Source: Gallionellales bacterium GWA2_54_124
GTDB taxonomy: Bacteria; Pseudomonadota; Gammaproteobacteria; Burkholderiales; Gallionellaceae
Reading direction: 5' to 3'
Assembly (NCBI GenBank): GCA_001801025.1
Contig: MGWO01000007.1
Coordinates: 434,001 to 498,000 of the forward strand
DNA length: 64,000 nt
Shown: positions 1 to 64,000 of the stretch, piece by piece
Layout: each line of letters begins with the position of its first letter
How positions within the stretch are numbered: position 1 is the stretch's first letter
Program-made: the position numbers and the translations under genes
The notes under the pieces: model-generated
The model's database searches: none
What the model saw: only the letters and a program-made list of their open reading frames with translations
What the model was told of the DNA's origin: nothing

Positions 1-9
1 TTTAACCAA

Positions 10-576
10 TTATCCCGGTTTTTTGCCGATTGCTTCTTCCAGTGTATATCCGGTTAGCCGGGTGAACGCCGGATTAACCCATTCGATATGTGCATGCTGA
101 TCGGTGATAACGATCCCGTTGGCGACCGCATTTAAGGCGACTTCGGAGAGACGCAGGCGAGATTCGAGCTGGATGCGTACCAGTGCGTAGCGTATGGCCC
201 GGCCTAGTGCATCGTGATCAAAGTGGCCTTTGACGAGATAGTCCTGAGCGCCTGCTTGCAGTGCGGCATTAGCCAGATCGTAGTCATCATGACCTGTCAA
301 AACTACGATAGGCGTGCCCGGATGTGCACTACGCATGGCATGTACGGTATCCATGCCGGCAGAATCAGGTAAGGACAGATCGAGAAGAATGATATCCGGC
401 TTCGATTTTTGTGCGGAAACAAGGCCACCGGCCAATGTTTTCGCCCAGATCACGGCTTCCTTGTCATTTTTGGCGCAGAGTCCGGACAATCGCACATGTG
501 CACGGATTAATCCAAAATCACCGGGATCGTCTTCGACGGCCAGAATGGACAGCGGTTTTAAAGGTAGTATATTCAT
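10..576 (-). CDS. Response regulator (REC) with a short C-terminal partial PAS segment
   Basis: ORF: REC motifs (VEDDPGD, DIILLDLSLPD, VVLTGHDD, YLVKGH) followed by PAS-like SEVALNAVANGIVITDQHAHIEWVNPAFTRLTGYTLEEAIGKKPG, then a stop at 10-12. Confidence 0.85.
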   Translation of the reverse strand: MNILPLKPLSILAVEDDPGDFGLIRAHVRLSGLCAKNDKEAVIWAKTLAGGLVSAQKSKPDIILLDLSLPDSAGMDTVHAMRSAHPGTPIVVLTGHDDYDLANAALQAGAQDYLVKGHFDHDALGRAIRYALVRIQLESRLRLSEVALNAVANGIVITDQHAHIEWVNPAFTRLTGYTLEEAIGKKPG

Positions 577-1040
577 AGCATATCGGTATTGCCAGCCATG
601 GTTGTGAACGGGAGAATCCAGCGTTCGGCAAGCAGGCGGATGGAAGCGCTTAATTCGTGAATATCCATCGGTTTGCTGACATAGTCGGCAGCGCCCAGTT
701 CATTGGCAGCGATGATATCGCTGTGTGCATAGGAGGTTGAGAGGATGACGACGGGAATGTCACGCAGGGTTGCATCTTTTTTGATTTCAGCCAGACATTC
801 AAGCCCATTCATGCGTGGCATGTTCAGATCGAGTAGAACCAGATTGGGGCGTGGTGCATTGGCAAAACTACCCGTTTGCTTGCGTAAAAATGCCAGCGCT
901 TCGTAGCCGTCAAATGCCTGACGCATATCGGCCTTAATCTGATTTTGTTTCAGTGCCCATTTAACCAGCTGCGCATCCGTTTTTTCATCCTCCACCAGCA
1001 AAATAATAAATGGCCGGTCGGTAGTGCTTTTGTCGTTCAT
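573..1040 (-). CDS. Response regulator, Rcp1/CheY-like single REC domain
   Basis: ILLVEDEKTDAQLVKWAL, LVLLDLNMPRMNGLECL, VVILSTS, YVSKPMD motifs; 4-nt overlap with the next gene. Confidence 0.92.
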   Translation of the reverse strand: MNDKSTTDRPFIILLVEDEKTDAQLVKWALKQNQIKADMRQAFDGYEALAFLRKQTGSFANAPRPNLVLLDLNMPRMNGLECLAEIKKDATLRDIPVVILSTSYAHSDIIAANELGAADYVSKPMDIHELSASIRLLAERWILPFTTMAGNTDML

Positions 1041-1056
1041 TCTATTTCCTCATTCA

Positions 1057-1263
1057 TTATGAACGTATCGATTGAAAGTGGTATTCGGCACTGCTGGCGC
1101 GATTGTCAGCGACATTGAACGGGATGCCGATCAGATATCCGATGGGCAGAAAATGGCAGGGGTATTTAAAGCTTAGTTGCATATCGTTCCAGTGCGGCGC
1201 GAAGACAGGGCGTGTGCTGGACAGCAGCCAAAGGGGGAAGACGAAAAGTTTTATATTAGGCAT
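1057..1263 (-). CDS. Possible small ORF between histidine kinase and response regulator (68 aa, no recognised domain)
   Basis: Starts 3 nt after the stop of the upstream kinase on the same strand and fills the inter-gene gap; no family recognised. Confidence 0.3.
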   Translation of the reverse strand: MPNIKLFVFPLWLLSSTRPVFAPHWNDMQLSFKYPCHFLPIGYLIGIPFNVADNRASSAEYHFQSIRS

Positions 1264-1266
1264 TGT

Positions 1267-4200
1267 TTATAAGTCAGTGAGTGGCAGAACGACAAAAAAA
1301 TTGCAGCCCATTCCTTCTCCTGAAGATTCTACCCAGATTCGTCCGCCGTGATGTTCGGTAATTTTACGGCATAAGGCCAGACCAATACCGGTGCCCTGAT
1401 ACACTTCGCGGGACTGTAAACGCTGAAAGACCTGAAACAGACGTTTGATTTGTCCCGGCGCTATGCCAATGCCGTTATCGCTGATACATAAATGCCATTC
1501 ATGGTTGAGTCGTGCGCTCTTGAGGTTGATTTCTGGGGGGCGTCCGGCGATCCGGTATTTGACGGCGTTGCCGATCAGGTTTTGCAATAGCCGGGTGATT
1601 TCATCACCGTTGGCAAATAAGGCGGGCCAGTCGCCGCCGGAGGTGATTGTCGCCCGTGCCTCGCTGATGGCTGGTTGTAAAAACAGCAGGGCTTCATCAA
1701 GCAGGGTGCGGCTTTCATGCCATGCTTTATCTTCATTCATACGCCCGACACGTGAATATTCGAGCAGGGCGATGAGCATCTGATCAATGCGTTTTGCGCC
1801 TTCGACTGCATACTGGATGTAATCGCGATTCTCATCGTTCAATTGATCCGCCAGGCTGATTTCCAGCAGTTGCAGATAGCTTGAAATCATGCGCAGCGGC
1901 TGGCGCATATCGTGAGAAATGGCATAGCTAAATTGCTCAAGCTCAATGTTGGAGCGCAGCAGTTCCGTTTCGGCCTGCTTGCGGTCTGAAATGTCATAGA
2001 ACCAGCCTAACACCGCATCTTCACCATCGTATTGCATCGGCATATAAGAGGCGAGCGCCCAGGTGGTGGTGCCACCGGGAATGTTTAATTCGACCATGCG
2101 ATTGAGTACGGTGTTGCCATTGGCCAGTTCCTCAAGAATAGCCTGATAATCGCTGACATTGGCATAGTATTTTGTGGGGGTCTCACCCAGAGGGTCTTCG
2201 CTTTTGATCAGATCGGCGTAGCGCGGATTGCAAAAAGCGACCTTTTGACCGCTGTCGATGGCAATACGAACGGCAATGGGGCTCAGCTTGAGAATATTGA
2301 GCAGGTTTTGTTCGTTATTAAGGAGGGCTTTTTCATATTTTTTCAGTCCGGAGATGTCGCGGATAATAGTGGACAGGGATTCGGGATTGCCATCGGCGTC
2401 CCGATGCACCAGTAATACCTGAGATGCCGGTGTTTCATGTCCATCTCGGTGAAGTAAGGCGGTTTCACCCTGCCAAACACCCTGTTCAAGTACAGCGGGA
2501 ATATCCTCATTCAACATTTTTTGTGCCGCCCATTCAGGGTGCATGTCGCTAATTTTTAAAGAGGACAAGTCGGTATTGTCGGGCAGGCCGACCAGCTTCG
2601 CGCCGGCTGCGTTCAGGTATTTTAGCCGGGTCTGCATATCGCATGTTGCAATAAAGTCGGGTGCATCCTCGATGATTTTCAGCAGGTGGTCGCGTTCGGT
2701 ATCTGCGCATTTTCGTGCATTGGTCAGGCGGATTTTTTCAAGCTCAAAACTGACCAGATGGCTGACGGACTCAATAAATTCGAATTCTTCCGCAGACCAG
2801 ATTTTTTTTGCGTGAATATGATTCAGCGCGAGCAGGTGAAAACCGTTGTTATGGAATGCGAACGGGAACCAGAGCAGACTTTGAATGTTCATTTGCCGGT
2901 GCAGTATATCGCCGGATCCGTCTAGCCTCAGATGAGGTTCGATGTCATCGCGCTGGCTGATGAGCCAGCGATGCGTTGCCATCATTTCACTCGCACCGCC
3001 GAAAAATAGCTGCAGCGGATAGGTGGCGAGTGTTGTTGTGATATCAGCGTGTTCAGGATTGAGATATTCAGACAGGCCGGTGATTTGCTGTGTGTCGAAA
3101 TTGATATCGTAAATCAGAGTACGATCGGCGCCGAGCGCGGCGCCGACGTTGATGACGGTGCTGGCCAGCAAAAGCGTGTTTTCTTCCTGTTCGACAAAGG
3201 TTCGTGAGATTTTGTTTAGCGCGCGGGTGAACATCAGTTGTTGTTGCAGTGAGGCTTCAATGATGCGGCGTGCGGTGATGTCTCTTGAGGAATAAAACAG
3301 CACTATTTCACCATCGAGTTCGAGCGGAAAGCTGCTGATTTCGACTTCAAGCGTGCTGCCATCTTTGCGGCGGTGGACGGTCTGGAACTGAGAGCGTTCC
3401 TTTTTTTCAAATTGCAGTTGGATAGCTTGTGATAGCTCCGGGAAAGTTAATCGTACATCCCATTGCGATACATGCATATTGATCATCTCTTCACGCTGGT
3501 AGCCTAGCATGGTTAAGAACGAGTCGCTGGCTTCAATGAGATTGCCGCTGGCGTTGAGCAGATGTATGCCGTCACTGGCGTTGTGTAGAATCGCCAGATT
3601 TTTTTCATTTTGTTTGCGTAAACGTTGTTCGCTTTCAAGCAGTGTCTGCGTCTGCTGATCGACAGTGCGCTGGACAATTGAAGTCCGCCCGGTGATGACC
3701 AGCAAAAAAGCCTGCAGCAGGCTGACCAGGGTTAGGCCGGCTGCGAGGACAACCCATGGCAGGAGTGACCGATTCTTCTCAAGATAGGCGCGCGTTGGTG
3801 ACAGCGTGATGTGCCAGACGCGTCCACCGATTGGGACATCGCTTTCCCATACATATTCGGTCAGCAGAGGACGGTTGACATTCAGATGATATAAGCTTTG
3901 ATTTTTAAGCGGTGCAGCAGTGTCATGCAGGCTAAATGTTAACTCAGCCGGGATGCTTTTAACGGCAAGTTCAGAGAGCATTTTATCGATACGAAATACG
4001 CCAACGGCAAACCCTCGCGGCGCTGTTTTGTTGTGGTCTGTGGCAGATGTGTAATTTCGGTAGACCGGGTGCAGCAGTAGTACGCCTGCATTGGCCGTGG
4101 AATCCTGAACCAGTTGTATGGGCGCTGTCGCCGTCATTTGTCCCGAGTTTACAGCGCGCTCAATGGCCTCTGCGCGCAGAGGATTGGATAAGATATCAAA

Positions 4201-5247
4201 TCCGAGTGCTTTGCGATTGTGCTGTAGCGGACTGATGTAACCGATCGCCACATAATGATCACGTACTTTGGCGGGTACAAGTTGATTGTGCAAATTGCGC
4301 TCGGTAATTGACAGGTGGTCCGGGCTGTATTCGCCAGATAGCGCCTGTTCAAACTGTCGCCTTGATTTTTGGGGGACCAGCGGGTTCCAGCTGAGCGCCA
4401 TTAAATCCGGGTGATCCTCAAAAAAACTCTGTGTAAAGCGTTCAAATTTAAACCGGTTGATGTCGGGTGTGGCTTGCAGGTAATTGTCCAGCGAGGCAAT
4501 CACCTCGTGATAGGAAATGATCCTGCTTTTTAGCTGCTCGGAGACGATGCGACCATGCTCGGCAATATTTTGTCTGACCTTGATTGCTTCGATGCCGGAT
4601 ACGTAAACAAACAGGACAACAATGCCTGCGGTGACCAGCAGGGTGGGGATGGCGACGTTGGTGATTCTGGATATTTCAGTATTGCCGCGTCGCTGCAATA
4701 GCATGAGCGTCAGCGGTGCGAATAACATTGTGCCGACTGAATCTCCAACCCACCAGTTGCTCCAGTTAAACAGCCACGCATCGGCTGCGATGACGTCTGA
4801 TAGGATCAGCGTGCCAGTGGCCCAGGAGCTGGAAATCAGGCAGCTTGCGGGGCCGGCAATCAGCAAAAAACGGATGATGTCGGTATCGCTGTCCAGATTA
4901 TGCCAGTTGCATTTTAAGAGGCGGCGGATCAGCAGTGCGGCAACGCCGGTTTGCAGTGCTGCGCCCGATGCAACAATAGCTGCAATTAAAATGGTTTTGT
5001 CGTCAAGGCCGCCGGAGCAGGATGCAATCCACAAGTTGAGGCAGAACGAACCTGTCCAGATGCCGGGGAGCAGGCGGTAACCCCGATGAAGAATGACGGC
5101 AAGGGCAACGCCTGCGGCGGGAAAAACGGCAGATGCATAGCCTGGCGGAATGGCCAGTTGTTGTGATGCGACACCCAGTAGAAAATAAACCCCGGCTAAC
5201 AGCAGAGTTTCGGGTGCGGCGGCTAAGATGAAAGTGACTGGTTTCAA
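1267..5247 (-). CDS. Sensor histidine kinase: MASE1-like membrane domain, CHASE, PAS, GAF, PAS, PAS, HisKA, HATPase_c
   Basis: N-terminal multi-TM MASE1-like region, CHASE-like periplasmic segment, PAS repeats, FSYAISHDMRQPLRMISSYLQLL H-box, NLIGNAVKYR N-box, DNGIGIAP and GTGIGLALCRKI G-boxes. Confidence 0.93.
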   Translation of the reverse strand: MKPVTFILAAAPETLLLAGVYFLLGVASQQLAIPPGYASAVFPAAGVALAVILHRGYRLLPGIWTGSFCLNLWIASCSGGLDDKTILIAAIVASGAALQTGVAALLIRRLLKCNWHNLDSDTDIIRFLLIAGPASCLISSSWATGTLILSDVIAADAWLFNWSNWWVGDSVGTMLFAPLTLMLLQRRGNTEISRITNVAIPTLLVTAGIVVLFVYVSGIEAIKVRQNIAEHGRIVSEQLKSRIISYHEVIASLDNYLQATPDINRFKFERFTQSFFEDHPDLMALSWNPLVPQKSRRQFEQALSGEYSPDHLSITERNLHNQLVPAKVRDHYVAIGYISPLQHNRKALGFDILSNPLRAEAIERAVNSGQMTATAPIQLVQDSTANAGVLLLHPVYRNYTSATDHNKTAPRGFAVGVFRIDKMLSELAVKSIPAELTFSLHDTAAPLKNQSLYHLNVNRPLLTEYVWESDVPIGGRVWHITLSPTRAYLEKNRSLLPWVVLAAGLTLVSLLQAFLLVITGRTSIVQRTVDQQTQTLLESEQRLRKQNEKNLAILHNASDGIHLLNASGNLIEASDSFLTMLGYQREEMINMHVSQWDVRLTFPELSQAIQLQFEKKERSQFQTVHRRKDGSTLEVEISSFPLELDGEIVLFYSSRDITARRIIEASLQQQLMFTRALNKISRTFVEQEENTLLLASTVINVGAALGADRTLIYDINFDTQQITGLSEYLNPEHADITTTLATYPLQLFFGGASEMMATHRWLISQRDDIEPHLRLDGSGDILHRQMNIQSLLWFPFAFHNNGFHLLALNHIHAKKIWSAEEFEFIESVSHLVSFELEKIRLTNARKCADTERDHLLKIIEDAPDFIATCDMQTRLKYLNAAGAKLVGLPDNTDLSSLKISDMHPEWAAQKMLNEDIPAVLEQGVWQGETALLHRDGHETPASQVLLVHRDADGNPESLSTIIRDISGLKKYEKALLNNEQNLLNILKLSPIAVRIAIDSGQKVAFCNPRYADLIKSEDPLGETPTKYYANVSDYQAILEELANGNTVLNRMVELNIPGGTTTWALASYMPMQYDGEDAVLGWFYDISDRKQAETELLRSNIELEQFSYAISHDMRQPLRMISSYLQLLEISLADQLNDENRDYIQYAVEGAKRIDQMLIALLEYSRVGRMNEDKAWHESRTLLDEALLFLQPAISEARATITSGGDWPALFANGDEITRLLQNLIGNAVKYRIAGRPPEINLKSARLNHEWHLCISDNGIGIAPGQIKRLFQVFQRLQSREVYQGTGIGLALCRKITEHHGGRIWVESSGEGMGCNFFVVLPLTDL

Positions 5248-5370
5248 TGGCGCGTAACAGGGTAGTTATTCGGCAGCCAGCCGATTTTTTGGTCTCCTTG
5301 TAAGAATATTCCTATATGACCGCCTAGGCAAGCGGGAGTAATCGATTCGGGGGCGCAGTAATGGCATGCA

Positions 5371-5904
5371 TTAGGATATCAATATTTTTATGCCGATCAG
5401 TATCAGTACGATGCCGCCGAAAATCTCGGCGCGACTCTCAAGCCAGGTGCCGCTGTATCGGCCAATTGTCACGCCGGCCCAGCTAAAGGCAAAGGTTGTG
5501 GCGCCGATGATGAGGCAGGCTAAGTAAGCATTTACGTTAAGTAGTGTCAGGCTGAAGCCTGCTGCCATGGCATCGATGCTGGTGGCAATGGCTAAAATCA
5601 GCATCATCTTGTGAGTGATGGCTTTGATGTCCTCCTCAAAACTCTCCTGAAGGCCTTCGTAAATCATTTTCACGCCAATCAGCGCCAGCAGCCCGAAGGC
5701 GATTCCGTGTGCGTAAGCATCGACCCATCCTAGTACTCCGCGTCCACCCAGATAGCCGATGAAGGGCATCAGTGCCTGAAATGTTCCAAAGTAAATGCCG
5801 GCTTTACTGCCCAGATTTTTGGTGGTGTCCTTTGAGCCCAGGCCGATAGAGACGGCGAAGGCATCCATGCTCAGAGCGATCGCTAAAACAATGACTTCAA
5901 ACAT
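5371..5904 (-). CDS. mntP: Manganese efflux pump MntP (DUF204 family)
   Basis: [25 protein letters not shown] and the second-repeat [14 protein letters not shown] motif, typical of MntP. Confidence 0.93.
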
Positions 5905-5979
5905 GTCTGTCCTGCAAGTTTTGTCGGGGTCGGATTGTATAACATCCTCAGGCCCGCCCGTTGAATGATGCGCTTGTGT

Positions 5980-6008
5980 TTGATGATGCTCTGCTATTCC
6001 GCTATAAT
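5980..6008 (+). promoter_or_regulatory. Candidate sigma70 promoter of carA
   Basis: TTGATG (5980-5985), 17-bp spacer, TATAAT (6003-6008). Confidence 0.7.
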
Positions 6009-6023
6009 GGCGGTCAATCTTTT

Positions 6024-6050
6024 GCGGGATGAACTCACGGTTCTTCCCGC
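6024..6050 (+). promoter_or_regulatory. Leader hairpin upstream of carA
   Basis: GCGGGA-T-GAAC TCACG GTTC-T-TCCCGC: 10 bp plus one T/T mismatch, 5-nt loop, located 15 nt after the -10 box. Confidence 0.55.
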
Positions 6051-6094
6051 TTCTTTATGTCTAGCTAGTTGATGTTTATCTTGGGGGGTGTCTG

Positions 6095-7222
6095 GTGACG
6101 CAAACGAATCCTGCAATTCTTGTGCTTGCCGATGGGACGGTGTTTCGCGGTGTGTCTATCGGAGCTTCCGGAAGCCGCAGCGGCGAGGTCGTATTTAACA
6201 CGTCGATGACGGGCTATCAGGAAATACTCACTGATCCTTCTTATTGTCGTCAGATTGTGACGCTGACTTGCCCGCATATCGGCAATGTCGGAATCAATGA
6301 CGAGGATGTTGAATCCCGTCAGGTGTTCGCCAGCGGTCTGGTGATACGCGATCTGTCTTTGACGGTGAGTAACTGGCGCTGCACGCAATCGCTGCCGGAG
6401 TACCTTAAAGCGAACGATGTGGTTGCGATCGCCGGTATCGATACGCGTAAACTTACGCGCATTCTGCGTGAAAAGGGTGCTCAGAGCGGTTGTATCGCCA
6501 GCGGTACAGACGAAGTGGCGGCGCTGGCAGCCGCGCGCGGATTTGCCGGGCTTGCCGGTATGGATCTGGCGCAGGTGGTTACTTGCGATACGCCCTATGA
6601 ATGGAATCAGGGCGAGTGGAGTCTGGCTGCAGGCTACAGTGAAGTAGTATCACCTGAGTTTCATGTTGTTGCTTACGACTTTGGGGTTAAGCGCAATATT
6701 TTGCGTATGTTAGCCGAGCGTGGCTGCAAAATTACCGTTGTGCCGGCTAAAACACCCGCAGCGACGGTGCTGGCAATGAAGCCGGACGGCGTTTTCCTGT
6801 CGAATGGCCCGGGCGACCCTGAGCCTTGCGACTATGCAATTGCCGCGACGCAAGCCGTGCTGGCAGCAGGTATTCCTCTGTTCGGTATTTGTCTGGGGCA
6901 TCAGATCTTGGGTTTGGCGATCGGAGCTAAGACCGTGAAGATGAAATTCGGTCATCGCGGTGCGAATCATCCCGTGCAGGACTTAGATAGCCGGCGCGTT
7001 ATGATCACCAGCCAGAATCACGGTTTTGCGGTAGATGCCGCGACGTTGCCTGCGAATGCGCGTGCGACGCATGTTTCGCTGTTCGATGGCACGCTGCAAG
7101 GTTTTGAGTTGACGGATAAGCCTGCGTTCTGTTTTCAGGGTCATCCGGAAGCGAGTCCGGGTCCGCACGATGTGGACGGCTTGTTCGATAAATTTGTTGA
7201 GATGATGGAGGAGCGGAAGTAA
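6095..7222 (+). CDS. carA: Carbamoyl-phosphate synthase small subunit
   Basis: [14 protein letters not shown]-terminus and glutaminase motif [11 protein letters not shown] start preceded by a G-rich SD. Confidence 0.97.
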
Positions 7223-7223
7223 G

Positions 7224-7326
7224 AGAAGATTGGAGAAGGGAGAAGGGGCGGGTTTTGGGCGCGGGGGTTTACCCTTCATCCTTTACCTTCCACCCTTCTC
7301 GCTTTTTCCTCTTCCCTCTTCCCGAA
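7224..7326. repeat. Heptamer-periodic purine/pyrimidine inverted repeat between carA and carB
   Basis: Left AGAAGAT-TGGAGAA-GGGAGAA-GGGGCGG (7224-7251); right ACCCTTC-ATCCTTT-ACCTTCC-ACCCTTC-TCGCTTT-TTCCTCT-TCCCTCT-TCCCGAA (7271-7326), in 7-nt phase. Confidence 0.75.
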
Positions 7327-7331
7327 AATAA

Positions 7332-10300
7332 ATGCCAAAACGTACAGATATAAAATCCATACTTATCATCGGCGCGGGCCCTATCGTCATCGGGCAGGCG
7401 TGCGAATTCGACTATTCCGGTGCGCAAGCCTGTAAGGCGCTGCGCGAAGAAGGTTACCGCGTGGTGCTGGTCAATTCGAATCCTGCGACCATCATGACTG
7501 ATCCTGACATGGCGGATGCGACTTACATCGAGCCGATCACCTGGCAGATCGTCGAGAAAATTATTGCGAAGGAACGTCCCGATGCGATTTTGCCGACCAT
7601 GGGCGGCCAGACTGCATTGAATTGCGCGCTGGATCTGGCGCATCACGGTGTACTGGAAAAATACAACGTCGAGATGATAGGCGCATCGCGTGAAGCGATC
7701 GATATGGCGGAAGACCGTGAGAAGTTTAAACAGGCGATGACCCGTATTGGTCTCGCATCTGCCCGTTCGGCGATTGCGCACAGCATGGAAGAGGCGTTGC
7801 AAGTGCAGCAGGTGATGGGTTTTCCGACTGTTATTCGTCCTTCTTTTACGATGGGCGGCAGCGGCGGTGGCATCGCATATAACCGCGAAGAGTTTCTGGA
7901 AATCTGCGAACGGGGACTTGAAGCCTCGCCTACCAGCGAGCTGTTGATCGAAGAGTCTCTGCTCGGCTGGAAAGAATACGAGATGGAAGTGGTGCGTGAT
8001 CGCAATGACAATTGCATCATCATCTGCTCGATCGAAAATCTGGATCCGATGGGCGTGCATACGGGCGATTCGATCACCGTTGCGCCTGCACTGACGCTGA
8101 CCGACAAGGAATACCAGATTCTGCGCGATGCCTCTTTAGCTGTGCTGCGTGAAATTGGCGTGGAGACCGGCGGCTCGAACGTGCAGTTCTCCATCAATCC
8201 GGATGACGGGCGCATGGTGGTGATCGAGATGAATCCGCGCGTGTCGCGCTCATCCGCATTGGCGTCCAAAGCGACTGGTTTTCCGATTGCCAAGATCGCC
8301 GCCAAGCTGGCGGTGGGATTTACGCTGGACGAATTGCAGAACGATATTACGGGCGGCGCGACACCGGCCTCGTTTGAGCCGACCATCGATTACGTGGTCA
8401 CCAAGATTCCGCGCTTCGCATTTGAAAAATTCCCGCAGGCCAACGATCGTTTAACGACCCAGATGAAATCGGTGGGTGAAGTGATGGCCATCGGCCGCAC
8501 CTTCCAGGAGTCTTTCCAAAAAGCCTTGCGCGGTTTGGAAGTGGGGGTCAACGGGCTGGACAGTAAGTTCGACAGTATTGATGCGGTGACGGCCGAATTG
8601 CGCAATCCGGGGCCTTCGCGCATCTGGGCGGTGTCAGATGCCTTCCGTTTGGGTATGAGCGTTGAAGAGGTGTTTAACGTCAGTAAAATTGATCGCTGGT
8701 TTTTAGTACAGATCAATGATTTGATCCGTCAGGAGGCAACGCTCCTCGGGCGTCCGCTGGAAAGCGTTGATGCAGATGAGATGCGCACGTTAAAGCGCAG
8801 CGGATTTGCTGATGCCCGTTTAGCGGATTTGCTGGAAACCGATGCCGCTGCCTTGCGCGCCTATCGTCACGCACTGGGTGTACGTCCGGTGTACAAGCGC
8901 GTGGATACTTGCGCTGCCGAGTTTTCGACCGATACCGCCTATATGTATTCCACCTATGAAGAGGAATGCGAAGCGAATCCGACCAGCAACAAGAAAATCA
9001 TGGTGCTGGGCGGCGGGCCGAACCGTATCGGTCAGGGGATTGAGTTTGACTATTGCTGCGTACATGCGGCGCTGGCGATGCGCGAAGACGGTTATGAAAC
9101 CATCATGGTCAATTGCAATCCGGAAACCGTATCGACGGACTATGATACCTCGGACCGCCTGTATTTCGAGCCGCTGACGCTGGAAGACGTGCTCGAAGTG
9201 GTCGCTGTTGAAAAACCGGTCGGCGTGATCGTGCAATACGGCGGTCAGACGCCGTTGAGTCTGGCGCGCGGTCTGGAAAAAAATGGTGTGCCGATTATCG
9301 GTACAACGCCCGATATGATCGACTGTGCAGAAGACCGCGAGCGCTTCAAACAGATGCTGATGGCGCTTGAGCTGAAGCAGCCGCCTAACCGTACTGCAAG
9401 CACCGTGGCCGAAGGGTTGGCTGGTGCGGCAGCTATCGGTTATCCGCTGGTGATGCGCCCCTCAAACGTGCTGGGTGGTCGTGCGATGGAGATCATCCAC
9501 GAACAGGCGGATCTGGAGCGCTATATGCGCGACGCGGAAATCATGTCCAAAACTTATCCTGAACGCCTGCCGATTTTGCTGGATCGCTTCCTGAATGATG
9601 CGATCGAAGTGGATGTGGATGCGGTGTCCGACGGGGTCGATGTGATTATCGGCGGCATTATGGAACATATCGAAGAAGCGGGCGTGCATTCGGGCGATTC
9701 AGCCTGTTCCTTGCCGCCGTTCAGTTTGCCGGTGGCGATGCAAAATGAATTGCGCCGCCAAACCATTGCGATGGCGCGTGCGCTCAACGTGGTGGGCTTG
9801 ATGAACGTGCAGTTCGCGATTCAGGGCGAGACAGTGTATGTGCTGGAAGTGAATCCGCGCGCCTCGCGCACCGTGCCGTTTGTCTCCAAGGCCACCGGTG
9901 TGCCGCTGGCCAAGATTGCCGCGCGCTGCATGGCGGGACAAAGTCTCGCGCAGCAGGGTGTCACCGGCGAAGTTGTGCCGCCGTATTATTCAGTGAAAGA
10001 AGCGGTTTTCCCGTTCATCAAGTTCCCTGGCGTCGATACGATCTTAGGTCCTGAAATGAAGTCCACCGGCGAAGTGATGGGAGTGGGCGAGACGTTTGCC
10101 GAAGCTTTTGTGAAATCGCAACTGGCGGCAAGCGTTAAATTACCCAAGAGCGGCAATGTCTTTATCAGTGTGCGAGAAGCGGACAAGCCCGGTGCCGTGG
10201 ATGTGGCGCGCTCGCTTGCGGACTTGGGCTTTACCATACTTGCCACGCGCGGTACGGCTGCCGCTCTTTCTGCGGCAGGCGTACCGGTTAAGTCGGTCAA

Positions 10301-10559
10301 TAAGGTGGCTGAAGGTCGTCCGCATATCGTGGATATGGTCAAAAATGGCGAGGTGAATCTGATTATCAATACGGTCGACAGCAAGCCTGCCGTGATGCGT
10401 GATTCCTATTCGATACGGCATGCTGCCTTGCAGGGGCGGGTAACTTATTACACCACGCTGGCAGGCGCACGCGCCGCCTGTATTGGTATGCATCATCTTG
10501 ATGATTTGCAAGTCTATGACGTGCAGTCTCAGCATAAGCGAAAAGCAGTCGTTAGTTAA
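7332..10559 (+). CDS. carB: Carbamoyl-phosphate synthase large subunit
   Basis: Duplicated ATP-grasp synthetase halves; [30 protein letters not shown] and [24 protein letters not shown]. Confidence 0.98.
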
Positions 10560-10602
10560 AACGAATGACGCATAGCGACAACAACTAACAACTAACAATT
10601 AG
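10548..10602. repeat. Heptamer-periodic inverted repeat at carB-greA junction
   Basis: GTCGTTAGTT (10548-10557, overlapping the carB stop) opposed to CGACAAC-AACTAAC-AACTAAC-AATTAG (10576-10602). Confidence 0.65.
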
Positions 10603-10614
10603 GTGAGTTTCAGT

Positions 10615-11091
10615 ATGATCAAGATTCCTTTGACTTTGGTTGGCGCGGATAAAATGCGCCAGGAGTTACATAAGCTCAAAACGGTAGAACGTCCCTGGGT
10701 TATTAATGCAATCTCGGAGGCGCGTGCTCAGGGCGATCTGTCGGAAAATGCCGAATATGAAGCGGCTAAGGACCGTCAGGGCTTTGTCGAAGGGCGCATC
10801 ATCGAACTGGAAGGCAAGCTGGGAAGCGCGCAAATCATCGATCCAAAAACGCTCAACGCCAATGGTCGCTGTGTGTTTGGTTCGACGGTGATTCTGGAAG
10901 AAATGAACAGCGGTGATGTGGTGACTTATCAGATTGTCGGCGACGATGAGGCGGATATCAAGGCGCGTAAAATTTCGATCAGCTCACCGATTGCTCGTGC
11001 TTTGATTGGTAAGAGCAGCGGCGATGTGGCCGAAGTGAAGACGCCGGGTGGCATCAGGGAATACGAATTGATCGAGGTTCAGTACATCTAA
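10615..11091 (+). CDS. greA: Transcription elongation factor GreA
   Basis: MIKIPLTLVGADKMRQELHKLK, GDLSENAEYEAAKDRQGFVEGRI; the ORF track start at 10603 is probably 4 codons too early. Confidence 0.96.
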   Translation: MIKIPLTLVGADKMRQELHKLKTVERPWVINAISEARAQGDLSENAEYEAAKDRQGFVEGRIIELEGKLGSAQIIDPKTLNANGRCVFGSTVILEEMNSGDVVTYQIVGDDEADIKARKISISSPIARALIGKSSGDVAEVKTPGGIREYELIEVQYI

Positions 11092-11093
11092 AC

Positions 11094-11140
11094 TGGTGAG
11101 TGGAGAGTAGAAAGTGGGGAGTGAAAACCCACTATCTACT
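11094..11140. repeat. Heptamer-periodic inverted repeat in the greA/yhbY convergent gap
   Basis: TGGTGAG-TGGAGAG-TAGAAAG-TGGGGAG-TGAAAAC in 7-nt phase; AGTAGAAAGTGGG (11106-11118) pairs with CCCACTATCTACT (11128-11140), 12/13. Confidence 0.75.
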
Positions 11141-11170
11141 GAGGCACGAAGTGCCGTTCCGCTTCCCGTT

Positions 11171-11521
11171 TTAACGGTTGCCGAGTTGTTTTTTGGTCAG
11201 CGGTTTTTTGCCCTTGTGGCGCGGCATTTGACGGATTTCGATTTTTTCAGCATCGGGTTTTGGCAGATAAATCACCAGAATTTTGCCGATGTGCTGAACC
11301 GGCGCTGCATTAAGCTGCGTGCAGATCTCGGTCAGCATGGTTTCGCGGTCGGCACGTTCAGCCATGACGCGAATTTTGATGAGTTCATGCTGCTTTAGGC
11401 TTACGCCGATTTCTTTTAAAACGGACTCCGTCAGGCCGGCATTGCCTATCATGACGGTAGGTTTTAATTGGTGCGCGCGTCCCTTAAGGGTAAGGCGTTC
11501 TGTTACGGTAAGGTCTAGCAT
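11171..11521 (-). CDS. yhbY: YhbY-like CRM-domain RNA-binding protein (ribosome assembly)
   Basis: LTLKGRAHQLKPTVMIGNAGLTESVLKEI..LKQHELIKIRV typical of CRS1/YhbY. Confidence 0.92.
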   Translation of the reverse strand: MLDLTVTERLTLKGRAHQLKPTVMIGNAGLTESVLKEIGVSLKQHELIKIRVMAERADRETMLTEICTQLNAAPVQHIGKILVIYLPKPDAEKIEIRQMPRHKGKKPLTKKQLGNR

Positions 11522-11559
11522 AATTTTCTCAATAATATCTCAGGCACGGATTCTAAACG

Positions 11560-12180
11560 ATGAAGCCATCCAAAACCAGTAAACAGTGGATGCGAGAGCA
11601 TATTAATGATCCTTTTGTGCAGCAGGCACAGAAAGATGGCTATCGTTCGCGCGCAGCGTACAAATTAATCGAGATCAATGAGAAGGATCATCTGATCAAA
11701 CCGGGTATGGTGATCGTCGATCTGGGCGCGACCCCGGGCGGTTGGTGTCAGGTGGCCGGCGCGATTCTGGGAGAATCGGGCAAGGTGATCGCTCTCGATC
11801 TGTTGCCGCTCGAACCATTGCGCGGGGTCGAGTTCATCCAGGGCGATTTTCGGGATGAAGAGGTCTTGAAAAAGCTGGAAGAAAGTTTGCAAGGCAAGCC
11901 GGTAGGGCTTGTAATTTCGGATATGGCCCCCAACTTCAGCGGGGTGAGTGCTGTCGATCAGGATCGTTCGATCTATCTTGCAGAGCTTGCGATGGAATTT
12001 GCCTTTGAACACCTGACACGGGATGGCAGTTTTCTGGTTAAAGTGTTTCAAGGGGCGGGATTCGAAGCCTATATGAAATTAATGCGCACAAGGTTTAGCC
12101 GGGTGGTGGCGCGCAAACCCAAAGCTTCGCGTGATCGCAGCAGCGAAGTGTATCTGTTGGGCACCGGAAAACTTGAGTAA
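11560..12180 (+). CDS. rlmE: 23S rRNA (uridine2552-2'-O)-methyltransferase RlmE/FtsJ
   Basis: [48 protein letters not shown]. Confidence 0.96.
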
Positions 12181-12237
12181 TGAGCGGATACATAGTCTAA
12201 TGATCAACTTCGGAAGTTGCGCGTAAAAGGAAATATC

Positions 12238-14157
12238 TTGAATAATTTTAAAAGCATCGCTATCTGGCTGGTTGTCGCCTTTGTCTTGATGACGGTATTC
12301 AATCAGTTCAATACGCGCCAGCAGCAGTCGGCGCAGGGACATCTTGATTATTCGCAATTCCTCGACGAAGTCAAAAAGGGGCAGATCGCCAAAGTTGTGA
12401 TCGAAGGCCGTACGCTGACTGCGACGACGACGGAAGGGAAACGCATTAGCACCTATGCGCCCAGCGATTTGTGGATGGTATCGGATCTGCTTAAAAACGG
12501 CGTGAATGTCGAAGCTAAGCCAGAAGAAGAGCAGTCTTTCCTGATGAACATATTCGTGTCCTGGTTTCCGATGATTTTACTGATCGGCGTGTGGGTGTTT
12601 TTCATGCGTCAGATGCAGGGCGGCGGCAAAGGCGGTGCCTTCTCGTTTGGAAAATCGCGTGCGCGCATGCTCGATGAAGCCAAAGAGCGCGTGACCTTTG
12701 CCGATGTGGCCGGTTGCGATGAAGCGAAAGAAGAAGTCTCAGAGCTGGTGGACTTCCTGCGCGATCCGACCAAATTTCAGAATCTGGGCGGACGCATCCC
12801 GCGCGGCGTGCTGATGGTGGGGAGTCCGGGTACCGGTAAAACGCTGCTTGCTAAGGCGATTGCGGGTGAGGCTAAGGTGCCGTTCTTTTCAATTTCAGGC
12901 TCTGACTTTGTGGAAATGTTTGTCGGTGTGGGCGCGGCGCGTGTGCGCGACATGTTTGAGCAAGCCAAGAAGCAATCTCCCTGCATCATCTTTATCGATG
13001 AAATCGATGCGGTCGGTCGTCAGCGCGGCGCGGGTGTCGGCGGCGGCAACGATGAGCGCGAACAGACGCTCAACGCGCTGCTCGTTGAAATGGACGGTTT
13101 CGAAGGCGCGAGCGGGGTAATCGTGATTGCTGCGACCAATCGTCCTGACGTGCTGGATGCGGCCTTGCTGCGTCCCGGGCGTTTCGATCGTCAGGTGACT
13201 GTGCCCTTGCCGGATATTCGCGGCCGCGAACAGATCCTTGCAGTACATATGCGTAAAGTGCCGTGCGCACCGGATGTGGATGGCAATGTGATTGCACGCG
13301 GCACGCCCGGTATGTCGGGTGCGGATCTGGCCAATCTGGTTAACGAGGCAGCGCTGTTTGCTGCGCGCCGTGCCAAGCGTTTCGTTGAAATGGATGATTT
13401 CGAAGCGGCTAAAGATAAAATTTTTATGGGTGCTGAACGTCGTTCGATGGTGATGCCGGAGGAAGAACGCCGCAATACCGCCTATCACGAGTCGGGTCAT
13501 GCCGTGGTTGCAAAACTGATGCCTAAAACGGATCCCGTGCATAAAGTGACGATTATTCCGCGCGGTCGCGCGCTGGGTTTGACGATGCAATTGCCGTCCG
13601 AAGACCGTTACAGCATGGACAAGGAACGCATTTTGTCTACGCTTGCGGTCTTGTTCGGCGGTCGTATTGCTGAAGAGATTTTCATGAATCAGATGACTAC
13701 TGGTGCCTCGAACGATTTCGAGCGCGCAACGGACATGGCCCGCAAGATGGTCACCCAATGGGGGATGTCGGACGCACTGGGCCCTATGGTGTACGGCGAA
13801 AATGAGGGGGAGGTTTTTCTGGGACGTTCTGTGACGACTCACAAGAATATCTCAGAGGCGACCATGCAAAAAGTGGACATCGAAATTCGTCGCATCATCG
13901 ATCAGCAGTACGCGCTGGCGCGCAATCTGATTGAAACGCATCGCGACAAGATCGAGGCGATGACCCATGCGTTGCTGGAGTGGGAAATGATCGATGCCGA
14001 TCAGATCAACGACATCATGGACGGTAATCCGCCGCGTCCGCCAAAGCCTAGTCAATACAGCAAGACACCGCAACCGCCAAGTGATCAGACGCCAACCGCA
14101 CCCGCGGTTGAACCTGCTCCGCCCGCTGCGCCGACTCAACCCGCTCAGGAAACTTAA
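12238..14157 (+). CDS. ftsH: ATP-dependent zinc metalloprotease FtsH
   Basis: Walker [28 protein letters not shown] zinc site; TTG start at 12238 with upstream AAAGGA preferred over the track start at 12217. Confidence 0.96.
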
Positions 14158-14160
14158 AAA

Positions 14161-14227
14161 CAGGAGCGAGGATTGAGGAGCGAGTCAACCAATCCTCAAT
14201 CCTCGCTCCTGAATTCTCGATCCTGAT
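14161..14227. repeat. Heptamer-periodic perfect inverted repeat at ftsH-folP junction
   Basis: CAGGAGCGAGGATTGAGGA (14161-14179) is the exact reverse complement of TCCTCAATCCTCGCTCCTG (14193-14211); right side reads TCCTCAA-TCCTCGC-TCCTGAA-TTCTCGA-TCCTGAT in phase and runs into the folP ATG. Confidence 0.85.
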
Positions 14228-15044
14228 GCTCTCATTCGGCTCATTTCAGTTCGACCTTTCCCGTCCACTGGTGATGGGGATTGTCAACGTCACCCCTGAT
14301 TCCTTTTCCGATGGCGGGCGGCTTGGGCAATCCGCCATTGATCACGCGCACCAGCTTATCGCGGAAGGTGCTGACATCATCGATATCGGCGGCGAGTCAA
14401 CGAGGCCCGGCGCTATTCCGGTCAGCTTAGAGGAAGAGTTGTCCCGCGTGATTCCGGTAATCGAAGCGCTGCCGGGTGTGCCCATTTCAATTGATACGTT
14501 TAAACCCGAGGTGATGAGGGCTGCCATACTCGCGGGTGCTCAGATGGTCAATGATATCGATGCGCTGCAAGACCCGCTCGCCATGCAGATCGTTGCCGCC
14601 TCGAATGTGGCTGTGTGTCTGATGCACAAGCGGGGGGCGCCGCAAACCATGCAGGTGCAACCGGAATACGCTGATGTGCTAGCCGAGGTGAATATGTTTC
14701 TGCGTGACCGGGTGGCGGCAGTGCAAGCGGCAGGTATCGCGCAAGACCGCATCGTTGTCGATCCCGGATTCGGTTTTGGTAAGACGCTCGCGCATAATCT
14801 GGCCTTACTACGCGAGTTGCATCACTTTACGGATCTGGGTGTTCCCGTATTGGCGGGCTTGTCCAGAAAGTCTATGCTGGGTGCCTTAACGGGCCAGGAT
14901 GCATCGAACCGGATGCCGGCGAGCATTGCTGCAGCGATAATTGCCGTGCAGCGGGGCGCTGCAATTGTGCGTGTGCATGACGTGCGTGCCACGGTGGATG
15001 CCTTGAAAATTTTGAATGCAATTAACGGGGGATGCAATGAGTAA
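14226..15044 (+). CDS. folP: Dihydropteroate synthase
   Basis: [41 protein letters not shown]. Confidence 0.96.
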
Positions 15045-16389
15045 AAAATATTTTGGCACCGACGGGATTCGCGGTCGCGTAGGCGACTTTCCCATTACAC
15101 CGCAGTTTGTGATGCATTTGGGCTACGCTGCCGGTCGTGTTTTGGCGGGTGCCGAGCATACGCATGGCGAGCGCTCGGCTGTTCTGATTGGCAAGGACAC
15201 GCGTATTTCAGGTTATATGCTCGAATCCGCATTGCAGGCGGGCTTGATTGCTGCCGGTGTCGATGTGTATCTGGCAGGCCCGATTCCAACCCCTGCCGTG
15301 GCCTATCTGACTCGCACTTTGCGTTTGCAGGCGGGGATCGTGATTTCAGCCTCGCATAATCCTTACGAGGACAACGGCATCAAGTTCTTTTCCGCGACCG
15401 GTTCCAAGCTGCCCGATGACATTGAGCACGCGATTGAAGCCGGTCTGGATGGGGAGATTTTCATTGATTCAGCAACGGGGCTGGGCAAGGCTAAGCGACT
15501 TGACGATGCGGTTGGCCGCTACATCGAATTTTGCAAGAGCACGTTTCCTTCTGCGATGAATTTGCGCGGTATGAAAATCGTCGTCGACTGTGCGCATGGC
15601 GCTACTTACCACATTGCGCAACATGTTCTGCACGAACTGGGTGCGGAGGTTATCGCTATCGGCGTGAAACCGGATGGCAAAAATATCAATGACGGTTTTG
15701 GTGCGACTGCCCCAGCTAATTTGCAGGCAGCCGTTGTCGAGCATCAGGCTGATTTAGGCATCGCGCTCGACGGCGACGGCGACAGACTGGTGATGGTCGA
15801 TAGTAAAGGGGCGTTGTATGACGGCGATCAACTGATTTATGTGATTGCGCGTCAGCGTCAGGAGCAGGGCAGACTGATCGGCGGCGTGGTTGGTACGCTA
15901 ATGACAAATCTGGCCTTTGAGCACGCGATGCAAAAAATGGGCGTGCCCTTTTTGCGTGCTCGTGTCGGTGACCGTTATGTGATGGAGTTATTGCATCAGA
16001 ATGGCTGGGAGCTCGGCGGTGAAAATTCCGGTCATATTATCTGTCTTGACAAGCACAGTACCGGCGATGGGATCGTGTCCGCGCTGGAAGTGCTGCATGC
16101 GCTGCGCACGCAAAATGTGAGTCTGGCCGAAGCCGCACATGATTTGAAACTGTATCCGCAAGTGCTGATCAATGTGCGTGTTGCGAAGGGCGTCGACTGT
16201 TTAGGTCACTCCGAGGTTAAAGCCGCTGTTGCGAGTGCTGAACGGGCGCTCGATGGTCGTGGCCGTGTACTGCTCCGCCCGTCCGGCACCGAACCGCTGT
16301 TGCGTGTGATGGTTGAGGGCGAGGATAAAGCGCTGGTCGAACAATCTGCGAAACACATCGCAGACGTCGTGCGCAAACTGGCCAGTTGA
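15037..16389 (+). CDS. glmM: Phosphoglucosamine mutase
   Basis: [16 protein letters not shown], active-site [16 protein letters not shown]; 8-nt overlap with folP; start at 15037. Confidence 0.96.
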
Positions 16390-16391
16390 GA

Positions 16392-17285
16392 TCAGACGGT
16401 TCTTTGGCGGTGACCGGATAAAACTTCCGGTTGCCAGTGTTCTGTGGCCCACGCAAGCAGTGCGCTTCCTGTACTCAGGCCGGCAGGCGGGCGCTGACCT
16501 AGGAAATTCAACACCTTAATGAGTGTTGCAACCACATTATCCGGATCGACTGCGCGGGCAAGCGTTTGTTTGCTCAGCTTTTCACCCTGTTGATTTACCG
16601 CGACAGGAAGGTGCAGGTAGCTCGGGGTGTTAAAATTAAGCAACTGCTGCAAATAGATCTGGCGCATGGTCGAATCCAGCAGATCCGCTCCGCGCACGAC
16701 ATCGGTAATTTTCTGCCCGGCATCATCGACGACCACCGCAAGCTGATAGGCGAACAGGCCGTCGGCGCGTTTGAGCAAGAAATCACCCGCCTCACAGGCT
16801 AAATTTTGTGCAAACGAACCTTGCAACCTGTCCGTAAATTCGATGCGGGTTTGTTCAACACGCACCCGCCACGAACGCGCTTCGCGGCTGTCCGGCAGCC
16901 CTGCGCGGCATTTTCCCGGATAGATCAGTTCACGGCCGCGGTGCAGGGCGGAGTCGGCAATTTCACGCCGCGTGCAGGCGCAAGGATAGAGGTGTCCGTC
17001 ACGGAATAGCTGATCGAATGCATCCTGATAGGCTGAGGTGCGCGTACTTTGGTACATCACGGCTTCGTCGCTGATGAGGCCGAAACGCGCGAGTGTCTTC
17101 AGTATGTTATCTGCGGCACCTGAAACGCAGCGCGGCGTGTCCAGATCTTCCATGCGGACAAGCCAGGTGCCATTGCGGGATTTTGCATCAAGATAGCTGC
17201 CTACCGCAGCAACGAGTGAACCCATATGCAGCGGTCCGCTGGGTGATGGGGCGAAGCGCCCGCGGTAGTCAGCTGTTTTTGACAT
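16392..17285 (-). CDS. gluQ: Glutamyl-Q tRNA(Asp) synthetase
   Basis: GRFAPSPSGPLHMGSLVAAVGSYLDAK class I aaRS signature; KLSKQTLA; lacks the anticodon-binding domain (297 aa). Confidence 0.94.
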   Translation of the reverse strand: MSKTADYRGRFAPSPSGPLHMGSLVAAVGSYLDAKSRNGTWLVRMEDLDTPRCVSGAADNILKTLARFGLISDEAVMYQSTRTSAYQDAFDQLFRDGHLYPCACTRREIADSALHRGRELIYPGKCRAGLPDSREARSWRVRVEQTRIEFTDRLQGSFAQNLACEAGDFLLKRADGLFAYQLAVVVDDAGQKITDVVRGADLLDSTMRQIYLQQLLNFNTPSYLHLPVAVNQQGEKLSKQTLARAVDPDNVVATLIKVLNFLGQRPPAGLSTGSALLAWATEHWQPEVLSGHRQRTV

Positions 17286-17321
17286 AGCGAATTCGGGTGT
17301 CCGGCACCCCGTTGTTTCGTA

Positions 17322-19562
17322 TTAAGCGGTGACGATTTCGTCCTCGAATTCCAGCACGACCTTGCCGTCCTGAACGTCTACGGTGACACTGCCGCCGTGA
17401 GCCAGCCGGCCAAACAGCAGCTCGTCGGCTAATGCGCTGCGTATGCTGTCCTGAATCAGACGCGCCATCGGTCGTGCGCCCATCAGCGGGTCGAAACCCT
17501 TTTCAGCCAGATAGATTTTCAGCGCATCGGTAAAGATCGCATCCACTTTTTTGTCGTGCAGTTGTTCTTCGAGCTGTATCAGGAATTTGTCGACGACGCG
17601 CAGGATGACCTCTTTATCCAGTGGATCGAAGGAGACGATGGCGTCCAGACGGTTGCGGAATTCCGGCGTAAACACGCGCTTGATGTCAGCCATTTCATCG
17701 CCGCCCGAGGCTGATTTGGTGAAGCCGATCTGCACCTTACCCAGCGCCTCGGCGCCTGCGTTGGTGGTCATGATCACCACGACATTGCGGAAATCGGCTT
17801 TTCGCCCGTTATTGTCGGTCAGTGTGCCGTGATCCATCACCTGCAACAGGATGTTGAAGACATCGGGGTGCGCTTTTTCGATTTCGTCGAGCAACAAAAC
17901 GCAATGCGGCTGCTTGCTGATCGCTTCGGTGAGCAGACCACCCTGATCGAAACCGACATAACCAGGTGGGGCGCCGATCAGGCGGGAAACAGCGTGTCGT
18001 TCCATGTATTCTGACATGTCAAAGCGGTGCAGCGGCATGCCCATCGCAAAGGCCAGCTGGCGAGCCACTTCGGTCTTTCCGACACCGGTAGGACCCGAGA
18101 ACAGGAAACTGCCGATGGGTTTTTGCGGATTTCCCAGACCGCTGCGCGACATCTTGATCGCGCGCGCCAGCACGTCGATCGCTTTATTCTGGCCGAATAC
18201 GGTGGCTTTGAGATCGCGATCCAGATTTTTCAGTGCATTGCGGTCGTCGTGCGACACGGTGCGGGTCGGAATGCGTGCGATCTTGGCGATGATTTCCTCG
18301 ATTTCATGTTTGCCGACCACTTTTTTCTGCTTAGACTTGGGCAGGATACGCTGCGCAGCACCGGCCTCATCAAGCACGTCGATCGCCTTGTCGGGCAAAT
18401 GACGGTCATTGATGAAGCGTGCGGAGAGTTCGGCAGCACTGGTGATGGCGGCCGCACTGAATTTAATGCTGTGATGCTGCTCGAAGCGCGATTTTAAGCC
18501 TTTTAAAATTTCAATAGTCTGCTCGACTGACGGTTCAGGTACATCGACCTTCTGGAACCGGCGCGACAGGGCGGAATCCTTTTCGAATATCCCGCGATAT
18601 TCCTGATAGGTGGTGGCGCCTATGCACTTTAAGGTGCCGGACGAGAGTGCAGGCTTGAGTAAATTGGACGCATCCATCGTGCCGCCGGAAGCAGACCCTG
18701 CACCGATCAGCGTATGAATTTCGTCGATGAACAACACCGCATTGGGCGCTTCCTTTAATTCTTTTAATACGGCCTTCAGGCGCTGCTCGAAGTCGCCGCG
18801 ATATTTTGTGCCTGCAAGCAGTGCGCCCATGTCCAGCGAATAAACCTGCGCATCCCTTAAAATGTCAGGCACGTTGTCTTCGACGATGCGGCGCGCAAGG
18901 CCTTCAGCGATAGCCGTTTTGCCGACGCCCGCTTCGCCGACCAACAGTGGATTGTTCTTGCGGCGACGGCACAGCGTTTGGATGACGCGTTCGAGCTCAG
19001 GCTCGCGTCCGATCAGAGGATCAATTTGCCCGGCTAGGGCCTGCGCGTTGAGATCCACTGTGTATTGTTTCAATACGCCTGCGTCTGCCGGCGGCTGCTC
19101 GACGGCCGCCTGGGGCGCATTGGTCGGCGTTTCTTTGCCGTTGCCGTGGACGATGTAGTTAACGACATCGAGGCGATTGACGTTGCGCTGGGTTAAAAAA
19201 TGCACTGCATGGGAGTCTTTTTCGCCAAACAGCGCGGCTAAGATGTTCGCGCCTGAGATTTCTTTCTTATTGGCCGATTGTGCATGCAGAATCGCACGCT
19301 GTATGACGCGCTGAAAGCCCAGTGTAGGCTGTGTGTCCATGTCGCTGCTGCCGGGTACGACAGGCGTGTTGCCGTCGATGAATTCCGTGACGACCTGACG
19401 CAGTTCTTCAATATCGGCATGGCAGGCGCGTAATGCTTGTGCGGCGGAGGCATTGTCGAGCATAGCGAGCAATAAATGTTCCACGGTGATGAACTCGTGA
19501 CGCTTCTGGCGTGCTTCGACAAAGGCCAGATGTAAACTAACTTCCAGGTCTTGAGCAATCAT
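17322..19562 (-). CDS. clpA: ATP-dependent Clp protease ATP-binding subunit ClpA
   Basis: Two AAA modules ([30 protein letters not shown]), Clp N-domain. Confidence 0.97.
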
Positions 19563-19563
19563 T

Positions 19564-19872
19564 TCAAATTTCCTCTGTACCGCATCGCAGTGGATGCCCG
19601 TTTTGCTGTGCGTATTCAGTTACCTGTGCAACTTTAGTTTCGGCGACATCGCGCGTGTAAACACCGCAAATCGCCGATCCATTATTGTGTATCTGGAGCA
19701 TCAGTTGTTGTGCGCGCTCGTTGTTGATGGCAAAAAAACGCTGTAAGACATCGATGACAAATTCCATGGTAGTGTAATCGTCGTTATACAAAACCACCTT
19801 GTACATACCGGGTGGTTTTGTTATTGCGCGTTCAGGGGCGAGTAGCGTGCTGCTGTCGTTTTGTTTTGACAT
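19564..19872 (-). CDS. clpS: ATP-dependent Clp protease adaptor ClpS
   Basis: [24 protein letters not shown]; adjacent to clpA. Confidence 0.96.
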
Positions 19873-19958
19873 GGTGGCATTTTGTCACTTTGTGTGTCGG
19901 ACAAGCTTGTTGATTAGCGATGCTTTTTCAAGCTTGTTCTGTAAATTAAAATAACCGT

Positions 19959-19988
19959 TTGACAAAAGCGGTGTAGTGAGGGTTAAAT
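19959..19988 (+). promoter_or_regulatory. Candidate promoter of the cold-shock gene
   Basis: TTGACA (19959-19964), 17-18-bp spacer, GTTAAAT as weak -10 (19982-19988). Confidence 0.45.
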
Positions 19989-20060
19989 GTGAGCTGGTGT
20001 TTGATTCAAAGTATCTGCAGTACTGGTTTTGCCGTGTGCGGTCTTGGATTCAAACAGTTT

Positions 20061-20083
20061 CGCGGGGGACCCCGTGCTTTTTT
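20061..20083 (+). terminator. Terminator-like hairpin with U-tract in the 5' leader of the cold-shock gene
   Basis: CGCGGG GGAC CCCGTG followed by CTTTTTT, immediately upstream of the SD AAGGAAG. Confidence 0.5.
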
Positions 20084-20100
20084 GTTAAGGAAGTTATCAC

Positions 20101-20304
20101 ATGGCAACTGGTACAGTTAAATGGTTTAACGATGCAAAGGGTTTCGGTTTTATTACGCCTGATGATGGTAGCGAAGACCTGTTTGCACACTTCTCCGCAA
20201 TCAATATGAGCGGTTTCAAGTCCCTCAAGGAAGGCCAGAAGGTCTCATTTGACGTGGTTAAAGGTCCTAAGGGCAATCAAGCTTCGAATATTCAGGCAGC
20301 TTAA
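20101..20304 (+). CDS. cspA: Cold-shock domain protein (CspA family)
   Basis: [34 protein letters not shown]. Confidence 0.96.
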
Positions 20305-20321
20305 TCTGCATCTGATTGAAT

Positions 20322-20349
20322 AAAAAGCCCGGCATTGCCGGGCTTTTTT
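20322..20349. terminator. Bidirectional intrinsic terminator between csp and icd
   Basis: AAAAA GCCCGGC ATT GCCGGGC TTTTTT. Confidence 0.88.
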
Positions 20350-20369
20350 GTTGTCTGCTGTGAGTTGAG

Positions 20370-22637
<2,268 letters not shown>

Positions 22638-22702
22638 TTATTCATGGTTTGGACGTCCGGTAGACGCGGTAAAATGCCAGCTTGCTATATTTTGGAACTC
22701 AA

Positions 22703-23242
22703 ATGGGACGCATACTGCTGTTCAATAAGCCGTTCGGCGTAATTTGCCAGTTCAGTCAGGACGGTCTGCATCCGACGCTGGCAGATTATATTCCTGTTCC
22801 CGAATTTTATCCTGCCGGACGACTGGATACCGACAGCGAAGGGTTGCTGGTTTTGACTGACGATGGGCAGTTGCAGCATCGCATCACGGATCCTAAGCAC
22901 AAATTGCCCAAGACTTACTGGGTGCAGGTGGAAGGCGTGCCGGATACGGCAGCGCTGGAAAAATTACGCGCGGGGGTCTTGCTAAAAGACGGGATGACGC
23001 AGCCGGCAGGCGCCGCGCTGATGGATCCGCCGCCCGAACTTTGGCCGCGCAATCCGCCGGTGCGGGAGCGCAAAGCGATTCCCACCAGCTGGCTCGAACT
23101 GACTATCCGTGAGGGGAAAAATCGTCAGGTGCGCCGCATGACGGCCGCGGTCGGTTTTCCGACCCTGCGCCTGATACGCTACCGCATTGGTACATGGACG
23201 CTGGACGGATTAGATCAGGGAACATGGAAAATGAATACGTAA
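22703..23242 (+). CDS. rluE: Ribosomal large-subunit pseudouridine synthase, RluE-like
   Basis: [49 protein letters not shown]. Confidence 0.9.
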
Positions 23243-24166
23243 ATGGATAAGCTGATGACAAATAGAGAAACCGTAGAGGCGCTGCGCCTGCTTGATGCAC
23301 ATCCGGATTTTAAGGTGATCCGGCGCATCATGCCCCGTACCACTTTTGGCGATCCTGCGGGCCGTGAGCTGTTACGAGGGGTCATTGTTGATACCGAAAC
23401 CACCGGGATTAATTCTGATCAGGATGCCATCATTGAGCTGGGCATGGTGTTGTTCGAATACGATCCCGATACAGGGGAGGCTTGCCGTGTGCTGGGAAGT
23501 TTTGACCAGCTGGAGGATCCGGGGATGGCGATTCCGCCTGAATCGACCGCGGTGCACGGTATTACCGATGACATGGTTCAGGGTAAACGCATTGACGATG
23601 CGGCGGTGGCGGCCTTCCTCGACGGGGTGAGCGTGGTGATTGCCCACAATTCAAAATTCGACCGGGTGTTTCTCGAAAAGCGGCTGTCTGTCTTTGAGAC
23701 TTTGCCCTGGGGCTGTTCTTTAGCACAGGTAGACTGGCGCGCGGAAGGAATCGGTTCTGCCAAGCTCGATTACATTTCATACCAGTACGGATTTTTTTAT
23801 GAGGCACACCGGGCCGAGGGAGACTGCTACGCGCTGTTGGAAATACTGCAGCAGCCGCTGCCAAAATCAGGGCAGCTGGTTTTAAAGTTGATTCTGGATG
23901 GACTGGCGAAAAAAAGTTATCAGGTTTTTGCCATCGGTTCGTCATTTGATACGAAAGATCTGTTAAAAGCGCGTGGCTACCGTTGGGACGGCGAAAAAAA
24001 ATGCTGGCACACCACGGTCGCGGGCGATGCGGCCGTAAAAGAAGAGGTCGTCTGGTTGAAGGAGTGCGTTTATGGCGGAAAAAGTGCGCGCGTTGAAATC
24101 GAAGTGCACAATTGCCTGACGCGCTATTCCAACCGCAGGGGTAACCGGGCTATTAAAGAAATTTAA
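23243..24166 (+). CDS. DEDD-type 3'-5' exonuclease (DnaQ-like)
   Basis: VDTETTGINSDQDAIIELGMV, AVHGITDDMVQG, VIAHNSKFDRVF, EGDCYALLEIL. Confidence 0.88.
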   Translation: MDKLMTNRETVEALRLLDAHPDFKVIRRIMPRTTFGDPAGRELLRGVIVDTETTGINSDQDAIIELGMVLFEYDPDTGEACRVLGSFDQLEDPGMAIPPESTAVHGITDDMVQGKRIDDAAVAAFLDGVSVVIAHNSKFDRVFLEKRLSVFETLPWGCSLAQVDWRAEGIGSAKLDYISYQYGFFYEAHRAEGDCYALLEILQQPLPKSGQLVLKLILDGLAKKSYQVFAIGSSFDTKDLLKARGYRWDGEKKCWHTTVAGDAAVKEEVVWLKECVYGGKSARVEIEVHNCLTRYSNRRGNRAIKEI

Positions 24167-24239
24167 CATCGGTCGGATTGGCGGTATTTACTGCCGATTG
24201 CTGATATGCTCACACGAATCATTTTAGAGGAAATAGGTT

Positions 24240-24896
24240 ATGAAAACGCTGTTATCGATTGCTATGATGTGTTTTAGTACGCTGGGATTCGCTGGCGACG
24301 CGCCAGATAAATTGAGCGTTGTGAAGGGCGAAGTGCTGGAAGTGCAGGAGGTTGAGAGTTATACCTATCTGCGTTTAAAAACCAGCGAGGGGGAAACCTG
24401 GGCTGCGGTGGGTAAAGCTCCGGTTGCAAAGGGCGCGCAGGTCGTGATTGAAAATGCGATGACGATGAACGACTTTGAGAGTAAGTCGCTGAAGAAAACT
24501 TTTAAAACCATCATATTCGGTACGCTCGGTGGCGCGGCAGGCATTGCACATGCCGTAAAACCTGCCGATGCTGGTGACGTGAAGGTATCGCGCGCGACCG
24601 GCGCAAATGCGTATACCGTGCTTGAAATCGTGACCAAAGCGAAGGTGCTGAAGGACAAGCAGGTTGTGGTTCACGGCAAGATCGTCAAATACAACGCGGG
24701 CATTATGGGGAAAAACTGGGTTCACCTGCGCGATGGAACCGGCAGTGAGGGCAGCAACGATATTCTCGTGACGACGCAGAATCAGGCAAAGGCGGGTGAT
24801 GTCGTGACAGTGAAGGGTGTGGTGCGTAACGACAAGGATTTTGGTGCAGGCTATTCGTATAAGGTACTCATCGAAGAAGCAACGCTGCAAAAGTAG
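24240..24896 (+). CDS. Secreted OB-fold protein, NrfJ-like
   Basis: Signal peptide; GKAPVAKGAQVVIENAMTMNDFESKSLKKTFKTIIFGTL and NWVHLRDGTGSEGSNDILVTTQ OB-fold-like motifs. Confidence 0.6.
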   Translation: MKTLLSIAMMCFSTLGFAGDAPDKLSVVKGEVLEVQEVESYTYLRLKTSEGETWAAVGKAPVAKGAQVVIENAMTMNDFESKSLKKTFKTIIFGTLGGAAGIAHAVKPADAGDVKVSRATGANAYTVLEIVTKAKVLKDKQVVVHGKIVKYNAGIMGKNWVHLRDGTGSEGSNDILVTTQNQAKAGDVVTVKGVVRNDKDFGAGYSYKVLIEEATLQK

Positions 24897-24903
24897 GGCT
24901 ATG

Positions 24904-24924
24904 GGCGGCGGATAGACCGCCGCC
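24904..24924. terminator. GC hairpin in convergent gap, possible terminator
   Basis: GGCGGCGG ATAGA CCGCCGCC; no U-tract. Confidence 0.4.
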
Positions 24925-24933
24925 TTGATCCAT

Positions 24934-26061
24934 TTAATTTGTCGATTCAGGCTTCAATGCATCTGCAATAATTGAAAATTGTTTTTCAAGTTCGTCACTT
25001 TGCTCAAACAATTCGAGAATGCGCTCTGAGCATTTTTTCATAACATCGGTGACCAGCTGCTCCTGCTTATCTGTCAGCCCAAGGTAAATATACGTTTTTT
25101 CAACTTGTTCAATTAAATCATGTTGAAGCATCCGTGTCTCTACCTGCTGTGCACGATATTTCTGCCGTAAAATTTCGATTGCGCTACCTGCGCTCAGATT
25201 CGCTCTGTTTATTCTCTCCGTACTTGCCTGAGCGTGTTGTCGCAGTGTAATGGATTTCACAAATGCATCTGCAATTTCCGCGAGTATGGCGATATTGTCT
25301 CTAATCCGTCCCGCTACCTCTACGTTATCCGGCATGTTCACGATGAGGATGGTAATATTTTCGAAATTGGTGACTAAGCGTTTTTTGAATTGGAAAAGTC
25401 GGCCCATTGTCGATGCCTGGGTCAGAATCGATTCTTCCAGCGGGCCTGTGGTTTGTCCGTTGGGCGTGCAGGAAATACTTCCATCGGGCAGCCGCAGTTG
25501 AATATGACACTCCAGACCGAGATGACGGGTGGTCTGCAGGGTATTGTCGAGCAGCGTCTTATAGTCAGGACACTCAAAATTGGCGCGCGTGTAATTTTGC
25601 AGCGTACCGCTCTCGCCCATACTGTCCAAAAAAATCATCGCCATCGACTCAAATGAGTCTTTCTCGTTTACCAGCGCATCACGGGCGGCCTTAGCCTGAA
25701 TGGCCAGCTGGACTTTACGCAATATAATCTGGTTGTCTGTTGGCTTGGAGAGGAAATCATCGCCACCGGCATCGAATGCTTTCAGACGTTCATCCAGACT
25801 GTCGCAGCTCGACAGGAAAATAACCGGCATGGCGTGCTGTGCTGCACGCAGTTTTATGCAGGTATCGTAGCCGTTCATTCCTTCCATATCGATATCTAAA
25901 ATAATCAATACGGGTTTGTATTCCTCCACGCGGCTCAGGCACTCCTCGCCAGAATGAGCGGTTATAACGTGATATTCAGCATCCAGTGCCGCATTCAGCA
26001 CTTCGCAAATAATGGAGTCATCATCAACGATCAGAACAGTTTTTTTATCTACAATATCCAT
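24934..26061 (-). CDS. Response regulator with uncharacterised C-terminal output region
   Basis: REC (VLIVDDDSIICEVLNAAL, LIILDIDMEGMNGYDTC, LSKPTDN), then ~240 aa without a recognised output domain. Confidence 0.85.
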   Translation of the reverse strand: MDIVDKKTVLIVDDDSIICEVLNAALDAEYHVITAHSGEECLSRVEEYKPVLIILDIDMEGMNGYDTCIKLRAAQHAMPVIFLSSCDSLDERLKAFDAGGDDFLSKPTDNQIILRKVQLAIQAKAARDALVNEKDSFESMAMIFLDSMGESGTLQNYTRANFECPDYKTLLDNTLQTTRHLGLECHIQLRLPDGSISCTPNGQTTGPLEESILTQASTMGRLFQFKKRLVTNFENITILIVNMPDNVEVAGRIRDNIAILAEIADAFVKSITLRQHAQASTERINRANLSAGSAIEILRQKYRAQQVETRMLQHDLIEQVEKTYIYLGLTDKQEQLVTDVMKKCSERILELFEQSDELEKQFSIIADALKPESTN

Positions 26062-26162
26062 ATTTACGGTAATCCATTAATGTGATTAATACATAATCTG
26101 CTTTATAACTTGTTCATACAAAGCAGTGCGCTTATTGACTTACAGGTACAACGCAAACACCG

Positions 26163-27158
26163 TTACGGTGAACTCATTTCTTCCGCCCAGCGATGCTTGA
26201 CTTCCAGCACCGCCGGTAAAATTTTCATGAATAAGACGACGAGTGACGGATCGAAATGCTTTCCTGATTCGCGATTGATTAAGGCCAGAGCATCATCAAC
26301 CGACCATGCCTTTTTATAGGGGCGCTCCGTTGTCAGTGCATCGAACACATCCACGATAGCGACAATTCTGCCGACAAGCGGAATTTCTTCGCCGCGCAGT
26401 TGATTTGGGTAACCGCTGCCATCCCATTTTTCGTGATGGGTGATAGAAATTACCTCGGCCTCCTTCAGTAAAACTGAATCGTGTTCGCCAATGATTTGTG
26501 CGCCAACCTCAGGATGCGTACGCATCACTTCCCATTCCTCTTCGTTCAGCGGGCCCGGTTTGAGCAAAATTCTGTCAGGAATGCCAATTTTGCCAACATC
26601 GTGCATCGGAGCCGCCTGAAACAGATGATCCGCTGCCAATTCAGAAAATCCTGCCGCCAAAGCCAGTAGCCGGGAATAATGACTCATGCGTATCACATGT
26701 AATCCGGTTTCATTATCCCTGTATTCAGCTGCACGTCCCAGCCGGTGGATAATTTCCAGTTGGGTATATTCCAGCTCCTCGGTTCGTACCAGAGATAAAT
26801 GGGTTGCGACACGAGCTCTTACAATGGCCGGATTGACTGGCTTTGTGATGTAATCAACCGCGCCAACTTCAAAGCCGTGCGTCTCATCGAGCACATCATT
26901 CAAAGCCGAAATAAATATCACGGGAATTTTTGATGTTTTACGGTTGCTTTTAAGCGCCGCACAGACTTCATAGCCGGATAATTCAGGCATCATCACATCA
27001 AGCAAGATCAAATCAGGAATTTTTTCATGTGCCAGTTGCAGTGCTTTTTCCCCATCCTTTGCAAAAATCAACTGATAGTCATGATTCAAAATCTGCTTGA
27101 GTACATGCAGATTTGACGGCTCATCATCAACCAGTAGCAATGTTTTTTTAGTGAGCAT
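26163..27158 (-). CDS. Response regulator with HD-GYP domain (putative c-di-GMP phosphodiesterase)
   Basis: REC plus HDVGKIGIPDRIL, ITHHEKWDGSGYPNQLRGEEIPLVGRIVAIVDVFDALT. Confidence 0.95.
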   Translation of the reverse strand: MLTKKTLLLVDDEPSNLHVLKQILNHDYQLIFAKDGEKALQLAHEKIPDLILLDVMMPELSGYEVCAALKSNRKTSKIPVIFISALNDVLDETHGFEVGAVDYITKPVNPAIVRARVATHLSLVRTEELEYTQLEIIHRLGRAAEYRDNETGLHVIRMSHYSRLLALAAGFSELAADHLFQAAPMHDVGKIGIPDRILLKPGPLNEEEWEVMRTHPEVGAQIIGEHDSVLLKEAEVISITHHEKWDGSGYPNQLRGEEIPLVGRIVAIVDVFDALTTERPYKKAWSVDDALALINRESGKHFDPSLVVLFMKILPAVLEVKHRWAEEMSSP

Positions 27159-27192
27159 ACTTATTTTCCTTCTGAAATCGATCTTGTGATTT

Positions 27193-30100
27193 TTATGTAT
27201 TGTTTACCGATTTCCAGGCATTGCGAATTTTGACGAGCGTAAGTTCAGCCTGATTAAAATCAAAATTATTGAGTTGCTTTTCAAGCTGTATTACTAAGTT
27301 CCTGGGGATATGGCTGCCAAGGTTGGATAGTAAAGTAGTCAGCATGTCTTCATCAAACATTTCATGATTTTTAATACACATTGCCAGATTCACAAGATGG
27401 GTTTCAACCATGAGGTGATCAGGATGCGTGCAGGGCTTAATGAGACGATCCTCACCGGAAACATTTTTATGAATCTGTTCGATGACGGCAGCGAGACAGA
27501 CAATAAACTCAGGTAATGAATTTAATTTTTCTTGCGCTTTAATCTCAGTTTCCAGCTTCATTGCACACGCTGTTAATTCATTTGCACCTAGCGTTGAGGC
27601 TGTGCCGCGAATTCGGTGTAGCGCACTCAATGCTTTGTCGAACAGTTGTTCTTGCAGCAGGTTTTCAAGTTGCTGGGAAAATGTTGTGTGCTCTGTTGCA
27701 AAACGTTGTAGTAATTTGTTCAATAACTTTTCATTGCCCTGAAGTCTGGAAAGCGCGTCAGAATAGTTGATGCCCGGTAATTGATGCTGTGCGGATATGG
27801 GCGTTCTTGCACTCATATTCAGATCCGAATCTTGTACCGGTTTGTGTGTTATCCATTTTAGTAGCGTTGTGATCAGCTGTGCCGGATCAAAGGGCTTGCT
27901 CACATGATCACTCATTCCTGCACTGGAGCTATTTAGTTTTTCATGTGCCATTGCTGAGGCACTTAGTGCGATGATCGGGATCGTTTTGCCTTGTGCAAGC
28001 GTGCGTATCAGTCTGGTCGACTCAAATCCATCCATCACCGGCATGTGTATGTCCATCAAGATGGCATCGAAGGCTTGTTGCTGCACAAGGGCAAAGGCTT
28101 CTGCACCGTTATTTGCAGTAACGACAATTAAACCTGAAAGAACAAGGAATTCTGTTGCAATTTCCTGATTTATTTCATCATCCTCCACCAGTAAAATATG
28201 TGCACCTCTGATAGGTGCGGCCTGTTGATACAAATTAATTCGACGCTCGGGCAAAGCGAAGGTTGAAAGTAGCTCAGGCTGTTGTATTTTAAGTAATGCA
28301 TTGATTAATTTTGACAAGGTGACCGGTTTGGTCAGGATAATTTCGTTATGCGTTTCTAAGTGGTTTTCCCGGTCGTTAGCGGCTACCATCAGGATGCTGG
28401 CCGGTACCGTCATGGCAGAGGTTTTTTGAAAATCATGCAAGCGGTTAGTGGCATCCTGACTATAGGCACTATTATTGGTGATCAAAAGGTCAAACAGGGG
28501 GAAGCGTTTTGGCGCGCTTGTTAGTGAGATAGCTTCTTCCACCGATGTCGTCGCGGTAATGTCGAAATTTAGTGCGCCAAAATAGCGCATTAAAATGTCC
28601 TGTGAAGTAGGATGCGCATCCACGATCAGAACACGCATAGCGTTAAGGTGATGTGCAGACGATAAAATTTCAAGCGATGCACATCGTTCAAAGTAGGCGT
28701 TGAAAGTAAACGTGCTCCCGATATCTTTTTCACTGGCGACCGATAGCTCTCCACCCATCAACTCCACGAGTCGCTTTGAAATCGTTAAGCCTAGACCGGA
28801 TCCCCCATATTTTCGCGTAATTGAACTATCAGCTTGTATAAATGCATTAAATAATCGATCCTGTTGTGACTGGTCCATGCCGATACCTGTATCACGAACC
28901 GAGAATTTCAAATTAAGTATTTGATTGTTTTCAGATATTAAAGCTATTCGGATATGAATCTCGCCGTGTTGTGTAAACTTGATGGCATTGTTGATCAAGT
29001 TATTCAGAATTTGCCCCAGGCGCAAGGGGTCTCCTAGCAGAGAGCAAGAAATGAGCGGATCTATTTCGATGAAAAGCTCAAGTTCCTTTTCTTGTAGTTT
29101 TTGCATAAACAAATCGAAGCATTCCCGAATCACGTCTTCAAGAATAAATTCGACTCTCTCAATTTCCAGTTTGTTGGCTTCGATTTTAGAGTAATCAAGA
29201 ATGTCATCAAGAATATTCAGCAGTGCTTTAGATGCGTTGTATACCTTTCGTAAGTGATCGCGTTGCTTGGGTGCGAGTTCGCTATCGAGCGTTATCCGGG
29301 TTAAACCGATAATCGCATTCATGGGTGTGCGGATTTCGTGACTCATATTAGCCAGAAAATCACTTTTAGCGCGGCTGGCGAAATCAGCTGCATTGCGAGC
29401 GATTTCCAGATCTTTTAAGGCTAACTTGCGCTCGCTTATTTCAGATTCCAGGCTGTCATTTAAAATTTCAAGTTTTGTGCGGGCCTCCAGTGCGTCCTGT
29501 GCCAGATTGAGCGCTGCCAGACGGGCTCGCTGTAACTCTGTTTCGGCTTCACGCCTGAAAGTGATATCGCGTAAGATGCCCTGTATGCAGTTGTTTTCAA
29601 GCTGTCTGCCGACAACTTCTCCCAGAAAGATTGAGCCGTCTTGGCGTTTGAAGTGCCATTCGCTCACGACGACGGCACCATTTTTGAAGCGTGCAACCTC
29701 GTTTGCAATTTTTCCGATTTCTTCTGTGACAATCACATCGGCAATGCTTAGCGTACAAATTTGTTCAGTGCTGTATCCGAGCATGGCTGCACCGGCCTGA
29801 TTGACATCGATATATCGACCTTGCGCATCCGCCAGAAAAATTCCATCCACTGTTTGTTCAACCAGCAAACGATAGCGTAGTTCACTGGCGCGTAGCGCCT
29901 GCTCTTGCTCCGCATGGGCGGCACGAATCCGCAGTACAGAAATACCATACGCCAGATCATTCGCCAGTTCTTGCAAGACTTTGAGTTCTTCATTTACAAA
30001 AGGGTCGGCTATCGAGGAATAAACCATGATCGCCCCCAGAGTTTGCTTATCGGCAATCAACGGTAATGAAATGGAGGCTGCGTATCCGCGTTGTTGCGCC

Positions 30101-31248
30101 TGCTCGCGCCAGGGTATAAACGTCGGGTCGGAGAGCATGTGGTGGCAAACAACCATTTTTCCGGTGCGTATCGCTCTGCCGCTAGGACCGCTCCCGTATT
30201 CGTTGTCCTCCCAGCTGATGGTGATTTCATCGAGATAGCCGGTGTTATCCCCGGCTTTACCAACGGGGCGTACCGTTTTTTCAGGATTGTGTTCTGCAAA
30301 ACCCACCCAGGCCATCACGTAATTACATTCTTCTACCAGTATTTGACAGACTTGATTGATATAGGTGTTTTCATCGGTTGCATGCACTAACGCCCAATCA
30401 CTTGCACTATAAGCGCGCAACGTTCGGTTGAGCCGGAGCTGTTCGTCCGTATTTTTTTTCTGCTCACTAATATCCAAAAGTGATAACACTGCCGCTTTAA
30501 TATCCCCGGTGAGCGGTTCAATCACCGGCTCGCAATTTGCCAGTACCCAGCGCACTATGCCCGATGGATCAACATAACCGACAGGCACATTTCGGCACGC
30601 TGCTTTGGTCCGGATGGTTTTATTGACTGGAATGTCTTCTTCCAGAAATGGCGTGCCATTTTCATGGAGTAGCCGTACCTGTACGAGGCGCAAATTTGAC
30701 TGGATCGTTTCCAGATGAAATCCGAAAAAAAGTTCCGCTGCCCGGTTGCAGGCGAGTATTTCGCCCTCCGGTGAAAACACGAGGACAGATTCAACCAGTG
30801 AATTGAGCATCGTTTGTTGCAATAGGTCGGCGCCCCACAGTGAGGCCGATGGAGCTTGTTGCATTCCTTGTGGGGCCTTGTCGCACACTGCAAGGGTAGG
30901 ATTCAACGCTGCCCTGATCTCTTGCCCGGCGCATGTCAGTCGATGCAGATAAATACTGATCGCATAGCCGATCAGTAAAAACATCAGCATGGAAAAAATA
31001 CTATTGCTATGTTCAAGATGCCAACTGAGCTGAGTAGGGATAAACAAATACCAGACAAGTAACGCGCTTAACACCGTTCCTGATAGGCCTCCCCACAGTC
31101 CCGCAATGCGCGCACTCAAAAATACGGCAGGGAAAAATGCAAACCACACCAATGGACTCAGGTAGGGCCACAGTACCCATTGCACACCGGCTGCGATGAA
31201 CGGGATCGTCGTCGCGACTATCAATTTGAATGTTAAATTAGACTTCAT
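27193..31248 (-). CDS. Hybrid sensor histidine kinase (N-terminal TM region, PAS, GAF, PAS, HisKA, HATPase, REC domains, Hpt)
   Basis: FLANMSHEIRTPMNAIIGLTRITL, NNLINNAIKFT, GSGLGLTISKRLVELMGG, ILLVEDDEINQEIA..DAILMDIHMPVMDG, LHRIRGTASTLGA Hpt-like. Confidence 0.94.
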   Translation of the reverse strand: MKSNLTFKLIVATTIPFIAAGVQWVLWPYLSPLVWFAFFPAVFLSARIAGLWGGLSGTVLSALLVWYLFIPTQLSWHLEHSNSIFSMLMFLLIGYAISIYLHRLTCAGQEIRAALNPTLAVCDKAPQGMQQAPSASLWGADLLQQTMLNSLVESVLVFSPEGEILACNRAAELFFGFHLETIQSNLRLVQVRLLHENGTPFLEEDIPVNKTIRTKAACRNVPVGYVDPSGIVRWVLANCEPVIEPLTGDIKAAVLSLLDISEQKKNTDEQLRLNRTLRAYSASDWALVHATDENTYINQVCQILVEECNYVMAWVGFAEHNPEKTVRPVGKAGDNTGYLDEITISWEDNEYGSGPSGRAIRTGKMVVCHHMLSDPTFIPWREQAQQRGYAASISLPLIADKQTLGAIMVYSSIADPFVNEELKVLQELANDLAYGISVLRIRAAHAEQEQALRASELRYRLLVEQTVDGIFLADAQGRYIDVNQAGAAMLGYSTEQICTLSIADVIVTEEIGKIANEVARFKNGAVVVSEWHFKRQDGSIFLGEVVGRQLENNCIQGILRDITFRREAETELQRARLAALNLAQDALEARTKLEILNDSLESEISERKLALKDLEIARNAADFASRAKSDFLANMSHEIRTPMNAIIGLTRITLDSELAPKQRDHLRKVYNASKALLNILDDILDYSKIEANKLEIERVEFILEDVIRECFDLFMQKLQEKELELFIEIDPLISCSLLGDPLRLGQILNNLINNAIKFTQHGEIHIRIALISENNQILNLKFSVRDTGIGMDQSQQDRLFNAFIQADSSITRKYGGSGLGLTISKRLVELMGGELSVASEKDIGSTFTFNAYFERCASLEILSSAHHLNAMRVLIVDAHPTSQDILMRYFGALNFDITATTSVEEAISLTSAPKRFPLFDLLITNNSAYSQDATNRLHDFQKTSAMTVPASILMVAANDRENHLETHNEIILTKPVTLSKLINALLKIQQPELLSTFALPERRINLYQQAAPIRGAHILLVEDDEINQEIATEFLVLSGLIVVTANNGAEAFALVQQQAFDAILMDIHMPVMDGFESTRLIRTLAQGKTIPIIALSASAMAHEKLNSSSAGMSDHVSKPFDPAQLITTLLKWITHKPVQDSDLNMSARTPISAQHQLPGINYSDALSRLQGNEKLLNKLLQRFATEHTTFSQQLENLLQEQLFDKALSALHRIRGTASTLGANELTACAMKLETEIKAQEKLNSLPEFIVCLAAVIEQIHKNVSGEDRLIKPCTHPDHLMVETHLVNLAMCIKNHEMFDEDMLTTLLSNLGSHIPRNLVIQLEKQLNNFDFNQAELTLVKIRNAWKSVNNT

Positions 31249-33300
31249 TTATATGTCTGTCTTATCGAGGAAAGATAAGTTATAGCGCGCAGGCTCACCT
31301 AGCTGTACGGCTAATTCGTTTACCTGTTGCTTAAGCGCAATCATGTCCAGTTCGCGGCCAACCATAATTCGATTGGCTTTCTCAAGGAATGCATATTGCG
31401 TGCGTAACTCGGCAGCCTGTTGTTGCAGTTCAGCCGTGCGTGCGTCAACCAGTGCTTCCAGTTTTAAATTTTGAGTGCTAAGGTTGTCTTGATAGCGTTT
31501 GCGATCGGTTATATCCCGGTAAAATGACAAGTATCTGGGCTGTTCAGTTTGATTCGTATAGGTCATGCTCACTTCAAAATCAAGTAAGTGTCCGTCCTGA
31601 GCCCGGTGTGTTGCCTCAAATAGGTCAGAGCCCTTGCCGTTGGCAATTTCCATGGGCAGGCTGACTTTATCGGAAGATTCGATAGGCTCGATAGCTTCGA
31701 GATCGCGGATATTCATTTTTAGCAGCGCTTCATGGCTGTATCCGGAGTATTTGCAATAGGCGTCATTCGCTTCAAGCAGTTTCCCTGTTTGATCTGCGAT
31801 CAGTAAACCGTCGGTTGATGCATTTATCATGCTTGTAAATAGCAGATCACGATCTTTAAGTGCCTTGTCGATTTTCACGCGCTCGGTGAGATCACGTAAA
31901 AATCCGATGAAACGGCACTGGCCGTTGCTCATGCGCTGTACACCGATGCGCAAATTAACCGGGATAAGTGTGCCGTCTTTATGCAGCAGTTCTACATCCC
32001 GGCCAATTCCAATGATGCGCCCCTCACCACTTTCTAAATAGCGTGCAAGATAACTGTCGTGTGCCTCCCGATGCGGGCTGGGGATCAGCGAATTGACATT
32101 TTTCCCGATAATTTCATTGGCTTGCCAGCCGCTCAGCTTTTCACCTGCCGGATTACAGGTCTGAATGATCCCTGACTCGTCAATGACAATAACGGTATCG
32201 GGCGCATATTCAAGCAGCGCATGGGCACTTTCCTCGCTATTGTGCAATTCACTTGCAATTTTATTCGTCAGCTGAAGCGATTGCTGATACTGATGTGATA
32301 GTGAGCGTAAGTAGAAAAATAGCAAAAATGAAAACGCCACACTTACTGTGCCCAGTACAAAGGGAAGATTAGCTTCATAGGCCGAAATATAGCCTGGCAA
32401 GGTATGTACATACAGTGTCCATACATGGCCATCGATATCCAGATTTAAGCGCTTGTCGTAGAGCGCCGTTGTTGCCGGATAAGCGAAATGATCTTCTTTG
32501 GATTTATAGGCGTAGAGCAGGGTTGCCGGGCTCGGTTTCGCCGTGTCGTACAGGTGAAAATCAACGTAAGTTAGCGAGCTTCTCAGCAGACCTTGCATCA
32601 AGTCATCAATACGAAACGGGCTATATACATAACCTTCGAGGGCGGCACGCCGTTCCTCAACGCTCGTGACGCTGACGCCCTGACGGTAAACAGGCTGGTA
32701 GATTAAAAAACCATTCTGCACATCGTGATTGGTTTCCTGAATCAGCGTCACCTTGCCGGACAGTGAAGCATCCCCTGTATCGCGAGCGCGTTCCATTGCT
32801 TTGCGTCGCACGGGTTCTGAAAACATATCATAGCCAATGGCGCGTTGATTGCGCCAGTCGAGCGGTTCTAAATAAATGATAGCGGTATTGAGGGGGCGTC
32901 GATCCAGCGTTTTGCCACGGTAATCAGCGACTCCCTGTGATCTTATCAATGTTTCATGCCGGGCGAGCGCCCCGGGGGTAACAACCTGTGCAAATCCCAA
33001 TCCTTGTATGCCGGGGAAATACTTTTGGATATTCAGCCCTTCTACATAATTTTTCCATTCATGACGCTCAACGGATTTTGACGCTTTGAATAAGGCGACC
33101 CCGCCGCGCAAGATGCTCTGATAATCATCCATACGATCAATAATGTTCTGCTTGATCTCCTGACTTTGGAATGCAAAGCGATCATTGGCACGCTGTAACA
33201 CAAGCTGATCAGTCCAGTACCAGACTAAGCCTGAAAAAAGGAGCGAAAATGCCAGTATGAGCCAGGTAGTGATTGAGCTGAGGAAAATTTTTGAGGGCAT
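31249..33300 (-). CDS. CHASE-domain sensor with PAS domains and coiled-coil end, no kinase/cyclase output
   Basis: CHASE-like FPGIQGLGFAQVV..; two PAS domains; C-terminus LVDARTAELQQQAAELRTQYAFLEKANRIMVGRELDMIALKQQVNEL; TAA-ATG adjacency with the hybrid kinase. Confidence 0.88.
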   Translation of the reverse strand: MPSKIFLSSITTWLILAFSLLFSGLVWYWTDQLVLQRANDRFAFQSQEIKQNIIDRMDDYQSILRGGVALFKASKSVERHEWKNYVEGLNIQKYFPGIQGLGFAQVVTPGALARHETLIRSQGVADYRGKTLDRRPLNTAIIYLEPLDWRNQRAIGYDMFSEPVRRKAMERARDTGDASLSGKVTLIQETNHDVQNGFLIYQPVYRQGVSVTSVEERRAALEGYVYSPFRIDDLMQGLLRSSLTYVDFHLYDTAKPSPATLLYAYKSKEDHFAYPATTALYDKRLNLDIDGHVWTLYVHTLPGYISAYEANLPFVLGTVSVAFSFLLFFYLRSLSHQYQQSLQLTNKIASELHNSEESAHALLEYAPDTVIVIDESGIIQTCNPAGEKLSGWQANEIIGKNVNSLIPSPHREAHDSYLARYLESGEGRIIGIGRDVELLHKDGTLIPVNLRIGVQRMSNGQCRFIGFLRDLTERVKIDKALKDRDLLFTSMINASTDGLLIADQTGKLLEANDAYCKYSGYSHEALLKMNIRDLEAIEPIESSDKVSLPMEIANGKGSDLFEATHRAQDGHLLDFEVSMTYTNQTEQPRYLSFYRDITDRKRYQDNLSTQNLKLEALVDARTAELQQQAAELRTQYAFLEKANRIMVGRELDMIALKQQVNELAVQLGEPARYNLSFLDKTDI

Positions 33301-33587
33301 CGCAATGTATTTAATAAAAGTGATCCGCGCCGCAAAGGGTGCCTGTCGTCCTCTTTAATGCGAAGTCAGAAGGTGATTTTTGCAGCAGCGAGGCTGCCAA
33401 TCTCATGAATTTTGGGGGGTATAAAAAGGCGGAGCATAATACATCAGGCTGTTGTTGTTCGTTGTATTTTAGTGGCAAAAATATGAGTTATTTTGGATTA
33501 ATTCCTGTGCCGGTTTGTGCTTATGCCGTTTGTGTGAGTGGCTGGAAAGCTCAAGCAATGAGGTTTAATGGTCTGAAGTGATCAATC

Positions 33588-34313
33588 CTATTTATCCAGC
33601 AGGCTTTTAATGACGGCGCCGGCCAGCATATAGCCGAACAGCGGCGGCATATGGCTGATCGTGCCGTTGACCGCGCGGGGCCGGCCCTGTGAGGTCGGCT
33701 GGGGTGGTAAGGGCTGGCTCGGGTGTTCATTCGAGAATACGGTCAGGATGCCGCGGCGTATATTGTGGTGTTTAAGCAGTAGTTTTCTCATCTGGCGGGC
33801 CAGCGGGCACATCTCGGTCTGGCTGATATCGGCAAGCTTGATGCAGGCCGGATCAAGCCGGTTGCCGGCACCCATGCTGGAGGCGATTTTCAGATTCTGA
33901 GCGTAACTCTCTGCCACCAGTGCAACCTTGCAGGATAAGGAATCAATACAATCAATTACATAGTCGCAATCGGGCGGCAGTAATTCTTTGACATTGTCGA
34001 TGGTCAGAAATACTTTGAGCAGGGTTACCTGACAGTCGGGGTTGATGTCGGCAATGCGCGCCCGCATCAGTTCTGCTTTGGATTGTCCGACGGTAGAGAG
34101 CAGGGCGGGCAGCTGGCGATTGATGTTGCTGGTTACCACCACGTCGTGATCGAGCAGGGTCAGGCGGCCGATTCCGGCACGCGCCAGCGCTTCGGTGCAG
34201 TATGAACCCACGCCGCCCATGCCGGCTACGAAAACGTGGCAGCGGGCGAGCTTATCGATACCTTCATCGCCGATCAGGATTTGGGTGCGTTCGAACTGAG
34301 CTGGAATCGTCAT
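33588..34313 (-). CDS. tcdA: tRNA threonylcarbamoyladenosine dehydratase (ThiF/E1-like)
   Basis: FVAGMGGVGSYCTEALARAGIGRLTLLDHDVV, CDYVIDCIDSL; start at 34313 more likely than 34352. Confidence 0.9.
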   Translation of the reverse strand: MTIPAQFERTQILIGDEGIDKLARCHVFVAGMGGVGSYCTEALARAGIGRLTLLDHDVVVTSNINRQLPALLSTVGQSKAELMRARIADINPDCQVTLLKVFLTIDNVKELLPPDCDYVIDCIDSLSCKVALVAESYAQNLKIASSMGAGNRLDPACIKLADISQTEMCPLARQMRKLLLKHHNIRRGILTVFSNEHPSQPLPPQPTSQGRPRAVNGTISHMPPLFGYMLAGAVIKSLLDK

Positions 34314-34433
34314 TGGTGTCTTGCGAATTGTAATTGCGGCCGATTTTAACATGCGCGTTCAAAAAACAGCGCGGCGCATAAAACGCAGTGTGCGATTTCG
34401 CATCGTATAATAGCGGCCACAGGTTCAATTACT

Positions 34434-35219
34434 TTGGAGTTTCTCTTGTTTAAGTTCATCGGTTTTATGGCGGGTTTATATTTCTTAGGCTTTTTCGGCG
34501 CACTGCTCGGTCTGTTTGTCGGGTCTTTCTTTGATCGTCTGAAGGCGTATGGTCTGGGGGCTATGAATCCGCTGCAAAATGCGCTGCGTCAGGGCGTGTT
34601 TCTGGAAACTGTGTTCGTGCTGATGGGGAAGCTTGCCAAGGCCGATGGCGTGGTGACGCAGGATGAAATCGCGCACGTTGAGGAGTTCATGCAAAAACTG
34701 GGCATGACGGCGGAACATCGCAAGCAGGCCATTGTCTGGTTTAAGCAGGGCGCGGATCCCGCTTTCGAGACTGATGCGGTCTGTAAGCGGTTCATGATGA
34801 TCTGCGGGAGTACCAAAAATCTCAAGCAGGTGTTGCTGGTGTACTTAATTGTGATGGCGCTGGCCGACGGGCATTTTCATCCCGCGGAAGAGGCGCTGCT
34901 CACCGAGATTGCTGGCAAGCTGGGGTACGATCAGGCCGCATTCAGGCAGATACTCGACATGGTGCTGAACCAGTCTCATTTCGGTGCGGGCGCGGCCAGT
35001 CCTGTCGATGCGCTGGCGGATGCTTATAAGGCGTTGGGTGTTACGCCTGAGAGCACGGATGCGGAGATCAAGCGCGCCTATCGTCGCCTGATGAGCCAGT
35101 ATCACCCTGATAAACTGATCGGTCAGGGGATGCCGGCCGATATGGTTGCGATGGCCACCGAACAGGCCAAGGAAATTCAGCTGGCGCACGATTTAATCAA
35201 AAAGCATCGCAATATTTAA
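34434..35219 (+). CDS. djlA: DjlA-like co-chaperone: N-terminal TM, TerB, C-terminal J-domain
   Basis: GXXXG-rich TM, LMGKLAKADGVVTQDEI, YKALGVTPESTDAEIKRAYRRLMSQYHPDKL. Confidence 0.9.
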   Translation: MEFLLFKFIGFMAGLYFLGFFGALLGLFVGSFFDRLKAYGLGAMNPLQNALRQGVFLETVFVLMGKLAKADGVVTQDEIAHVEEFMQKLGMTAEHRKQAIVWFKQGADPAFETDAVCKRFMMICGSTKNLKQVLLVYLIVMALADGHFHPAEEALLTEIAGKLGYDQAAFRQILDMVLNQSHFGAGAASPVDALADAYKALGVTPESTDAEIKRAYRRLMSQYHPDKLIGQGMPADMVAMATEQAKEIQLAHDLIKKHRNI

Positions 35220-35222
35220 GTG

Positions 35223-35651
35223 CTATCTTCGTTTGGCGATTGTGCTCAGTGCGCGGCTTTTGTCGGCGCTGCCCGAGCTGGAGCCGAAGTAGTAGGACAC
35301 GACTTGCGTGGCGACTGTGGTGAGTGCGCCTAAGATATAAATGATGATGTCCTTCATTTCCGGACGCTGGGCCAGAATGCTGCCCTTCTCATCGCCGCTG
35401 AAAACGATGTACCAGTACATCCAGAAGGTCAGCAGTATGATGGCGAACGCGAGCAGCGCGTTGACGTTCGCTGCCAGCCAGCCCGACTGTTCGACTTCAC
35501 GGTTGCGCCGTTCAGCTTCGCTTCCAGGTGTGCCGGGATGTGCGTCCTGCCGGATAGCCGCTCTCGCGAGCTCGTTGGCCAATTCCTTTTTCGCCTCTTG
35601 CGACGTCGTGCCACTCATTGAAATGAGCGGGTGTTTTGCCTCGCTGTTCAT
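35223..35651 (-). CDS. Holin-like small membrane protein
   Basis: Two TM segments; VVSYYFGSSSGSADKSRAL resembles phage/GTA 3TM holins; 4-nt overlap with the lysozyme gene. Confidence 0.65.
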   Translation of the reverse strand: MNSEAKHPLISMSGTTSQEAKKELANELARAAIRQDAHPGTPGSEAERRNREVEQSGWLAANVNALLAFAIILLTFWMYWYIVFSGDEKGSILAQRPEMKDIIIYILGALTTVATQVVSYYFGSSSGSADKSRALSTIAKRR

Positions 35652-36187
35652 GATCCGACTCCTTCCAGTGTGCGTTTTACCCAGCCAAAGAAATATTTTT
35701 TGCTGTCCGGCCGCTGTTCGCAGATGCTGATGTAACGGGCAATTTTGTGCAGCGAAAACCGAGCCAGAAAAGTGCCGGGATCTGTGGCATTTATTTTTTT
35801 AAGCGTCTCAGGGCCGATGATGCCATCCGGTTTTTCGCCTACGGTGAGCTGTGCCAGTTTTGCGCTGGTGTAAGTGCCGGCATTGACGGCAAAGTCGAAG
35901 ATAGACTGGGCGATGCGCTGATCTGTCATGTCGCCGCCGCGCAGCTTGTTCCAGTAGTTGATTTCAAAGAAGGACTTAATTTTCTCTTGTAACTCAGGGA
36001 TGCGGTCGAGATTGGCGGGGAAGGCGCTTTCCTGCTTTGCGCGATCGATTAAAATCCAGCCGTCCCATTTTGAATTGAGTTTGCGTGCGATTCCCTGATA
36101 GGTTTCACCGCCGGGATCCTGCGGGTCGTTCACATAGCCACCCTCGGCCTGACAGGTTGCGGTGTAAGCAGATGCAAATTCGGCCAT
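35648..36187 (-). CDS. GH108-family endolysin/lysozyme (N-acetylmuramidase-like)
   Basis: QAEGGYVNDPQDPGGETYQGIARKLN catalytic-Glu motif of GH108; C-terminal PG-binding_3-like segment. Confidence 0.85.
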   Translation of the reverse strand: MAEFASAYTATCQAEGGYVNDPQDPGGETYQGIARKLNSKWDGWILIDRAKQESAFPANLDRIPELQEKIKSFFEINYWNKLRGGDMTDQRIAQSIFDFAVNAGTYTSAKLAQLTVGEKPDGIIGPETLKKINATDPGTFLARFSLHKIARYISICEQRPDSKKYFFGWVKRTLEGVGS

Positions 36188-36334
36188 GATGACTCCTGTG
36201 TTGAAGTAAGGAGGCGCGCGCGGGTCTCCGTTCGAGCAGGGTAATGGCGGGGCGGGGGGCGGTCAATATGCCTTATTGTCTAGATATTTCGGCCGAGTTG
36301 CGGCTCGTGTCCTGATTAAAGCAAGGTGAGAAAC

Positions 36335-36365
36335 AAAAAGGACACCCGAAGGTGTCCTGTTTTTG
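36335..36365 (-). terminator. Intrinsic terminator downstream of the peptidylprolyl isomerase gene
   Basis: On the minus strand: AGGACACC TTCG GGTGTCCT TTTTG (UUCG tetraloop). Confidence 0.88.
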
Positions 36366-36383
36366 CGGCAGGCAGAAAAAACG

Positions 36384-37169
36384 TTAGTCTATTTTTGCAG
36401 CAGCGCGCAGATCTGCGATGATTTTCTGGATCGCTTGCTGTTGCAGGCGTTGCAGCAACTGCGGTTTGATTTCATCAAACGAAGGGACTTTCAAAGCGCG
36501 CATATCATCCAGTTTGATGACGTGCCAGCCGAATTGGGTTTGTACTGGATCTTTTGTGTACTCGCCTTTTTTCAGGTTCAGCAGCGCATTGGCGAACGGT
36601 TCAACGAAATTCTTCGGTACGGTCCAGCCCAAAGCACCGCCGCGCTCAGCAGAGCCGGTATCTTTGGATTTTTCAGCCAGTTTTTCAAATTTAGCCTTCT
36701 TGCCCAGTTGAGCGATGATGTCGCGTGCTTCGGCTTCGGTCGCAACCAGAATGTGGCGTGCGCTGTATTCCTTGTCGCCCAGCTTGGATTTCAGTGTTTC
36801 GTATCCTGCCTGCAATTGTGCATCGGTGACGGGATTTTTCTTCAGTTGCTCTTGAACGAAGGCGTTGATCAGCACGGTTTGCTTGGCCAGATCGATCTGT
36901 TGAACGATCTCAGCGGATTTATCCAGTCCGCTTGATGTGGCCGCTTGCGCCATCACTTCACGGTTAATCAAGTCGTCTAAAATCGCTTTGCGCAATTCCG
37001 GTGTGTCAGCCTGACCCTGTGCGAGTGCACTTTTGACGTTCAGTTCAACGCGTTCCTGACTGATTGCGACTTTGTTTACCACCGCAGCGGATTTATCTCC
37101 GGCAAAAGCCGGGTTGATCGCCAGAGCTGCCAAAATGGCCAGCGTTGCAAATTGCTTTGTTTTTAACAT
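36384..37169 (-). CDS. Parvulin-type peptidylprolyl isomerase (SurA/PpiC-like), exported
   Basis: Signal peptide; YSARHILVATEAEARDII, GGALGWTVPKNFVEPFANAL, VQTQFGWHVIKLDD. Confidence 0.93.
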   Translation of the reverse strand: MLKTKQFATLAILAALAINPAFAGDKSAAVVNKVAISQERVELNVKSALAQGQADTPELRKAILDDLINREVMAQAATSSGLDKSAEIVQQIDLAKQTVLINAFVQEQLKKNPVTDAQLQAGYETLKSKLGDKEYSARHILVATEAEARDIIAQLGKKAKFEKLAEKSKDTGSAERGGALGWTVPKNFVEPFANALLNLKKGEYTKDPVQTQFGWHVIKLDDMRALKVPSFDEIKPQLLQRLQQQAIQKIIADLRAAAKID

Positions 37170-37202
37170 AGTAGTCCTCGAGAAAAAACTTCAAACAACG
37201 AT

Positions 37203-37466
37203 TCAAATTTCGTCCGGCGTACTCGCCTGTATGTTGAGTGCATGAATGTCAGTCTTCATCATCTCGCCCAGCGCGGAATATATCATACGGTGGCGTGCTA
37301 ACGTACCCTTCCCCGCAAACTTATGCGTGACAATTTGTAACAGGTAATGCCCGCCACCGCTTTGTGCGCCCGCGTGCCCTGCGTGTTTATGGCTTTCATC
37401 GACGATATTCACGAAGGTCGGATTGAGCGATGCCAGACGAGCTTTCATTTTTTCGATGCGGCTCAT
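37203..37466 (-). CDS. BolA family protein
   Basis: IEKMKARLASLNPTFVNIVDESHKHAGHAG..ARHRMIYSALGEMMKTDIHALNIQASTP. Confidence 0.92.
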   Translation of the reverse strand: MSRIEKMKARLASLNPTFVNIVDESHKHAGHAGAQSGGGHYLLQIVTHKFAGKGTLARHRMIYSALGEMMKTDIHALNIQASTPDEI

Positions 37467-37765
37467 GCGGGTAGCGTCTTCCTGAACGGGCGTACGGCAA
37501 CATCGCGATAGACGCCGCCGCTGACATAGGGATCAGCGTTCGCCCAGGTTTGAGCCTCTATTAGTGAGGCGAATTCAGCCACGATCAGGCTGCCGGTATA
37601 GCCGGCTGTTCCCGGGTCTTCCGCATCCACGGCAGGGAAGGGACCTGCCAGTAGCAGCCGGCCCTGGGCTTGCAGCACCTGCAAGCGTGCGACATGAGCG
37701 GGGCGCGAATTAATGCGGGCCGCAAGACTGTCAGGTACATCGGTTCCGGTGATGGCATACCACAT
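37463..37765 (-). CDS. YciI family protein
   Basis: [47 protein letters not shown]..; YVSGGVYRDVAVRPF. Confidence 0.92.
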   Translation of the reverse strand: MWYAITGTDVPDSLAARINSRPAHVARLQVLQAQGRLLLAGPFPAVDAEDPGTAGYTGSLIVAEFASLIEAQTWANADPYVSGGVYRDVAVRPFRKTLPA

Positions 37766-38307
37766 CAGTTGGACTCCTTTTTTTCATCGATGTATTTGGC
37801 AAGCCACGCGCTTTGAGCGATGATAAACACCAGCATCATGCCGGTGAAACCGAAAAGTTTGAAATTGACCCAGGTGTCGGTCGAATAATTGAAGGCGACA
37901 TACAGGTTGATGAAGCCTAACACCGCAAAAAACAGACTCCAGCTCAGGTTCAGACGATCCCATACGCGCAGGGGCAGTGCCATTTTTTCGGAGAGCAGGG
38001 AGCGCATCAGATTCTTTTTGAAGAACAGGTTGGAGCCTAGCAGGATCACTGAAAACAGCCAGTACAGCACGCTGGGTTTAAATTTAATGAAAGTTTCGTC
38101 GTGCAGCAGCAAGGTGGCGCCGCCGAACACGCCGACGATGGCAAAGCTCACCCACAGCATCGCATCGACTTTGCCGTGTTTGTATTTGGTCCAGATGATC
38201 TGGGCTATGGTGGCGACAATGGCAATGGCCGTGGCGACAAAGATGCCCTGAAATTTGAAGGCGATAAAAAACAGGATGACGGGAAAAAGATCGAACAGCA
38301 GTTTCAT
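37765..38307 (-). CDS. yciB: Inner-membrane septation protein YciB/IspZ
   Basis: [27 protein letters not shown], multi-TM. Confidence 0.93.
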
Positions 38308-38310
38308 GGT

Positions 38311-38706
38311 TTAGGGTCTGTCTAGGGTCAGTGAGGCGGAGTTAATGCAGTAGCGTAATCCGGTAGGCTGGGGGCCGTCGGGAAAAACGTGGCCCAGATG
38401 TGCGCCGCAATGCGCGCATTTTACTTCATCACGGCGCATGCCGTGGCTGGTGTCCGGTGCGACAGCGACATTGCCGGTTGCAAGCGGCTGCCAGAAACTG
38501 GGCCAGCCTGAGCCTGATTCAAATTTTGTGGCGGCATCAAACAGGGCGTGATTACAGCAAACACAGCGATAAACTCCCGCATCATGGCAATCCCAGTAGA
38601 TGCCGGTGAACGGCGGTTCGGTGCCGCACTGGCGACACACCTGATATTGCTCAGGGGTGAGTTTGGCGCGCCACTCGTCGTCTGATTGTAGGATAAATTC
38701 GCTCAC
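38311..38706 (-). CDS. msrB: Peptide-methionine (R)-S-oxide reductase
   Basis: [56 protein letters not shown] start overlapping the phoH stop. Confidence 0.94.
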
Positions 38707-40109
38707 AACACCTCGCCTGCATGATCCGCAAGGCGCGAGCGTTCGCCTCTGAGCAGGGTGATGTGACCGCCATGCTCCCATCCTTTGAAACGATCTACCA
38801 CATAGGTGAGGCCTGAGCTGCCTTCTGACAGATAAGGCGTGTCGATCTGCGCGATGTTACCCATGCAAACGACTTTGGTGCCGGGACCCGCGCGCGTGAT
38901 CAGCGTCTTCATCTGCTTTGGGGTGAGATTCTGCGACTCGTCGATGATGATGTATTTGTTCAGGAAGGTGCGGCCGCGCATGAAATTGAGCGATTTGACC
39001 TTGATGCGCGAGCGGATCAAATCGCGCGTCGCCGCTTTCCCCCAGTCGCCGGCCTCTTCGTCGTTTTTGTTGAGTACGTCCAGATTGTCATCGAGCGCAC
39101 CCATCCACGGCGTCATTTTTTCTTCTTCGGTGCCCGGCAAAAAGCCGATATCTTCGCCGACCGGCACCGTCACGCGGGTGATGATGATTTCAGAATACAG
39201 TTTCGTTTCCAGCGTTTGCATCAGGCCTGCGGCCAGTGTCAGCAAGGTCTTACCCGTTCCGGCCTGACCCAGCAGTGTTACGAAGTCGATTTCAGGGTCG
39301 AGCAGTAAATTGAGTACGAAATTCTGTTCGCGGTTGCGCGCGACGATGCCCCAGACATTGTGCTTGGTGCTGGTGTAATCGGTGAGGGTGCGCAACAGGG
39401 CTGTATTTTCGTTCTGCTCCAGCACGATCGCGTAAAACGGCACATCGTCTTCTTTGTAGACGAACTGGTTGATGAAGAGCGCGCCGCACAGCGGGCCGCT
39501 GATCTGGTAATAGGTGTGAGTGTCCTTGATCCACGACTTCATGTCGCGTCCGTGGGTGTCCCAGAAGTCGCCGGGCAATTCGAGGACGCCGCTATACAGC
39601 AGGTCGGTGTCTTCGAGCACCTTGTCGTTGAAGTAGTCCTGTGCTTCGAGCCCCAGCGCGCGGGCCTTGATGCGCATGTTGATGTCTTTGCTGACTAAAA
39701 TCACCGAGCGCGTCGGGTGCTGATGCTGCAGACCGATCACCACGCCTAAAATCGCGTTGTCGGCTTTGCCTAGTTCCAGGTTGTGCGGCAGTTCCTGTCT
39801 GATGAAGCTGGTCTGCAAAAACAGCCTTCCGGTACTGTTTTTGTGCATATCCGATTGCAGCGCGATGCCCTCGTCGATGTTGCGCGGCGCATCATTGACG
39901 ATTTCGTCGAGGAAACGGCTGACCTGACGTGCATTGCGCGCTACTTCGGTCATGCCCTTTTTCTTGTTATCCAGCTCTTCCAGTACAAACATCGGCAGGC
40001 AGATGTCGTGTTCTTCGAAGCGGTACAAACTGGTCGGATCGTGCAGTAATACATTCGTGTCCAGAACAAACAGCTTGGTATCGGATACCGCTTTTTTGAG
40101 CTTCGGCAT
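38703..40109 (-). CDS. PIN-domain/PhoH-family ATPase (PhoH2/YlaK-like)
   Basis: N-terminal PIN ([35 protein letters not shown]); Walker [38 protein letters not shown]. Confidence 0.95.
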
Positions 40110-40119
40110 GATCTATCCT

Positions 40120-40566
40120 TCAGTTGAGTGTTGCGACGAAATCCAAAACTTCCTGTGCGTGTCCGTCGGCTTTGAGTCCGCGCCATTCACGGCGCAACGC
40201 CCCCATACTATCGAACACGAACGTACTGCGTTCGATGCCGCGTACCTGCTTGCCGTACATATTTTTTTGTTTCATGACGCCGAACAGATTGCATACGGTT
40301 TCATCGGGATCGGACAGCAGCTCAAAGGGCAGTGTGAATTTTTCTTTGAAATTTTCATGCGATTTCAGGCTGTCGCGCGAGATGCCGGCGACCATGCAAT
40401 TTGCCTGCACAAATTGTTCATGCAGATCGCGGAATTGCTGCGCTTCGGTGGTGCAACCGGGGGTGTTGTCCTTAGGGTAGAAGAACAGAACCAGATGCCG
40501 GCCTCGTGCGGATGAGCGTGTGAAGGATGATCCGCCAGTCGCGGGCAGTGTGAAATCGGGTGTCAT
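40120..40566 (-). CDS. bcp: Thioredoxin-dependent peroxiredoxin (BCP family)
   Basis: VLFFYPKDNTPGCTTEAQQFRDL. Confidence 0.95.
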   Translation of the reverse strand: MTPDFTLPATGGSSFTRSSARGRHLVLFFYPKDNTPGCTTEAQQFRDLHEQFVQANCMVAGISRDSLKSHENFKEKFTLPFELLSDPDETVCNLFGVMKQKNMYGKQVRGIERSTFVFDSMGALRREWRGLKADGHAQEVLDFVATLN

Positions 40567-40628
40567 GATTCAACTTTCAAAAAATGTTGCCATTGGTCAA
40601 TTGAATTGTAAACTTTAAACGATGCGTT

Positions 40629-41642
40629 TCAGAGTCCGGCGTCGATAAGGTATGCAGTGTCCTTGCTCATTTCGTTCTGGGTAAGCAAGTACCTGATGCG
40701 ATTGCGTCCCTCGTGTTTGGCTGTATACAGTGCTGTGTCCGCGGTATTGAGCAGAAGATGCGCATCGCAATTGCTGTTAACCGAATGTGTGGCAATGCCG
40801 ATGCTCAAGGTCACCCGCCCGGCAGCGTTCGATTTCGCGTGAGGAATATTTAATTTCAGCATGGCATGCTGTATCTTTTGGGCAACGGCACGCGCGCCTT
40901 CCAGTTCGCAATCAGGCAGCAAGATGGCGAATTCTTCTCCTCCATAGCGTGTCACGACATCCGTGGTCCGATTGAGTTGAGACTTCATCAGTTCGACAAT
41001 ACGGATCAGTACGCGGTCGCCTGCGGGGTGGCCATAGAAGTCGTTGTAGTCTTTGAAATAATCGATGTCCAGCATTAGCAATGCAAGTGGCGTTCCCTGC
41101 CGGTTGACGCGTCCGAATTCCGCCTTGAAGCGCTCGTTAAAGTAGCGGCGGTTATAGGCGCCTGTCAGGCCATCCGTTGTCGCATCGATACTCAGTTGCT
41201 TAGAGTGCAATTTGAGCATGTGTTCACGGGTAAATGACACGCTGGTGTCGGTGATCTGAATCAGGCACTGGTGCGTGCCATCTGGCGTGATAATCGGTGT
41301 GAGGCTGACTGATTGATGGATGCGGGCCTGCTGTTTTTTTCGTGTGCAGGGCAAGGGGTAGAGCGGCAGAGGCGAGCGGTGCAGGATGCTCGATAGTACG
41401 ACGGGTAATTTGTAGGTCAGTGCATTTTGCATCGCTATTTTGAATGAGGCGCCTAAGCCATCTGTAAACAGCGATTCGAGCGTTTGACCAACGGCCTGTT
41501 TTTCAGTGATGCCGCTATGCTCAGATACCCAGTCATTCCATAATACGACAACGCCTTGGTCATCGATTAGAATCAATCCTAAATTGATTGCATTCCAGAT
41601 CGAGTTCCAGACTAAATTTTGGACGTGAGTGGCGGGGTTCAT
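40629..41642 (-). CDS. Diguanylate cyclase with PAS domain (GGDEF as YGGEEF)
   Basis: DATTDGLTGAYNRRYF, DIDYFKDYNDFYGHPAGDRVL, RYGGEEFAILLP. Confidence 0.95.
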   Translation of the reverse strand: MNPATHVQNLVWNSIWNAINLGLILIDDQGVVVLWNDWVSEHSGITEKQAVGQTLESLFTDGLGASFKIAMQNALTYKLPVVLSSILHRSPLPLYPLPCTRKKQQARIHQSVSLTPIITPDGTHQCLIQITDTSVSFTREHMLKLHSKQLSIDATTDGLTGAYNRRYFNERFKAEFGRVNRQGTPLALLMLDIDYFKDYNDFYGHPAGDRVLIRIVELMKSQLNRTTDVVTRYGGEEFAILLPDCELEGARAVAQKIQHAMLKLNIPHAKSNAAGRVTLSIGIATHSVNSNCDAHLLLNTADTALYTAKHEGRNRIRYLLTQNEMSKDTAYLIDAGL

Positions 41643-41648
41643 GCGTAC

Positions 41649-42260
41649 TCAGATGCCGGTGATGAAAGCGTCGATATGAGAGAGGAATTCTTTCAGCGAC
41701 GAGGTGCTGAGCAGAAAAACCAGACAGCCTTGTGTTTGGCGTTTTTCTATCGTCAGATCAATGTGTAGTGCCATCATAACAGGCTGGTCAATCTCACCAG
41801 TGATGTTTTGCAACAGGAACTCGGGCGAATCGACAGTATACTGGGGCAGGGTGCTCTGCAGCGTCAGTCCGAGCAAATCGGCCATCGCAGACAGGCAGGC
41901 ATTCAATATAATGTTGCCCAGTTCGCACATGGCATCTTGTTCAAACTCCGCTAATTCTGCGAGGCTCACGTGCGATCCCATCATGTCGCGTACAATTTCC
42001 AGTGCGCGCTCTTCTGTGAACAGCAGCATCGCTATCGCATCAAACGGTCCGCTGAAGTGCTGCCTGACGGCACCGACGCGTGCGCTGTCCAGCGGCAACT
42101 TCTGGGCTTGAATTTCAGAAGAGGGGAAAATCTGTACGTGCGGTACGGACAGCTGAACTTCCTCGCCGATGATTTCGCTCAGGCTGGAAGCTGCGCGGCC
42201 TGCACCGATATTGAAAATCTCGCAAAGGGCATCCGTGTGCAATTCAGATAAAGAAATCAC
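41649..42260 (-). CDS. CheC-like chemotaxis phosphatase
   Basis: ALCEIFNIGAGRAASSLSEIIGEEV and AMCELGNIILNACLSAMADLLG (paired E..N active-site helices). Confidence 0.88.
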   Translation of the reverse strand: MISLSELHTDALCEIFNIGAGRAASSLSEIIGEEVQLSVPHVQIFPSSEIQAQKLPLDSARVGAVRQHFSGPFDAIAMLLFTEERALEIVRDMMGSHVSLAELAEFEQDAMCELGNIILNACLSAMADLLGLTLQSTLPQYTVDSPEFLLQNITGEIDQPVMMALHIDLTIEKRQTQGCLVFLLSTSSLKEFLSHIDAFITGI

Positions 42261-42634
42261 ACCGCACCTTCGAAGTGGTCGAGCGCTTGCAAGACGGTTT
42301 TTTCGGTAACGGGCTTGGACACGAAGCGGGCGCCGAGCTCGATGGCGCGTGTCTGCTGTGTCTCCTGAATATTTGCCGAGAAAATGGCGATGCGAATTTC
42401 AGGATGCTTGTCGAGAATTTGCTCTGCTGCATCCGTACCCAGCATGCCGGGCATGTTGATATCCATGCTGATGAAATCAGGCAGGTCGCGCTCGACTATC
42501 TGGAGCGCTTCATCGCCGCTAGTCGCTTCAATGATCAGCCATTGCGGGCGTTTTGCCAGAATGAATGTGCGGATCATCAGTCGGGAGAGTCGGCTGTCGT
42601 CAACGATGAGCATTTTTTTGATGCTATTTGGCAT
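42257..42634 (-). CDS. CheY-like response regulator
   Basis: MLIVDDSRLSRLMIRTFI, DFISMDINMPGMLGTDA, FVSKPVTEK; ATGA overlap with the cheC-like gene. Confidence 0.95.
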   Translation of the reverse strand: MPNSIKKMLIVDDSRLSRLMIRTFILAKRPQWLIIEATSGDEALQIVERDLPDFISMDINMPGMLGTDAAEQILDKHPEIRIAIFSANIQETQQTRAIELGARFVSKPVTEKTVLQALDHFEGAV

Positions 42635-42773
42635 GATTTGTTGCTCGTGGATTTTGTCTGTCGTAATTCTATCCCAGTTCGACTATTTTGACAGCATTGT
42701 GAGCATCAATTAGACGTGAATCCGGAACGGGGTTTTTGGTATCAGCGCAATGTTTTTTGGCCGGTGGACGTGA

Positions 42774-43785
<1,012 letters not shown>

Positions 43786-43803
43786 CTGATCAGAAAGAGC
43801 CAC

Positions 43804-44241
43804 ATGAGCAATCCTTTTAGCGTAAGTCTGATTTGCTGGCACGATGGCGAACCTCTGCTCAAGTCCGTCCGCGAGGCGGTATTCATTCATGAACAGGGTA
43901 TTTCTCCCGAGCTGGAGTGGGATGGCGCGGATGAGCATTGCCGTCATGCGCTGGTACTGAGTGCGCAGGGCGAGGCGATCGGCTGCGGCCGTATGATGTC
44001 GGACGGTCACATCGGGCGTATCGCGGTGTTGGCAAAATGGCGCAAACAGAAAGTCGGAACCGCGATCGTTGAGGCGTTGCTCGACTATGCGCGTGCACAC
44101 GATTATCCTCAGGCGGATGTCGATGCGCAGACCTATGCGATGCCGTTCTATCATAGCTTTGAATTCATCGAGGAGGGGGCTGCATTTATCGATGCGGGCT
44201 TGCCTCACATTAAGATGCGACTCAAGTTACTTGCCCGTTAA
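43804..44241 (+). CDS. GNAT-family N-acetyltransferase
   Basis: VREAVFIHEQGISPELEWDGAD, GRIAVLAKWRKQKVGTAIVEALL. Confidence 0.92.
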   Translation: MSNPFSVSLICWHDGEPLLKSVREAVFIHEQGISPELEWDGADEHCRHALVLSAQGEAIGCGRMMSDGHIGRIAVLAKWRKQKVGTAIVEALLDYARAHDYPQADVDAQTYAMPFYHSFEFIEEGAAFIDAGLPHIKMRLKLLAR

Positions 44242-44895
44242 ATAGTCGGCTACGCTGAAATTCATCACGGCTTCGGGTCGCGAAACGGTAAAGGCGGTGA
44301 TCACGGCACCGGTGGCAAACGCTTCCGCGAAGATGAGGATGGGGGCGGGGATCAGGTAGTGGTACTGGATTTCCGGCCAGGTGTAGTGGGTGAGCGCGAG
44401 CAATACCAGTGTGGTGGCCGCCATCATCAGCATGCTCGCCAATGCCGCGCAGGCAAACCCGTTTACCAGCACGAACAGGAATAAATTTTTCGGCAGGTAG
44501 CGCCGGCAAAAGCGCAGCAGCATTTCGCCAAACAGCATGGGTACGGCCAGCATCAGCAGCCCGTTGATGCCCAGTGTTGCAAGCTCCTGTCCGGAATACA
44601 GCCAGCTGCCTGCCATGATCAGGGTGAGCGCAATCAGCGCAATTGGCCATCCGAACATTAGCAGGAACAGGGTTGCGCCGATCAGGTGGAAATTAAAACC
44701 CGGGCGGATGCCCGCGCTCATTTGCCAGAAAGCGGCAGTGCAAAAAATAAGCCCGATCAAGGCATTGAACATGCCCTGATTGTTGAACAGGGTTTGCCAG
44801 GGCGCGCATCTCGCAGCCCGGTACAGCAAAAAGGCAAAGGCATAATTGGCCAGCAACAGGCTATCGCCGGTGAATAGCGCAGCCGGCAGGTTCAT
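44227..44895 (-). CDS. CbiM-like energy-coupling-factor permease component
   Basis: Multi-TM; MSAGIRPGFNFHLIGATLFLLMFGWPIALIAL; CbiM-family-like. Confidence 0.75.
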   Translation of the reverse strand: MNLPAALFTGDSLLLANYAFAFLLYRAARCAPWQTLFNNQGMFNALIGLIFCTAAFWQMSAGIRPGFNFHLIGATLFLLMFGWPIALIALTLIMAGSWLYSGQELATLGINGLLMLAVPMLFGEMLLRFCRRYLPKNLFLFVLVNGFACAALASMLMMAATTLVLLALTHYTWPEIQYHYLIPAPILIFAEAFATGAVITAFTVSRPEAVMNFSVADYLTGK

Positions 44896-45827
44896 GGCAG
44901 CGGGTAGGGTAGGCTTTCAAAGGCGAGTACAGGTCCTTGCAATGAATGCACGTGAACCGGATGTGCCGCGCGGCTGGTGATTTGCACCACGGCCAGCACA
45001 TCAAAGCCGCCTGTTGGTGCGGGAGCCGCATTTACAATCATGCCGCAGGCCTGATCTATCATTTCCTCGCTGTATAATTCATCGCCCGGATTCGCCTCGC
45101 TTAAACTATGCGCTAGATACATGCGGCGTTTGGGTTTGCCCAGATAATGCATGCGTGCGACGATTTCCTGTCCGGGATAGCAGCCTTTCTTGAAATTGAT
45201 GCCGCCGATCAGGTCGAAATTCACCATTTGCGGCACGAACTGTTCCTGTGTCCGGGGCAGAATGACAGGCGTTCCCGCGCGGATGTTGAGCCAGTCCCAT
45301 GTGTCGCTTCCGATTATTCGGCTGTTGAGTGCGGCCACAAGCTGAGGCTGTTGTTCGGGTGCGCAATTGAGCATGAAGCGCGCGTCCCCGATTTTGATGA
45401 TGCTGCACGCCAATTCCGCCGACTCAATGACGCCCATCACCGGCAGTTCAAGGCATGTTGCAGGCAGCGCGGGATGTAAACCCGAGAGGCCTAGCGAGAT
45501 GACTTCATTGCGTGCATCGGTGATTTTGACTTTGGCGCGCAGCACGTACATGCCGAGTTTTTTTCGCAGCGCATCAGACAGCGCCTCCGGCAGTTGCAGC
45601 AGATAATCATCGGCATCGCGCCAGATCAGAAAACTGGCCAGCATACGGCCTTTGGCTGTGTTGAAGCTGGAATACTGGGCCTGCGTTGCGCTGACTTCGC
45701 GGATGTCATTGCTCAGCAAATTTTGCAAAAAGGAATGTGCATCGCTGCCTGATACGCGTAGCGTGGCAAACTGGCTGAGGTTGCAGAGCGTTGTGCCGGT
45801 CTGCGAGTCTGTGTGGCCGATAGTCAT
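44892..45827 (-). CDS. ygfZ: Folate-binding Fe-S cluster repair protein YgfZ
   Basis: K-G-C-Y-P-G-Q-E motif (NFKKGCYPGQEIVARMHYLGKPKRRMY); start near 45827. Confidence 0.92.
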   Translation of the reverse strand: MTIGHTDSQTGTTLCNLSQFATLRVSGSDAHSFLQNLLSNDIREVSATQAQYSSFNTAKGRMLASFLIWRDADDYLLQLPEALSDALRKKLGMYVLRAKVKITDARNEVISLGLSGLHPALPATCLELPVMGVIESAELACSIIKIGDARFMLNCAPEQQPQLVAALNSRIIGSDTWDWLNIRAGTPVILPRTQEQFVPQMVNFDLIGGINFKKGCYPGQEIVARMHYLGKPKRRMYLAHSLSEANPGDELYSEEMIDQACGMIVNAAPAPTGGFDVLAVVQITSRAAHPVHVHSLQGPVLAFESLPYPLP

Positions 45828-45897
45828 AGTGGGTCCGTCAGATTGCTTGGTGTTTGTGTGGTGGGTGTATCGTATCAGGCGGCGTATTTCGCGCGTT

Positions 45898-47271
45898 TTA
45901 ATCCTGTTGTATGTCTGGCAGGGGGGTGAGTGCAGCACGTTCATTAAGGAACCGGCCCAGATGACGGTCGTCGCGGTCAGCGTGGTTCAACAGCCAGTCC
46001 GACAAAAACAGCTTGATGCGGTAGCCTGTATACCAGGGATCGCAGCCTGCGGTTTGAATTTCATTGCTGAGTTTGTTAAAAAAGTGCTTGTACGAGCGGT
46101 GCTGGGCAATATGGTCGGCGGCGAAAGGATAGTGATTTGTGTGCATCAATTGCTCTTCGAAATCGAAATGCGCTTCGATTTTAATTTTCAGCTTGGCGAT
46201 CAATTCATCTACCGCATCATGGCGATTGATGACCGCGTCCCGTAGTGCGCCGATGAGGCTCATTAAGTCCTGATGGTGGTTGTTGATTTCGTTATGCCCG
46301 GCATCGGGTTGGTGGCTTGCCTCGTCTTCGGTATAGTCCTCCGAACCCGTGTGCAGGCCCGTTGAAAGATAATCGGTGCAGCGCTGCAGATACACTCGGG
46401 CCGGGATGTCGTCGGGATTGTCACGTACGATTTCTTCCAGCATCGGTTGCGCGCGCGCGATTGAGCGTGTGTGATACAGGGCGAGGGCCTCTTCGAACTT
46501 CTGCAGGCTTCTGGATTTAGCGTCTCTGATCATCGGCGCGTCGTGATTGAAGACCTCGTAGATCGATTCTGCATTGGTGTTGTAGGTGACTTTCACGCGC
46601 CCCAGATGACGCACCAGAAATTTTTCAGGTTCGGACAGGCTGTATAAGGTGTGTTCGCTGATCAGCAGTGGTGCACCATAAGTTTTAGTCAGTGTTTGCA
46701 GGCGGGACGCGAGGTTGACTGTATGACCTAAAACCGTTCCCTCCATACGGTTGCCGCCGCCGATGACGCCGAGCATCAGCACGCCTGTATTGATGCCGAT
46801 GCCGATGCGGATCGGTGCATACGCCGCGCGCTCTCGTCCCGCATTGTATTCGTCAAGGCGCGCCAGCATCGACAGGCCCGATGCCAGTGCATCGTCGGCG
46901 GTGGTCGGAAACAGCGCCATGATCGCATCACCCATATATTTGTCGATGATGCCGCGGTGCGCGCTGACCACCGGATTCATCACGGACAGGTAGGAATTGA
47001 TCATGCTGAAGGTTTGCTGCGGGGTCATACTCTCCGACAGCGACGTGAAATCGCGTATGTCGGTGAATACGACGGACATGTTTTTTTCGATCTGGTCGCC
47101 CAGTTCCACATCGATCAGGCTGGTTTTGCCAAGAAAGGCGATGATGTCGCGCGGCACGAAATGCAGTAACGTACGTTCCAGCAGTTTTAAACGCGCCCGC
47201 GTACCGGCATGCGCCTCGCGTTCGGCATTCAGCTCGTGCGTATCTTCAGAGATGTCGAAACTCGCGCTCAT
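45898..47271 (-). CDS. Class III nucleotide cyclase fused to C-terminal hemerythrin domain
   Basis: VVFTDIRDFTSLSE, DKYMGDAIMALFP, IRIGIGINTGVLMLGVIGGGNRMEGTVLGHTVNLASRLQ; HHQDL, HFDFEE, YPFAADHIAQH, WLLNHADRDD. Confidence 0.93.
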   Translation of the reverse strand: MSASFDISEDTHELNAEREAHAGTRARLKLLERTLLHFVPRDIIAFLGKTSLIDVELGDQIEKNMSVVFTDIRDFTSLSESMTPQQTFSMINSYLSVMNPVVSAHRGIIDKYMGDAIMALFPTTADDALASGLSMLARLDEYNAGRERAAYAPIRIGIGINTGVLMLGVIGGGNRMEGTVLGHTVNLASRLQTLTKTYGAPLLISEHTLYSLSEPEKFLVRHLGRVKVTYNTNAESIYEVFNHDAPMIRDAKSRSLQKFEEALALYHTRSIARAQPMLEEIVRDNPDDIPARVYLQRCTDYLSTGLHTGSEDYTEDEASHQPDAGHNEINNHHQDLMSLIGALRDAVINRHDAVDELIAKLKIKIEAHFDFEEQLMHTNHYPFAADHIAQHRSYKHFFNKLSNEIQTAGCDPWYTGYRIKLFLSDWLLNHADRDDRHLGRFLNERAALTPLPDIQQD

Positions 47272-47326
47272 AAGCTACCGGATTATACAAATACCTTGTG
47301 CGGCAAATGATGGCCCGCATCGGTCA

Positions 47327-47683
47327 TCAGGCGTAGGTGCTGATCCGACCGCCTTTGAATTCGCCAGCGATGAACTGAATGCCTGTCGCTTCATTCGCTT
47401 CTTTAGGAACTGCTTTTACGTTGCCGGTTGAGCTGTTATCGCTGTCGTTGTCTTTGTCGGTTGATGACTTCTGCAAGCTGTAAGTCAGGCTATTTTCGTT
47501 GGTCTGAGTCTGGCTTAATTTTTGCGCCTGTGCGGACAAGGTCACGATAGTCGAGGGCGGTGTATCAGCGCTGGATTTAGCTCTGTCGGTAACAGGCGGT
47601 GCCTGATTGCTGAAGATCTGATTGATCGGGCTGCTGATTTGACCGCTGGAGGGCGGATTGATGCTTACACTTGAGATGGCCAT
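47327..47683 (-). CDS. Hypothetical low-complexity Ser/Thr/Asn-rich protein
   Basis: 118-aa ORF starting 90 nt from the divergent gene; no family recognised. Confidence 0.5.
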   Translation of the reverse strand: MAISSVSINPPSSGQISSPINQIFSNQAPPVTDRAKSSADTPPSTIVTLSAQAQKLSQTQTNENSLTYSLQKSSTDKDNDSDNSSTGNVKAVPKEANEATGIQFIAGEFKGGRISTYA

Positions 47684-47773
47684 GACAGGACTCCTCGGGG
47701 TTGTGAGGATCGTACTCTACTGTTATTTTTGTTAGATGGCAATGACTGCCGCGTTCGGCTACACTCTCGCGCC

Positions 47774-49909
47774 ATGAAATCTCTTGCCGGAATCTTATTG
47801 CTTCTACTGCTTAGCGCATGTGATGAGTGGAATAATCCCTATCCTGCATCGGAGGCGGGGCAGTCTATTCTTTATACCGCATTCACCGAGCGCCCTAAAC
47901 ATCTCGATCCTGCACAGGCCTATAGCGAGAATGAATATGAGTTCATCAGCAATATTTACGCGCCGCCGCTGCAATATCACTATCTGAAGCGCCCGTACCA
48001 ACTTGTGCCGCAGGCGGCAAGTTTAATGCCAACCGTGACCTATCAGGATGCGCAGCATCGGTCGCTGCCGGATGATGCGCCAGCGGACCGTATCGCTTAC
48101 AGCGTTTATGAAATTCACATCAAGCCCGGCATGCGTTATCAGCCGCATCCGGCCTTTGCACGCACGCATGATGGCCGCCTTGAATACGAACATCTGACAC
48201 CTGCTGATCTGCGCGATGTACACGTGCCGGGCGACTTTCCTCACAGCGGAACGCGCGTGGTGAATGCCGCTGATTATGTGAATCAGATCAAAAGGCTGGC
48301 TAACCCGCAGTTGCATCTGCCGATTTTCGGCGTGATGAGCGAGTACATCGTCGGATTGAAGGCGTATGCGGATACCTTGCAGCAGGCGGTGCAGATGCAT
48401 CCCGATGCCTTTCTCGATCTGTCAGTTTATCCTCTGCCCGGCGCCGAAGTCGTCGATGACACCACCTACCGCATTACGATACACGGCAAATACCCGCAGT
48501 TCGCCTATTGGCTGGCCATGCCTTTTTTTGCGCCTATGCCGCCTGAGGCCGAGCGTTTTTATGCGCAGCCGGGGATGCGCGAGCGCAATCTGTCGCTGGA
48601 CTGGTGGCCGGTGGGGAGCGGGCCTTATTTTCTGTCTGAAAATAATCCGAACCGGCGCATGGTGCTTACTAAAAATCCCTATTTTGACAGCGAACGCTAT
48701 CCGGCAGAGGGCGAAGCGGAGGATGATAAGGCCGGATTGCTGGCGGATGCGGGCAAGGCTTTACCGCTGATCGATCGCGTGGTTTTTACGCTGGAAAAGG
48801 AGACTATTCCCTACTGGAACAAGTTTTTACAGGGGTATTTCGATGCCTCCGGCATCAGCTCGGATAGTTTTGATCAGGCGGTGCAGGTGAGTGTTGGCGG
48901 AGAAACCAGCGTTTCTGATGAAATGCGCGAGCAGGGTATTACGCTCTCCACCTCGGTTGCCATCTCGACGATGTATACCGGTTTTAACTGGCTCGATCCT
49001 GTGGTGGGCGGCAGCTCAGAGCGAGCTCGTAAGTTAAGGCAGGCGATTGCGATTGCGGTGGATTTTGAGGAATTTGTTTCGATTTTTGCCAACGGGCGGG
49101 GTATTTCGGCGCAGTCGCCGATTCCGCCGGGTATCTTCGGCTACCTTGAAGGGGAGGCGGGCATCAATAAGCTCGTGTACGACTGGGCGGGTGGACAGGC
49201 GGTGAGAAAGCCGATTGCTGAAGCCAGGAGGCTGTTGGCTGAAGCGGGCTATCCGGACGGGGTGGATATCAATACGCATCAGCCGCTGGTGATCAATCTG
49301 GATACCACAGCGACCGGTGTCGGCAACAAGTCACGTCTGGACTGGATGCGCAAGCAGTTCGAAAAACTCAATGTGCAACTGGTGGTGCGCAGCACCGATT
49401 ACAACCGCTTTCAGGATAAGGTGCGCCGTGGCGACACGCAGATGTTCTATTTCGGCTGGAATGCCGACTATCCCGATCCTGAGAATTTCCTGTTTTTGCT
49501 GCACGGCCCGCAGGGTAAGGTGAGCTACTCGGGCGAGAATGCGGCCAATTACAGCAATCCTGACTACGACCGTTTGTTCCTGAAGATGAAAAACATGGAA
49601 AACAGTCCGGCGCGGCAGGCGATCATCGATCAGATGCTGGAAATATTGCGTCGCGATTCGCCCTGGCTGTGGGGCTATCATCCGAAGAACTACGTGCTGC
49701 AACACGGTTGGCTGCATAACGTCAAACCCAGCGTCATGGCGAACAACAAGCTCAAATACTGGCGTCTGGATGCCAAGTCGAGAGACGCGTTGCGCGCCCG
49801 CTGGAATCAGCCGTCACGCTGGCCGTTATGGAGCGCGCTGGTGCTGGTGCTGCTGTCGGGATTCTGGTTGTGGCGTGTACTACAGAAAAAAGAAGCGTGC
49901 AGCAGATAG
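47774..49909 (+). CDS. Peptide ABC transporter substrate-binding lipoprotein (SBP family 5)
   Basis: Lipobox LLLLLLSACDEW; family 5 features; start at 47774. Confidence 0.92.
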   Translation: MKSLAGILLLLLLSACDEWNNPYPASEAGQSILYTAFTERPKHLDPAQAYSENEYEFISNIYAPPLQYHYLKRPYQLVPQAASLMPTVTYQDAQHRSLPDDAPADRIAYSVYEIHIKPGMRYQPHPAFARTHDGRLEYEHLTPADLRDVHVPGDFPHSGTRVVNAADYVNQIKRLANPQLHLPIFGVMSEYIVGLKAYADTLQQAVQMHPDAFLDLSVYPLPGAEVVDDTTYRITIHGKYPQFAYWLAMPFFAPMPPEAERFYAQPGMRERNLSLDWWPVGSGPYFLSENNPNRRMVLTKNPYFDSERYPAEGEAEDDKAGLLADAGKALPLIDRVVFTLEKETIPYWNKFLQGYFDASGISSDSFDQAVQVSVGGETSVSDEMREQGITLSTSVAISTMYTGFNWLDPVVGGSSERARKLRQAIAIAVDFEEFVSIFANGRGISAQSPIPPGIFGYLEGEAGINKLVYDWAGGQAVRKPIAEARRLLAEAGYPDGVDINTHQPLVINLDTTATGVGNKSRLDWMRKQFEKLNVQLVVRSTDYNRFQDKVRRGDTQMFYFGWNADYPDPENFLFLLHGPQGKVSYSGENAANYSNPDYDRLFLKMKNMENSPARQAIIDQMLEILRRDSPWLWGYHPKNYVLQHGWLHNVKPSVMANNKLKYWRLDAKSRDALRARWNQPSRWPLWSALVLVLLSGFWLWRVLQKKEACSR

Positions 49910-49998
49910 CAGGGTTAAATGCCATTTTTCTATTCACACTTCGATAATGAGGGCCGACTGTTTGGCCGGGGCTTGTTTATCCGTACAATAGCGCACTC

Positions 49999-50970
49999 AT
50001 GATAGCCTATCTCATTCGCCGCCTTATTTACGCCATCCCGATTCTGATCGGGGTGAATCTGCTCACCTTCGCGCTGTTTTTTGTCGTGAATACGCCGGAC
50101 GACATGGCGCGCATGCAACTCGGGATCAAGCGCGTGACGCCCGAGGCGATCGAAAAATGGAAGTTGCAAAAGGGTTACGATAAGCCCTTGCTGGTCAACA
50201 GCCGGGCTGCCGGTGCCGGGCAATTGACCGATACGATTTTCTGGCACAAATCAGCCAGTATGTTCGTGCTGGATTTTGGCTATTCCGATGACGGGCGCAG
50301 TATCTCGCATGAAATCGCCACGCGGATGGGGCCGAGTCTGGCGATCGCCCTGCCGACTTTCCTGATCGGCCTTGCCTGTTATGTCAGTTTCGCCTTGCTG
50401 ATGACCTTGTTTCGCGCCACCACCCTCGATATCGCCGGGGTTGCACTGTGCGTCGTGCTGATGTCGATATCCGGATTGTTTTACATCATCGGCGGCCAGT
50501 TTCTGGTGAGCAAACTTTGGCATCTGGTGCCGATCTCAGGCTACGGCGATGGTGGGTTTAAGTTCGTCGTGCTGCCTGTGATCATCGGTGTGATCGGCGG
50601 CATAGGGTCTTCCAGCCGCTGGTATCGCACGATCTTTTTAGAGGAAATTGGCCGAGATTACGTGCGCACCGCGCGCGCTAAAGGCTTGTCAGAACTGCGG
50701 GTGTTGTTTACCCATGTGCTCAAAAACGCGATGATCCCGATTCTCACCGGTGTAGTGGTGGTCATTCCCCTGTTGTTCATGGGCAGCTTGCTCACCGAAT
50801 CGTTCTTCGGTATTCCGGGTCTTGGCAGCTATACGATCGATGCGATCAACGCGCAGGATTTTTCAGTAGTGCGCGCGATGGTGTTTTTAGGTTCCCTGCT
50901 GTACATAGCAGGACTGATACTCACCGATATCTCCTACACGATGGTGGATCCCCGGGTGCGCTTGTCATGA
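49999..50970 (+). CDS. Dipeptide/oligopeptide ABC transporter permease (DppB-like)
   Basis: MIAYLIRRLIYAIPILIGVNLLTFALFF; EAA-like RDYVRTARAKGLSELRVLFTHVLKNAMIPI. Confidence 0.94.
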   Translation: MIAYLIRRLIYAIPILIGVNLLTFALFFVVNTPDDMARMQLGIKRVTPEAIEKWKLQKGYDKPLLVNSRAAGAGQLTDTIFWHKSASMFVLDFGYSDDGRSISHEIATRMGPSLAIALPTFLIGLACYVSFALLMTLFRATTLDIAGVALCVVLMSISGLFYIIGGQFLVSKLWHLVPISGYGDGGFKFVVLPVIIGVIGGIGSSSRWYRTIFLEEIGRDYVRTARAKGLSELRVLFTHVLKNAMIPILTGVVVVIPLLFMGSLLTESFFGIPGLGSYTIDAINAQDFSVVRAMVFLGSLLYIAGLILTDISYTMVDPRVRLS

Positions 50971-52262
50971 TGCCGGTCATCCTGTGGAGCGATGCGCTGG
51001 TCTTTTTGCTGCTGGGCGCCTGCTGTGTCGCGTTCTGGCATATCCGTCGCCATGAACATCTTTTGCTGCCCTGGCGGCGGGTTGGTCGAAGTGCCGTGGC
51101 GATGTGTTCCTTGCTGGTGTTATCCCTGTTCGTGCTGGTGGGCTTGCTCGACACCCTGCACTACCGGGTCGCCTTGAACGGGGCGTATTCGCCCGAAGTG
51201 CTGAGCGTGTTCGACAAGCTGGCAGAACCGTTGCGCCTGCACACCGAGAAAACGTATTCGGCGCCGCTGGCCGTTGCGCTGTATGCGAAGGAAAGTACCA
51301 CCGATGAACAGGGGCGGGTGGTGCGCACTTATCCCAGGCTTAAATATGGCGGTGCACATTTGCCTGAGGCGTCAGGCTATGATGTCGCCAGACGTGCGCT
51401 GACCGGCGCGATAGCGGGCGTGTTAGCGGGCCTGCTGCTGGGATTTAAAGCTCGGCGCGCGATCGGTGTAACTGTGGTGATTTTAGCCGCACTGATCGGT
51501 ATGACTTTGAATCTGGCGGCTGTCTATCATGTGCTCGGCACCGATAAAGTGGGGCAGGATGTGTTGTATCTGTCGCTCAAAAGTATACGTACGGGGCTGA
51601 TCATCGGGACGGTGACGACGCTGGTCACTTTGCCGCTGGCGCTGTTTTTAGGGGTGGCCGCCGGCTATTTTCGCGGCTGGGTGGATGATGTGATCCAGTA
51701 TGTCTATACCGTGCTGAGCTCGATTCCCAGTGTGTTGTTGATTGCCGCTGCGGTGTTGATGATGCAGGTGACGATAGACACGCATCCTAACTGGTTCGAT
51801 ACCGCCGCCTCGCGCGCTGATTTGCGGCTGGTGTTTTTGTGCCTGATACTGGGTATGACGAGCTGGACCGGTCTTTGCCGTTTGCTGCGCGGTGAGACCT
51901 TGAAACTGCGCGAGATGGAATATATACAGGCGGCGCAATCTTTTGGCGTGTCATCGATGCGCATCTTGTCGCGCCACATTATCCCAAACGTGATGCACAT
52001 CATTTTGATTGCGCTGGTGATGGATTTTTCAGGGCTGGTGCTCGCCGAAGCGGTGTTGTCCTATGTCGGTGTGGGGGTCGATCCCTCGATGATCAGTTTC
52101 GGTACCATGATCAACGGCGCGAGGCTTGAGATGGCGCGAGAACCGATGGTGTGGTGGGCGCTGGCTGCGGCCTTCGGCTTTATGCTGACGCTGGTGCTCT
52201 CTGCCAACCTGTTCGCGGACGCCGTGCGCGATGCCTTCGATCCGAGGTTAAACCGCTCATGA
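50967..52262 (+). CDS. Dipeptide/oligopeptide ABC transporter permease (DppC-like)
   Basis: EYIQAAQSFGVSSMRILSRHIIPNVMHIILIALVMDFSGLVLAEAVLSYVGVG. Confidence 0.93.
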   Translation: MMPVILWSDALVFLLLGACCVAFWHIRRHEHLLLPWRRVGRSAVAMCSLLVLSLFVLVGLLDTLHYRVALNGAYSPEVLSVFDKLAEPLRLHTEKTYSAPLAVALYAKESTTDEQGRVVRTYPRLKYGGAHLPEASGYDVARRALTGAIAGVLAGLLLGFKARRAIGVTVVILAALIGMTLNLAAVYHVLGTDKVGQDVLYLSLKSIRTGLIIGTVTTLVTLPLALFLGVAAGYFRGWVDDVIQYVYTVLSSIPSVLLIAAAVLMMQVTIDTHPNWFDTAASRADLRLVFLCLILGMTSWTGLCRLLRGETLKLREMEYIQAAQSFGVSSMRILSRHIIPNVMHIILIALVMDFSGLVLAEAVLSYVGVGVDPSMISFGTMINGARLEMAREPMVWWALAAAFGFMLTLVLSANLFADAVRDAFDPRLNRS

Positions 52263-54259
52263 GTCTGCTTAAAGTCAAAGATCTGGTTACGGGGCTCGCC
52301 AGCGGGCTTGCCATCGTGGACGGGATTTCCTTCGAGATAGCGGCGGGCGAGACCTTTGCGCTGCTAGGGGAATCCGGCTGCGGCAAGTCGATGACGGCGC
52401 TCTCCCTGATGCGGCTGCTGCCTGACGGGGTTGCCAACCTGTCGGGGGACGTCGTGCTGGGCGGTGTGTCTTTGTTTGATTTGCCCGAGCGTTTGATGCG
52501 CGGTATCCGCGGCGGATCGATGGCGATGATTTTTCAGGAGCCGGGTCTGAGCCTGAATCCTGTGATGACGGTGGGCGCGCAGATTATCGAGGTGCTGGCC
52601 TTACATCAGGGGTTGTCGGGCGCTCTGGCGCTGCAGCGCTGTGTCGAATTGCTTGCCGGTGTCGGGATTCCCGATGCTGCGTGGCGCGTGAATGAATATC
52701 CGTTTCAGTTGTCAGGCGGCATGAAGCAGCGTGTGATGATCGCGATGGCGCTGGCAGGCAAGCCGCGCTTGCTGGTCGCTGATGAGCCGACCACGGCGCT
52801 CGATGTCACGATACAGGCGCAGGTGCTGCAACTGCTGCGCGACACGCAAGCATCTACCGGTATGGCGATGCTGCTGATCACGCATGATTTGGGCGTGGTG
52901 GCCGAAACGGCGCATCGCGTCGGCGTCATGTATGCAGGTCAGATTGTCGAGCAGGCCTCGCGTCAGGAATTATTTTCCCGCCCGTTGCACCCTTACACAC
53001 AAAAACTGTTTGCCGCTCTGCCGCAGGCAGGATTGCGCGATCAGCCGCTGGCGGCGATTCCCGGCAGTGTGCCGCCCTTGGGCTCGATTGTTCAGGGTTG
53101 TCGCTTTGCGCCGCGCTGCGATAGGGCATGGTCTTTGTGCCGCGAACAGACGCCTGCGTGGATCACGCTGTCTGAGGGGGAGGGCGTGCGATGTCATCTG
53201 TACGACAGGATTGAGGATGGGGGATTCAGGATTGAGGAAAAAACACCGAAGTTACAGGATGTCGCCAAACCCAACCCGATCCTGAATCCTGAATCCTGCA
53301 TCCTGAAGGTTCAAGATTTGCAAGTACACTTTCCGATCCGCAAGGGGATTTTGCAGCGAGTCGTGGGGCAGGTCAAAGCCGTAGATGGTGTCTCACTTGC
53401 GATAGCCAAAGGGAAAACGCTTGCCATCGTGGGCGAGTCGGGGTGCGGCAAGACGACGCTGGGCAAGGCGCTGCTGCAACTGATTCCGCCCACGGGAGGC
53501 CGTGTCGTGTTTGACGGGCGAGCGCTAGGGGCGCGCGCGTCGATGCAGATGGTGTTTCAGGACCCCTATGCTTCGCTCAATCCCAAGATGCGCGTGGCCG
53601 AAATCCTCGAGGAGGGGATGAGTGCACTAAAAGTCGGCGCTAACAGTGCGGCGCGTCAGGCGCACATTGACGGATTGCTCGATAAGGTTGGGCTGGAACG
53701 GGCCGCCAAATGGCGCTATCCGCACGAGTTTTCCGGCGGTCAGCGCCAGCGCATCGCAATTGCCCGTGCGCTTGCCGTATCGCCCGGTTTGCTGATTTGC
53801 GATGAGCCGACCAGCGCGCTGGACGTGTCGGTTCAGGCACAAATCTTGAATTTGCTTAAGTCGCTGCAACAGGAATTGAATCTGTCCTATTTGTTTATCA
53901 CGCATAATCTGGCCGTGGTGGCGTATTTGGCGCATGAGGTGTGTGTGATGTATCTTGGGCGCATCGTCGAGCGCGGCAGCACGGACGACGTCATGAATCA
54001 TCCGGCTCACCCTTATACGCAAGCCTTGCTGTCGGCCGTGCCTCGTATCGACGAAGGTGCGCGCGAATATATCCGTCTGGCAGGGGATTTGCCGTCGCCT
54101 GCGAATCCGCCCGCAGGTTGTCATTTTGCACCGCGCTGCCCTTGTGTTCAGGATATTTGCCGGGAACACTACCCGAACGCTGTGAATGTGTCAGAAAGCC
54201 ATGTGGTGCATTGCCATTTTCAGTCAATATCGGTTGACGGGATGACGGCATTAGATTAA
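52259..54259 (+). CDS. Fused double ATP-binding subunit of peptide ABC transporter (YejF/DppDF-like)
   Basis: Two Walker A ([16 protein letters not shown]) and two signature motifs ([16 protein letters not shown]); start ATG overlaps the previous stop. Confidence 0.94.
53207..53306. repeat. Heptamer-periodic inverted repeat inside the ABC ATPase CDS (interdomain linker)
   Basis: Left AGGATTG-AGGATGG-GGGATTC-AGGATTG-AGGAAAA; right GATCCTG-AATCCTG-AATCCTG-CATCCTG; 22/25 inverted match; translated as [12 protein letters not shown]...[13 protein letters not shown]. Confidence 0.8.
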
Positions 54260-54308
54260 AAAGGTGGCAGGGATTTTATTCATCAATTAAACCGTTCAGG
54301 AGAGCATC

Positions 54309-54635
54309 ATGAGTCAAAATTTATCGGGCACAAACGACATCAGCAAGGAAAAATTGATGCAGGACTTGCAACTGGTGGTGTCTGATGCCGAAGAGTTGCT
54401 CCGCGCGACAGCAGGTCAGGCGGGAGAAAAAGTCAGCGCGGCACGTGAGCGCATTCAGGATAGTTTGAGCGCGGCGAAGGTGCGTCTGGCGGATGCGGAA
54501 GAAGCGATGCTGGAAAAAACCCGCGAGGCGGCGCGTGCTACGGATGAATATGTGCATGAAAATCCATGGCGTGCGGTGGGTATCGCTGCCGGTGTGGGGC
54601 TTGTGGTGGGCATGCTGATCTCGCGCGGCCGGTAA
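54309..54635 (+). CDS. DUF883 (ElaB/YqjD) membrane-anchored protein
   Basis: Coiled helix plus C-terminal ENPWRAVGIAAGVGLVVGMLISRG. Confidence 0.93.
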   Translation: MSQNLSGTNDISKEKLMQDLQLVVSDAEELLRATAGQAGEKVSAARERIQDSLSAAKVRLADAEEAMLEKTREAARATDEYVHENPWRAVGIAAGVGLVVGMLISRGR

Positions 54636-55018
54636 TGTCAGCAGTTAACTCAGGTCTGCTGGGGTCAGTCAGGCGGTTGTTGTCCACGCTGACGTCGGTT
54701 GCGTCCACCAGGCTTGCGTTGCTTGCAAATGAATTATATGAGGAGCGTCTGCAGCTGGAGCAGATGCTCCTTTATTTTTTCACCGCGCTGTTTTGTTTCG
54801 CGATGGGTATCCTGCTGCTGACGACTTTTGTCGTCGTGCTGTTTTGGGATACCTATCGTCTGGCGGTGCTGGGCGGACTCGGTACGCTGTTTGTTATCAC
54901 GGGTGTGCTGCTGGCGAATAAGCTGTTGTGCATTTCGCGCAGAAAAAGCACCTTGTTTTCTGTCACGCTGGCAGAACTCGCGGTCGATCGCGAACAGCTG
55001 GATGGCACACATGACTAA
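54635..55018 (+). CDS. YqjE-like (phage holin family) membrane protein
   Basis: LANELYEERLQLEQMLLYFFTALFCFAMGILLLTTFVVVLFWDTYRLAVLG; start 54635. Confidence 0.85.
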   Translation: MSAVNSGLLGSVRRLLSTLTSVASTRLALLANELYEERLQLEQMLLYFFTALFCFAMGILLLTTFVVVLFWDTYRLAVLGGLGTLFVITGVLLANKLLCISRRKSTLFSVTLAELAVDREQLDGTHD

Positions 55019-55307
55019 ACGCAGACAGGCGATGCTGGCACGCCGTCAGTTACTGCGTGACAACATCAGCGCGCAGCGCGAACAGTTGGCGGGCATCGCG
55101 GTCAATTTTCGGCCGGCGTTTCGAGTGGCCGATGGTGCGTGGCGGATGGTGAGTTTTGTGCGCGGGCATGCCGTACTGGTAGCGGGCGTGTTAAGTCTGG
55201 CCATCGTGCGGCAGCGCGGCATTTCCGGTTTGATCAAAGGCGGCTTGCGAGCGTGGCGAGCCTATCGTTTCGTTAACGAATTCGCCAAAAAAATCACGCA
55301 TCGATAA
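55011..55307 (+). CDS. YqjK-like protein
   Basis: ATG 55011, MTKRRQAMLARRQLLRDNISAQREQLAGIAVNFRPAFRVADGAW; third gene of the DUF883-YqjE-YqjK set. Confidence 0.7.
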   Translation: MTKRRQAMLARRQLLRDNISAQREQLAGIAVNFRPAFRVADGAWRMVSFVRGHAVLVAGVLSLAIVRQRGISGLIKGGLRAWRAYRFVNEFAKKITHR

Positions 55308-55309
55308 AA

Positions 55310-56647
55310 TTAGCGATGTCTGTTATGCGCCGGTTTTGTGCGCGCGCGCGATGTTGGTTTAGCGCGCCCCTTTGGTTTGCTGTGCCAGTTCTTCAAGCTT
55401 GCAACGCTGACATGGTAACGGGAGGCCAGCTTGTCCAGCGGTTCGTCGCTGTGCGCGGTGTATTTGATCGAGGCGCCATTGCGGTTGATTTTTGCGGTGG
55501 GATGCAAGTGCATGTTGAAAGCTTCAAACTCCCCTTCGTTTTCTGCAACCTCCCCGTTAAGCGGCACCAGCAGCGCCTCTCCATCGCTTAAATTATCGCG
55601 GGCAGATAAACCGTTGACGGATTTGAGGCGCTCCAGCGTCAGGCCAAAACGCGGCGCCAGATGGTCGAGCCGCTCACCCTTTTTGGCGCGATAGGCCTGC
55701 CAGCTCACCAGCGGTTTGTCATAATTTTCCAGATTGTTTTTATAAGTCAGGACGCTGTCTGCCGGCAGCAAAATATAATCGTTGCTGTTTTGCAAGAGGA
55801 CCGGGCGGTTGTGTGCGGGATTGAGCGCAATAAACTCTTCGCGGCTAATGTCCGCCAGTTGCGCTGCCAGTTTAACGTCCATGTGTTTCGAGGTGGCGAC
55901 CGACATAAAATACGGTTTATTGGGGATGTCGGACAGGGTCAGGCCAAACTTTGACGGGTTGGCGACGATATTTTTGATCGCGATCAGTTTCGGCAGGTAG
56001 TTGCGGGTTTCATCCGGCAGTTTCAAGCTGGCATAATCGACCGGCAGGCCGAGTTTTCGGTTGCGCATCTGCGCGCGATGCACCGAGCCTTCCCCCCAGT
56101 TATAGGCCGCGAGCGCCAGTTCCCAGTCGCCGAACATGGTGTGCAGTTTTTCCAGATAATCGAGCGCACCGTTGGTCGCGCCTATGATGTCGCGCCGGCC
56201 GTCATACCACCAGTTTTGCCGCATGCCGAAATTTTTTCCGGTGGACGGGATGAATTGCCAGATGCCGGAGGCATTGCTGGTCGAGTAGGCGCCCGGATTA
56301 AAGGCGCTTTCTATCATCGGCAGCAAGGCGATTTCAGCGGGCATGCCGCGACGCTCGACTTCGGAGGTAATGTAATACAGATAACGGTTGGCCCGGGTCA
56401 TCATTCGGGCGATATAGGCCGGGCGTTTTGCATACCATTGTTCGTGATGCGTAACGAGCGAATCGCTGATTTGTCGCATCGCAAAGCCCTCGCGCAGCCG
56501 CTGCCACAGATCGCCGTACTCAGGCGCATCGCTCAGTATCAGATCGATATTGCGCGCGCAAGGGACGATTATCCGGGGCTGGATAGTCTGAGCTTGTGCA
56601 CTCAGCGTGCAGGCGGTTAGCAGCAGCGAAAAAAACAGTTTGAACAA
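55310..56647 (-). CDS. mltD: Membrane-bound lytic murein transglycosylase D with LysM-like C-terminus
   Basis: MPAEIALLPMIESAFNPGAYSTSNASGIWQFIPSTGKNFGM, ALAAYNWGEGSV. Confidence 0.94.
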   Translation of the reverse strand: MFKLFFSLLLTACTLSAQAQTIQPRIIVPCARNIDLILSDAPEYGDLWQRLREGFAMRQISDSLVTHHEQWYAKRPAYIARMMTRANRYLYYITSEVERRGMPAEIALLPMIESAFNPGAYSTSNASGIWQFIPSTGKNFGMRQNWWYDGRRDIIGATNGALDYLEKLHTMFGDWELALAAYNWGEGSVHRAQMRNRKLGLPVDYASLKLPDETRNYLPKLIAIKNIVANPSKFGLTLSDIPNKPYFMSVATSKHMDVKLAAQLADISREEFIALNPAHNRPVLLQNSNDYILLPADSVLTYKNNLENYDKPLVSWQAYRAKKGERLDHLAPRFGLTLERLKSVNGLSARDNLSDGEALLVPLNGEVAENEGEFEAFNMHLHPTAKINRNGASIKYTAHSDEPLDKLASRYHVSVASLKNWHSKPKGRAKPTSRARTKPAHNRHR

Positions 56648-56727
56648 GGGGGGTAAGTACCGGATAGAGAAAAAGCCCGCAAGAGTAGCCGAGTTGGAGG
56701 TGTACGGTCAATCTAAAAACAGGGGTA

Positions 56728-56756
56728 TGTAAATAAAAAACGCCCACAATTGCGGG
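56728..56756 (-). terminator. Terminator-like hairpin upstream of mltD, downstream of the acs relic
   Basis: On minus: AACGCCCGCAATTGTGGGCGTTTTTTATTT. Confidence 0.75.
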
Positions 56757-56780
56757 CGTTAATTAACAAGCAGTGATTAC

Positions 56781-56823
56781 TTACCTTACGGCATTCTTCA
56801 GTTGATCGAGAATGGCTGGGTTT
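56781..56823 (-). pseudogene. Relic of the 3' end of a second acs copy (13 codons + stop)
   Basis: Minus strand encodes [13 protein letters not shown] , identical to the Acs C-terminus; 7 of 42 nt differ, all synonymous (including TAA vs TAG). Confidence 0.85.
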
Positions 56824-56830
56824 TGACTTC

Positions 56831-56859
56831 GCCTCGAATCGATATGGCTGATTCGAGGC
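56831..56859. terminator. Perfect hairpin between acs stop and acs relic
   Basis: GCCTCGAATC GATATGGCT GATTCGAGGC; no clear U-tract. Confidence 0.5.
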
Positions 56860-56870
56860 TGCGCCGAAAC

Positions 56871-58838
56871 CTATCTGACGGCGTTCTTAAGTTGATCGAG
56901 AATTGCCGGGTTTTCCAACGTTGATACGTCTTGCGTGATTTCTTCGCCCTTAGCGATGGCGCGCAGAAGGCGGCGCATGATCTTGCCCGAACGCGTCTTA
57001 GGCAAATTTTCACCGAAGCGGATTTCGTCAGGCTTGGCGATCGGGCCGATTTCCTTGGCGACCCAGTTGCGCAGTGCCTCGGCGATTTCGCGCGCTTTTT
57101 CCGGTGTTTCTGGGCGTGCGCCTTTTAAAACGACGAAGGCGACGACCGCCTCACCCTTGATTTCATGCGGACGGCCGACGATGGCGGCTTCCGCAACCAG
57201 GGGGTTAGATGCCAGTGCCGATTCGATCTCCATCGTACCCAGACGGTGGCCTGAGACATTCAGCACGTCATCGATGCGCCCCATGATCCAGAAATAGCCG
57301 TCCTCATCGCGGTGTGCAGAGTCGCCGGCTAGATACGCGCCGTGCATTTCTTCCGGGAAATAGCCCTTCTTGTAACGTTCAGGATCTCCCCAGATGGTGC
57401 GAATCTGCGACGGGAACGGTTTTTTGATGACGAGGAATCCCCCGTGCTGATCGAATACCTCGTCGCCTGCTTCGTTGACGATGGTCGCCATAATGCCCGG
57501 CAGCGGCAGGGTGCAGGTGCCAGGTTTAATCGGCATTGCACCCGGCAGCGGGGCGATCATGTGGCAGCCGGTTTCGGTTTGCCACCAGGTATCGACGATA
57601 GGGCAGCGTGCACCGCCCACGGTGTTGTAATACCACATCCAGGCTTCCGGATTGATCGGTTCACCCACCGAGCCTAACAGGCGCAGGCTGGACAAATCAT
57701 ATTGTTTCGGCAGTTCGCCACCCAGCTTGATCAGCGAACGGATCGCAGTCGGTGCAGTGTAGAAGGTCGTGACCTTGTGGTCCTGTATCATTTTCCAGAA
57801 GCGTCCTGCATCAGGGTATGTCGGCACGCCTTCGAAAATGACCTGCGTGCCCCCCATCGCCAGCGGGCCGTAGGCGACATAGCTGTGGCCGGTAATCCAG
57901 CCCACGTCGGCGGTACACCAGAAAATATCGTTAGCCTTGTAGTCGAACACCCATTGCATCGAGATCATCGCGCCCAGCAAATAACCGCCACTCGAATGCT
58001 GCACGCCCTTCGGTGAACCGGTCGAGCCTGAGGTGTAGAGGATGAACAAGGGGTGTTCAGCGCCGACCCATTCAGGCTCGCAAGTGCTGCCTTGCCCCGC
58101 GATCAGATCGTGCCACCAGATGTTGTTGGATTCGTTCCACGCGGTATCGCAGGCTGCGCGCTGGTAGACGATGACGGTGTGTACCGATTCGCATCCGCCC
58201 AGTGTCAGCGCTTCATCAACCGCCGGTTTGAGTGGCATGGTGCGGCCGCCGCGCATCTGTGCATCGGCGGTAATGACGGCGGAGGCTTTGGCGTCGGTGA
58301 TGCGTTCGTGCAGACTCTTGGACGAAAAACCGCCGAATACGACGGAGTGGATGGCACCAATGCGGGCGCAGCCTTGCATTGCGACCACAGCTTCGATGCT
58401 CATCGGCATATAAATGACGACGCGATCACCCTTTTTGATGCCGCGCGATTTTAAGCCGTTTGCGAACTGGCACACGCGTGCGTGCAGGTCGCGGTAATTG
58501 ATTTTTGTTACAACGCCGTCATCTGCTTCGAAGATGATAGCGGTCTTGTCGGCGCTGTCAGCCAGATGTCTGTCCAGGCAGTTGTAAGATACATTCAGCT
58601 CGCCGTCTTCAAACCATGTGTAGAAGGGGGCGTTGCTATCGTCTAGCGTCTTGGTGAACGGTTTTTTCCATTGCAGCGTTTCACGCGCCAGACGTCCCCA
58701 AAAGCCCGTGTAATCCGTTGACGCTTCGGCGCATAACGCCTGATAAGCCTCCATGCCGGAAACATTGGCCTGCTTGACGAAATCTGCTGAGGGGGTAAAG
58801 ACACGGTTTTCGTGCATTACAGACTGAATGTCGGACAT
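56871..58838 (-). CDS. acs: Acetyl-CoA synthetase
   Basis: [60 protein letters not shown]. Confidence 0.97.
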
Positions 58839-58890
58839 GAGGTCTCCTGAGTGCGTGACTGAAATAATGGAGCAATGTAGTTTTTTTTAG

Positions 58891-61544
<2,654 letters not shown>

Positions 61545-61612
61545 GAATGTGTTGCGCGTATCAGCGCGCTTGTTTATTTGAAGTTATTAATGTTTTGAAT
61601 TGTTGAGGATAA

Positions 61613-62899
<1,287 letters not shown>

Positions 62900-62924
62900 G
62901 AAGTCAGGGTTCAGGATAAATATG

Positions 62925-62954
62925 CGCCCCAGGTTCAGGCCGGGGCGTTTTTTT
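62925..62954 (+). terminator. Intrinsic terminator of eno
   Basis: CGCCCC AGGTTCAGGCC GGGGCG TTTTTTT. Confidence 0.85.
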
Positions 62955-63003
62955 CGTGTGGTATTGACTGGTTTGAGTAAGTCGAAAGACTCATCCTGCA
63001 TAT

Positions 63004-63318
63004 ATGAAAATAATCACACTGATATTGATTGTGTTGCTGCTGCTATTGCAATATCCGCTTTGGCTGGGCCGCGGCGGCTGGCTGAAGGTGCAGGATTTGC
63101 ACCGTCAGGTTGCGGCAGAACAGCAGATTAATCAAAAGATCCAGACGCGTAATGGCTTGCTGGACGCGGAGGTGCGCGATCTGAAACAGGGCACCGAGGC
63201 GATCGAAGAGCGTGCGCGCAGCGAGTTGGGTATGATCAAGAGCAATGAGGTTTTCTTTCAGATACTGGACGGCAACGTCAGTCAAATTGCTTCTGCACCG
63301 GTGCCAACGGCCAAATAA
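63004..63318 (+). CDS. ftsB: Cell division protein FtsB
   Basis: Short TM plus coiled coil; QYPLWLGRGGWLKVQDLHRQVA, ERARSELGMIKSNEVFFQIL; downstream of eno. Confidence 0.95.
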   Translation: MKIITLILIVLLLLLQYPLWLGRGGWLKVQDLHRQVAAEQQINQKIQTRNGLLDAEVRDLKQGTEAIEERARSELGMIKSNEVFFQILDGNVSQIASAPVPTAK

Positions 63319-63327
63319 TGCCGCTAT

Positions 63328-64000
63328 TTAGTAGCCCAGCGCGCGTGCGCCCTGATAAAAAATAAAGCTGACCAGCCACGCAAGGGCTAGCGACCAGATG
63401 AGTGCGAGCAGGGTGAAGCGACGGCTCTTCGATTCACTTTTGAGTGTCGCAATCGTCGACAGGCAGGGCGTGTAGATCAGCGTGAACAGCATGAAACTAT
63501 AGGCTTGCACCCAGTCCAGTTGCTGGGCGAGTGCGCCGCTGAGCGCACTTCCTGTCAGCCCGTAGATCACCGCCAGCGAACCGATGACGATTTCCTTGGC
63601 GACAAAACCAAATAGCAGTGCGATGGTGAGCTGTTCGTTGATGCCGATCGGCGCGAAAAAAGGGTGCAGCAGGCTGCCTATCATGCCCGACAGCGTTTCC
63701 GGACTGGCAGGCTGTGCCGCGAAGGGGATGTGAGTGAGCAGCCAGACCAGTACCACGCCTGCGATGATAAAGGTGCTGGCGCGACGCAGGAAGTGGGTGA
63801 CTTCCAGATAGCCGCGCAAGACCATCTGCCGCAAGGTTGGGAACCGGTAGGGGGGTAATTCCAGCACAAAGGGTTCGCTGTTGGCGAATTGTCGTTTGAA
63901 CAGCAGCGCGGTGAGTATCGCAGCGGCGAAGCTGAACAGATACAGGCTGAACAGCACGAGCGGCGCGGCATGTGCGCTGAACAGGGCGGCGGTGATGAAT
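63328..64000 (-). CDS. feoB: FeoB-like ferrous iron transporter, C-terminal part (gene runs off the window)
   Basis: LPPYRFPTLRQMVLRGYLEVTHFLRRASTFIIAGVVLVWLL, GFVAKEIVIGSLAVIYG, YTPCLSTIATLKSE; frame stays open to the window end (FITAALFSAHAAPLVLFSLY). Confidence 0.93.
   Translation of the reverse strand, partial: FITAALFSAHAAPLVLFSLYLFSFAAAILTALLFKRQFANSEPFVLELPPYRFPTLRQMVLRGYLEVTHFLRRASTFIIAGVVLVWLLTHIPFAAQPASPETLSGMIGSLLHPFFAPIGINEQLTIALLFGFVAKEIVIGSLAVIYGLTGSALSGALAQQLDWVQAYSFMLFTLIYTPCLSTIATLKSESKSRRFTLLALIWSLALAWLVSFIFYQGARALGY

Follow-up and report, generated by a model that had tools for sequence, protein, structure and literature searches.

Hemerythrin (Hr) domains are known on methyl-accepting chemotaxis proteins (MCPs), on GGDEF and HD-GYP proteins, and on kinases. 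The Hr partners reported by Bailly et al. include MCP, GGDEF, histidine kinase, and CheY-like and GGDEF combinations; about 20 further cases are given as unidentified (PMC2556348). The review by Kitanishi describes MCPs and c-di-GMP enzymes, and adenylate/guanylate cyclase is mentioned only within the expansion of HAMP (PMC9388753). Emerson et al. counted 14 hemerythrin genes in Sideroxydans ES-1 and 3 in Gallionella ES-2, and their classes include no class III cyclase (PMC3770913). As to regulation, O2 is given as an inhibitor of Bhr-DGC, and activity of Bhr-HD-GYP is confined to its reduced form (PMC8846402). A fusion of class III cyclase and hemerythrin was not found described in the open-licence literature. 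The pairing reported here is real and conserved; novelty is claimed for the description alone, as databases may already contain the fusion without comment.

The fusion is encoded in a 64,000-nt stretch of contig MGWO01000007.1 (hereafter the window) from Gallionellales bacterium GWA2_54_124, a member of Gallionellaceae. A complete gene of 457 aa spans 45898..47271, and includes a class III cyclase, a helical linker and an Hr domain. The coordinates given in the first-pass annotation are exact; the strand, which had been left unstated, is the minus one, as for all the features listed below, and coding on the plus strand is ruled out by several stops. At the N-terminus a helix (residues 11-35, 47167..47241) runs into the cyclase, and no sensor domain was found in this region by Pfam and by the AlphaFold2 secondary structure, here of low confidence. 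The catalytic domain (residues 63-229, 46585..47085) matches PF00211 with 67.9 bits against a cut-off of 21.9 (E 1.1e-18). The hemerythrin four-helix bundle (residues 327-444, 45940..46293) is recognised by the NCBIfam model TIGR02481 (67.6 bits, cut-off 51.75, E 1e-18), and over residues 327-439 by PF01814 (32.0 bits, cut-off 25.3, E 1.9e-7), while the narrower hemerythrin model NF033749 scores below its cut-off (65.5 vs 84). Since both domains exceed curated cut-offs, chance is excluded. Both Pfam families are matched by all of the 18 aligned relatives; they are the only Pfam matches in the window protein, from which GGDEF and HD-GYP output domains are absent.

Among proteins of solved structure, the closest in sequence are CyaB of P. 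aeruginosa (3r5g, 4.5e-23) for the cyclase and DcrH (DcrH-Hr, 1.4e-7) for the hemerythrin domain. An AlphaFold2 model was built with 18 relatives, and Foldseek matched its first part to CyaB, OaPAC and Cya2, its second part to DcrH-Hr (2avk, TM 0.81). The mean pLDDT of the model is 68 overall; confidence is about 80-94 in the four-helix bundle and lower in the cyclase core, and the model carries no information on the coupling of cyclase and Hr domain. Judged on sequence and fold, the protein is a member of the class III cyclases and of the hemerythrin domain family. The fusion proposed in the first-pass annotation is therefore backed by homology and fold for both domains, and all the motifs quoted there are found in the protein.

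The seven ligand positions of the diiron site (HHEHHHD) are all occupied, as had been anticipated. H333 in helix A (46273..46275), which falls on a ligand His of DcrH-Hr in the alignment, and H368 in helix B (46168..46170) are the Fe2 ligands; H387 (46111..46113), H391 (46099..46101) and H430 (45982..45984) are the Fe1 ligands; E372 (46156..46158) and D435 (45967..45969) are the bridging carboxylates. The positions were assigned by alignment with both DcrH-Hr and the relatives, and irons were assigned to helices according to PMC2556348. The initial reading of the motifs was right in the presence of the ligands, and is corrected in two details. The first ligand is the second His of HHQDL (H333 in 21 of 23 rows, H332 in 2), and the ligand Asp is found at His+5 (D435, kept in 44/45 relatives) rather than at His+4 (D434, 18/45). 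Right after the bridging Asp, R436 and H437 complete a DRH motif (window 45961-45966), Arg being kept in 43 and His in 44 of the 45 relatives; no role of H437 as an iron ligand is known, and DcrH has KK at the two positions. Of the six positions of the O2 pocket, assigned by the Phascolopsis numbering, four match (L336, F369, W426, L427), while A431 and L438 stand in place of Ile and Tyr. According to the criterion used, six hydrophobic residues line the O2 pocket (PMC3770913). The pocket Ile adjoins H430, and the pocket Tyr lies three residues after D435; by eye, the Ile is retained in 5 other sensory Hr proteins of the same genome (L114, L116-L119).

Catalytic, metal-binding and substrate-binding roles of specific residues are established for class III cyclases. 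The catalytic core had been described as intact, and all six residues are indeed in place: the metal-binding D71 (47059..47061) and D115 (46927..46929), the transition-state N186 (46714..46716) and R190 (46702..46704), and the substrate-specificity residues K111 (46939..46941) and T179 (46735..46737). Each is invariant in the 45 full-length relatives, and unchanged in 51/51 when 6 relatives from other classes are included. K111 and T179 form a pair of the ATP type, as CyaB has Lys and Thr at these positions, while the guanylyl cyclase Cya2 has Glu and Gly. For this reason the predicted product is probably cAMP, and of the two products named at first, cAMP or cGMP, the latter is not favoured. 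That the enzyme yields cGMP, or both products, seems very improbable: class III enzymes can in general be promiscuous, but none of the tool results backs cGMP, and the K/T pair is invariant in all the relatives.

A TPR-like helical linker (residues 246-304, 46360..46536; pLDDT about 80-95) separates the two domains. It is common to cyclases without hemerythrin: the alignment with cyclase-only relatives ends at about residue 298-305, hence the Hr domain is attached right behind the TPR-like helices. A two-metal core with an ATP-type pair, a conserved helical linker, and a hemerythrin fold with seven diiron ligands can be read from the sequence, and we consider it reasonably likely that the protein is a class III adenylate cyclase, soluble and probably homodimeric, the activity of which is set by the C-terminal bacteriohemerythrin domain. 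Crosstalk between the two halves is what we infer, with the redox state of the diiron site as the predicted signal. When O2 is low and iron is available the site would be diferrous, and it would become oxidised as O2 or another oxidant rises; the resulting change in the bundle would reach the cyclase dimer through the linker, and alter the cAMP output. Activity is probably higher in the reduced form, a direction of regulation for which Vibrio Bhr-DGC and Ferrovum Bhr-HD-GYP serve as the analogy.

The closest named relatives of the window protein are Gallionella MAGs, in agreement with the fit to a microaerophile noted in the first-pass annotation. Gallionella are microaerophilic Fe(II) oxidisers. 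Full-length relatives reside in Gallionella and Ferrigenium MAGs, in other Nitrosomonadales, and in one gammaproteobacterial and one deltaproteobacterial MAG, and their occurrence in dozens of independent genomes rules out a recent or chance fusion, or an assembly artefact. The full-length form was identified in 75 of 158 Gallionellaceae genomes, spanning 10 of 15 genera, at times in two or three copies; the maintenance of the fusion as one polypeptide at this frequency argues for a coupled function. In the order-level sample the full-length form is found in 12 of 399 genomes, the window's own counted; in the class-level sample (369 genomes), beyond the window's own, cyclase-only relatives were found, and no full-length form. 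A phylum-wide profile search retrieved more full-length members, with an N-terminal receiver (L180) or cNMP-binding and PAS domains (L181, L184). By eye, the N-termini of L016 and L091-L093 are hydrophobic and probably span the membrane. L181-L184, which belong to other classes of this phylum, unite four kinds of domain in a single chain, namely cNMP-binding, PAS, class III cyclase and hemerythrin (verified with Pfam in L181 and L184), an arrangement that suggests feedback by the product.

The ligands have not been retained evenly. An Fe2 histidine is missing in 23 of 51 relatives, H333 being lost in 10 and H368 in 16; both are kept in 28, and all seven ligands in 25, window protein included. 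E372, H387 and D435 are changed in one sequence each, H391 and H430 in none. Related sequences are non-independent, and a fairer figure than raw row counts is given by the tree of the cyclase part, which features 4 changes at H333, 4 at H368, and 3 in total at the other five ligands. Fe2 losses extend to L181-L184, which carry Ala/Thr at H333 or Cys at H368. It is established that O2 binding by hemerythrins occurs at Fe2; with 23 of 51 members devoid of an Fe2 histidine, the family as a whole cannot operate through canonical diiron O2 chemistry. In the survey by Bailly et al., 18% of bacterial hemerythrins are altered; most of these are single-domain proteins, and most alterations (63%) fall in helix C, where Fe1 ligands are located (PMC2556348). 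The bias of the cyclase family is opposite, in a post hoc comparison in which sampling differs and related sequences are non-independent. One helical turn before H368, H364 is present in 12 of 15 relatives which lack H368 (among which L016, L091, L092, L093, L009 and L160), and in 2 of 30 which have it. This may reflect a moved ligand or shared ancestry; most such rows cluster in one part of the tree, and H364 is not claimed to be a compensating replacement.

An Fe2 histidine is absent from about 45% of the relatives, and Ala takes the place of the pocket Ile in the window protein; reversible O2 binding is therefore no more likely than a signal from redox state or iron. We tentatively suggest, as a possible though not the leading scenario, that the Hr domain repeatedly gave up the O2-binding Fe2 half and kept the Fe1 half, made of three His and two carboxylates, becoming a one-iron (iron/redox) switch, of which the window protein would represent the intact starting state. 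A rival reading, of rather low probability, is that the domain senses occupancy by iron or another metal, and reports metal loading, not O2, through a stable three-His, two-carboxylate site to which the second iron is optional. The conservation of Fe1 histidines and bridging carboxylates in nearly all of the 51 sequences, the 8 tree changes at Fe2 histidines vs 3 elsewhere, and the dependence of the group on Fe(II) oxidation would be in line with it; yet all seven ligands, more than a one-metal site would need, are present in the window protein and in 24 further relatives. The decay of Fe2 ligands in several lineages is also compatible with the Hr domain being a structural or dimerisation part, or an O2/iron buffer, which leaves the cyclase unregulated, and Hr domains without known role occur in some other enzymes (PMC4257069). 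We regard this as improbable, since five of the seven ligands are nearly invariant, the fusion persists across genera, and other recognised sensor domains are missing from most relatives. Regulation of the cyclase by its Hr domain remains the preferred reading.

In the same genome, hemerythrin matches are 8, in architectures which include HD-GYP-Hr, PAS-GGDEF-Hr and, by eye, two apparent Hr-histidine kinases; class III cyclase matches are 5, one being a CHASE2 cyclase; cNMP-binding-domain matches are 15. The HD-GYP protein with a C-terminal hemerythrin (L114, G000:C13:93320-93652) resembles Ferrovum Bhr-HD-GYP with the domain order reversed, and its first helix C His is apparently Gln (by eye). 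The first-pass annotation had proposed a search for Crp/cNMP effectors. Several cNMP proteins carry the phosphate-binding motif FGEMA...PRSA, namely a MscS-like channel (L101), a SulP-like transporter (L111) and a double-cNMP oxidoreductase (L103), as typed by eye, and the small stand-alone proteins L102 and L106; the motif is absent from the three Crp/Fnr-like proteins examined (L107, L112, L168), and a Crp-type regulator endowed with it was not found. Accordingly, cAMP targets are plausible, but a Crp regulon probably is not. Small cNMP-binding-domain proteins and transporters or channels with cNMP domains would be the recipients of cAMP, rather than a classical Crp. In the protein at G000:C7:1014566-1015186 (L103/L104), two cNMP-binding domains that retain the motif are joined to a region resembling FAD/NAD(P) oxidoreductases and to one resembling 4Fe-4S ferredoxins.

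SBP5/permease and ygfZ neighbours are common only to L001, L002 and L007, permeases being found in L004 too; given such sparse sharing, a conserved operon partner is rejected and no partner function is assigned. An upstream ORF of 118 aa has no Pfam match and no counterpart at E 1e-5 at the compared loci, and promoter and terminator scans gave results at chance level. Two other features of the window may be mentioned. A CbiM-like membrane protein is encoded at 44227-44895, flanked by ygfZ and a GNAT gene, and the neighbours examined include no further gene for cobalt transport; at 41649-42634, the gene of a CheX/CheC-like phosphatase adjoins that of a single-domain response regulator, with an overlap of a few bases.

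If the coupling holds true, the fusion would provide a direct link between a non-heme diiron redox/O2 sensor and cAMP, while the papers found place such domains only with chemotaxis, c-di-GMP enzymes and histidine kinases. About half of the genomes sampled from this family keep the fusion, and its members, Fe(II) oxidisers, must hold position in opposing gradients of O2 and iron. The natural series of proteins with and without Fe2 histidines lends itself to a direct test of whether hemerythrin sensors need O2 binding.

The cyclase half shares with CyaB of Pseudomonas aeruginosa (3r5g) and other class III adenylate cyclases the fold, the metal Asp pair, the Asn/Arg residues and the K/T pair. 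In the cyclase relatives examined, however, sensor domains are PAS, 7TMR-DISM or CHASE2, located N-terminally, and hemerythrin is absent, whereas the only recognised sensor of the window protein is the C-terminal Hr domain. The photoactivated adenylate cyclases OaPAC and bPAC likewise have a class III core controlled by a fused sensor, which is a light-sensing N-terminal BLUF domain instead of a diiron domain. DcrH of Desulfovibrio vulgaris (2avk) is the closest solved Hr, and is similar in fold, in the seven ligands, and in the position of the domain, C-terminal to the output (PMC9388753). The output of DcrH is methyl-accepting chemotaxis, that of the window protein a cyclase, and the pocket residue Ile119 of DcrH, picked for engineering of the site (PDB 3waq, 3whn), corresponds to Ala431. 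Bhr-DGC of Vibrio cholerae and Bhr-HD-GYP of Ferrovum similarly join Hr to a cyclic-nucleotide enzyme, and respond to O2 or redox state (PMC8846402, PMC9388753). They make or break c-di-GMP by C-terminal GGDEF or HD-GYP domains; in the window protein, in contrast, the Hr domain is C-terminal, the enzyme is a class III cyclase, and the predicted messenger is cAMP.
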